This document shows positions 1-37,536 of a stretch of 37,536 bases of DNA, piece by piece. The DNA lies in NCBI GenBank assembly GCA_040905475.1, contig JBBDRM010000063.1, positions 1 to 37,536 of the forward strand, read 5' to 3'. Both the position numbers and the translations under genes were made by a program. The stretch comes from Actinomycetota bacterium (lineage in GTDB: Bacteria; Actinomycetota; AC-67). Under the pieces are notes generated by a model. It did no database searches. It saw only the letters and a program-made list of their open reading frames with translations, and was not told the origin of the DNA. Position 1 is the first letter of the stretch; each line of letters starts with the position of its first letter.

Positions 1-637
1 ACTCCTGCCCGGTGAGGAGCATCAGCTCGTACATGATCTCGTCGGTGATGGAGCGCAGGACGAACCGGTCGTCCTCCTTGCCCGCGTAGCGCGAGAAGTC
101 CAGCGGGCGGCCGTAGCGAACCCCGACCCGGACCCCCCGGATCCGCGGGAAGCGCTTGCTGGCCGGCTTGACCTCCCAGGTCCCGATGAGGCCGACGGGC
201 ACGATCGGGCAACCGGCGCGGAGCGCGAGCCGCGCGGCGCCGGTCTTGCCGCGGTATAGCTTGCCGTCCGGTGAGCGCGTGCCTTCGGGATACAGCGCGA
301 CCGCCATCCCCTTCTCGAGCTGCTCGAGACCGGCCTTCAGGGCGTTCTCGCCGGCCTCGCCGCCTTCGCGACGCACGGGGATGACGTTCACCGACTTGAA
401 GAACCAGCTGATGTACCACTTGTCGAAGTAGTCGCTTTTGCCGAGGAACACCACGCGCCGCGGCAGCAAGAGCGGCATGAAGAGGCTGTCGAAGAAGGAG
501 AGGTGGTTCGGGCAGAGGACGACTGGGCCCTCTTTGGGAACGTTTTCCAGTCCTTCAGCCCACGGCCGCCAAAGCAGCTTGATGATCGGACCAAGGACGA
601 TGTGCTTCAACAACCAGTAGAACACCGCGTCACCCAC
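1..637 (-). CDS. 1-acyl-sn-glycerol-3-phosphate acyltransferase (PlsC family), 3' end beyond window
   Basis: Membrane-associated lysophosphatidate acyltransferase type enzyme: it would transfer an acyl chain to lysophosphatidic acid in phospholipid synthesis. Reading from GTG at 637, the protein shows the family's block I NHLSFFD (residues 44-50, NHx4D catalytic pair), a middle segment FFKSVNVIPVRR, and block III YPEGTRSPDG (EGTR 118-121), then a PVGLIGTWE-like segment. About 212 residues are in the window and the frame is still open at base 1, so the C-terminus is missing. An in-frame GTG at 625 is an alternative start and has GGGGAG about 11 bases upstream; I cannot decide between them. The gene is divergent from the hydrolase at 802. 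The family is clear, but exact acyl acceptor and paralogue are not. Confidence 0.9.
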   Translation of the reverse strand, partial: MGDAVFYWLLKHIVLGPIIKLLWRPWAEGLENVPKEGPVVLCPNHLSFFDSLFMPLLLPRRVVFLGKSDYFDKWYISWFFKSVNVIPVRREGGEAGENALKAGLEQLEKGMAVALYPEGTRSPDGKLYRGKTGAARLALRAGCPIVPVGLIGTWEVKPASKRFPRIRGVRVGVRYGRPLDFSRYAGKEDDRFVLRSITDEIMYELMLLTGQE

Positions 638-683
638 TCCCCATCCACGCGCGTGCCCTAGCCGGGGAAGGCACCCGCGTTAG

Positions 684-689
684 GTTATA
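684..689 (-). promoter_or_regulatory. Possible -10 box for the acyltransferase gene
   Basis: On the minus strand TATAAC lies about 47 bases before the GTG at 637. No well-spaced -35 was found (a TTGTGA is only 15 bases away). Tentative. Confidence 0.3.
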
Positions 690-740
690 CCGCGCGACCA
701 TGGGTCACAACTATCTTGACCAGCGACTTCGTATCGCGGT

Positions 741-779
741 TGCTAGCGTAGCAGTCACACTTTTCGCACATGTTGCGAA
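741..779. repeat. Two small inverted repeats in the divergent 638-801 gap
   Basis: TGCTA-gcg-TAGCA (741-753) and TTCGCA-CATGT-TGCGAA (763-768/774-779) sit between the divergent acyltransferase and hydrolase genes. Such spacing fits an operator for a dimeric repressor, but no regulator gene is adjacent and the arms are short. Confidence 0.3.
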
Positions 780-801
780 TCCGTGAAAAACAGGTGACTT
801 C

Positions 802-1575
802 GTGAAGCGAGCCTCATCACCGCGTTTGCTTCCCGGCGCGGAACCGTTCGGATTCGAAGGCGACTCGCCCGAAACGGGCGTGCTCGTGATGCATGGATTC
901 ACGTCGACGCCGCAGAGCGTTCGTCCTTGGGCCGAGCATCTCGCGAAGAGCGGATGGACGGTGCTCGCGCCGCGTTTGCCGGGGCACGGCACCTCGATGG
1001 CCGACTTCGCGGAATCGACGCCGGCCGATTGGGTCGGCGAGGCGCAGATGTCGCTGGACGGCTTGTTCGAGCACTGCTCGTCGGTGTTCCTCTGCGGGAT
1101 GTCGATGGGCGGCACGATCGTGCTCGACCTCGCAGCGCGGAACGCGGACCGTGTCGCCGGCGTCGTGTGCGTGAATCCGAGCGTGTACTCGAACGATCCG
1201 CGCGCGCGACTGGCGCCGCTGCTCGGGCGGCTTCCGTTCTCGGTGAAGGGCATCGGGAGCGACATCGCCGATCCGTCCCAGCGCGAACTCTGCTACGACC
1301 GGGTGCCCTTGCGAACCGCGGCGCGCCTGATCGGCTTCCAGGATGCCGTCAAGGCGGAGCTGCCCCAGGTCACCGCTCCTCTGCTGCTCCTCGGATCCCG
1401 CCAGGACCACGTCGTGCCGCCGGGGAACACGACCTACGTCGCCGAGCACGTCGGATCGACCGACGTCGAGGTGGTATGGCTGGAACGCTCGTACCACGTC
1501 GCGACGCTGGACTACGATGCCGACGTGATCTTCGAACGCTCCACCGAATTCATCGCCAAACGGCTGGCCGGCTAG
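802..1575 (+). CDS. Alpha/beta hydrolase (carboxylesterase/monoacylglycerol lipase type)
   Basis: Predicted cytoplasmic serine esterase of 257 residues, the usual size for Est30-like carboxylesterases. The oxyanion region is VMHGFTSTP (29-37), the nucleophile elbow is CGMSMGG with Ser101, the acid is probably Asp202 in GSRQDHVVPP, and the base His232 in SYHVATLDYD; the last motif is characteristic of the Est30 group. No signal peptide. It starts at GTG 802, supported by AGGTGA at 792-797. It is first in a tight run with the next two genes (3-base gap, then 4-base overlap). Natural substrate is not predictable; proximity to a PlsC-type gene suggests glyceride or lysophospholipid turnover, which is inference. 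Confidence 0.85.
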   Translation: MKRASSPRLLPGAEPFGFEGDSPETGVLVMHGFTSTPQSVRPWAEHLAKSGWTVLAPRLPGHGTSMADFAESTPADWVGEAQMSLDGLFEHCSSVFLCGMSMGGTIVLDLAARNADRVAGVVCVNPSVYSNDPRARLAPLLGRLPFSVKGIGSDIADPSQRELCYDRVPLRTAARLIGFQDAVKAELPQVTAPLLLLGSRQDHVVPPGNTTYVAEHVGSTDVEVVWLERSYHVATLDYDADVIFERSTEFIAKRLAG

Positions 1576-1578
1576 CCC

Positions 1579-2157
1579 ATGGACGAGGTGCGGGCTCCGG
1601 AGATCGACGACAGCATCGAGACGGTGTTCGTCGGTCACTTCGATCCGCTCGAGGTCCCGATCATCCTCGAGGCGCTGGCCGAGCAAGGGATCTTCGCGAT
1701 GACGAAATCGTCGCTCGACGAAGAAGGATCGACCGCATACCCGATGCTCAACGACGGTCGCGGCTCGCTGCTGGTCGACCGAGCGCGGCAAGACGACGCG
1801 AGACGGATCATCGCCACCGAGGTCCCGGAGCGCATCGAGGAGCTCCGCGCCGGGCTCGCCGCGGAGACCGACACGACGGAGGCTCCAGACGACTTCGTCC
1901 CGTTCGGTTGGTTCGAGCCGGAGGTCGCCCGCGAGCTGCTCCGTCAGCTGGCCGATGCCACGATCGGGGCGGTTCCGGAGTATCCCCTCGACCGGCCGCC
2001 GCCGCCGTACGCGCGAACGGACGGCCGCGTGCGCGTACACGTCGAGGAGCTCTTTCTCCAAGAGGCGGAAGAGATGCTCGAGAACGAGGTACGCGAGGCG
2101 CTGATCGCGCGCGCCGTCGCGTTCACCGAGCCGCTCCTCGGCAGCGACGAGTCGTGA
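1579..2157 (+). CDS. DUF2007-like domain protein
   Basis: A 192-residue soluble acidic protein of unknown function. The N-terminal half (about residues 14-75) has the layout of the DUF2007 'putative signal transducing' fold: a beta strand VFVGHFDPLE, a helix IILEALAEQGI, and a later strand SLLVDRARQDDARRII. Such domains are ferredoxin-like and found widely as add-ons. The C-terminal half is helical, with a proline-rich linker (PLDRPPPPYA) and a charged helix rich in Glu/Arg, and resembles nothing I recognise. The start ATG is 3 bases after the hydrolase stop, and its own stop overlaps the GTG of the HAD gene, so it is probably translated by coupling. Family call is moderate. Confidence 0.6.
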   Translation: MDEVRAPEIDDSIETVFVGHFDPLEVPIILEALAEQGIFAMTKSSLDEEGSTAYPMLNDGRGSLLVDRARQDDARRIIATEVPERIEELRAGLAAETDTTEAPDDFVPFGWFEPEVARELLRQLADATIGAVPEYPLDRPPPPYARTDGRVRVHVEELFLQEAEEMLENEVREALIARAVAFTEPLLGSDES

Positions 2158-2879
2158 CGTTCGAAGGGCTCGACGCGGTCACGTTCGACTGCTGGGGCAC
2201 GTTGATCTTCGACAAGCCCGAGGTCGACGGGCGTACGTCGTACAACGTGCGGGTCGAGCACCTCGCGCGGATCGGAGGCCTCGAGCGCGAAGCCGCCGAC
2301 GAGCTCCTCCAAGCCGCGTGGGCGCACCATCACACCGCCTGGCACGAGCTTCGCGGGTACGGAGCGCCCGGCATGGCCGAGCATTGCCTTCGCGCGCTCG
2401 GCATCGCGGACGCCGCGCGATTATCAGAATTGACCGACGCCTTCGAGGAAGCCTCGATCGAGTTCGGGGTCGAAGTCGTTCCGGGGGTGCCCGAAGCGAT
2501 CGAGGAGATGCGGCGCCGCGGCCTCCGCACAGCGCTGGTGTGCGACACCGGCTTCACGCCGGGCCGGGTCGTGCGTCATCTGCTCGGCGAGCACGGGATC
2601 ACTCCATTCCTCGACGTGCTGGCCTTCTCGGATGAGGTCGGCGTCCCCAAGCCGCACGAGCGGATGTTCCGCACGGCTTTGGACGGGATAGGCGTCGGTC
2701 CGGGGGAGGCCGCTCATATCGGCGACCTCCGCCGGACCGATGTTGCCGGCGCCCGGGCAGCGGGGATGCGGACGATCCGCTTCACCGGCGTCTACGACGA
2801 CGACTCGGACCTTCCCGACGCAGACGTCGTGATCAAGGAGATGCGGGAGCTACCCGGCCTGATCGGGAGCCGGCCCTAA
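2154..2879 (+). CDS. HAD-superfamily hydrolase
   Basis: 241 residues, starting at GTG in a GTGA overlap with the gene before. HAD motifs are in order: motif I VTFDCWGTL with nucleophile Asp12, motif II LVCDTGF, motif III Lys in VGVPKPHERMF, and motif IV HIGDLRRTDVAGA. A helical cap lies between motifs I and II (subfamily IA arrangement). The residue two after the nucleophile is Trp14 rather than the Asp used as general acid by typical HAD phosphatases, so phosphatase activity should not be assumed; haloacid dehalogenase-like members also lack that Asp. Its TAA overlaps the TAG of the convergent lipoprotein gene. Substrate unknown. Confidence 0.85.
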   Translation: MTFEGLDAVTFDCWGTLIFDKPEVDGRTSYNVRVEHLARIGGLEREAADELLQAAWAHHHTAWHELRGYGAPGMAEHCLRALGIADAARLSELTDAFEEASIEFGVEVVPGVPEAIEEMRRRGLRTALVCDTGFTPGRVVRHLLGEHGITPFLDVLAFSDEVGVPKPHERMFRTALDGIGVGPGEAAHIGDLRRTDVAGARAAGMRTIRFTGVYDDDSDLPDADVVIKEMRELPGLIGSRP

Positions 2880-4018
2880 GCCGTCTTCACGTCCGCGTTC
2901 AGCGTCCACCCCGGGAACGCCGCGTCTGCATTGGTGCCGTCCACGCCCAGCTTCGAGGCAGTATCGAGCGGCTTCCAAGGCGGTGCCTCGAAGCATTCCT
3001 CCTCGGCGGTGCATGCGCGCACGTCGGTGACCGCGACCTCGGTGTCGGATAGCCACACTGGGACCACACCGGCGCCGATCTTGACCTCGCTTCCCTTGTC
3101 GACATCGAAGAAGTACACGCTCGGCTTCGAGCCACCGCCGTTGAGCGCGATCAGATCGCCGCCCGGGGAAATGGCCGGGTTCAGTCGCTCATCTGGGATC
3201 GCCAGCATCGTTCTCTTGTTGTCGGACACGCCGAGCCGGAACCAGTCGCCGGATCCCGAGTAGTCCTTGTAATAGATCGTCTTCGAGTCGCTCCCCCAGC
3301 GCCCGAACGTTCCCGCGCGGGCGGGGACGATGTCCTTGCCCTCGAGGTCGAGCACCCACATCGTGACCTTCAGCGGCGGATCACGGAACGTATCGACGAC
3401 GAGCATCGACCTCCCGTCGGGCGACCATGCGACCGACACCTCGTCCTCGAGCCCGATGCCGCGGCCGAGGAGCACGGGGAAGGACTTCACCGTCCGGATC
3501 CTGCCGTCGCTGCGCGTCCAGATCCGCAATGCGGAGGCGCCCGCATCGTCGAAGTTGAGGAAGGCGACGGCGGACCCGTCGGGGCTCCAGTCGTAGCGGA
3601 AGATACTCCCGCCCTGGACCCGGAAGAGCTCTTTCGGGGTGCTCCCCGCTTTGAAGTCGAGCTCGAAGAGCGCGGGACCGGGCTTCTGCTCGTCGCTCCC
3701 CTCGACGAAGGACACCGTGTTGCGTCCGGTGAACTGCGGGAGGACCTCGACGACGGCGTCGCCGTCGGAGGTCAGGCGATAGTGAGAGCCGTCCTCGATC
3801 TCGTAGATCCAGAGGTCTTCCTTCAGATCCGCGGCCCATTCGGCGGCCGCGCAAGACGAGCTGGGGCAGTTCGAGGTCGTGGAGTAGACGAGCGCGGGAC
3901 CCACGATCGGGATCGGCGAGGTCGTCGGCGTCGGGCCCGCTTGTCCGGGTTCTTCCTTCCCCCCACATGCGGCGAGCAGCAGGGCAGCCAGTGCGATGGC
4001 GAACGTGAAACGTTTCAT
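2876..4018 (-). CDS. Secreted lipoprotein with TolB/WD40-like beta-propeller repeats
   Basis: A 380-residue predicted lipoprotein. The start ATG at 4018 has a strong ribosome site (GAGGAGG, 4021-4027). The signal is MKRFTFAIALAALLLAACGG with a lipobox ending at Cys18, followed by a Pro/Thr linker. The mature part carries repeated blade-like segments with SPDG/SPGG turns (RYDWSPDGSAVAF, VAWSPDGRSMLVV, AISPGGDLIALN), typical of TolB/PD40 propellers. It contains extra Cys residues near the start (NCPSSSC) and end (RACTAEEEC), which could form disulfides outside the membrane. Function is not predictable: propellers of this sort bind ligands or proteins. It is divergent from the TIGR00300 gene at 4163. 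Confidence 0.75.
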   Translation of the reverse strand: MKRFTFAIALAALLLAACGGKEEPGQAGPTPTTSPIPIVGPALVYSTTSNCPSSSCAAAEWAADLKEDLWIYEIEDGSHYRLTSDGDAVVEVLPQFTGRNTVSFVEGSDEQKPGPALFELDFKAGSTPKELFRVQGGSIFRYDWSPDGSAVAFLNFDDAGASALRIWTRSDGRIRTVKSFPVLLGRGIGLEDEVSVAWSPDGRSMLVVDTFRDPPLKVTMWVLDLEGKDIVPARAGTFGRWGSDSKTIYYKDYSGSGDWFRLGVSDNKRTMLAIPDERLNPAISPGGDLIALNGGGSKPSVYFFDVDKGSEVKIGAGVVPVWLSDTEVAVTDVRACTAEEECFEAPPWKPLDTASKLGVDGTNADAAFPGWTLNADVKTA

Positions 4019-4162
4019 CGAGCCTCCTCGATCGGATGGACAAACGGTAGACGAACCCGAGGCGGCGGGGGTTCTGCCCTTTGGTACATGATCCGGGCAG
4101 GCAGGGAACCACCACGCGGAAGACCGCGCGGCTGGGCTAGGCGACCACACGGGGCAGGTACG

Positions 4163-5386
4163 ATGCCCGCCGTGGAGACCGAAGCCGTCGAGATACGCGG
4201 CCACATCATCGACTCGCTGATCCTGCCGCGGGTCTTGGACGAGATCGTCGAGGCCGGCGCCGACTATCGGATGGCCGCCTTCGAGGTTGGCAAGAGCCAC
4301 GACGATCCCTCGTATGCCCGGATCGAGATCAGCGCCGAGCGCGAGGTGCTCGACCGGCTGCTCGGACGCCTCGCCGACCTGGGCGCCACTCCCCGAGATA
4401 CCGGCGACGTCGAGCTCCTCGCGGCGGACATGGACGGCGTCTTCCCCGACACCTTCTACTCGACGACCAACCTCCCCACCCAGGTCCGGATCTCCGGCGA
4501 ATGGGTCTGGGTCGAGAGCCCGGAGATGGACTGCGGCATCGTCGTCGACGGCCGCCGCGCTCGGACGATCCCGATGAGCGAGGTCGTGGCGGGTCAGCTC
4601 ATCGTCTCGGGCCATGCCGGCGTGAAGGTCCACCCGCTCGAGCGTCCGCGAGGCGGCGCCGGGCAGACCTTCTCGTTCATGTCGAGCGAGGTTTCCTCCG
4701 AGAAGCCGCAGGGGCTCATGGTTCAGCGCATCGCGGAAACGATGCGGGGCGTGAAGGCCGAAGGTAAGAAGATCCTTTGGGTGCTCGGCCCGGCGGTCGT
4801 GCACACCGGCTCCGTCGAGGCGTTCTGCGCGCTGATCCGCTCCGGCTGGGTGGACGTCGCCTTCGCCGGTAACGCGATCGCGACCCACGACTCGGAGGCG
4901 GCGATCTTCGGAACGTCGCTCGGCGTCTCACTGACCGAGGGCGTCCCGAAGGAGCACGGCCACGAGCACCACATCCGCGCGATCAACGCGGTGCGGCGCG
5001 CCGGTTCTTTCAAGGCGGCCGTCGAGCAGGGTCTTCTCAAGGAAGGCGTGATGTTCCACCTCGTCACCCACGGCGTGGATTACGTGCTCGGCGGGTCCGT
5101 GCGCGACGACGGGCCGATGCCAGAAGTGATCACCGACGTGCTCGAGGCGCAGCGTCAGATGCGCGCGCGGGTGCCGGGCTTGGGGATGGCGGTGATGGTG
5201 TCGACGATGCTGCACTCGATCGCGACCGGGAACCTGCTGCCGGCCTCGGTGCCGATCGTATGCGTGGACATCAACCCTGCGGCGGTGACCAAGCTCGTGG
5301 ACCGGGGATCGATCCAGTCGGTCGGCATGGTGACCGACGTCGGGCTCTTCCTGCGCCAGCTCGCCGACGCCCTCGACGCAAGATGA
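4163..5386 (+). CDS. TIGR00300-family protein (archaeal-type ornithine cyclodeaminase / LOR-SDH conserved domain)
   Basis: 407 residues, matching by recall the TIGR00300 family. Archaeal members and the C-terminal domain of cyanobacterial AgrE/ArgZ are NAD-dependent ornithine cyclodeaminases converting ornithine to proline and ammonia; older annotation ties the family to LOR/SDH of lysine catabolism. Visible hallmarks are the N-terminal domain with GHIIDSLILPRVLDEI and FEVGKSHDDPSYARIEI, a central SGHAGVKVHP, then a Rossmann-like C-terminal half with LGPAVVHTGS and GNAIATHDSEAAIFGTSLG (236-254). The ATG at 4163 has GGGGCAGG just upstream. It faces carbamate kinase and a COG2403 protein across a hairpin, a context compatible with arginine/ornithine use. 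Catalysis here is inferred from family only. Confidence 0.75.
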   Translation: MPAVETEAVEIRGHIIDSLILPRVLDEIVEAGADYRMAAFEVGKSHDDPSYARIEISAEREVLDRLLGRLADLGATPRDTGDVELLAADMDGVFPDTFYSTTNLPTQVRISGEWVWVESPEMDCGIVVDGRRARTIPMSEVVAGQLIVSGHAGVKVHPLERPRGGAGQTFSFMSSEVSSEKPQGLMVQRIAETMRGVKAEGKKILWVLGPAVVHTGSVEAFCALIRSGWVDVAFAGNAIATHDSEAAIFGTSLGVSLTEGVPKEHGHEHHIRAINAVRRAGSFKAAVEQGLLKEGVMFHLVTHGVDYVLGGSVRDDGPMPEVITDVLEAQRQMRARVPGLGMAVMVSTMLHSIATGNLLPASVPIVCVDINPAAVTKLVDRGSIQSVGMVTDVGLFLRQLADALDAR

Positions 5387-5417
5387 GAACCCTGACCGGA
5401 TCTGCTCGACCTGGGCC

Positions 5418-5464
5418 AAGTGTGTCCCAAAACCTACGCGGGCCGTATGTTTTGGGACACGCTT
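5418..5464. terminator. Long hairpin between convergent genes (bidirectional terminator or palindromic element)
   Basis: Arms GTGTCCCAAAAC (5422-5433) and GTTTTGGGACAC (5449-5460) are perfectly complementary over 12 bp. After one mismatch the inner bases TACG/CGTA (5435-5438/5444-5447) pair too, leaving a 5-base loop; outside, a G-T wobble and three more pairs extend the stem. It lies in the 142-bp gap between the TIGR00300 gene and the EEP gene, which converge. There is no T-run, as is common for GC-rich actinobacterial terminators. Its near-perfect length also fits a dispersed palindromic repeat. Confidence 0.65.
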
Positions 5465-5528
5465 CGGCGCGGAACCGGCAGATCGGCTCGAACGTTCCAC
5501 GGGTGAAACGGCCGAAGCCAGGGCGGTT

Positions 5529-6158
5529 CTAGGCGAGCTCCACGACCACCGCGAGGTGGTCCGAGGCGACCAGCGGGAGGACGGCTGCGTCGCGTACCTC
5601 CATGCCAGACACCAGCACGTAATCGATCCGCGCGATGGGAGCATCCGCCGGGTACGTCAGCGACTGCTCCGGGCCGACGGCGGGGAACGAGTCGCGGAAA
5701 CGACCCAGCAAGAGCCCGAGCACCCGGCTCGGCGGATGGTCGTTCAGGTCTCCGCCGATCACGACCGGATCGGGGACGCGTGACAATGCTTCGACGATCT
5801 CGTTCGCGTGCCGGATCCGCTCATCCGATGACAGGCCGAGGTGCGTCGCCGCGATCGTGACGCCCGAGTCGAGCCTCACGGCAACCATCCCGCGCGGCTG
5901 TCGGTCGGGCGTCCGGCTGAACCGCACATGGAGCACGCGGCGGTGTGGCTCCTTCGTCAGGATCGCGTTCCCGAACGGACGCACGCGCCAGGTCTGCCCG
6001 AACGTTGCCTGCATGCCCAGCGCCCGGGCGAGCTGCCGGAGATGCGAGCGGCGGACCTCAGCGAGCGTGAGCACGTCCGCGCCGGTCGCTCGCAGGACCT
6101 CGGCGACGCGGTCGACGCCGGCTCGGCAGCTCTGGATGTTGAACGTCGCGACGCGCAC
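5529..6158 (-). CDS. Endonuclease/exonuclease/phosphatase (EEP) family hydrolase
   Basis: A compact 209-residue EEP-fold, metal-dependent phosphodiesterase. Family residues are all in place: Asn7 (ATFNIQ), metal ligand Glu34 (TLAEVRRS), His106 (ATHLG), Asp137/Asn139 (GGDLND), Asp179 (ARIDYVL) and the terminal Asp200-His201 (ASDHLAV). No signal peptide or membrane segment. The EEP fold covers DNases, sphingomyelinases and inositol phosphatases, and the substrate cannot be told. The GTG start at 6158 is only 4 bases after the carbamate kinase stop, with no good ribosome site, so translation is likely coupled. It is the last gene of the COG2403-arcC operon. Confidence 0.85.
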   Translation of the reverse strand: MRVATFNIQSCRAGVDRVAEVLRATGADVLTLAEVRRSHLRQLARALGMQATFGQTWRVRPFGNAILTKEPHRRVLHVRFSRTPDRQPRGMVAVRLDSGVTIAATHLGLSSDERIRHANEIVEALSRVPDPVVIGGDLNDHPPSRVLGLLLGRFRDSFPAVGPEQSLTYPADAPIARIDYVLVSGMEVRDAAVLPLVASDHLAVVVELA

Positions 6159-6162
6159 GCCG

Positions 6163-7086
6163 TCAGGCGACGATCTCTGTGCCGGCGCCGTCGAGCGCCT
6201 TCGCCGCCTGCGCGAGCCCGCAGATGACGGCGCGGCGCCCCTCCTTCACGGCTGCCACGGCCGCTTCGATCTTGGGTCCCATCGACCCCGGTGGGAACTG
6301 GCCATACTCGAGCGCCGCACAGGCATCGGCCACCGTCAGCCGCGATGCCGCACGCTCCCGGCGCGTGCCGCGGTCGATCACGACCTTCTCGATGTCGGTG
6401 AGGATGACGAGCGCTTCTGCGTCGACGGCGGACGCGAGCAGAGCTGCCGTGAGGTCCTTGTCGATAACGCCTTCGACGCCACGGTAGCCGCTCCCCTCGA
6501 CGACGACGGGCACCCCTCCCCCACCCGCGGCGATCGCGACGATCCCGGAGGCGACCAGCGCACGCAAGGCCTCGCGCTCGACGATCTCACGCGGGCGCGG
6601 CGAGGGAACCACGCGTCGCCATGCGCCGCCGGGAAGCTCCGTGACGGGGATCAAGGCGCGGCGAAGCTCGCGGGCCTGCTCGGCGGACAGGTGTGGGCCG
6701 ACCGGCTTGGTCGGTCGCGCGAACGCCGGGTCCGCGGGGTCGACGACGACCTGCGTGACGAGCGATGCCACGGGGTTGTCGATATGGCGTCGGCGGAGCG
6801 CGCCGGTGAGCTCCTGCTGCATGAGATAGCCGAGCTGACCCTGGGTCTGGGCGACGAGCAGGTCGAGCGGCATGGCCGGGACCGAATGCTCGGCGGCGTG
6901 CTGCTGGATCATCAGCGCACCGACCTGCGGGCCGTTGCCGTGCGTCACGACGAGATCGTGGCCGGCCGCGGCGAGCTCTCCGAGGCCCTCGCACGCCTCG
7001 CGTACGGCGGCCCGCTGCTCGTTCGCCGAACCGCGCTCGCCGCGCTGGAGGATGGCGTTCCCGCCGAGGGCGACGACGACGCGCAC
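6163..7086 (-). CDS. arcC: Carbamate kinase
   Basis: 307 residues, the normal size for carbamate kinase of the amino-acid-kinase fold: carbamoyl phosphate + ADP <-> ATP + carbamate (ammonia and CO2), the ATP-yielding last step of arginine deiminase, purine or agmatine catabolism. Signatures are the N-terminal VVVALGGNAIL, THGNGPQVGAL, QTQGQLGYLMQQEL, the AAGGGGVPVV strand-loop, the GVIDKDLTAALLA segment and the terminal GSMGPKIEAA. It starts at GTG 7086, 16 bases after the COG2403 gene. No arginine deiminase or ornithine carbamoyltransferase gene is in the window, so the source of carbamoyl phosphate is unknown. Confidence 0.92.
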   Translation of the reverse strand: MRVVVALGGNAILQRGERGSANEQRAAVREACEGLGELAAAGHDLVVTHGNGPQVGALMIQQHAAEHSVPAMPLDLLVAQTQGQLGYLMQQELTGALRRRHIDNPVASLVTQVVVDPADPAFARPTKPVGPHLSAEQARELRRALIPVTELPGGAWRRVVPSPRPREIVEREALRALVASGIVAIAAGGGGVPVVVEGSGYRGVEGVIDKDLTAALLASAVDAEALVILTDIEKVVIDRGTRRERAASRLTVADACAALEYGQFPPGSMGPKIEAAVAAVKEGRRAVICGLAQAAKALDGAGTEIVA

Positions 7087-7102
7087 GGGGAAAGGCCTGC
7101 GC

Positions 7103-8443
7103 TCAGCCGGTGACGGGGCGGAGCACGTCGACCAGCGTCGGGGAGCCGACCTCCTCGAGCTCGTAGGACACGCGGTAGGCCGGGACCTTGATGTCGACGA
7201 CCTTGCGCAGGTCGATCGGCGTCGCTATCAGCACCGCATCGGCACCCGCCGCGTTGATCGTCTCGGCGAGCTCGGCCCGTTGCTTGTCCGAGTAGCCCAT
7301 CGCGGGGATCAACGGACCCACGATCGAGTATCTCTCGAAGGTCTCGCGGATCGAGCCGACCGCGAACGGCCGCGGGTCGATGAGCTCGGCGCCCGCCTTG
7401 CGCGCGGCCAGGACGCCGGCGCCGTAGGCCATGTCCCCGTGCGTGAGTGTGGGACCGTCCTCGACCACCAGGACCCGCTTGCCTCGCAGATCGATATTGG
7501 TGTCTTCGATGGTGATAGGAGATGCCGCCTTGACGAGCGTCGCTCCGGGATTGAGCTCGACGACGGACGCCTCCACTTCGGCCACCTGTTCGGGCGTGGC
7601 GGAGTCGACCTTGTTGATGACGATGGCGCCCGCCATCCGTACGTTCGCTTCGCCCGGGTGATAACGACGCTCATGCCCGGCGCGCAGCGGATCCACCACG
7701 ACGATGTGCACGGTCGGAGCGAAGAACGGCAGGTCGTTGTTCCCGCCGTCCCACACGATCACGTCCGCCTCTGCTTGCGCCTTGGCGAGGATGTCCGCGT
7801 AATCGACGCCGGCGTACACGACGTGGCCGGCACGGATCGTGGGCTCGTACTCCTCGCGCTCCTCGATGGTGACGCCGGCGGCGTCGAGGTCGGCGTCGTT
7901 CGCGAAGCGCTGACAGCGCTGAGCCTCCAGATCGCCGTACGGCATCGGGTGGCGCACCGCCACGGTGCGCTTCCCGGCGTTACGAAGGATCGTGAGCACG
8001 CGACGGGTGGTCTGCGACTTGCCTGCGCCGGTGCGGGCGGCACAGACGGCTACGACGGGAACCGCCGAAGGCAGCATCGTCTCTCGCGAGCCGAGCAAGC
8101 GGAACCCGGCACCGGCAGCCAGCGCGATCGAGCCCTGGTGCATGACGTGCTCGTGCGGCACGTCGGAGTAGGCGAAGACGACGTCATCGACGTTCTCGCG
8201 TCGGACCAGGTCGGCGAGCTGATGCTCCTCGACGATCGGGATCCCTTCGGGATAGTGCGGGCCCGCGAGCGACGGCGGATACCGTCGGCCGGCGATGCCG
8301 GGGATCTGCGTTGCCGTGAAAGCGACCACCTCGGCGGTCGGGTCGTCCCGGTAGACGGTGTTGAAGTTGTGGAAATCGCGCCCGGCCGCGCCCATGATCA
8401 CGACGCGGCGTCGTTCCCGGCTCGGATCCGTCATGGCCGCCAT
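7103..8443 (-). CDS. COG2403 P-loop protein (cyclic 2,3-diphosphoglycerate synthetase-like)
   Basis: 446 residues, close in length and layout to methanogen cyclic 2,3-diphosphoglycerate synthetase and the 'predicted GTPase' group COG2403. An N-terminal Rossmann-like part (VVIMGAAGRDFHNFN, 14-28) is followed by a P-loop A-x4-GKS (ARTGAGKS, 136-143), a conserved RHPMPYGDL (164-172), DGGNND (232-237) as a possible metal/phosphate site, and NKVD (277-280), matching the guanine motif NKxD. In bacteria the biochemical role is not established to my knowledge. It is the first gene of an operon with carbamate kinase, which could mean an acyl/carbamoyl-phosphate related reaction. An in-frame ATG at 8434 is an alternative start. 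Confidence 0.75.
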   Translation of the reverse strand: MAAMTDPSRERRRVVIMGAAGRDFHNFNTVYRDDPTAEVVAFTATQIPGIAGRRYPPSLAGPHYPEGIPIVEEHQLADLVRRENVDDVVFAYSDVPHEHVMHQGSIALAAGAGFRLLGSRETMLPSAVPVVAVCAARTGAGKSQTTRRVLTILRNAGKRTVAVRHPMPYGDLEAQRCQRFANDADLDAAGVTIEEREEYEPTIRAGHVVYAGVDYADILAKAQAEADVIVWDGGNNDLPFFAPTVHIVVVDPLRAGHERRYHPGEANVRMAGAIVINKVDSATPEQVAEVEASVVELNPGATLVKAASPITIEDTNIDLRGKRVLVVEDGPTLTHGDMAYGAGVLAARKAGAELIDPRPFAVGSIRETFERYSIVGPLIPAMGYSDKQRAELAETINAAGADAVLIATPIDLRKVVDIKVPAYRVSYELEEVGSPTLVDVLRPVTG

Positions 8444-8495
8444 TGTACGGACGCGGAGCGCCCGGTCCGCGGGTGGATGGTTTTGCCCGGTCCCC

Positions 8496-8711
8496 TTAGC
8501 CGGCCGGGGCGACCTCGTACCCGGCGTCCGCGATGGCCTGGGAGATCTGCTCGAGGCCGACCAGGCCGGAGTCGAAGATCACTTCGACCCGGGCGTCTGC
8601 ATGGCTCGCGGTGCACGAGGCGACACCCTGGAGGCGCTTCAAGGCCTTGCTGATCGATTCCTCGCAACCCGTGCAGTCCATCCCGGTGACGTCCAGTACC
8701 TTCTTCTCCAT
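8496..8711 (-). CDS. copZ: Copper chaperone, heavy-metal-associated (HMA) domain protein
   Basis: A 71-residue single HMA domain (ferredoxin-like fold) with the metal loop GMDCTGCEES: Cys13 and Cys16 bind Cu(I). It ends with DAGYEVAP, the usual last strand. It is a cytosolic chaperone that would hand copper to the CopA ATPase encoded just upstream. The ATG lies 9 bases after the CopA stop and a GGGGGAGCG ribosome site overlaps that gap. The pair should be one transcript driven from the operator at 10913-10933. Other HMA cargo (e.g. silver) is possible. Confidence 0.88.
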   Translation of the reverse strand: MEKKVLDVTGMDCTGCEESISKALKRLQGVASCTASHADARVEVIFDSGLVGLEQISQAIADAGYEVAPAG

Positions 8712-8720
8712 CGCTCCCCC

Positions 8721-10901
8721 TTACGCGGTGTACGCGGGCGTCTTCTTGAGCCTGAGCGCGTTGCCGACGACGGACACGCTCGAGGCGGCCATCGCCCCCG
8801 CCGCCAGCATCGGGTTCACGAGCCCGACGGCGGCCAGCGGGATCAGCGCCGTGTTGTAGAAGAACGCCCAGAACAGATTCTGCATGATGGCTCGGTAGGT
8901 CCGCCTGGCGAGGTGGATCGCCGTCGGCACCCCGAGCAGATCATCTCCGACCAGCGTGATATCGGATGCCTCGATCGCGACGTCGGTGCCCGAGCCGATC
9001 GCGATGCCGAGCTCGGCCTGGGCGAGCGCCGGTGCGTCGTTGATGCCGTCGCCGGCCATCGCAACGCGTTTGCCTCCGGCCTGGAGACGCTTCACCTCAT
9101 CGACCTTGCCGGCGGGCAGCACCTCCGCGCGGACGTTCTCGATGCCGACCTCGCGAGCGATCGCTTCGGCGGAGGCCCGGTTGTCGCCGGTGAGCATGAC
9201 GACCTCGAGCCCGAGCTCGCGCAAGGCGCGTACCGCGGCTGCCGAGGTTGGCTTGATCGTGTCGGCCACCGCGATGAGCCCGCGCACGCGGTTGCCCCAG
9301 CCGACGCCGAACGCCGTCTTGCCCTGACCTTCCAGCGCGCCGCGCCGATCATCGAGCTCCGCGCACGAGACGAGGCCGTTCTCGGCGAGCAGAGCCGGCT
9401 TGCCGACCACGACGCGGCGGCGGCCGACTGTGCCGATCGCGCCGAGCCCGCCGGCGGCTTCGAACTTGGTCACCGCCGGGCGGTCGAGACCGCGCTCCTC
9501 GGCAGCGGCCACGACGGCTCGAGCGATCAGGTGCTCGCTCGAGGCCTCGACCGCGGCGGCGATCCGGAGCACTTCGTCGGGGGTCGCGGCTTTGTCGTTC
9601 CACTCGTCCGCAACGACGTCCGTCACGCGCATCTTTCCCTGGGTGATCGTCCCCGTCTTGTCGAGCACGACAACGTCGATGGTGCGCGATCGCTCGAGCA
9701 CTTCTCCGTTGCGGATCAGGATGCCGAGCTGCGCGCCGCGTCCGGTCCCAACCATGATCGCCGCCGGCGTCGCGAGCCCCATCGCGCACGGGCACGCGAT
9801 GATCAGGACCGCCACCGCGGGAACGAGCGCGTCGCCGACGTCGTGTCCCGTCGCCAACCAGGCGACGAACGTCGCGGCCGCGATCACGAGCACGATGGGA
9901 ACGAACACCGCCGCCACCCGGTCGGCGAGCCGCTGGATCGGAGCCTTCGAGCCTTGGGCCTCTTCGACCAGGCGCACGATCTGGGCGAGAACGGTGTCGG
10001 CCCCGACGCGGGTCGCCTCGACCGTAAGCACGCCGTGCTGGTTGATCGTGCCGCCGATCACGTCGTCGCCGACGTCCTTCTCGCGCGGCACCGACTCGCC
10101 GGTAACCATCGACTCGTCGACCGCAGACAGGCCGGCGCGGACGACGCCGTCGGTTGGGATCTTCTCGCCGGGCTTCACGAGCAATAGATCGCCGGGACGC
10201 ACCTGGTCTGCAGGGACCATGAACTCGGAGCCGTCGCGGATCAGGCGCGCTTCCTTGGCGCCGAGACGGATCAGATCACGGATCGCCGCGGACGCCCGGC
10301 CGCGCGAAGTCGCCTCGAGGTACTTGCCCAGCAAGATCAGCGTGATGATCGTGCCGGCGGTCTCGAAGTACACGTCCTCGCGCCCGGCGACGACCGCCCA
10401 CGCGCTGTAGACGTAGGCCGTCAAGGTTCCGACGGCGATGAGCGTGTCCATGTTGGCTTCGCGCCGGCGGGCCAGCTTGGCGGCGTTCGCGAGGAACCCC
10501 CACCCGGCCCAGAACTGCACCGGTGTGACGAGCACCCACGCGGTCACCATGGCCCAGCGAGCGTCGGAGAGCATGGCGATCGCCATCGCTGGGACGCTCA
10601 GGATCGCGGCCACGACGAAGTGACGGAGATGGCCTCGAGCCTCGGTCGACGCGCGTTCGTCCACGCCGGCGTCGGGCAGGCGAGCACCGTATCCGGAACG
10701 CTCAACCGCGGCGATGAGGGTGCCGGAGTCGGCCCGATGCTCGCCATCGACCAGCACCCGGGCTCGCCCGGTCGCGAAGTTGACGTTCGCTTGGACCACG
10801 CCGGACTGTCGCGTAAGGACCTTTTCGATCCGCGTCGCGCAGGAGGCGCAGGTCATGCCCTCGAGGTCGAGTTCGATCGGATCTTGCTGGGTGGCTGCCA
10901 T
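8721..10901 (-). CDS. copA: Copper-translocating P1B-type ATPase
   Basis: 726 residues, full length for CopA: exports Cu(I) from the cytoplasm using ATP. One N-terminal HMA domain has MTCASC (Cys18, Cys21). Membrane helices follow from about 92, then the actuator TGES (267-270), the transport motif CPC (370-372), phosphorylation site DKTGT (Asp414) and hinge GDGIND (617-622). The late helices show FYN and MAASSVSVV, the P1B-1 copper signature. In the nucleotide domain the usual SEHP is SEHL (455-458), so the conserved Pro after His457 is replaced. The ATG at 10901 has no ribosome site and lies 10 bases from a TATACT box, suggesting an almost leaderless message. Confidence 0.94.
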
Positions 10902-10911
10902 CGTGTCGTCT

Positions 10912-10933
10912 AGTATACCCCCTGGGGGTATAC
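10912..10933 (-). promoter_or_regulatory. CsoR-like copper operator overlapping the copA -10 box
   Basis: Arms GTATACCCCC (10913-10922) and GGGGGTATAC (10924-10933) form a perfect 10+10 inverted repeat around a single T. It matches the TACCCnnnGGGTA-type sites of the Cu(I)-sensing repressor CsoR. On the minus strand TATACT (10912-10917) overlaps its distal arm, so a bound repressor would cover the -10. The next start codon is copA at 10901. No csoR gene is in the window. Confidence 0.8.
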
Positions 10934-10947
10934 GGAATCCAGCCGGC

Positions 10948-11901
10948 TCAGATCAGCTCGCGGGCCAGTGCGGCGGCGCCAACCACCCCGGCGTCGTTGC
11001 CGAGTTCGGCGAGCACGACGCGGACCGGGGTGCGCCAGGACGGGCCGAGCACGTGCGCCATCATTGCCTCGCGCGCCGGCCCGAGAAGCAGCTCGCCCGT
11101 GCCTGCGGCGGCACCGCCCCCGATGACGATCACCTCGGGGTCGAAGATGTTCACGATGCTGGCCAGCCCGATGCCAAGGAGCCGGCCGATCGTGGCGACG
11201 ACGTCTCGGGCGAAGGCGCTGCCGGCAAGCGCTGACTCGCCGACGAGCTCGCCGGTGATCGCCTCGAGGTTCCCCCCGACCGACGCGAGAAGGTCGGCGC
11301 CGGCCCCGCCCTCGACCCGCTGTCGCGCGAGCCGACCGATCGCGGTGCCGGAGGCGACGGCCTCCCAGCAGCCGCGGTTCCCACAGCCGCACACCGGTCC
11401 GTCGGGATCGATCACGATGTGTCCGAGCTCCGCGCCCACCCCGTAATGCCCGCGATAGATGCGGCCGCCGATGATGATGCCACCGCCGATCCCGGTGCCG
11501 ACGGTGATCATGATCTGATCGCCGGCGCCGCGCCCGGCTCCGTGGAGCGCCTCGGCGAGCGCGGCGACGTTGGCGTCGTTGTCGACGACGACCGGGAGGC
11601 CCAGCCGGTCTTGAAGCGTGTCGCGCACGGCCACGTTGCGGTAGGCGAGGTTCGGCGCGCCGAGGATCACACCTCGAGCGACGTCCACGAGCCCAGCCGC
11701 TCCGACGCCGGCGGCGGCCGCGGCCGGCGCTGCCGCCTTCATCTCGCGCGCGACTTTGAGCATCGATGAGACGATCGCGCTGGGCTCATCCGACTCGGTC
11801 GGCACCTGGCGGCGGGCGATGACGTTCCCATCGGGATCGACGACCGCGGCGGCGATCTTCGTCCCGCCGACGTCGATGCCGATCGTTGGAGGAGGGCTCA
11901 C
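10948..11901 (-). CDS. glkA: ROK-family glucokinase
   Basis: 317 residues; ATP-dependent (possibly polyphosphate-using) glucose phosphorylation in the cytoplasm. It has the ATP motif GIDVGGTK (8-15), catalytic Asp109 in DNDAN, GTGIGGG (135-141), the sugar-contacting Glu158 and His161 in AELGHI, and the ROK zinc signature [10 protein letters not shown] (171-180; Cys171/173/178). The phosphate-binding late motif is VIVIGGGAA. No N-terminal helix-turn-helix, so it is a kinase and not a ROK repressor. It starts at GTG 11901 inside a GTGA overlap with the CxxCxxC gene, so it is translationally coupled. Actinobacterial homologues take part in glucose repression; whether this one does is unknown. 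Confidence 0.9.
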
Positions 11902-12269
11902 CTAACGCTGATCCGTTGGAGCGTGTTCACTTGTTCCCAACGGTCGGCTTGCGACTCGACGAGGGCTCGGAAGGCGAGAAAGAGCTCGTGGCCTGCAGCC
12001 ATGAGATGTTCCATCGCCTCGGGCCGGCTCTGCTGCAACGCGTACAGCGACATGCAGATCGGGCAGACGAGGCACTGCGCGGACATGCCCGGCATGAACG
12101 GTGACGCCGGTGGAACGTCGCCCGTCGCATCGTAGCGGTGCGGCGGCTCCTGTGGAGTCTCGCGGCGCGACCGCTTGGGGGGTGCTTCCCTGCTCGGCGG
12201 CTTGCGCGATGCCCTGCGCGGAGTCCGTGCGGACGACTTCTTAGCCGCCGGCTTCTTCTTCGCCGGCAT
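11898..12269 (-). CDS. Small CxxCxxC protein with lysine-rich tail
   Basis: 123 residues of unknown function. Residues 1-45 are Lys/Arg/Pro/Ala-rich (AKKKPAAKKSSAR), like disordered nucleic-acid-binding tails. The folded part holds CLVCPIC (Cys66, 69, 72) followed by LQQSRPEAMEHLMAAG and a helical end. I recall a similar pattern (CPVC...RPE..EHL) in small actinobacterial proteins next to glucokinase and ArsA-like genes, but cannot verify it. The Cys trio plus His88 could bind zinc or another metal. It is locked into the operon: its ATG overlaps the ATPase stop (TGATG) and its TGA overlaps the glucokinase GTG. Confidence 0.7.
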   Translation of the reverse strand: MPAKKKPAAKKSSARTPRRASRKPPSREAPPKRSRRETPQEPPHRYDATGDVPPASPFMPGMSAQCLVCPICMSLYALQQSRPEAMEHLMAAGHELFLAFRALVESQADRWEQVNTLQRISVR

Positions 12270-13501
12270 CAGGCTCCCCCTCGAGCGGCCCGACGCGGCG
12301 CGGGTGGCGGCGGCTCGGCCGCACCGCCGCGGGGCTCGCGACGCTCGAACGTGATGTTCAACCGCCCGTCCTCGAACGCCGCGTCCGCGATCTCGAGCCG
12401 CGACAGCACCGTCGGAAGCATGAGGCTTCGCCGGTACGGACCCACCTTGACGTGGATGTCGTCACCCTTCCGCATCAGATCCAGCTCGCCCTTGTCGGTG
12501 AACGCAAGGCGCAGCGACAGCACGTACTTGTCGCCGCTCCTGCGCACCTGCACCGGATCGTCCTTGTAGAGGATCGAGGTCGGGTCTTGCTTCCCGTAGA
12601 GATCCTTCCCGAGCTTGTCGAGGAGCTTCACGCCGATCATCTCGCGGTCGTACAGCGGGACCGTGAGCACCGGCACCGGTGAGAACGATTCACGGATCGT
12701 CTCGAGGTGCTCGCTCTGGACCGCCTTCCATTTCTCGAAGTAGGGGTCGTGAACCTCGTCGGGCAGGAGCCGGTTGCACACCACGGCGTCGACCCGGTAG
12801 CCGAACAGGTTGAGGTACGTGTAGGTTCGACGCGCCTCGGCGATCACCATCTTCTCGGCGTTCATCACGAGCCGCACGGTGCTCGTCTTCTGATCGGTCA
12901 GCAGGCCGCGCACATCCTCGAGGGTGTGGTGCATCCGCTCGATCGCCTTGAAGACCTGATCGTTGGCGATGAGCGGGCCGATCACTCGGTTGAAGACGGG
13001 CCGCACGACCTTGGCGACCTTGCGCTCGATGGGGAAGATCCGCTCGAAGTACCAGTTGAGCACGTCGGGAAGGCTAAGGAGGCGCAGCGTTTCGGCGGTC
13101 GGGGCGCAGTCGACGACGAGCAGGTCGTAGGAGCCGTCGTCGGAGGCGCGCTTCACGTCGGTGAGGCTGAAGAGCTCGTCGAGGCCCGGGATGACCGATA
13201 GCTCCTCGGCGCTGATCGCGTCGACGCCGCCCCACTCCATGATCCCGAGCACGTACTCCTGGATCTCACGCCAGCCCTCCTCGAGCCGTTCCTGGGCGTC
13301 GATCTGCTGTCCCCACAGGTTCGGAGCGACCTCGGTCGGGTTGCTGCCGAGCGGGACGTCGAACGCATCGGCGAGCGAGTGCGCAGGATCGGTCGACATC
13401 ACGAGCGTACGAACGCCCGCGCGAGCGGCGCGAACGGCGGTAGAGGCGGCGACGGTGGTTTTCCCGACGCCGCCTTTGCCGGTAAAGATAAGGATGCGCA
13501 T
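12269..13501 (-). CDS. ArsA/GET3-type ATPase with C-terminal Hsp20-like domain
   Basis: 410 residues from ATG 13501 (an in-frame ATG at 13519 with GAGGG upstream is an alternative; the open frame runs further back without a credible start). MRILIFTGKGGVGKTT is the deviant Walker A with signature lysine Lys9; STDPAHSLADAF (36-47) and VVDCAPTAETLRLL are the switch regions of the SIMIBI class. The last about 70 residues (YVLSLRLAF... to ITFERRE) look like the ArsA_HSP20 domain. Such single-domain homologues are not necessarily arsenite pumps; GET3-like roles in handling membrane or tail-anchored proteins are an alternative. No arsB or arsR lies nearby. First gene of the trio with the CxxCxxC protein and glucokinase. 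Confidence 0.85.
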   Translation of the reverse strand: MRILIFTGKGGVGKTTVAASTAVRAARAGVRTLVMSTDPAHSLADAFDVPLGSNPTEVAPNLWGQQIDAQERLEEGWREIQEYVLGIMEWGGVDAISAEELSVIPGLDELFSLTDVKRASDDGSYDLLVVDCAPTAETLRLLSLPDVLNWYFERIFPIERKVAKVVRPVFNRVIGPLIANDQVFKAIERMHHTLEDVRGLLTDQKTSTVRLVMNAEKMVIAEARRTYTYLNLFGYRVDAVVCNRLLPDEVHDPYFEKWKAVQSEHLETIRESFSPVPVLTVPLYDREMIGVKLLDKLGKDLYGKQDPTSILYKDDPVQVRRSGDKYVLSLRLAFTDKGELDLMRKGDDIHVKVGPYRRSLMLPTVLSRLEIADAAFEDGRLNITFERREPRGGAAEPPPPAPRRAARGGA

Positions 13502-13610
13502 AGGAGGGACCTGGAGCATACCGGCGGCCCTCAGGCCCAACAACCGACCTGCTCGCGAGTTTGACCGATCCACGTCTGGATGGAAAGGCTTACCCAAGGA
13601 GGTGGAGCGG

Positions 13611-14258
13611 ATGCTGGATGCGTTCACGTGGTACAAGCAAGCGGCCCTGAAATGGAAGGGTCAAGGGCTCACGGTGCACATCGACCCGTGGGGCATCCCG
13701 GATGGGGAAGAGGCCGCGGATCTCGTCCTGATCACGCACGCGCACTTCGATCACTTCAACCCGGAGGACTTCGCGAAGGTCGTCAAGGACGGAACGATCA
13801 TCGTCGCCCCCGAGGACGTCGCGCGCGACTGCGTCGCGAGCGGAGACGTCCGCCCGGTCAAGCCGGGACAGACGATCGAGGCGGCCGGGCTGCAGATCCA
13901 TACGATCCCCGCGTACAACATCGCGAAGGAACGGCTCGAGATGCATCCGCGCGATAACAATTGGGTCGGATACGTCGTCGAGCTCGGCGGGAAGATGACC
14001 TATCTCGCCGGCGACACCGATCACGTCCCGGAGATGGCCGACATCAAAACGGATATCGCGTTCGTGCCGGTCGGCGGCACCTACACGATGGACGTCGCTG
14101 AGGCTGCCGGTGCGATCAAGGAGATCTCGCCGAAGCTCGCCGTGCCGTACCACTTCGGCTTCGTGGTGGGAACGCGCTCCGACGGCGACGACTTCCTGCA
14201 GGCGATCGCACCGATCGAGGGTACGGTCATGAAGCCGGTCAACCCGTTCGAGTGCTGA
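13611..14258 (+). CDS. MBL-fold metal-dependent hydrolase
   Basis: 215 residues, UPF0173-like small metallo-beta-lactamase fold. The zinc motif is THAHFDHFNPED (HxHxDH: His43, His45, Asp47, His48); later ligands are Asp in YLAGDTDHVPEM and His in VPYHFGF. No signal peptide, so cytoplasmic. Residues 1-30 (LKWKGQGLTVHIDPWGI) show the usual first strands. The start ATG at 13611 is preceded by AAGGAGG (13595-13601); GTG 13602 in frame is less likely because it abuts that site. Divergent from the ArsA gene and convergent with the SRPBCC gene. Substrate unknown; related proteins hydrolyse phosphodiesters or thioesters. Confidence 0.85.
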   Translation: MLDAFTWYKQAALKWKGQGLTVHIDPWGIPDGEEAADLVLITHAHFDHFNPEDFAKVVKDGTIIVAPEDVARDCVASGDVRPVKPGQTIEAAGLQIHTIPAYNIAKERLEMHPRDNNWVGYVVELGGKMTYLAGDTDHVPEMADIKTDIAFVPVGGTYTMDVAEAAGAIKEISPKLAVPYHFGFVVGTRSDGDDFLQAIAPIEGTVMKPVNPFEC

Positions 14259-14270
14259 CCTGAAAGCGAT

Positions 14271-14294
14271 TGAGCCGATAATCTCGCCGGCTCA
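14271..14294. terminator. Hairpin between convergent genes
   Basis: TGAGCCG (14271-14277) pairs with CGGCTCA (14288-14294) across a 10-base loop. It follows the MBL gene and overlaps the stop codon of the SRPBCC gene on the other strand, so it could end both transcripts. No T-run. Confidence 0.4.
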
Positions 14295-14732
14295 GGCCTT
14301 GGATTCCACGCGCTTCTTGAGTCCCTTGAGCGCGGTGTCGATCACGAGCTTCTCCATCTGACGCTTGATGAAGCCGAGCATAGGGATCGTGATGTCGACC
14401 TTCGCCTTGTAGGTCACATGGGTCTTCGAACCGTCGGGCTCGAGGGTGTAGTCGCCTTGGAGATCCCGCAGGCCGTGCCCTTCGACGAAGACCCAAGACA
14501 CGCCGCCGTCGTCCGGCTTGTAGGTGTACTCGAGGATGTAGTCGGCCTTCATCGGACCTTGCGAAACCTCGTAGTAGACCTTCTTCCCGCGCTTGGAATC
14601 GTCGCGCTCGCGGACCTCGACCTTCTTGATCTGGCCGGCCCATTCCGGATAGGCCTCGTAGTCCTCGATCACGGCCATGATCGCCTTCGGATCGGCGTTG
14701 ATGTCGATCGAGCCCTCAGTCTTGTCGGCCAT
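14292..14732 (-). CDS. SRPBCC-family (polyketide cyclase/COQ10-like) protein
   Basis: 146 residues of the START/SRPBCC helix-grip fold, a hydrophobic-ligand pocket. Evidence: the N-terminal strand GSIDINADPKAIMAVIEDYEAYPEWAGQI in pieces (conserved 'I..yp.W' motif), strands with VEVRERDD and TLEPDGSKTHVTYKA, and the long C-terminal helix FIKRQMEKLVIDTALKGLK typical of COQ10/cyclase members. The ATG at 14732 has GGGGGAG 4 bases upstream; the longer open frame to 14765 lacks one. Actinobacterial genomes often keep such a protein near ArsA-like ATPases (recalled, not checked). Ligand unknown. Confidence 0.8.
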   Translation of the reverse strand: MADKTEGSIDINADPKAIMAVIEDYEAYPEWAGQIKKVEVRERDDSKRGKKVYYEVSQGPMKADYILEYTYKPDDGGVSWVFVEGHGLRDLQGDYTLEPDGSKTHVTYKAKVDITIPMLGFIKRQMEKLVIDTALKGLKKRVESKA

Positions 14733-14766
14733 GGCACTCCCCCATCTCAGCCGGTCCGCGCACACG

Positions 14767-14772
14767 TATCCT
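14767..14772 (+). promoter_or_regulatory. Leaderless-type -10 box of the MFS gene at 14780
   Basis: TATCCT followed by exactly 7 bases and then the GTG start, with no ribosome site. The transcript would begin at the start codon. No recognisable -35. Confidence 0.5.
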
Positions 14773-14779
14773 TCCAGCC

Positions 14780-15964
14780 GTGGACGACGCCCGTCGAATC
14801 CTCCTCCTCCGCGGAGCGCGGGCCTTCGCGTACGGCTTCACGAGCGTCCTGCTCGGCATCCATCTGGCCGACGTGCTGTCGCCGGCGAAGGCAGGCGCGA
14901 TCCTCACCGCCACCCTCGCCGGTTCCGCCGCGCTGACGTTCGGACTCGGCGTCCGCGGCCATCGGATCGGACGTCGGCGCGCGCACATCTTCCTTTCGGC
15001 CGCGATGGCCGCTGCGATGACGGTGTTCGCGTTCACGACCTTGTTCCCCGCGCTCATCCTCGCCGCGCTGACCGGCACGGTCGCCGTTGCCACACTCGAG
15101 GCAGGTCCGTTCGCGGCGCTCGAGCAAGCGATGCTCCCGCACGTCGTCGCGACGGAGCAGCGCAACCGCTGGTTCGGCCGATACACGGCGGTCGCCGCGA
15201 TCCTCGGCTCGCTCGGGGCGCTCACCGCCGGAGGCCCGGACGTGATCCGGCGTGTCTTGTCCGAGGCACCATCGACCCAGCGCTGGTTCCTGCTCCCGGC
15301 TGCGCTCGCGGTGGCGTCGGCCTTGATCGCGACCCGGCTGTCGACGGACGTCGAGGCCCCGACCGACCAACCGGCGCCTCTGCAGCGGTCGAAAGGCACC
15401 GTCGCGAAGCTCTCGGCGCTGTTCGCGCTCGACGGGCTCGGCGGGGGCTTCGTCGTGCCTGCGCTGGTCGCTTACTGGTTCCGAACCGAGCACGGGACGA
15501 GCGCCGAGATGCTCGGACTCGTGTTCTTCGGGGTGGGCGTGCTTCAGTCGGTCTCGTTCCTCGCTGCGGCACGGCTCGCCGACCGGTTCGGCCTCGTGAA
15601 CACGATGGTGTTCACGCACCTGCCGTCGAACCTGCTCCTCGCGGCGATCCCGCTCGCCCCGAATGAAGGAGCCGCGATCGGGTTCCTGCTCGCGCGCCAC
15701 GCGCTCAGCCAGATGGACGTGCCGGCCCGGCAGTCCTACGTCGTGGCGGTGGTCGACGAGGAGGAGCGCACCGCGGCGGCGATGTTCACGAACACCTCGC
15801 GCTCGGTCGCGCAGGCGGTGAGCCCGGCGGTGTCGGGCCCGGCGATCACCGCGGCCGGAGCGGGGATCCCCTTCTTCATCGGCGCCGGGCTGAAGATCGT
15901 CTACGACGTGCTCTTGTACCGCTCGTTCCGGGGTGTGCGCGCGCCGGAGGAAGTGCGCGGATGA
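14780..15964 (+). CDS. MFS transporter
   Basis: 394 residues with about 12 hydrophobic segments, e.g. AHIFLSAAMAAAMTVFAF, ALIATRL region break, then a second six-helix half from about residue 210. The start LLLRGARAFAYGFTSVLLGI is a first helix typical of MFS proteins, and the loop 2-3 motif GHRIGRRRAH is the conserved G-x3-[DG]-R-x-GRR pattern. Polar residues are few, and no substrate can be named: drug or metabolite export is the default guess. GTG 14780 is supported by a leaderless -10 box. Its stop overlaps the ATG of the HAD gene (ATGA), so the two are coupled. Confidence 0.82.
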   Translation: MDDARRILLLRGARAFAYGFTSVLLGIHLADVLSPAKAGAILTATLAGSAALTFGLGVRGHRIGRRRAHIFLSAAMAAAMTVFAFTTLFPALILAALTGTVAVATLEAGPFAALEQAMLPHVVATEQRNRWFGRYTAVAAILGSLGALTAGGPDVIRRVLSEAPSTQRWFLLPAALAVASALIATRLSTDVEAPTDQPAPLQRSKGTVAKLSALFALDGLGGGFVVPALVAYWFRTEHGTSAEMLGLVFFGVGVLQSVSFLAAARLADRFGLVNTMVFTHLPSNLLLAAIPLAPNEGAAIGFLLARHALSQMDVPARQSYVVAVVDEEERTAAAMFTNTSRSVAQAVSPAVSGPAITAAGAGIPFFIGAGLKIVYDVLLYRSFRGVRAPEEVRG

Positions 15965-16698
15965 CGACCGTGCGCGCCGTCCTGTTCGACTTCGGCCACA
16001 CGCTCGTCGACTTCGCCCGCACCGAGGAGGCGCTGCGGGATGCGTACGGCGTCGTCCGCGACCGGCTGGCCGGCTGGGTCGAAGATCGTGCGCCTCCCGA
16101 CGTGGACGAGCTCGTGGAGCGGATCGCCGGCGCGGTCGACGCGATGGTCGGACGTTCCTACGCGGAGCGAAGGCTCGAAGAGCTCGACCAGATCTCGCTC
16201 TTCGCCGAGGCCTTCGCGGCGATCGGCTACGAGCTGCCTCCCGAGCTGCTGCTCGAGGTGGCCGAGATCGACCACGACTCGTTCTCGCATTCACTCGTCG
16301 CTCCCGAATCAACGCTCTCAACGCTCGGAACGTTGAAGGACATGGGACTGCGGCTCGGGCTCGTGTCCAATGTCTCGCTCTTTCCGCACCGGATGCGCGG
16401 CGACCTCGAGAGCCTGGGACTGGCCCAGCTCCTGCACGGTGCGGTGTTCTCGAGCGAGGTCGGCGTTCGGAAACCCGACCCGCGGATCTTCGTGCAAGCG
16501 CTGCGACAGATCGGCGGCGAGGCGGCGTCGGCCGTGTTCGTGGGCGACCGGCTCAACGACGATGTCGTCGGCGCGCAGGCGGTGGGGATGCGAACGATCC
16601 TCACGCGCGAGTTCCGTCAAGAAGATCCGGGAGACATCGAGCCCGACGCGGTGGTCGAGCGGCTCGCGGAGGTGCCGGACGTGATCGCCGGCTGGTGA
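15961..16698 (+). CDS. HAD-superfamily hydrolase
   Basis: 245 residues with HAD motifs: I VLFDFGHTLVDF (Asp10), II LVSNVSLF, III Lys in VGVRKPDPRIF, IV VFVGDRLNDDVVGA. A four-helix cap follows motif I (IA-type). The residue two after Asp10 is Gly12 and the next is His13, so the general acid Asp of classic phosphatases is absent. It ends in a VVERLAEVPDVI helix. Translation is coupled to the MFS exporter by a 4-base overlap; a metabolite salvage or detoxification pair is possible. It is similar in layout to the HAD protein at 2154 but not a close copy. Confidence 0.85.
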   Translation: MTTVRAVLFDFGHTLVDFARTEEALRDAYGVVRDRLAGWVEDRAPPDVDELVERIAGAVDAMVGRSYAERRLEELDQISLFAEAFAAIGYELPPELLLEVAEIDHDSFSHSLVAPESTLSTLGTLKDMGLRLGLVSNVSLFPHRMRGDLESLGLAQLLHGAVFSSEVGVRKPDPRIFVQALRQIGGEAASAVFVGDRLNDDVVGAQAVGMRTILTREFRQEDPGDIEPDAVVERLAEVPDVIAGW

Positions 16699-16702
16699 TG
16701 CG

Positions 16703-17353
16703 CTAGGGCGCGCCGCGGCCGGCGAGCGCAGAGCCGAGCAGCCCGAAGATGAGCAGGGCGCTCAACGCGGCGGACAGCCACGTGAGCGCGTGAGGCGGAA
16801 GCACCGGCCGTTCGTCGCCGTCGGCGAGGCGCATCGTCTCGAGCATCGAAACGAGCCAGACCCCGGCCGCCGAGAGAACGAACGCGATGCCGACCATCCG
16901 TACGACGGCGCGGCCGGCCGCCGGCGGACGCGTGAGCAGAAGGATTGACAGGCCCAGGGTCCAGAGATAGAGGACCACACGCGCCACCCCCGCGCCGGCC
17001 CGGCCGAGCGACCAGTGACCGAGCCCGGGGAGCGCGGCGGAAAGCGCGACCGCGCGTCCGGACGGTACGGGTCGGACGGCCACCTTCTCCGGCCGAGCGA
17101 AGAACGAGGTGAACGCCGAGCCGCAGCGAGCGCAGGTCTCGGCGTCCATGGGATTCGGCGAATCGCACGCCGGGCATGTCCAGGTGAGCAACTCGCCCGC
17201 GCGACTCACCTCCGGGCGCGCAACGGAAATGTCGGACGCGTCTGCGTCCGCCGCGCCGAACCGCTCGAGACATTGGCCGCACCACTCGGCGTCGGAAGGA
17301 TTGCCGGCGCCGCAGCGGGGACAACGAACGAGACCAGGTGTCGCCTCGGGCAT
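16703..17353 (-). CDS. Zinc-ribbon membrane protein
   Basis: 216 residues. Two zinc ribbons lie at the N-terminus: CPRC...CGQC (Cys11, 14, 25, 28) and CPAC...CARC (Cys60, 63, 74, 77). They are followed by three predicted membrane helices at about 122-140, 152-172 and 190-212. Such double-zinc-ribbon/membrane proteins are common in actinobacteria and usually of unknown function; the ribbons would face the cytoplasm. It lies 43 bases after the SRPBCC gene at 17828 in the same direction, so it is probably its downstream partner. ATG 17353 is preceded directly by AGGT, a poor ribosome site. Confidence 0.75.
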   Translation of the reverse strand: MPEATPGLVRCPRCGAGNPSDAEWCGQCLERFGAADADASDISVARPEVSRAGELLTWTCPACDSPNPMDAETCARCGSAFTSFFARPEKVAVRPVPSGRAVALSAALPGLGHWSLGRAGAGVARVVLYLWTLGLSILLLTRPPAAGRAVVRMVGIAFVLSAAGVWLVSMLETMRLADGDERPVLPPHALTWLSAALSALLIFGLLGSALAGRGAP

Positions 17354-17396
17354 ACCTATCGAATCGGCACGACCGGGACGGGACTGGAGCGTCGCG

Positions 17397-17828
17397 TCAG
17401 ACGCGTCCTTCGAGGCGGTCTTTCAGGGCGTTGATGCCTCGCCGGACCGCCCAGCGGTGCCGCCGCACCGCGGAGGACATCCGGCGCGCGCGACCCCTGT
17501 CGCCACGCTCGACGTCGAGGTAGTAGTGCACGATCGTGCCCGCCTTGAACGCCTCGAGCCACCACTCGCCGCGGCCCTGGAGCTCGCCGCGATCGAGCCA
17601 CCACGTGACGCCTTCGCCGGGCCGTAGCCCATCGAGGCGGGCATCGAACGAGACCGGCCGGGCGAGGCGCCGGAAACCGGGGGCCCGGAGCGATACCCGG
17701 CCGTCCTCGGGAGCGACGCGGATGCCGGGCCACCATTCGGCGATGCGCTGCGTCTCGGTCAGCGCGTCGTAGACGCGCTTCGGCGGCGAATCGATGAAGA
17801 ACTCGTCGGTCGTGTTCGTCTTGGACAC
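17397..17828 (-). CDS. SRPBCC-family protein (START-like)
   Basis: 143 residues, helix-grip fold. It shows TTDEFFIDSPPKRVYDALTE and IAEWWPGI, the conserved first strand, helix and 'WWP' of SRPBCC proteins, then WWLDRG and GRGEWWLEAF strands and a final basic helix RRGINALKDRL. The start is taken at GTG 17828 because TATACT lies exactly 7 bases upstream, which fits a leaderless message; the longer open frame upstream is low-complexity and crosses that promoter. The ligand is unknown. It is followed by the zinc-ribbon membrane protein gene and is divergent from the membrane protein gene at 17932. Confidence 0.75.
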   Translation of the reverse strand: MSKTNTTDEFFIDSPPKRVYDALTETQRIAEWWPGIRVAPEDGRVSLRAPGFRRLARPVSFDARLDGLRPGEGVTWWLDRGELQGRGEWWLEAFKAGTIVHYYLDVERGDRGRARRMSSAVRRHRWAVRRGINALKDRLEGRV

Positions 17829-17835
17829 GTAGCGG

Positions 17836-17841
17836 AGTATA
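17836..17841 (-). promoter_or_regulatory. Leaderless-type -10 box of the SRPBCC gene at 17828
   Basis: TATACT on the minus strand, 7 bases before the GTG. The match to TANNNT is strong (5 of 6 to TATAAT) and no ribosome site exists. No clear -35. Confidence 0.6.
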
Positions 17842-17931
17842 GGCCCGGCCCCCAGGGAGCAGCCTCGGTGGGTGCGTAGTAGGCTCAGCTCGGACCAGCG
17901 ACTCGAAGCCAGCAACTCGAGGGAGGACGCC

Positions 17932-18324
17932 GTGGTCGTTACCGAAGAGCGACTGAAGCAGACCCGTCGCCCCGACGGGAAGCGCACCTGGACACGCCGG
18001 CTCGCCGTCTCGTGGGCGGCTGCGATCTTCGGGCTGATCGCCTTCGAGCCGGTACCCACCAACGCGAACGCGCCGGAGCCGATGTGGGCGACGGTCGCCG
18101 CCGTCGCGTTCCTCGGCTCTCTCGCGGTCATGTCCGTCGGCCTCGCCAAGCAGCACCGGTGGGCGTTCACGGTTTCCGGCGGCGCGGGCGTGCTCGGGAT
18201 GTTCCTCGCGTGGGCGTGCCTTGCGACGGGCCATCATCTCGGCGCGTGGTGGATGATCGAGCTCGTAACTTTCGGCGCGCTCACGGCGCTGAGCATCACC
18301 GCCGCCGAACACTCCAAGTCGTAG
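17932..18324 (+). CDS. Small integral membrane protein
   Basis: 130 residues with about four hydrophobic stretches: LAVSWAAAIFGLIAF, TVAAVAFLGSLAVMSVGL, AFTVSGGAGVLGMFLAWA and WWMIELVTFGALTALSITAA. The basic N-terminus (KQTRRPDGKRTWTRR) should stay in the cytoplasm. I do not recognise a family. It starts at GTG 17932, with a GGGAGGAC ribosome site 5 bases upstream; the frame is open further back but without a site. Four bases separate its stop from the DUF309 gene, so it heads that operon. Confidence 0.65.
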   Translation: MVVTEERLKQTRRPDGKRTWTRRLAVSWAAAIFGLIAFEPVPTNANAPEPMWATVAAVAFLGSLAVMSVGLAKQHRWAFTVSGGAGVLGMFLAWACLATGHHLGAWWMIELVTFGALTALSITAAEHSKS

Positions 18325-18328
18325 ACGC

Positions 18329-18805
18329 ATGCCCCCCGAGCGCGACCGCGATCCGGCCGGCCGCCCCCGCAACACGCGACCCCGCGACGAGCTGGGGCGC
18401 CCCCTGCCGCGCGACGCGTCCAACCGCATGCCGGAGGAGCCGCCTGCCGCGTCGCCCGGGGAAGCACTGGCGCGTGGCATCGAGCACTTCAACGCGGGCC
18501 GCTACTTCCAAGCCCATGAAGCCTGGGAGGAGGGCTGGCATGCTTCGCCCGAACCCGAGCGCGATTTCTGGCAGGGCCTCACCCAGCTTGCCGTGGGCCT
18601 GACGCATCTGCAACGCGGCAACGCGCACGGCGCGACGACGTTGCTCCGCCGCGGCGCTCGTCGGCTTCGCCCCTACGGCGCATCGCACATGGGCGTGTCC
18701 GTCGCTCCGCTCGTCGCGTTCGCCGACGACGCCGCCGATCGGATCGAGAGCGAGGGCCTCGATGCGAAGGTCGAGCCGCCCACGGTAAAGCGGACGGACG
18801 GATGA
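18329..18805 (+). CDS. DUF309 domain protein
   Basis: 158 residues. The N-terminal about 45 residues are charged and proline-rich and probably disordered. The DUF309 helical domain begins at about residue 45, with the hallmark FNAGRYFQAHEAWEEGW (54-70; conserved H-E-x-W-E) and FWQGLTQLAVGLTHLQRGN. DUF309 folds are small helical bundles whose function is not known; the conserved His/Glu/Trp cluster suggests ligand or metal binding. An ATGA overlap couples it to the gene at 18802. The ATG at 18329 has no strong ribosome site. Confidence 0.8.
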   Translation: MPPERDRDPAGRPRNTRPRDELGRPLPRDASNRMPEEPPAASPGEALARGIEHFNAGRYFQAHEAWEEGWHASPEPERDFWQGLTQLAVGLTHLQRGNAHGATTLLRRGARRLRPYGASHMGVSVAPLVAFADDAADRIESEGLDAKVEPPTVKRTDG

Positions 18806-19566
18806 CCGAGCCGGTTCGGGAAACCTACGGCGACTTCACCTCGATCGTCGGCGAGAAGCCCTCGTGGGTCATCGGCGGTTTCCAGCTTCCGGACGGCACA
18901 TTCTGGGAGTACCGCGAGCCCGACGCCGTCGCCGTCGTGCAGAACGGCCGCCTCCGCGTCGCCGTTCGCCAGCTCACGAGGGCGAACGACAAGGTCCAGA
19001 TCCTCGACAACGCCAAGCACATGTTCTTCTCCGCGCGGGTGTTCGACGTCCCGCCCGGCGGCGGCATCTCGTTCGAGCTCGAGATCAGCTCGAAGTGCTC
19101 GGGAACCACGCCGGGAGACCTCTACGACGGCTTCGTTTCCTTCAACCTCCTGGACTTCAGCGAAGGCGGCGCGCTTGACTGGTTCGTCGGGCACGACCGC
19201 ATCGCTCCCGTCTACGCGCGGCTCCCGTTCCCCGGGGTGCAAGCCGAGGACGCGCGGCCGATGAAGTACTTCGCCATGTTCGAAGAGCTCGAGCACTCCC
19301 CCGCCGTGCGCCGGCGCGTGCGGATCGCCTACGACCGCGCGACCGACGACTGCCGCTGGTGGCTCGACGGCGAAGAGGTTTGGCGATTCACGCCGCCGGT
19401 GAAGTTCAACGGCTTCGTCGCCGCGCTCGGGATCATGACCGAGAAGGACCTAACCGCGGACGGCTCGGTGTCCGTTCATGGGCAGGGCGTGCTGGGCGAA
19501 TGGTCCCCGCTCGAGATCACGACGTGGGAGTCCGGCTCGGCCAGGCCGGGAGAGCTGTTCGGCTGA
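18802..19566 (+). CDS. DUF6081-like protein (predicted beta-sandwich)
   Basis: 254 residues, soluble, without a signal peptide. Strand-rich with repeated aromatic stretches (WVIGGFQLPDGTFWEYREP, MFFSARVFDVPPGGGISFEL, RRVRIAYDRATDDCRWWLDG), an order typical of concanavalin/jelly-roll folds. I believe it matches the DUF6081 group of actinobacterial proteins but cannot confirm this. A carbohydrate- or lipid-related role would be guesswork. It is the last gene of the 17932-19566 operon, overlapping the DUF309 gene by 4 bases. A T6 run at 19623 with only a weak stem may mark the transcript end. Confidence 0.55.
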   Translation: MTEPVRETYGDFTSIVGEKPSWVIGGFQLPDGTFWEYREPDAVAVVQNGRLRVAVRQLTRANDKVQILDNAKHMFFSARVFDVPPGGGISFELEISSKCSGTTPGDLYDGFVSFNLLDFSEGGALDWFVGHDRIAPVYARLPFPGVQAEDARPMKYFAMFEELEHSPAVRRRVRIAYDRATDDCRWWLDGEEVWRFTPPVKFNGFVAALGIMTEKDLTADGSVSVHGQGVLGEWSPLEITTWESGSARPGELFG

Positions 19567-19652
19567 ACCTTCAGTCTGCAGGGCCCTCGAGGTTCGGCAA
19601 CATCCCAGGCTGCGATAGAGGGTTTTTTCTCGGGGAGGGGAACCCTTGGATA

Positions 19653-20111
19653 ATGTTCGCGTCTAGAGCCTTGATTGGGGTGGTGCTGCTCACTGCGGGG
19701 TGTAGCGGCAATGTGGTTTCGGTGGGTGGAGAGGTTTCGGGCCAGCCTACTGCGGAGCCGAGCGAGTCTTCCTCGGTGAGCGGATGCGAGTCTGAATGGA
19801 TTGCACCAGGCAAGTCGTGCCGCTTCGTCCTGGCCGGCACAGAGGTCGCGTTCAGTGCCGATGCATACTCTATGGACCCCGCGGACCCGGCCAGCGTGCA
19901 CATACTCGTAGAGGTCGACGGCCGATCGTATGGATGGGAATGCACTGGGGATCCGTCCTCAGAAGTTCCGGGAGATGCAACGCCGAAACCAGGCGAGACA
20001 TGGGCGGGCTGCAACTTCGATTACGCGGTTCCTCAGGAGCTCACCGGTTCGGAAGCCACCTGCCGCGTCGATGGGCGCCCGAAAGGAACCTATAGCTGTA
20101 GCTCCGCCTAG
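19653..20111 (+). CDS. Orphan lipoprotein
   Basis: 152 residues from ATG 19653. A short signal MFASRALIGVVLLTAGCSG ends in a lipobox with Cys17, followed by a Ser/Glu-rich linker. The mature domain carries paired Cys residues (CESEWIAPGKSC, ECTGD, GCNFDY, TCRVDG, YSCSS), which suggests several disulfides outside the cell. I recognise no family. Codon use stands out: AGA, ATA, ATT, TCT, TGT and ACT occur here, unlike the C/G-ending codons of the neighbours. GGGGAGGGG lies 12 bases upstream, rather far. Its stop is 3 bases from that of the convergent phosphoesterase gene. Confidence 0.6.
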   Translation: MFASRALIGVVLLTAGCSGNVVSVGGEVSGQPTAEPSESSSVSGCESEWIAPGKSCRFVLAGTEVAFSADAYSMDPADPASVHILVEVDGRSYGWECTGDPSSEVPGDATPKPGETWAGCNFDYAVPQELTGSEATCRVDGRPKGTYSCSSA

Positions 20112-20114
20112 GGT

Positions 20115-21722
20115 TTACTCGCGCCAGACGCCGGACTTCGCGCGCTCGCGCATGTCGAACTTCCCGAAGTAGCCGGCGTCGGCGAGAGCGAGCATCTCGG
20201 CGTGCGGTTCTTCGAACTGGTCGGGCGACTTGGCGAGGCTCGCGCTTGCGCTGCCCGGCAGGACCGGGGGCGGAAGGGGGATATCGGGGATCACCTCGAG
20301 CGGGTTCTCGCCGTCGGTGGCTTCGATGGTTGGGCTCTGCGCGCACCACAGGCTGGCGAGATGGACCGGGATGAACGGCGGCTCGCTCGGCAGCTCGACC
20401 CGCGGCGCTTGGCCGAAGTCGAGAACCTCCGCGAGGTTGTTGGCGAACCCGTCACGGGTCACGGGGTTGCTGACGGTTCCGACGACGGGATCAAGTCCGA
20501 AGTTCCACTCGATCATCTTCAGGATCGAGGTGTGGTCGTACACGTTCGCGCCGACGAAGTTCGGCTTCGAGAATGGGGACGCGAGGATCGTAGGAACGCG
20601 AAAGCCGAGCTGCCCCCAATCGTCGCAATGATTGGTGCTTGCCATCGGATCCGGCGCAGTGGGTGGGGCGACGTGATCGTAGAAGCCGCCCCACTCGTCG
20701 TACGTCATGACCCACGCAGCTCCCTTGCCGGTGGACGTGTCGTACCACTGCGGCCCCTCCGCAACGGCGAGGAACGCGTCCTGGATGAAGCGCTGTCCTG
20801 CCTTGATGTCGCGGGCGGGATGGTCGTCGTTCCCGTAGGTGAAGAACGCGGGGTCGATGAACGCGACCTTGGGCAAGAGGCCGAGCGCCGCGTCGATGTA
20901 GAAGTCAGTGATGTGGCGCACCTTGCCGGGATTCTCGTAGATCTCATGGAAGAACAGCGCGATCGTGGGCACGTCGCTCCCGTAGAACGCCCAGTCGACG
21001 CCGGCGTCGTTGAGCCGGTCCCAGATCGTCGGCCACCGGTGCCCCAGCGGAAGCAGATCTGCGGGGTTCGTGAAGTCGGGCACGGGGATGTAGTTGCCCT
21101 GGTGCCCGCCCCCCTGCGCGGAGTGCAGATACAGCCGGTTCGGGAACGTCGGCCCCAGCACCGAGCAGAAGTAGTTCGAGAAGGTCGTGTAGTTCTCGGC
21201 GAGCCACGCGCTGAACGGGATGTCCTCGGCCTCGAGGTATCCCATCGCGACCTTGCCGGAACGCTCGTAGAAACCGTTGACCTGTCCGTGGTTCAGCTGG
21301 ACGCGGCCGCCGTTCCAGCCGTGATCCGGGTCGGGGATCTGACAGTGGGTCTCGAGATGGAACGTGTCGACCGGCGTCGGGTCGTCCACCGCGAGCGTCG
21401 CGACGGGCGAGCATCCGTCGGGCGGCGCTTCGAGGCTGGTCGGGTTGGAGAAGCCCTCCTGCATGCCGCCGAAGTCCGGGCCGCGCCAGCCGAAGTAATG
21501 GTCGTACGACCGGTTCTCCATCATCCCGACGACGATCGTCGTGAAATGGTTGCCGCCGGGATCGGGCAGAGCCGCGGCGCTCGACTTCGGAAGGAGCGCG
21601 CGCGCGAGCCCCGTGCCTTGCGCGAGGGCGAGCCCGGAGATCCCGAGCATCCCCTTCAGGAACTTGCGTCGTTCGAGGCGCTTCGCCGCCAGCTCGCGGC
21701 CGTACTCGGTCCAATCGCTCAT
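20115..21722 (-). CDS. Tat-exported phosphoesterase (phospholipase C / acid phosphatase AcpA family)
   Basis: 535 residues. The twin-arginine signal is ERRKFLKGMLGISGLALAQG (Arg18-Arg19), so export is folded, via Tat. The phosphoesterase domain opens with MMENRSYDHYFGW (Glu69-Asn70, Asp74-His75), the metal/nucleophile signature of bacterial phospholipase C and AcpA proteins; later metal-ligand candidates are in MTYDEWGGFYDHVAPP and VYDHTSILKMIEW. Expected action is hydrolysis of phospholipid head groups or phosphate esters outside the membrane, perhaps phosphate scavenging; no Pho box was seen. ATG 21722 has GAGGGGGAC upstream. It follows the prenyltransferase gene in the same direction after 86 bases. 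Confidence 0.87.
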   Translation of the reverse strand: MSDWTEYGRELAAKRLERRKFLKGMLGISGLALAQGTGLARALLPKSSAAALPDPGGNHFTTIVVGMMENRSYDHYFGWRGPDFGGMQEGFSNPTSLEAPPDGCSPVATLAVDDPTPVDTFHLETHCQIPDPDHGWNGGRVQLNHGQVNGFYERSGKVAMGYLEAEDIPFSAWLAENYTTFSNYFCSVLGPTFPNRLYLHSAQGGGHQGNYIPVPDFTNPADLLPLGHRWPTIWDRLNDAGVDWAFYGSDVPTIALFFHEIYENPGKVRHITDFYIDAALGLLPKVAFIDPAFFTYGNDDHPARDIKAGQRFIQDAFLAVAEGPQWYDTSTGKGAAWVMTYDEWGGFYDHVAPPTAPDPMASTNHCDDWGQLGFRVPTILASPFSKPNFVGANVYDHTSILKMIEWNFGLDPVVGTVSNPVTRDGFANNLAEVLDFGQAPRVELPSEPPFIPVHLASLWCAQSPTIEATDGENPLEVIPDIPLPPPVLPGSASASLAKSPDQFEEPHAEMLALADAGYFGKFDMRERAKSGVWRE

Positions 21723-21808
21723 CCGGTCCCCCTCGTGTCAGAGCAAGAGATTCGACCGATAGGTGGGAAACCCTGCCGGGGAGGGGTGAACCCGGGCCGA
21801 ACGCGCCG

Positions 21809-22747
21809 CTAACGCAGGGCCACGCGGATAACGAGTGAGACGATCAGGACGAGCTGCGTGAGCACCGATGAACCCAGCGTCGCGCCCAGAAGCTGCAGGT
21901 AGTTCGGCAGGATCGGGTCGCGTCGGGCCCGGCGAACCGCCGCGGCGAGCGGGACCGCCCCCACGATCGCCACGGCCGCGCCCGGCGGCCACAAGCCCGC
22001 GATGCACTGTCCGATGAGGATCCCGTACGAGGCCACGATCGCGATCCACGAGAGGGTGAGCGCCTTGTCCGGACCGAGCACGGCGACCGGCGTCAGCTTC
22101 CCGGAGCGGGCGTCGGCCTGCCAGTGCAAGAAATGATGATGGTAGAGAACCAGCGTCGTGAGCAGGCCGGGGACCAGAGACGCCCACGCCGCGTCCGGGG
22201 TTATGTCCTTCACCTGCACGTAATAGGAACCGACGAGCGGCAGGTAGCCGAAGGCCATGAAGATCCCGACCTCGCCCAGACCTCGGCCCCGGTATCCGTA
22301 GCGGATCGGCGGTGCGACGTAGAAGACGGCGAGCAAGAACCCCACAGCGCCGAGCACCAGCACGAGCCACCCACGCGCCGCCGCGAGCACGACCCCACAC
22401 GCCAGCGCGATCGCGAACAAGCCGGCGGCCAGACGAAGCGTCGCCTCGCGGCTCATCACGCCCGACGCGATGAGCCCGGTTCCCGTCGCGAGGCCGGCCG
22501 GGTCTTGCCGCGCGGCCTCGTCGGCGCCGGACGCCTCGTCGAAGTAGTCGTTCACCACGTTCGCCCCGAGGTGCATCGCGGCCGCGCCGAACAGCGTCAG
22601 GAGGAACCACCCCCACGCGAAGACCCCGGTGTGCGACCAGGCGAGGCTCGCGCCGACCGCGACGGGGGCCAGCATGACCGGGAGGACCTTCGCGCGCGTG
22701 GCGCGCGCGAGCAGAGCGGGGCCGCGTTCCGGCAGTTCCTCAGGCAA
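21809..22747 (-). CDS. UbiA-family prenyltransferase (MenA-like)
   Basis: 312 residues, about nine membrane helices. The first aspartate motif NDYFDEASGAD (66-76) is canonical. At the second, where MenA has NxxRDxxxD before GK-T, this protein has HHFLHWQADARSGKLT (204-219): only Asp212 of the usual pair is kept and His takes the Asn and first Asp positions. It should transfer a prenyl chain to an aromatic or other acceptor in the membrane; 1,4-dihydroxy-2-naphthoate is only one option. The start is uncertain: TTG 22747 overlaps the stop of the PPOX gene by 8 bases. Coupled to that gene. Confidence 0.8.
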   Translation of the reverse strand: MPEELPERGPALLARATRAKVLPVMLAPVAVGASLAWSHTGVFAWGWFLLTLFGAAAMHLGANVVNDYFDEASGADEAARQDPAGLATGTGLIASGVMSREATLRLAAGLFAIALACGVVLAAARGWLVLVLGAVGFLLAVFYVAPPIRYGYRGRGLGEVGIFMAFGYLPLVGSYYVQVKDITPDAAWASLVPGLLTTLVLYHHHFLHWQADARSGKLTPVAVLGPDKALTLSWIAIVASYGILIGQCIAGLWPPGAAVAIVGAVPLAAAVRRARRDPILPNYLQLLGATLGSSVLTQLVLIVSLVIRVALR

Positions 22748-23225
22748 AGGTGAATTCCGTGACCGGCGGCCGCGTCGTGATGTCGGTCAGCTTGAGCCGG
22801 TCGACGTGGACGCGCACGGCCGTCCACTTAACCATCCGCAAGAACGGCCCCGCCGCCGGCGACTTGCCTTCGAGCCGTTTCATGATCGCGTCCGCGTCGG
22901 CGTCGTCCTCGACCAGCTCGACGTGACCCGTCCCCTGTGCCCAGCGGTCGGGATGATCACCTGCGACGACGAACGCGATGCGGCGGGTCTGCTTGATCAT
23001 GGCGAGCTTGCGTGAGGTGTTTATCAGCGCGCAGCACAGGTCGAGCCTGCCTGCCGTGGGCTCGTCCTCGACGAAGAACACCTTGGCGATCCAGGGCTCG
23101 CCCTCGGAGGCGGCCGCGATCGACATCGTGTGGTACCGGTCGAACAGGTCTTTGATCGCGTCGACCCGCTCGCCGACCTCGCCTTCGGTCGGTTCCCGGT
23201 CCTCGAGCGTGTCCTCAGCCTTCAT
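22740..23225 (-). CDS. Pyridoxamine 5'-phosphate oxidase-fold (flavin/F420-binding) protein
   Basis: 161 residues. The split-barrel fold is indicated by IKDLFDRYHTMSIAAASEG, PWIAKVFFVEDE, LDLCCALINTSRKLAMIKQT and RIAFVVAGDHPDRWAQGTGHVELVED, the typical strand, the substrate strand 'S.K...I' and the GxG-like turn of PPOX proteins. It would bind FMN, F420 or haem; the reaction cannot be assigned. The ATG 23225 lies 8 bases after a TAGCCT box with TTGCGG 17 bases before it, a leaderless promoter. It heads the operon with the UbiA gene and is divergent from the MFS gene at 23304. Confidence 0.75.
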   Translation of the reverse strand: MKAEDTLEDREPTEGEVGERVDAIKDLFDRYHTMSIAAASEGEPWIAKVFFVEDEPTAGRLDLCCALINTSRKLAMIKQTRRIAFVVAGDHPDRWAQGTGHVELVEDDADADAIMKRLEGKSPAAGPFLRMVKWTAVRVHVDRLKLTDITTRPPVTEFTFA

Positions 23226-23233
23226 CGGCCGCC

Positions 23234-23262
23234 AGGCTAGTGTCCGTGCTTGAGGTCCGCAA
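23234..23262 (-). promoter_or_regulatory. Leaderless promoter of the PPOX gene
   Basis: On the minus strand TTGCGG (23257-23262), 17 bases, TAGCCT (23234-23239), 8 bases, ATG (23225). The -35 shares TTG with the consensus; TANNNT holds in the -10. Confidence 0.5.
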
Positions 23263-23289
23263 CCGCGCATGGCGCAGCACTGCCGCCGA

Positions 23290-23295
23290 TACGAT
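23290..23295 (+). promoter_or_regulatory. Candidate leaderless -10 box of the MFS gene at 23304
   Basis: TACGAT with 8 bases before the GTG. No matching -35; back to back with the PPOX promoter. Confidence 0.4.
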
Positions 23296-23303
23296 GTCCC
23301 CTC

Positions 23304-24569
23304 GTGGATCCGGAACTGCATCCCCAGCCGCCACCGGCGGAAGCGTCGCGGGCCGGAGGCGGAACGCTCGGGCTGTTCCGGCGCAACCCCGATTTCACCA
23401 AGCTCTACGCGGCGCAGCTCATCTCGTTCGGCGGCGACTGGTTCACGAGCGTGGCGCTCCTTTCGCTCGTGCTGAAGACGACCGGGAGCGCGACGCTGGC
23501 CGGTCTGGTGCTCGCGGCTCAGACCCTGCCGTTCGCGATCGCGTCCCCGTTCGCCGGGGTGATCGTCGACCGGTTCGACCGCAAGTCGGTGATGATCTCG
23601 GCCGACGTCGTTCGCGCGTTCCTCGCCCTCGGGCTTCTCGCCGCCCGATCGGAAGAGACCATCTGGATCGCCTTCGTCCTGCTGGTGTTCATCTCCGGAT
23701 TCTCGGCTTTCTTCGAGCCGGCGTCCTCGGCGGCGATGCCGAACGTCGTCGGGAAAGAAGACCTCGCGCGCGCCAACGTTCTCATGGGCTCGGCGTGGGG
23801 GACGATGCTCGTCGTCGGAGCCGCGCTCGGCGGCGTGGTGTCCTCGACGCTCGGCAACGACGCCGCATTCATCGCAGACGCCGCGTCGTTCGCGGTTTCC
23901 GCGATGCTCCTGCTTCGCGTTCGCACGAGCTTCCACGAGACGGAGCCGCGCCGCGACCACCGGGTGTCCATCGCCGCCGACGTTCGGGAGACCGTTCGCT
24001 TCGCCAAGCGAGAACGCCACGTCCTCGCCCTGTTGACGGTGAAGGCGGGCTTCGGACTGTCCGCCGGCGTCATCGGGCTCATCGCGGTGTTCGCGGTCAA
24101 GGTCTTCAAAGGCGGAGACGCAACCATCGGCCTCTTGATGAGCGCGCGCGGCGCGGGGGCCCTCACCGGGCCGTTCCTCTTCCGGCGGTGGGCGCGCGAC
24201 CGGGACGATCGGCTCTTCTTCGGCCTGACCATCGCAGGACTTATCTTCGGCGCCGGGTACGCGATGTTCGCGATCGCGCCCACCGTCTGGCTCGCGGCAG
24301 TCGGCGCCTGTATCGCGCACATCGGCGGCGGATCAACGTGGACGCTGTCGACCTACGGCCTCCAACGCTGGACGCCGGACGCGATCCGCGGGCGCGTCTT
24401 CTCGTTCGACTACGGGCTCGTCACCCTGACGATCGCAGGTTCGGTGTTCGCCGCGGGCCTCATGGCCGATCGAGTGAATCCACGCGCCGTCGCGCTCGGC
24501 ATCTCGGGCGTGGCGATCACGTGGGTGCTCGGCTGGACGGTATGGCGGCGCAGGCTGTTCCGGCGCTAG
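23304..24569 (+). CDS. MFS transporter (EntS/MFS_3-like)
   Basis: 421 residues, about 12 helices. After a proline-rich N-terminus comes FRRNPDFTKLYAAQLISFGGDWF, the typical opening of MFS_3 exporters such as macrolide or enterobactin exporters (pieces shown). The loop motif VDRFDRKSVMI follows helix 2, and FFEPASSAAMPNVV lies in the linker of the first half. The second half starts near residue 240 (GVIGLIAVFAVKVF). It would export a hydrophobic molecule. GTG 23304 is chosen by its leaderless -10; the open frame extends to TTG 23250, which would cross that promoter. Its TAG shares CTAG with the repaired stop of the PHP gene. Confidence 0.82.
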   Translation: MDPELHPQPPPAEASRAGGGTLGLFRRNPDFTKLYAAQLISFGGDWFTSVALLSLVLKTTGSATLAGLVLAAQTLPFAIASPFAGVIVDRFDRKSVMISADVVRAFLALGLLAARSEETIWIAFVLLVFISGFSAFFEPASSAAMPNVVGKEDLARANVLMGSAWGTMLVVGAALGGVVSSTLGNDAAFIADAASFAVSAMLLLRVRTSFHETEPRRDHRVSIAADVRETVRFAKRERHVLALLTVKAGFGLSAGVIGLIAVFAVKVFKGGDATIGLLMSARGAGALTGPFLFRRWARDRDDRLFFGLTIAGLIFGAGYAMFAIAPTVWLAAVGACIAHIGGGSTWTLSTYGLQRWTPDAIRGRVFSFDYGLVTLTIAGSVFAAGLMADRVNPRAVALGISGVAITWVLGWTVWRRRLFRR

Positions 24570-26247
24570 CCGGCGAGCGTGATCGGGTTGGTGATCGCCT
24601 CGAAAGCCGCGCCGCGCATCAGCTGCAGGCGATAGTCCCCGGTAGCGAAGCGGAGAACGTGAACGTCTGATCCGAGCGCAGGACGGGGAACGCCCGGTAC
24701 GGCGACCCGTCCCGCAGCACCAGCAAGACGCGCGGCTGGATGCTCGCCGGCGCGTTGAACACCCGAGCATCGAACCGCGCGCCGGACGCCGCGAGCGCGT
24801 CTCCCATCATGACCGTCGCTCCCCCGCCCTTCGGCGTGGCGGTGAAGCGAAGATCGGGGCCGGTCGGCGAGAAGAACTTCACATACGCGTGGCCGGCGAG
24901 GACGCCCTCGCGGATCCCCTGCTCCGAGAGCTCCGGCGCGAAGACGACCGTGGTCGCCTCGCCGATCGGCGCTCGAAGGATGGAGCCGGGATCGGTGAGC
25001 GATGACTTCGCGCCGGCCTTGTGTGAGTCGCTCGAGCCGACCGCGGTCACGTCGAAGCCCATCTTGTGGATGTGGTCGAACCAGGCGAGCGCCAGAACGG
25101 TGAACGGGTTCGGCCCGATCTCGTTCCCTTCCGGCTCGGGCAAACCCGCCGGCCCGGTTTGGACCTCGAACGCGTCGACCTTGGACCAGTCAGTCTCGGC
25201 ATCAGAGTAGGACCACGAACACCCGCGGCAGAAGCTCGCGAACGTCGGCACCTGTCCCGGGAAGATCGTCGGATGGTTCACCTGTGTCCAGCCGGTCGGT
25301 GAGGCATGCACGTCGTCGAAGATGCGGCCGGCCGGTTGCGCGTCGCGCACCTTGAGGAGCGATCCGTTCCCCTGCCGTTCGTAGATCGGGCCGGTGCGGT
25401 GGTCGACGTAGCGCAGACTCGCGTGGTTGTTGATGTGTCCGCGGTAGGTGATGACCTCGGACGATCGGACGATCAGCTTGCCGGGATGCTGCGGCTGGAA
25501 GTGTCCGATCTCGTCCCAGTGCCGGTCGGTCACGTAATCCGACAGCGTGATGAAGTCGAGACTCGCTTCGTTGAACGCGTAGTCGAAGACTTCGCTCATC
25601 GGCGCGTCGTTCGGGTTCGAGTGACGCCCGTGCACGTGGAAGTCTCCCGAGTACCATCCCGCGTTCGGGTTCACCGCCGCGTCGTCGTACGGCGCCGGTA
25701 CCCACGGCTGGTCGGCGTCGGCGGGATCGGAGCCGGTGAAGATCTCGAGCCGCCACTCGACGGCATCGTTGAGGTCCCCTTCCGTCAGGCCGCCGATCGC
25801 TGCAAGCCCGATCTCTGCCGCCCAATCCCCCGCCGGGATCGGTCCCGGCTTGAATCCGACGGTGGTCGAGTCCTCGGGCGTGATGAGGACGTTCGGCCGG
25901 CTCGAGCCGCCCCAACCGCGGAACTCGTCCTCGTCGTAGAAGTTGTCTCCGCGGGTCTGGTAGAGGCCGAGATCGAGCGTGTGTTTCACCGAGTACGGCA
26001 CGCCGGGCGCCGACAGCGGCAGTTCGGGCTGGGCGTAGCAGATCTTCACGCGGACGCTCGTCGAGCCGGCCGGAACCTCGAACGGCACGAGCACGTACGC
26101 ACCCTCGAGTGACTTTTCGAACGTTCCGGTCACGACGCGGCCGGGCGCCCCGTCGTCGCCGGGACACGCGGGGACGGCCGCATGTCCGAGGGGAGGCGTC
26201 GCGAGCATCGCGAGCAACGAAGCGAGGGCGAACGCGATCCGGCGCAT
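24566..26247 (-). pseudogene. CehA/McbA-family PHP metallohydrolase, secreted, frameshifted near its 3' end
   Basis: As sequenced the frame from ATG 26247 stops at 24619 (542 residues), ending ...FSASLPGTIACS. It has a signal peptide MRRIAFALASLLAMLATPPL...GHA and a PHP-type metal site GDFHVHGRHSN (His204, His206), SEVITYRGHINNH, VNHP and GSSDSHKAG; length and motifs match CehA/McbA enzymes, which act on phosphodiesters, carbaryl-like esters or similar. Adding one G to the GGGG read at 24637-24640 on the minus strand restores ...ASLPGDYRLQLMRGAAFE..., running to a TAG at 24566-24568. So the gene is either recently broken or hit by a sequence error; loss removes only about 18 residues net. It is 23 bases after the FAD oxidoreductase gene and likely co-transcribed. 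Confidence 0.75.
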
Positions 26248-26270
26248 CCCTCGGACTTCGCCGCGGACCC

Positions 26271-27827
26271 TCAGCCGTCCTCCCGCGACAGATCCTCGAG
26301 CACGGCCATAGCGGCATTCCGACCCGGTGCACCCATCACGCCTCCGCCCGGATGAGCGCCGGCACCGCACAGATACACACCCCGCACCGGCGTTCTCGCG
26401 CCGCCGCCCCATCCGGGAACGGGTCGCTCTCCGAACAAGGCCCCGGGGAGGATCTCGCCGTGGAAGATGTTGCCGCCGGTCAAGCCGAATCGGTCCTCGA
26501 GATCCGGAGGCCCGAGCACCTCGCGCACGATGATCGATCCCGCGACGTTGGGCGCGTATCGAGCCAGTGTGGCGATCACCGCGTCGCCGGCCACTTCGCG
26601 CTGCTGCTCCCAGCTTCGGCGGTCGGATCGCGGTGCGTACTGCGCGAAGCACGAGACGACATGCACGCCGGGCGGTGCCAGCGAATCGTCGACGGCCGTC
26701 CCGCAGAACACCTCCATGAAGGGCTCCTCCGAGACGTCGCCGGCGTCGGCCTGCTCCCAAGCGCGCTGGAGGTAATCGATCGACGGACAGATCTCGACGG
26801 TCCCGCGATGCTGGGGGCCGACGCCGTCGTCCGCGAACCCGACGTAGCGGGGAAGCTCGCTCAGCGCGAGGTTCACCTTCACGACCGAGCCGCGCGTGTC
26901 GATCGCCTCGATGGCCCTCCGGACTCCGGGTTCGAGGGCATCCTCGGACAGGAGCGTCAGGAAGGTCCGCTTCGGGTCGGCGTTCGAGAGCACGGTTCGC
27001 GCGCGCACAACCTCGCCGCCGACGAGGCGCACGCCCTCGCCGGGAAGGATCTCCTCGACCGGAGCCGAGGTTCGGATCGTCGCGCCGGCTTCGGCGGCAG
27101 CCTCGGCGATGACGCGGGTGACGGACCCCATCCCACCGGCGACGTACCCCCACGTGCCGTCGATGCCGTCCACACCTCCGAGCAGATGGTGGGCCATCAC
27201 GTACGCCGTGCCGGGGTCGCGCGGGGAGGACGCCGTGCCGATCACGCCCTGAGATACCAGCGCCCCGCGCATCGCGTCGGTGGAGAAGAACCGCTCGACG
27301 ACCTCGGCGGCGGACGCTTCCACGGCCAGGCGGAATATCTCGCCCTGCCCGCTGCGTTGAGCCTGGGTCCGGACTTCTGCGAGCGAGGGGGCTTCGCGGA
27401 GGAGCCACGGCCTGAGCAGAGCGACGGCCTCGTCCCAGAAGGCGTTGAAGCGCCGATAGCCATCGGCCTCGCCGGACGAGAACTTCTCGAGCTCCTCGTG
27501 GGTCCGTTGCGGGTCTCGCCAGATGAAGAGGTGACCGCCGTCGAGGAGGGGTATGAACAGTTGCGGGTCTTTCGGGATCACCCGGAGGCCGCGGCGAGCA
27601 AGTTCCAGTTCCTGCCAGATCTCGGGCAGGAGCAGGGACAAGGAGTATGCGCCCGAAGAGGTACGGATACCGGGGGCGATCTCCTCAGTGACACACGCCC
27701 CTCCGACGATCTCGCGGCGTTCGAGAACCGTGACCGCGCGGCCGGCTCGGGCCAGATATGCGGCCGCTACCAGGCCATTGTGGCCGGCGCCGACGACGAC
27801 TGCGTCGAGGGATACGGTGGGCGGCAC
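26271..27827 (-). CDS. FAD-dependent oxidoreductase (PYROXD2/phytoene dehydrogenase-like)
   Basis: 518 residues from GTG 27827. The N-terminal Rossmann motif is VVVGAGHNGLVAAAYLARAG followed by VLERREIVGGACVTEE; the C-terminal FAD clamp is GVYLCGAGAHPGGGVMGAPG with GRNAA. Between are WGYVAGGMGSVTRVIAEAA and VLSNADPKRTF, as in COG1233 proteins. It belongs with the pyridine nucleotide-disulfide oxidoreductase-domain-2 type rather than true carotenoid desaturases, because no crtB or other carotenoid gene lies near. The hydride acceptor and substrate are unknown. The start is set by TACCGT at 27835-27840, 7 bases from the GTG (leaderless); longer upstream frames are low complexity. Divergent from the sigma factor gene. 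Confidence 0.85.
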   Translation of the reverse strand: MPPTVSLDAVVVGAGHNGLVAAAYLARAGRAVTVLERREIVGGACVTEEIAPGIRTSSGAYSLSLLLPEIWQELELARRGLRVIPKDPQLFIPLLDGGHLFIWRDPQRTHEELEKFSSGEADGYRRFNAFWDEAVALLRPWLLREAPSLAEVRTQAQRSGQGEIFRLAVEASAAEVVERFFSTDAMRGALVSQGVIGTASSPRDPGTAYVMAHHLLGGVDGIDGTWGYVAGGMGSVTRVIAEAAAEAGATIRTSAPVEEILPGEGVRLVGGEVVRARTVLSNADPKRTFLTLLSEDALEPGVRRAIEAIDTRGSVVKVNLALSELPRYVGFADDGVGPQHRGTVEICPSIDYLQRAWEQADAGDVSEEPFMEVFCGTAVDDSLAPPGVHVVSCFAQYAPRSDRRSWEQQREVAGDAVIATLARYAPNVAGSIIVREVLGPPDLEDRFGLTGGNIFHGEILPGALFGERPVPGWGGGARTPVRGVYLCGAGAHPGGGVMGAPGRNAAMAVLEDLSREDG

Positions 27828-27834
27828 GGGCCAA

Positions 27835-27840
27835 ACGGTA
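27835..27840 (-). promoter_or_regulatory. Leaderless-type -10 box of the FAD oxidoreductase gene
   Basis: TACCGT on the minus strand with 7 bases to GTG 27827 and no ribosome site. Confidence 0.45.
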
Positions 27841-27980
27841 CACGAATGGGTCGCGGCGAACGGCACGAGATCGCCGAGGCTTCGGACCGGCGTGCGTCCG
27901 AGGCCCAGAATTGAGAGAATCGTCGTGACGGCTCCCAAAGACCGGGACCGGAATGACCGGATTGCTTGGATTGAGGTGTG

Positions 27981-29048
27981 ATGGCTCAAAGAACTGAGGA
28001 AGAGAACCCGAAGGCCGCAGAGGCCGAGGACGACGACGCCGAGGTCGAAGACGCGGAGCTCCTCGCCGAGGTCGCAGAGGACATCGAGGTCGAGGAGGAG
28101 GCTCCACCTCGGGCACCCAAACCCGAAGAGGCGGCCGGCCTGGGGGACCTCGACGCGCTCGGCACCTACCTGCGCGAGATCGGCCGCTATCCCTTGCTCA
28201 ACGCCGCGCAGGAGGTCGAGCTGGCCAAGCGGATCGAGGGCGGGGTGAAGGCCGCGAAGCGTCTGGCCAAGAACGGCTCGATCCCGGCGACGAAGAAGCG
28301 GGAGCTGCAACGCACCGTTCGGGACGGGGAGATGGCCAAGCACGACATGGTCCAGGCGAACCTCCGGCTCGTCGTGTCGATCGCCCGGCGCTACCGTGCC
28401 ACGGGCATCCCGCTTCTGGACCTCGTCCAGGAGGGCAACATCGGCCTGATGCGCGCGGTGGACAAGTTCGACTGGCGCAAGGGCTTCAAGTTCTCGACCT
28501 ACGCGACGTGGTGGATCCGTCAGGCGATCCAGCGTGGGATCGCCGACCGCGGCCGCGCGATCCGGCTGCCGGTCCACGTCCACGAACTCTTGGTGCGGGT
28601 CCGCCGCGCCCGCGCGGAGCTCGAAGCCCAGTATGGACGCGAGGCCACCGACGAAGAGGTCGCGCGGGCCGCGCGGCTCCCGGTCGCCCGTGTTCGCGAG
28701 CTGCGCGGACTTGCCGCGAACCTGCTCTCGCTCGAGACCCCCGTCGGGGAGGCCGGCGAAGCGACGCTCGGGGAGTTCGTCCCCGACGAAGCGGCGGCCG
28801 GACAGTTCGACGAAGTCCTATCGGGGATCGGGCGCGAGGAGCTCGAAAAGGTGCTCTCGACGTTGACCGAACGCGAGCAGAAGATCCTCGCGCTCCGCTT
28901 CGGGCTGACCGGCGAGGAGCCGCTTACCCTCGAGGAGGTCGGTCGTAGATTCGGGCTCACTCGCGAGCGGATCCGTCAGCTCGAGGCGAAGGCGCTCGCG
29001 AAGCTCCGGCACCCCAGCCGCTCGGCGGCCCTGCGAACCGAAACCTAA
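27981..29048 (+). CDS. RNA polymerase sigma factor, SigA/RpoD family
   Basis: 355 residues. An acidic, low-complexity N-terminus (1-55) precedes region 1.2 (LGTYLREIGRYPLL), region 2 with NLRLVVSIARRYR, LDLVQEGNIGLMRAVDKFD and FSTYATWWIRQAI (-10 recognition), region 3 with RLPVHVHELL, and region 4 with TLTEREQKILALRFGL and the helix-turn-helix TLEEVGRRFGLTRERIRQLE (-35). That is the full set of a group 1 or 2 factor. The length and missing long region 1.1 leave open whether it is the housekeeping factor or a SigB-like paralogue. ATG 27981 follows GAGG (27973-27976); GTG 27978 is possible. Its stop overlaps that of the anti-sigma gene. Confidence 0.9.
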   Translation: MAQRTEEENPKAAEAEDDDAEVEDAELLAEVAEDIEVEEEAPPRAPKPEEAAGLGDLDALGTYLREIGRYPLLNAAQEVELAKRIEGGVKAAKRLAKNGSIPATKKRELQRTVRDGEMAKHDMVQANLRLVVSIARRYRATGIPLLDLVQEGNIGLMRAVDKFDWRKGFKFSTYATWWIRQAIQRGIADRGRAIRLPVHVHELLVRVRRARAELEAQYGREATDEEVARAARLPVARVRELRGLAANLLSLETPVGEAGEATLGEFVPDEAAAGQFDEVLSGIGREELEKVLSTLTEREQKILALRFGLTGEEPLTLEEVGRRFGLTRERIRQLEAKALAKLRHPSRSAALRTET

Positions 29049-29725
29049 CCCGTCGCCGGGTTGATCGCGGCCTGAAACGCGGGTTTTCCGTCGGCGGCGA
29101 TCAGCTGCACGGTCAAGTCCCGTACGTTGAGCCCGGTCGTGCTCCCCCACGAGCCGCGACCGTCCACGAGCCGGATCCGCCCGACCGTGACCGCAGCGGA
29201 AGACTTGGGGATGAAGACGACGTCGTGCATGCCCGAGCCACTCGCGGCGTCGACGACGATGAAGACCCAGTTCGCCGGGCCCGAGTACGCGAACACCTGA
29301 CCGGCCGGACCTCCGTCGGACGTGCGGAGCGAAGCGGCGACCAGCTCGCCCTGCCGCTCGATGATGTTGAGGTAGCGATTGGCGAGGTCGCGGTCGCGCC
29401 GGGTCGCTGCGGTCATGATCGCGAACGTTCCACCGATCGAGACGAGAACGATCGCGGCGACCGCCGCCACGATCTTGAGGCGCCGGCCGGGCCGCAGGCC
29501 GTGCACGCGGTCGACGGCGTGAGCTTCGAAACCGATCGGCGGTTCTTTGGGAGGCGCCAGCAGCAGGAGAGAGTCGGCGGCGCGGGAGAGCTCTTCGACG
29601 AGTGTGCGACAGTCGGTGCAGGAGGCTATGTGGACGAGCGCGCGAGCGCGCTGCTCTCCGGCCGCGATCCCTAGCGCGAGTTCCGGAGCGAGCTCGCGTA
29701 CCTCATCGCAGGTCGCTTCGCTCAC
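29045..29725 (-). CDS. Membrane-anchored anti-sigma factor (RskA-like, zinc type)
   Basis: 226 residues. The cytoplasmic N-terminal part carries the ZAS motif HIASCTDC (His32, Cys36, Cys39), the zinc anti-sigma signature; a membrane helix lies at about 84-105 (KIVAAVAAIVLVSIGG), and the C-terminal about 115 residues are an extracytoplasmic RskA-like domain with FAYSGPANWVFIVVD and TTGLNVRDL. It should hold the ECF sigma factor inactive at the membrane until a signal triggers release. Its start codon lies inside the sigma gene (23-base overlap), which fixes the pair as partners. The signal is unknown. Confidence 0.85.
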   Translation of the reverse strand: MSEATCDEVRELAPELALGIAAGEQRARALVHIASCTDCRTLVEELSRAADSLLLLAPPKEPPIGFEAHAVDRVHGLRPGRRLKIVAAVAAIVLVSIGGTFAIMTAATRRDRDLANRYLNIIERQGELVAASLRTSDGGPAGQVFAYSGPANWVFIVVDAASGSGMHDVVFIPKSSAAVTVGRIRLVDGRGSWGSTTGLNVRDLTVQLIAADGKPAFQAAINPATG

Positions 29726-30272
29726 TCTTGACCTCGAATGCCGAGCGCAGCTTGATCATCGCTGCGCGGATCCGGGTCTTGGCCGTACCGAGCGGCACCT
29801 TCTCCGAGTCGCTGATCTCGCGGGCGGTCCGCCCGTAGAAGGCGGCGAGGACGAGCGCGCGGCGCTGGTCGAACGGGAGCTCCATGATCGCGCGCCGAAG
29901 GCGCCCGATGTCCTCGCCGGCGATCGCCCGCTCGTCCGGACCGGCTTCGGGCGCCGGGATCCCCATGGCGAGCAGGGCGTCGGGGTCCATGGGCTCGGCG
30001 CGGCGGAGCCGCATGGCGTCGATGGCCAGGTTCCGGGTGATCGCGAGCAGCCAGGCGGCCACCGGTCCGCGCCTGGCGTCGTAGGCCTGCGCATGGCGCC
30101 AGGCCCGGGCGAATGCCTCCTGAGCGACGTCCTCGGCGACGCCCTGGTCCCCGGTGATCGCCATCGCGAGCCCGAAGACCCGGCGCTGGAAACGGCGCAC
30201 GAAGGCGGCGATGGCGTCGGTATCGCCGGAGGCGAGTCCGGCGAGAAGCGCTTCGTCTGATGCGGCCCACAT
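29703..30272 (-). CDS. ECF-family RNA polymerase sigma factor
   Basis: 189 residues, normal for ECF factors. Region 2 is FVRRFQRRVFGLAMAITGD...AEDVAQEAFARAW; region 4 is MELPFDQRRALVLAAFYGRTAREISDS followed by PLGTAKTRIRAAMIKLR, the helix-turn-helix (pieces). ECF factors have only regions 2 and 4, as here. It ends in a charged tail overlapping the anti-sigma gene by 23 bases. The start ATG 30272 has AGGAGG at 30283-30288. It is probably made from the promoter at 30330-30358. The ZAS partner suggests SigK/RpoE-like control by a membrane or redox signal. Confidence 0.88.
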   Translation of the reverse strand: MWAASDEALLAGLASGDTDAIAAFVRRFQRRVFGLAMAITGDQGVAEDVAQEAFARAWRHAQAYDARRGPVAAWLLAITRNLAIDAMRLRRAEPMDPDALLAMGIPAPEAGPDERAIAGEDIGRLRRAIMELPFDQRRALVLAAFYGRTAREISDSEKVPLGTAKTRIRAAMIKLRSAFEVKSERSDLR

Positions 30273-30329
30273 CGGGGATACCCTCCTGAGGCGCCCCTGG
30301 ATTCCCGGCCAGGATCTTGGCCCGAAGGG

Positions 30330-30358
30330 ATTCTACCCTCGGAAGGGGTCTTACCCAA
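30330..30358 (-). promoter_or_regulatory. Promoter of the ECF sigma/anti-sigma operon
   Basis: On the minus strand TTGGGT (30353-30358), 17 bases, TAGAAT (30330-30335), about 50 bases before the sigma start. The -10 matches 5 of 6 positions. Confidence 0.5.
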
Positions 30359-30364
30359 GGGTAA
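30351..30364. promoter_or_regulatory. Palindromic operator between divergent promoters
   Basis: TTACCCAAGGGTAA is a perfect 14-bp inverted repeat. It overlaps the -35 of the minus-strand promoter and ends 8 bases before the -35 of the plus-strand one. GGGGTC flanks it on both sides (30345-30350 and 30366-30371). A regulator binding here could control both directions; which one is unknown. Confidence 0.5.
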
Positions 30365-30372
30365 CGGGGTCC

Positions 30373-30401
30373 TTAACACCGAGGCAGACGGGTCGTACAA
30401 T
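30373..30401 (+). promoter_or_regulatory. Sigma-70-type promoter of the DUF2269 gene
   Basis: TTAACA (30373-30378), exactly 17 bases, TACAAT (30396-30401): one mismatch from consensus in each hexamer. It gives a leader of about 33 bases to ATG 30441. Confidence 0.7.
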
Positions 30402-30440
30402 CCGGGCGCCGAGGGGTGCTAGGACGACGAAGGGGGAGCC

Positions 30441-30926
30441 ATGCCGTGGCAGAATTTCCTGCTCGCGATCCACATCCTGGGTGCGGTCTTCATCTTCGGC
30501 CCGACGGTGGCCTACTCGTTCATAGGGGCGCGGGCTAAGAAACAGGGAGCGCCCGTCGCGTGGGCGATCGGGACCGTCGAGTTCATCGAGAACAAGTGGG
30601 TAAACCCGCTCGCCCTCACGCTCCAGCCGCTTTCGGGAGCGCTGCTGATCCTCAACGGGAAGAATCAATGGAATCCGTTCGAGAGCCACGGCCGCTGGCT
30701 CCTCATCGGGATCATCCTCTACATCGTGGCGATGGGTTTCGCCATCTTCGTTCAAGGCGCGAACGCGAAGAAGGCTCTGCACCTTGCCGAGGCCGATCAG
30801 TTCGGACCGGAGTTCGGCGCGCTCATGAAGAAGGTGGCAATGGGCGGTCAGTTCCTGACGGTTCTGCTCATCGCGATCATCGTGCTGATGGTCGTGAAGC
30901 CAGGGTCGGGCTTCATCCATCCCTAA
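30441..30926 (+). CDS. DUF2269-like integral membrane protein
   Basis: 161 residues with four membrane segments: FLLAIHILGAVFIFGPTVAYSFI, LALTLQPLSGALLIL, WLLIGIILYIVAMGFAIFV and FLTVLLIAIIVLMVV (pieces). The early His11 within 'HILGAV' and the overall four-helix layout match the predicted integral membrane group DUF2269. Function unknown. It has an unusually good promoter (TTAACA-17-TACAAT) and a GGGGGAG ribosome site 3 bases before ATG, so it should be strongly expressed. It is divergent from the ECF sigma operon, across a palindrome, so it may belong to the same stress response. Confidence 0.75.
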   Translation: MPWQNFLLAIHILGAVFIFGPTVAYSFIGARAKKQGAPVAWAIGTVEFIENKWVNPLALTLQPLSGALLILNGKNQWNPFESHGRWLLIGIILYIVAMGFAIFVQGANAKKALHLAEADQFGPEFGALMKKVAMGGQFLTVLLIAIIVLMVVKPGSGFIHP

Positions 30927-30990
30927 CCACGAGGGGCGAGGCGCACTCGCCGCCTCCATGATGGCCAGGAAACTCGGCGCGGAGAGCCCG

Positions 30991-30996
30991 TAGGGT
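30991..30996 (+). promoter_or_regulatory. Candidate -10 box before the nicotinate phosphoribosyltransferase gene
   Basis: TAGGGT, 9 bases before GTG 31006, with no ribosome site and no -35 seen. Weak. Confidence 0.3.
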
Positions 30997-31005
30997 TCTC
31001 AAAGC

Positions 31006-32322
31006 GTGAGCGCCTCTTCGGATCGGCCCGGCGACCACCGAGCCCTGCTGACCGACTTCTACCAGCTGACGATGCTTCAGTCGTACTGGCGACGGCGGAT
31101 GACCGCGCCGGCCACGTTCGACCTTTTCGTACGGCATCTTCCTCCCAACCGCCGCTTCCTCATCGCGTGCGGGCTCGAGGGTGCACTCGATTACCTGGCG
31201 ACCCTGCGTTTCACGTCCGATGACGTTGCCTATCTGCGCTCGCTCGAACGGTTCGACGACACGTTCCTGGAGTGGCTCGCAAACCTGACCTTCACCGGAG
31301 AGGTATGGGCGATGCCCGAGGGCGAGGCGTTCTTCGCCGGCGAGCCCATCCTCCGCGTGACGGCGCCGCTTCCCGAAGCGCAGCTCGTCGAGACGTTCCT
31401 GCTCAACGCGATGCTGTATCCCTCGGCCGTCGCGAGCAAGGCGGCGCGATGCGTCCTCGCGGCGGAAGGACGCGACGTGGTCGACTTCTCGTTGCGCCGT
31501 GACCACGGAGCCGACGCGGCCCTCAATGCGGCGCGGGCGGCGTGGGTCGCCGGCGCGGCGGGGACCTCGAACGTGCTCGCCGGAAAGACGTTCGGCATCC
31601 CGGTGCTCGGCACGATGGCGCACTCGTACGTGATGGCGTTCGACGACGAGACGGAAGCGTTCCGGGCCTACGCGGAGGAGTTCCCCGAGGCGGCGGTCCT
31701 GCTCGTCGACACCTACGACGCCGAGGAAGGTATCCGGCGTGCGGCAACGGTGGGGCGGGAGATGGCGGCGCGCGGGCAGACGCTGCGCGGCATCCGTCTC
31801 GACTCGGGGGACCTGATCGCCCTCGCGAGGATGGCGCGTGCGGTCTTCGAGCGAGCGGGACTGCCCTCCGTCCGAATCTTCGCGTCGGGAGATCTGAACG
31901 AGCAGCGGATCGCAGAGATCGTCGCCTCCGGTGCACCGGTAGACGCGTTCGGAGTCGGCACCGAGCTCGGCGTCGTTGCGGATGCGCCCGTGCTTCCCGG
32001 CGTCTACAAGCTCGCCGAATATGCGGGGCGGATCCGCGCGAAGCGATCGCCGGCGAAAGAAACGCTCGGCGGCCGCAAACAGGTGTGGCGTCGGGAGGGA
32101 TTCTCCGACGTGATCGCCCCACAGGGCGAGGCCGTGGCGGGTGCGCGCGCGCTGTTGTCGCATGTGATGGCCGACGGCCGTGCGATTGAACAACCTGCTC
32201 TTGTCGCCGCGCGCGAACGGTGCGCGGCGACACTCGCGGCGCTCCCGGCAGCGCTCCGCGATCTCTCGCCGTCGCCGGCGGACTCGGGACCGCGTCCTTC
32301 GATCCACGACGCGCTGCGCTGA
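31006..32322 (+). CDS. pncB: Nicotinate phosphoribosyltransferase
   Basis: 438 residues; makes nicotinate mononucleotide from nicotinate and PRPP with ATP, the Preiss-Handler entry into NAD. Hallmarks: LLTDFYQLTMLQSYW near the start, FDLFVRHLPPNRRFLIACG, DFSLRRDHG, GTSNVLAGKTFGIPVLGTMAHSYV (pieces) with His206 (catalytic, phosphorylated in the family), LLVDTYD, RGIRLDSGDL and FGVGTELGV. GTG 31006 has no ribosome site; a TAGGGT box 9 bases ahead suggests leaderless translation. It stands alone as a single-gene unit between the DUF2269 gene and a terminator-like hairpin. Confidence 0.93.
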   Translation: MSASSDRPGDHRALLTDFYQLTMLQSYWRRRMTAPATFDLFVRHLPPNRRFLIACGLEGALDYLATLRFTSDDVAYLRSLERFDDTFLEWLANLTFTGEVWAMPEGEAFFAGEPILRVTAPLPEAQLVETFLLNAMLYPSAVASKAARCVLAAEGRDVVDFSLRRDHGADAALNAARAAWVAGAAGTSNVLAGKTFGIPVLGTMAHSYVMAFDDETEAFRAYAEEFPEAAVLLVDTYDAEEGIRRAATVGREMAARGQTLRGIRLDSGDLIALARMARAVFERAGLPSVRIFASGDLNEQRIAEIVASGAPVDAFGVGTELGVVADAPVLPGVYKLAEYAGRIRAKRSPAKETLGGRKQVWRREGFSDVIAPQGEAVAGARALLSHVMADGRAIEQPALVAARERCAATLAALPAALRDLSPSPADSGPRPSIHDALR

Positions 32323-32336
32323 GCTCGATCCTCGCG

Positions 32337-32361
32337 GTAGCGGATCGGTACGAGCCGCTAC
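32337..32361. terminator. Hairpin between convergent genes
   Basis: GTAGCGG (32337-32343) pairs with CCGCTAC (32355-32361) around an 11-base loop. It follows pncB and overlaps the stop codon of the convergent esterase gene. No T-run. Confidence 0.4.
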
Positions 32362-34727
32362 GGAGTGATCGTGATCGCGTGCTTTCCCGCCGACGAGATG
32401 GTGATCTCGAGCACGCCGGCGGCATAAGAGCCCGTCGCGCCGGTTACGGTCGGCGCCGAGCCCCACGCGCCCGCGAGACGCAGCACGACCGGCCCATCCG
32501 TCGTGACCGTCGCCGTGATCGCGCCCGCGGTGGATAGGGCCATCCGCGCAACGTCTAGTTCCGCCGTGGCGATGTTCGTGAGCGTCGCGTCGAACGCGTT
32601 CATCGGCGCAGACGTACCCGTGCCGAGCCACGAGAGCCCCGCCATCGTGAACGGGGCCGTGTGACCGATCGCGGCCACGCTCGCCTCAGGGATCGTCAGA
32701 TACGCGGGGACGCCGCGGCCGTGCGTGGTGGCGTCGAAGACTCCGGTCGTGCCCGGCGATGCCGGATCACCGCTGCGGATCCTCAAGCCGTCGACCCAGT
32801 AGGCGCCGTCGAAGGTGTAGTCGAGCGTCGTCCCCTCGGGCGTACCCACCGTCTCGACCTGTCGTTCGAGCGCCGGCCAGACCTTGTAGGTGACCCGTGC
32901 CGGGTTCGGGTCGCGCTCGAAGCCGTCCAGATAACGACCCGGGTCGGACCACTCGTCGACGATCAGAGGTGAATAGTGCTCTTGACCGAGGAGCAGATAC
33001 AGACGGTTCCGATAGCCGAGCTCGTCGAAGCGCAAAGCCATCCGGGTGACGCCGGTCACCCAGACGAGCTCGTCGTCGGTGCCCTGGAAGATGACATAGG
33101 GCACGTTGCGCGCGTTCTCGATGATGTTGAACATCAGCTCGGCCTCGGGGTCTCCGCCGTCTTGCGGCTCGATCGGAGCACCCACGCCGAGCCACGCGCC
33201 CTGGGTCGTGGCGCCGGCGATCGGGAACGCCGCTTCGAAGCGGTCCGGGTACAACAGACCTACGAGATACGAGCCGAAGCCGCCCATCGAATGCCCCGCG
33301 ACTGCCACGTGATCCGGATCGATGGAGAACGATGCCATCGCGTCGTCCCACGTCTCCAAGAAGGACTCATGGCCGCGCCCGACGTACCACGTCGAGGACC
33401 CCCGCGCGCTCGGCGAGAATACGACGCGTCCGCTGCGCTCGCCGAGCTGCCGGATGATGCCCGGCACCCATGCACCGGCGAGGTGGGTGGTGCCGCTGGA
33501 GCGCGGATGGAGCCAGAGGAGCCCGGGGCTCGGCGTCTCGGGAACGTACGTCGTCGGGATGTAGAGGCCGTAGTGCTGGTAGATCCCCTGGCTTTCGCTG
33601 CTGCCGTAGGTCTCGCGCGCGACCGGCGAGTCCGACAGGAACACGCGCTCGTAATAGCCGGGACCGGGCTCGAAGGATTCGGTTGCGCCCGCGGCGAGCT
33701 TGGCGAGATCGATCTTCGCGAGGTAGCGGTCGATGTCGCCGGCCAGCAACGCCAGGGCCTGCTCGCGGTCCATCCGGATACGCACCGGCTCGTCGGTTCG
33801 GAAGGCGACGTTGAAAAGGTCGGCGGTCGCCGTTCCGGTGGATACATCGGCGAAGTCGGTCCCGTCCGTGTTCACGAGCCCAGTGGCGACGCCGATCCCG
33901 AGCGGCGATAGCCCCTCGAGCCCGAACCGCGACGGGCGGATCATGACCTCCACCGCGTTGTCGAAACCATCCGGGTTCGTGGCGGCTTCCCACGCCGGGG
34001 AGCAGCCATCGTCGCCGCACGCGCCGGGGGGCAGCGGCAGTACCGAACCCTCCTTCGTGTATCGGATGATCTCGTTGCCGGAAACGAGCAAGGAGATCTC
34101 CGCTCCCGTCGTTATCCCGCCGGGGGCAGGAAAAGCACCGCCGGGCGCGATGTCCAGGAGGATCAGCACGGCGGTCCCAGGAGTCGCCTTCATCAGCGCC
34201 GTGCGAACCAGGAAGTGCAGTCGATCGGCGTCGGCGGCGACGCGCACCTCGGCGATGTCGGCTTCGTGACCCAGGCCCTCGGGGTATGCGGCGTCCCCGT
34301 ACTCTGGCTCGGCCGAGAGCAAAGGCGGCCCTTCGAGCCCGAACTCGTCGCCGAGCACCTGCCCGACCGGATCCAAACGGTAGGTGCGTGGCTCGAGCTC
34401 GCGCAGCGGATCGAGCGTCGCCAGACGCTCGGCGTCGCGTCCGTCGTCCGCGCCCCAGTCGTCGCCGATGAAATCGGAGTAGACGTACTCCCCCTCCGAA
34501 TAGATCGCGGTTCCCCCCAGCCGGGTGGGAGCGCCGATCCAGTCCGACACGTCTCCGTCGACGATCTTCCCGGAGGGCGCGATGGGAGCGGCCGGAGCGA
34601 CAACGATCCGGCCGGGCGCGATCTCGGGGGCAAGTACCGGGAGATCGGGGACCTGTTCGGGGATGACGGCGGCCGCGCTCCACGAGACGGCGAGCACGCA
34701 CGTGAGAACCAGCAAGGATCGGCGCAT
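32358..34727 (-). CDS. Secreted esterase with N-terminal DOMON/CBM9-like domain and PHB-depolymerase-like hydrolase domain
   Basis: 789 residues. A signal peptide MRRSLLVLTCVLAVSWSAAA comes first. Residues 50-330 look like a DOMON/CBM9-type sandwich (IVDGDVSDWIGAP, DRLHFLVRT, VEVMIRPSRFGLEG), which in other enzymes binds carbohydrate or haem. The hydrolase part holds YGLYIPTTYVP, LLWLHPRS (oxyanion strand), GHSMGG with Ser480, Asp in FQGTDDELVWV and His in GQEHYSPLI. A C-terminal beta-rich domain follows. It should be an extracellular esterase on polymers or aromatic esters, in the style of poly(hydroxybutyrate) depolymerase/tannase-feruloyl esterase. Divergent from aconitase. Confidence 0.75.
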   Translation of the reverse strand: MRRSLLVLTCVLAVSWSAAAVIPEQVPDLPVLAPEIAPGRIVVAPAAPIAPSGKIVDGDVSDWIGAPTRLGGTAIYSEGEYVYSDFIGDDWGADDGRDAERLATLDPLRELEPRTYRLDPVGQVLGDEFGLEGPPLLSAEPEYGDAAYPEGLGHEADIAEVRVAADADRLHFLVRTALMKATPGTAVLILLDIAPGGAFPAPGGITTGAEISLLVSGNEIIRYTKEGSVLPLPPGACGDDGCSPAWEAATNPDGFDNAVEVMIRPSRFGLEGLSPLGIGVATGLVNTDGTDFADVSTGTATADLFNVAFRTDEPVRIRMDREQALALLAGDIDRYLAKIDLAKLAAGATESFEPGPGYYERVFLSDSPVARETYGSSESQGIYQHYGLYIPTTYVPETPSPGLLWLHPRSSGTTHLAGAWVPGIIRQLGERSGRVVFSPSARGSSTWYVGRGHESFLETWDDAMASFSIDPDHVAVAGHSMGGFGSYLVGLLYPDRFEAAFPIAGATTQGAWLGVGAPIEPQDGGDPEAELMFNIIENARNVPYVIFQGTDDELVWVTGVTRMALRFDELGYRNRLYLLLGQEHYSPLIVDEWSDPGRYLDGFERDPNPARVTYKVWPALERQVETVGTPEGTTLDYTFDGAYWVDGLRIRSGDPASPGTTGVFDATTHGRGVPAYLTIPEASVAAIGHTAPFTMAGLSWLGTGTSAPMNAFDATLTNIATAELDVARMALSTAGAITATVTTDGPVVLRLAGAWGSAPTVTGATGSYAAGVLEITISSAGKHAITITP

Positions 34728-34766
34728 GGGGACTCGATTCGGCGCCCGGCGTCCGGATACCTCTCT

Positions 34767-34779
34767 GAGCCTCAGGCTC
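34767..34779 (+). promoter_or_regulatory. Palindrome just upstream of the aconitase -10 box
   Basis: GAGCCT-C-AGGCTC, a perfect 6+6 repeat around one base, abuts TAAGAT (34780-34785). A binding site for a repressor is possible: some actinobacteria control aconitase by TetR-type AcnR, but this sequence was not matched to its site. Confidence 0.4.
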
Positions 34780-34785
34780 TAAGAT
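34780..34785 (+). promoter_or_regulatory. Leaderless-type -10 box of the aconitase gene
   Basis: TAAGAT with exactly 7 bases to ATG 34793; -35 not evident. Supports 34793 over ATG 34784, which would lie inside the box. Confidence 0.45.
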
Positions 34786-34792
34786 GTCGGTG

Positions 34793-37522
34793 ATGGCCAG
34801 TACAAACGGCGCACGTGCAAAGCTCGAGGTAGCCGGCGGTTCCGTCGGCATCGCACGGCTCGATCGGGTCCTAGACCCGAGCCGCCTGGCGCGACTGCCG
34901 TACGTCGTCCGGCTCTTCCTCGAGAACGCGCTCCGCAATCAAGGCGGCGGCGCCGACCCCGGTCACCTCGAGACGCTCGCGGACTGGCCCGGCACGCAGC
35001 CGGTCGAGTTCCCGTTCTTCCCGTCTCGCGTCGTCTTGCAAGACTTCACCGGAGTGCCGTGCGTGGCCGACCTCGCAGCGATGCGGGACGCGGTCGCGGG
35101 CTTGGGCGGCGACGCGACGCGGGTCAACCCGATCATCCCCGCCGACCTCGTGATCGATCACTCCGTTCTCGTGGACTTCTTCGGCATGAGCGAGGCCTTC
35201 GAGCGGAACGTCGACCTCGAATACGAGCGGAACCGCGAGCGGTACGCGTTCCTCCGATGGGCGCAACGCGCGTTCCGGGGAATGATGATCGTGCCGCCGG
35301 GCGCCGGGATCGTGCATCAGGTGAACCTCGAGTTTCTCGCGCGGGTCGTCATGACCCGCGACGACGGCGGCGAAACGATCGCGTACCCCGACACGCTCGT
35401 CGGGACGGACTCGCACACGACGATGATCGGCGGCGTCGGCGTGCTCGGATGGGGCGTCGGCGGCATCGAAGCCGAAGCGGCCATGCTCGGCGAGCCGGTC
35501 ACGATGCTGACGCCGATCGTCGTGGGGGTGAAGCTCACCGGTACCCTGCCGTCGGGCTCGACCGCGACGGACCTCGTGCTCTCGTTGACCGAGCTGTTGC
35601 GCGCACGCGGGGTCGTCGGGAAGTTCGTGGAGTTCTACGGTGACGGGCTGGCCTCGCTGGCGGTGCCCGACCGCGCGACGATCTCGAACATGTCTCCGGA
35701 GTACGGCGCGACGGAAGGAATCTTCCCGGTCGACGAGCAGACCATCGCGTACCTGCGCGCCACCGGACGAGACGCGGATCTGATCGACCTCGTCGAGCGC
35801 TACACGAAGGAGCAAGGGCTCTGGCGCGAACCCGGCGCCGAGCCGACCTACTCGGAGACGCTTTCTTTCGACCTGGGATCGGTCGAGCCGTCGCTCGCCG
35901 GGCCGAAGCGGCCCCAGGACCGCGTCGCGCTCCCACGGATGCCGGACAGCTTCCACGACGAGCTCGACGTGTTGCGCGGGGTGCATCCCGGCGGCAACGA
36001 CTCCGACCTCGTCGAAGCGCCGGCGATCCGTCGCGTGAAGGTGCCGACCGTGCAGGGAGAAGCAGAGATCGGCGACGGATCCGTGGTGATCGCGGCGATC
36101 ACGTCGTGCACGAACACGTCCAACCCGTCCGTGATGATCGGCGCCGGCTTGCTCGCGCGGAACGCCGCCGCCAAGGGGCTTCGCGTCTCACCGACGGTCA
36201 AGACCAGCCTCGCGCCGGGCTCGCCGGTCGTCGAGGACTACCTGCGACGCTCCGGACTGCTCGAGGAGCTGGAGAAGCTGAACTTCTTCTTGGTGGGGTT
36301 CGGCTGTACGACGTGTATCGGGAATTCTGGTCCGCTCCCCGAGGACGTCGCACGCGCCGTCGACACCTCCGATCTGGCGGTCGCCGCCGTCCTGTCCGGG
36401 AATCGAAACTTCGAGGGACGGATCCATCCCCAGGTCCGGCTCGCGTACCTCGCCTCTCCCCCGCTCGTGGTTGCGTTCGCGCTCGCCGGCACCGTCGACG
36501 TCGACCTCACGACCGATCCGCTCGGAACCGACACCGAAGGGAAGCCCGTCTTCCTCCGCGACATCTGGCCGTCGCCCGAGGAGGTGCGTCGCACCATCGA
36601 GCAGTCAACGGACCCCGAGTCCTATCGCTCACGGTTCGCCTCGATCACCGAGGGCGACGAACGGTGGCGCGGTCTGCCGGTTCCGGAGGACGAGATCTAC
36701 CGATGGGATGCGAACTCCACCTACATCGCCCGCCCACCGTTCCTCGAAGGCGTCGGCCTGGAGCCGAAGCCCGTCGAAGACGTCACCGGCGCGCGGGTGC
36801 TCGTCTGGGTCGGCGACTCGGTCACGACCGATCACATCTCCCCCGCGGGATCGATCAAGGCCGGATCGCCGGCAGGCGAATGGCTTGCATCGCGCGGGGT
36901 TTCGGCCGACAAGCTCCATTCGTACGGCGCACGCCGCGGCAACCACGAAGTCATGGTCCGCGGAACGTTCGCGAACATCCGGTTGCGGAACAAGCTCGTC
37001 CCGGGGACCGAAGGTGGCGTCACGGAATTCCTGCCCACGAATGACCAGACGACGATCTTCGAGGCAGCCGAGCGGTACCAGGCGGCCGCCGTTCCGCTGC
37101 TCGTGCTCGCCGGCAAGGAGTACGGCGCAGGCTCGAGCCGCGACTGGGCGGCCAAGGGCACCGCCCTCCTCGGGGTGCGGGCGATCCTCGCCGAGTCCTA
37201 CGAGCGCATCCACCGCTCGAACCTCGTCGGTGTGGGGGTCCTGCCCGTGGAGTTGCCGGCCCCTGCCGAGGAGCTCGGCCTGACCGGCACCGAGACGATC
37301 GACATCGCGGGGCTGACCGCCGCCGGCGATGGTCCCGGAGGGCTGCCGCGCACCGTGCGGGTCACCGCCTCCCCCGACGACGGTTCCACCCCGTTGTCCT
37401 TCGAGGCAGCGGTGCGCATCGACACCCCCAACGAAGCGGCGTACTACCGCCACGGTGGGATCCTCCAGTACGTCCTGCGCCAGTTGCATGCCCGCTCGTC
37501 GGACGGGGGTGGCGCGCAGTAG
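34793..37522 (+). CDS. acnA: Aconitate hydratase A
   Basis: 909 residues from ATG 34793 (912 from ATG 34784). AcnA/IRP-type enzyme: citrate to isocitrate in the TCA cycle, with a 4Fe-4S cluster. Cluster ligands are Cys439 in TSCTNTSNP and Cys505/Cys508 in GCTTCIGNSG. Other hallmarks are TLVGTDSHTTMIGGVGVLGW (pieces), NMSPEYGATEG, GNRNFEGRIHP, VWVGDSVTTDHISPAG and the swivelling-domain GSSRDWAAKG. Length fits AcnA and it is complete. Probably leaderless, with a 13-bp palindrome in the promoter that could be a repressor site. No citrate synthase or icd gene is in the window. Also able to act as an RNA-binding regulator in other bacteria, not testable here. Confidence 0.95.
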   Translation: MASTNGARAKLEVAGGSVGIARLDRVLDPSRLARLPYVVRLFLENALRNQGGGADPGHLETLADWPGTQPVEFPFFPSRVVLQDFTGVPCVADLAAMRDAVAGLGGDATRVNPIIPADLVIDHSVLVDFFGMSEAFERNVDLEYERNRERYAFLRWAQRAFRGMMIVPPGAGIVHQVNLEFLARVVMTRDDGGETIAYPDTLVGTDSHTTMIGGVGVLGWGVGGIEAEAAMLGEPVTMLTPIVVGVKLTGTLPSGSTATDLVLSLTELLRARGVVGKFVEFYGDGLASLAVPDRATISNMSPEYGATEGIFPVDEQTIAYLRATGRDADLIDLVERYTKEQGLWREPGAEPTYSETLSFDLGSVEPSLAGPKRPQDRVALPRMPDSFHDELDVLRGVHPGGNDSDLVEAPAIRRVKVPTVQGEAEIGDGSVVIAAITSCTNTSNPSVMIGAGLLARNAAAKGLRVSPTVKTSLAPGSPVVEDYLRRSGLLEELEKLNFFLVGFGCTTCIGNSGPLPEDVARAVDTSDLAVAAVLSGNRNFEGRIHPQVRLAYLASPPLVVAFALAGTVDVDLTTDPLGTDTEGKPVFLRDIWPSPEEVRRTIEQSTDPESYRSRFASITEGDERWRGLPVPEDEIYRWDANSTYIARPPFLEGVGLEPKPVEDVTGARVLVWVGDSVTTDHISPAGSIKAGSPAGEWLASRGVSADKLHSYGARRGNHEVMVRGTFANIRLRNKLVPGTEGGVTEFLPTNDQTTIFEAAERYQAAAVPLLVLAGKEYGAGSSRDWAAKGTALLGVRAILAESYERIHRSNLVGVGVLPVELPAPAEELGLTGTETIDIAGLTAAGDGPGGLPRTVRVTASPDDGSTPLSFEAAVRIDTPNEAAYYRHGGILQYVLRQLHARSSDGGGAQ

Positions 37523-37536
37523 CCCCGCTCACGCTG

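Follow-up and report, generated by a model that had tools for sequence, protein, structure and literature searches.

The window, a stretch of 37,536 nucleotides that makes up the whole of contig C63, carries on its minus strand a gene for a copper-type P1B ATPase (copA, 8721–10901), followed downstream on the same strand by a gene for a copZ-like HMA copper chaperone (8496–8711). The copA product has a single HMA domain at its N-terminus together with ACPC, YN and MxxSS motifs, the last two of which are marks of Cu(I) ATPases. Upstream lie three further minus-strand genes, which read toward copA as an earlier note on this DNA had stated: a gene for an ArsA/Get3-type ATPase (12269–13636), a small DUF5304-like gene (11898–12269) and glk, encoding a ROK-family glucokinase (10948–11901). 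The trio is tightly packed, with overlaps of 1 nt (TGATG) between the first two genes and 4 nt (GTGA) between the second and the third. A literature search on glucokinase and copper returned nothing relevant by title. Between the end of glk at 10948 and the copA ATG at 10901 lie 46 bases, the gap length given in the earlier note.

This gap holds a predicted CsoR-type operator (10913–10933, with no strand assigned). The perfect 10+10 inverted repeat described there before was confirmed: its 21 bases read GTATACCCCC-T-GGGGGTATAC (on the copA strand, GTATACCCCCAGGGGGTATAC), and the arms at 10913–10922 and 10924–10933 are 100% complementary around a 1-base centre. Its reported distance of 11 bases to the copA ATG stands, and the distance to the last base of glk is 14 bases instead of 15. 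Inside the palindrome, TAC-CCCCTGGGG-GTA at 10916–10930 forms a dyad in which TAC and GTA enclose 9 bp that include the G/C tracts. Type 2 CsoR sites, as described in excerpts of the report on the Streptomyces lividans protein (PMC3902906), consist of a TAC/GTA inverted repeat across 9 bp with internal G/C tracts; the same excerpts give AT-rich repeats about 11 bp apart and two G/C tracts with 2–4 bases between them. In the present operator, the outer repeats are spaced by 11 bp, the C5 and G5 tracts are separated by only 1 base, and the sequence agrees with the most conserved positions of the S. lividans consensus ATATACCCCTNAGGGGTATAT published in those excerpts.

Perfect symmetry was dropped as evidence for an operator. 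Of 60 simulated windows (first-order Markov), 27 contained a perfect 10+10 repeat whose centre was 0–3 bases long, so that in a window as G+C-rich as this one symmetry alone is weak evidence. The 21-mer itself, at up to three mismatches, occurs once in the window and in none of 100 shuffles.

The genome to which the window belongs (G000) comprises 4,242,618 bases in 173 contigs and is 97.4% complete, with 4.4% estimated contamination. The 19-bp core of the palindrome at up to three mismatches was found at three places genome-wide, compared with none for a reversed control pattern, and all three sites stand directly before copper genes. Besides the one at copA, a second site (C142, 1 mismatch) lies upstream of a gene for a copB-like P-type ATPase that starts with a His-rich stretch and contains a CPH motif, after a SURF1 gene, and a third (C148, 3 mismatches) lies directly upstream of a CsoR-family gene, csoR1, after a CrgA gene. 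Given where CrgA occurs, this neighbour of csoR1 points to an actinobacterial genome. The earlier note had seen no csoR in the window and had proposed a search for it, and for the palindrome, in the rest of the genome. Both CsoR-family matches of the genome are indeed on other contigs (C148 and C96), and csoR1 is itself preceded by the operator. That the window lacks csoR follows from where the contig ends and from the dispersed layout known for such genes. The apparent puzzle of an operator without a repressor is thereby settled: the repressor gene lies on a different contig and has this operator as well. Since the assembly is binned, with 173 contigs and the contamination given above, the linkage of csoR1 to this genome rests on binning, although a csoR neighbourhood alike in its genes occurs in the relative G003.

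The csoR1 product belongs to the PF02583 family and contains the Cys-His-Cys set that forms the copper ligands of CsoR, an RLXR motif (RLKR) and the conserved Gln (TQIS). It aligns with the solved CsoR chains 4m1p, 4adz and 2hh7, which we take to be the Geobacillus, S. lividans and Mycobacterium tuberculosis proteins, respectively, and its RLKR and TQIS segments line up with 4adz. A C-H-C motif is given for CsoR in excerpts of a regulon study (PMC4938975), and the RLXR motif and the Gln are described as required for DNA binding by S. lividans CsoR in the excerpts of PMC3902906.

Family, order and class are each represented by the same five genomes (G000–G004), and a wider comparison at order or class level therefore adds nothing. 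Two of the five, the window genome and G003 from another genus, have copA, the site (up to 2 mismatches) and a CsoR gene together; none of these was found in G001, G002 and G004, which are 62, 82 and 94% complete. The copA of G003 is 71% identical over the longest aligned stretch, and the operator is conserved at the same place before it, with 2 mismatches and with a ROK gene (glk) again preceding. G003 also shares the csoR1 gene neighbourhood, by likeness, and its csoR is preceded by a more diverged site, GATACCCCCTCCGGGTATG, with 4 mismatches by our own count. The promoter of that csoR is laid out differently, as TATACT stands on the other side of the site, and by eye no -10-like box lies some 10 nt ahead of its start codon. 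Separately, the G003 copA (locus L044 on contig C22, about 1.6 kb into the locus) matches in two pieces, 49610–51382 and 49303–49611, which points either to a shifted frame close to the 3' end of the gene or to a fault in the assembly.

The overlap of the palindrome with TATACT, claimed from the sequence before, was recovered as well: this predicted -10 box (minus strand, 10917–10912; 5/6 match) falls largely within the operator's right arm. The copA ATG follows the box after 10 nt, and the best -35 match is poor (3/6). As the right arm holds the likely -10 box and the start codon comes 10 nt further on, the copA transcript is probably leaderless. In G003, a TTGACC element (5/6) and a TATGCT box, 17 bp apart, frame the operator before copA, an arrangement that speaks for the promoter position assigned in the window. 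The distance from the -10-like box to the start codon is 9 nt for G003 copA and 8 nt for csoR1, whose promoter has a best -35 match of 2/6 and a -10 box of 4/6. At four copA loci of another family (L066–L069), the -10-like end of the operator stands 8–9 nt before the ATG (for L068, from the printed sequence), so that the leaderless layout recurs. The copB-like gene of the window genome starts 24 nt after its box, and other loci, such as L062, L064, L065 and L070, have, by eye, a longer leader with a purine-rich stretch resembling a ribosome site.

The reading we prefer, with a probability of about 0.92, is that the palindrome is a type 2 CsoR operator through which CsoR1 would repress copA-copZ, the copB-like ATPase and itself, with Cu(I) causing release. 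The three sites, the csoR1 ligands, the fit to S. lividans and the conservation in G003 together point to a dispersed, self-regulated CsoR regulon of a known kind. The earlier proposal that a CsoR-type operator controls copA is thus supported at the level of sequence, and it now extends to a predicted three-site regulon in which csoR1 has its own site. At low copper, apo-CsoR1 would bind the operator, cover the copA -10 box and block the polymerase; Cu(I) bound at the Cys-His-Cys site would then release CsoR1. copA-copZ would be transcribed from a start some 3–5 nt before the ATG, probably as a leaderless mRNA. CsoR1 would also control the copB-like ATPase gene and csoR1, and all would be induced together. 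For this scheme we infer the binding, the copper response, the transcription start and the co-transcription of copZ, whereas the operator, its overlap with the -10 box, the three sites, the csoR1 ligands and the conservation in the relative are read from the DNA itself. This locus gives a lineage represented by only five genomes a predicted copper regulon, and it clearly exemplifies a CsoR operator that forms part of a probably leaderless promoter.

A bound operator might, in addition, act as a roadblock or boundary for transcription arriving from the ArsA-like, DUF5304-like and glk genes. This role is compatible with repression by CsoR1, but we do not favour it and regard it as doubtful. In its support, the trio reads toward copA across only 46 bases, and the statement that no terminator separates them held in a simple scan of 8000–14000, where the copA strand had no terminator-like site and the other strand had one (such a scan misses Rho-dependent ends). 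However, the corresponding gap in G003 is 184 nt long and contains a long hairpin, so the tight packing of glk and copA is not conserved, and among the matches listed in the literature search no title reports a CsoR roadblock or read-through. The further suggestion that copper repression is bypassed by read-through is made less likely by the probably leaderless start of copA: if copA is leaderless, the ATG in read-through RNA would follow a 9-bp stem and have no clear ribosome site. Carried further, this would give the one 21-bp element three jobs, as promoter spacer and -10 box, as CsoR operator and as a hairpin before the start codon in read-through RNA from glk. We consider such a combination quite unlikely; if it held, only the copper-induced leaderless mRNA would be well translated, and the promoter would shield copA from the genes upstream with no need of a terminator.

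It is very unlikely that the product of the second CsoR-family gene, csoR2, binds the copA operator, either in place of CsoR1 or along with it. The csoR2 protein (C96) also has the Cys-His-Cys set, the RLXR motif and the Gln, and its gene has a third copper-type ATPase gene some 6 kb away on the same contig and belongs to a cluster that includes, from the translations, ABC transporter, two-component and DsbD-like genes. Yet C96 has no operator at up to three mismatches, whereas csoR1 has one immediately upstream, and G003 has the copA site together with a single CsoR-family gene found, in a csoR1-like neighbourhood. The third ATPase (L043:8883-11834, in G000) is itself a fusion, in which one frame of 983 aa encodes a cupredoxin-like domain, an HMA domain, the P-type ATPase and a C-terminal YHS domain.

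That the palindrome arose by accident, or serves the glk operon as an RNA hairpin (terminator), has a practically negligible probability. Roughly every second window of this kind would contain a perfect 10+10 repeat by chance, and the present repeat, if transcribed, folds into a 9-bp stem. However, no U-run follows it, the local RNA fold is not unusual (z −1.25), the sequence recurs at two further places in the genome, both at copper genes, and it is kept in the relative G003. A terminator or known RNA element was rejected on the missing U-run, the terminator scan of the copA strand and the lack of any Rfam match at gathering score in 8000–14000; the stem is a by-product of the palindrome.

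We surveyed 396 genomes of the phylum for the 19-bp core at up to one mismatch, which was present in 43 of them (reversed control, 0). A CsoR-family gene was found in 40 of the 43 genomes with the site (a number compiled by hand) and in 262 of the 353 without it (one-sided Fisher p = 0.0028, ignoring relatedness), a weak test of co-occurrence because CsoR-family genes are common (302/396). The three site-bearing genomes with no CsoR match are G158 (96% complete), G241 (68%) and G383 (71%). One locus each was sampled from 29 of the 42 other site genomes and its neighbours were compared by phmmer (E up to 1e-4), a test that uses P-type ATPases and does not prove copper specificity. A homologue of copA, copB, copZ or csoR lay within 400 bp at 18 of these 29 loci (17 reading away from the site, 1 overlapping it); at 3 a csoR homologue stood at 1.2–1.3 kb, and at 8 there was none.

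A search for the perfect 21-mer in a collection of species genomes returned 20 stretches, only 4 of which lie within 400 bp of a copper-gene homologue, and the perfect 21-mer is not diagnostic by itself. Eight of the 20 belong to a single Clostridiales MAG, RGIG8239 (L015, L016, L019, L021, L022, L024, L027 and L029), where six share flanks; these eight resemble copies of a repeat element more than CsoR operators. Other genes also adjoin perfect or near-perfect sites, among them those for ArsP_1 permeases (L052 by Pfam; L051 and L054 by likeness), MFS transporters (L018 by Pfam; L017 by likeness), a DUF302 protein (L060) and a NicO transporter (L053).

Five of the 20 perfect 21-mers (L013, L020, L023, L025 and L030) stand directly upstream of genes with a DUF4396 domain (PF14342), as does the site at one locus of the phylum set (L055). 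DUF4396 is a family of unknown function whose proteins here are small and apparently membrane-bound, with an HCxxGC motif; one paper names it at the flank of a metal-resistance cluster. PF14342 matched in 49 of the 396 phylum genomes, 41 of them above the cut-off, and the window genome gave no match. The best 30 loci by protein match (L076–L105) include L055 again, as L095, and many of them belong to families f11 and f19. A site with no more than three mismatches occurs somewhere in 20 of these loci and in none of 600 simulated ones. Its distance upstream of the HCxxGC codons is at most 260 nt in 16 of the 30 and 269 and 321 nt in two more; in another two it lies elsewhere, and the other ten have no site. 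The DUF4396 gene is thus a candidate member of the CsoR regulon, and the motif, used as a probe, would link this family to CsoR-type control.

The predicted regulon resembles several described systems. In the gut Firmicutes CsoR meta-regulon, excerpts of the report (PMC4938975) present csoR and copA separately under CsoR sites as the norm, as found here; the high-confidence sites there have their peaks some 90 and 65 bp before the start, whereas the copA operator ends 11 bases away. The nickel regulator NreA of Mesorhizobium likewise has a CsoR/RcnR-family operator in the spacer between -35 and -10 and a leaderless transcript, backed by 5'-RACE in a reporter strain according to excerpts of its report (PMC12724321). 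It differs in its metal, in its operator with a single G-tract and in a regulator that is encoded within the operon it controls. A further parallel to the reading preferred here is the S. lividans regulon as portrayed in the excerpts of PMC3902906, in which CsoR acts on its own gene and on two copper-ATPase loci through G-tract TAC-N9-GTA palindromes, with a second CsoR protein in the genome. In the window genome, by comparison, copA precedes copZ, CsoR1 would have a CPH-type copB-like ATPase as its second target, and the copA operator has a one-base centre and perfect symmetry.
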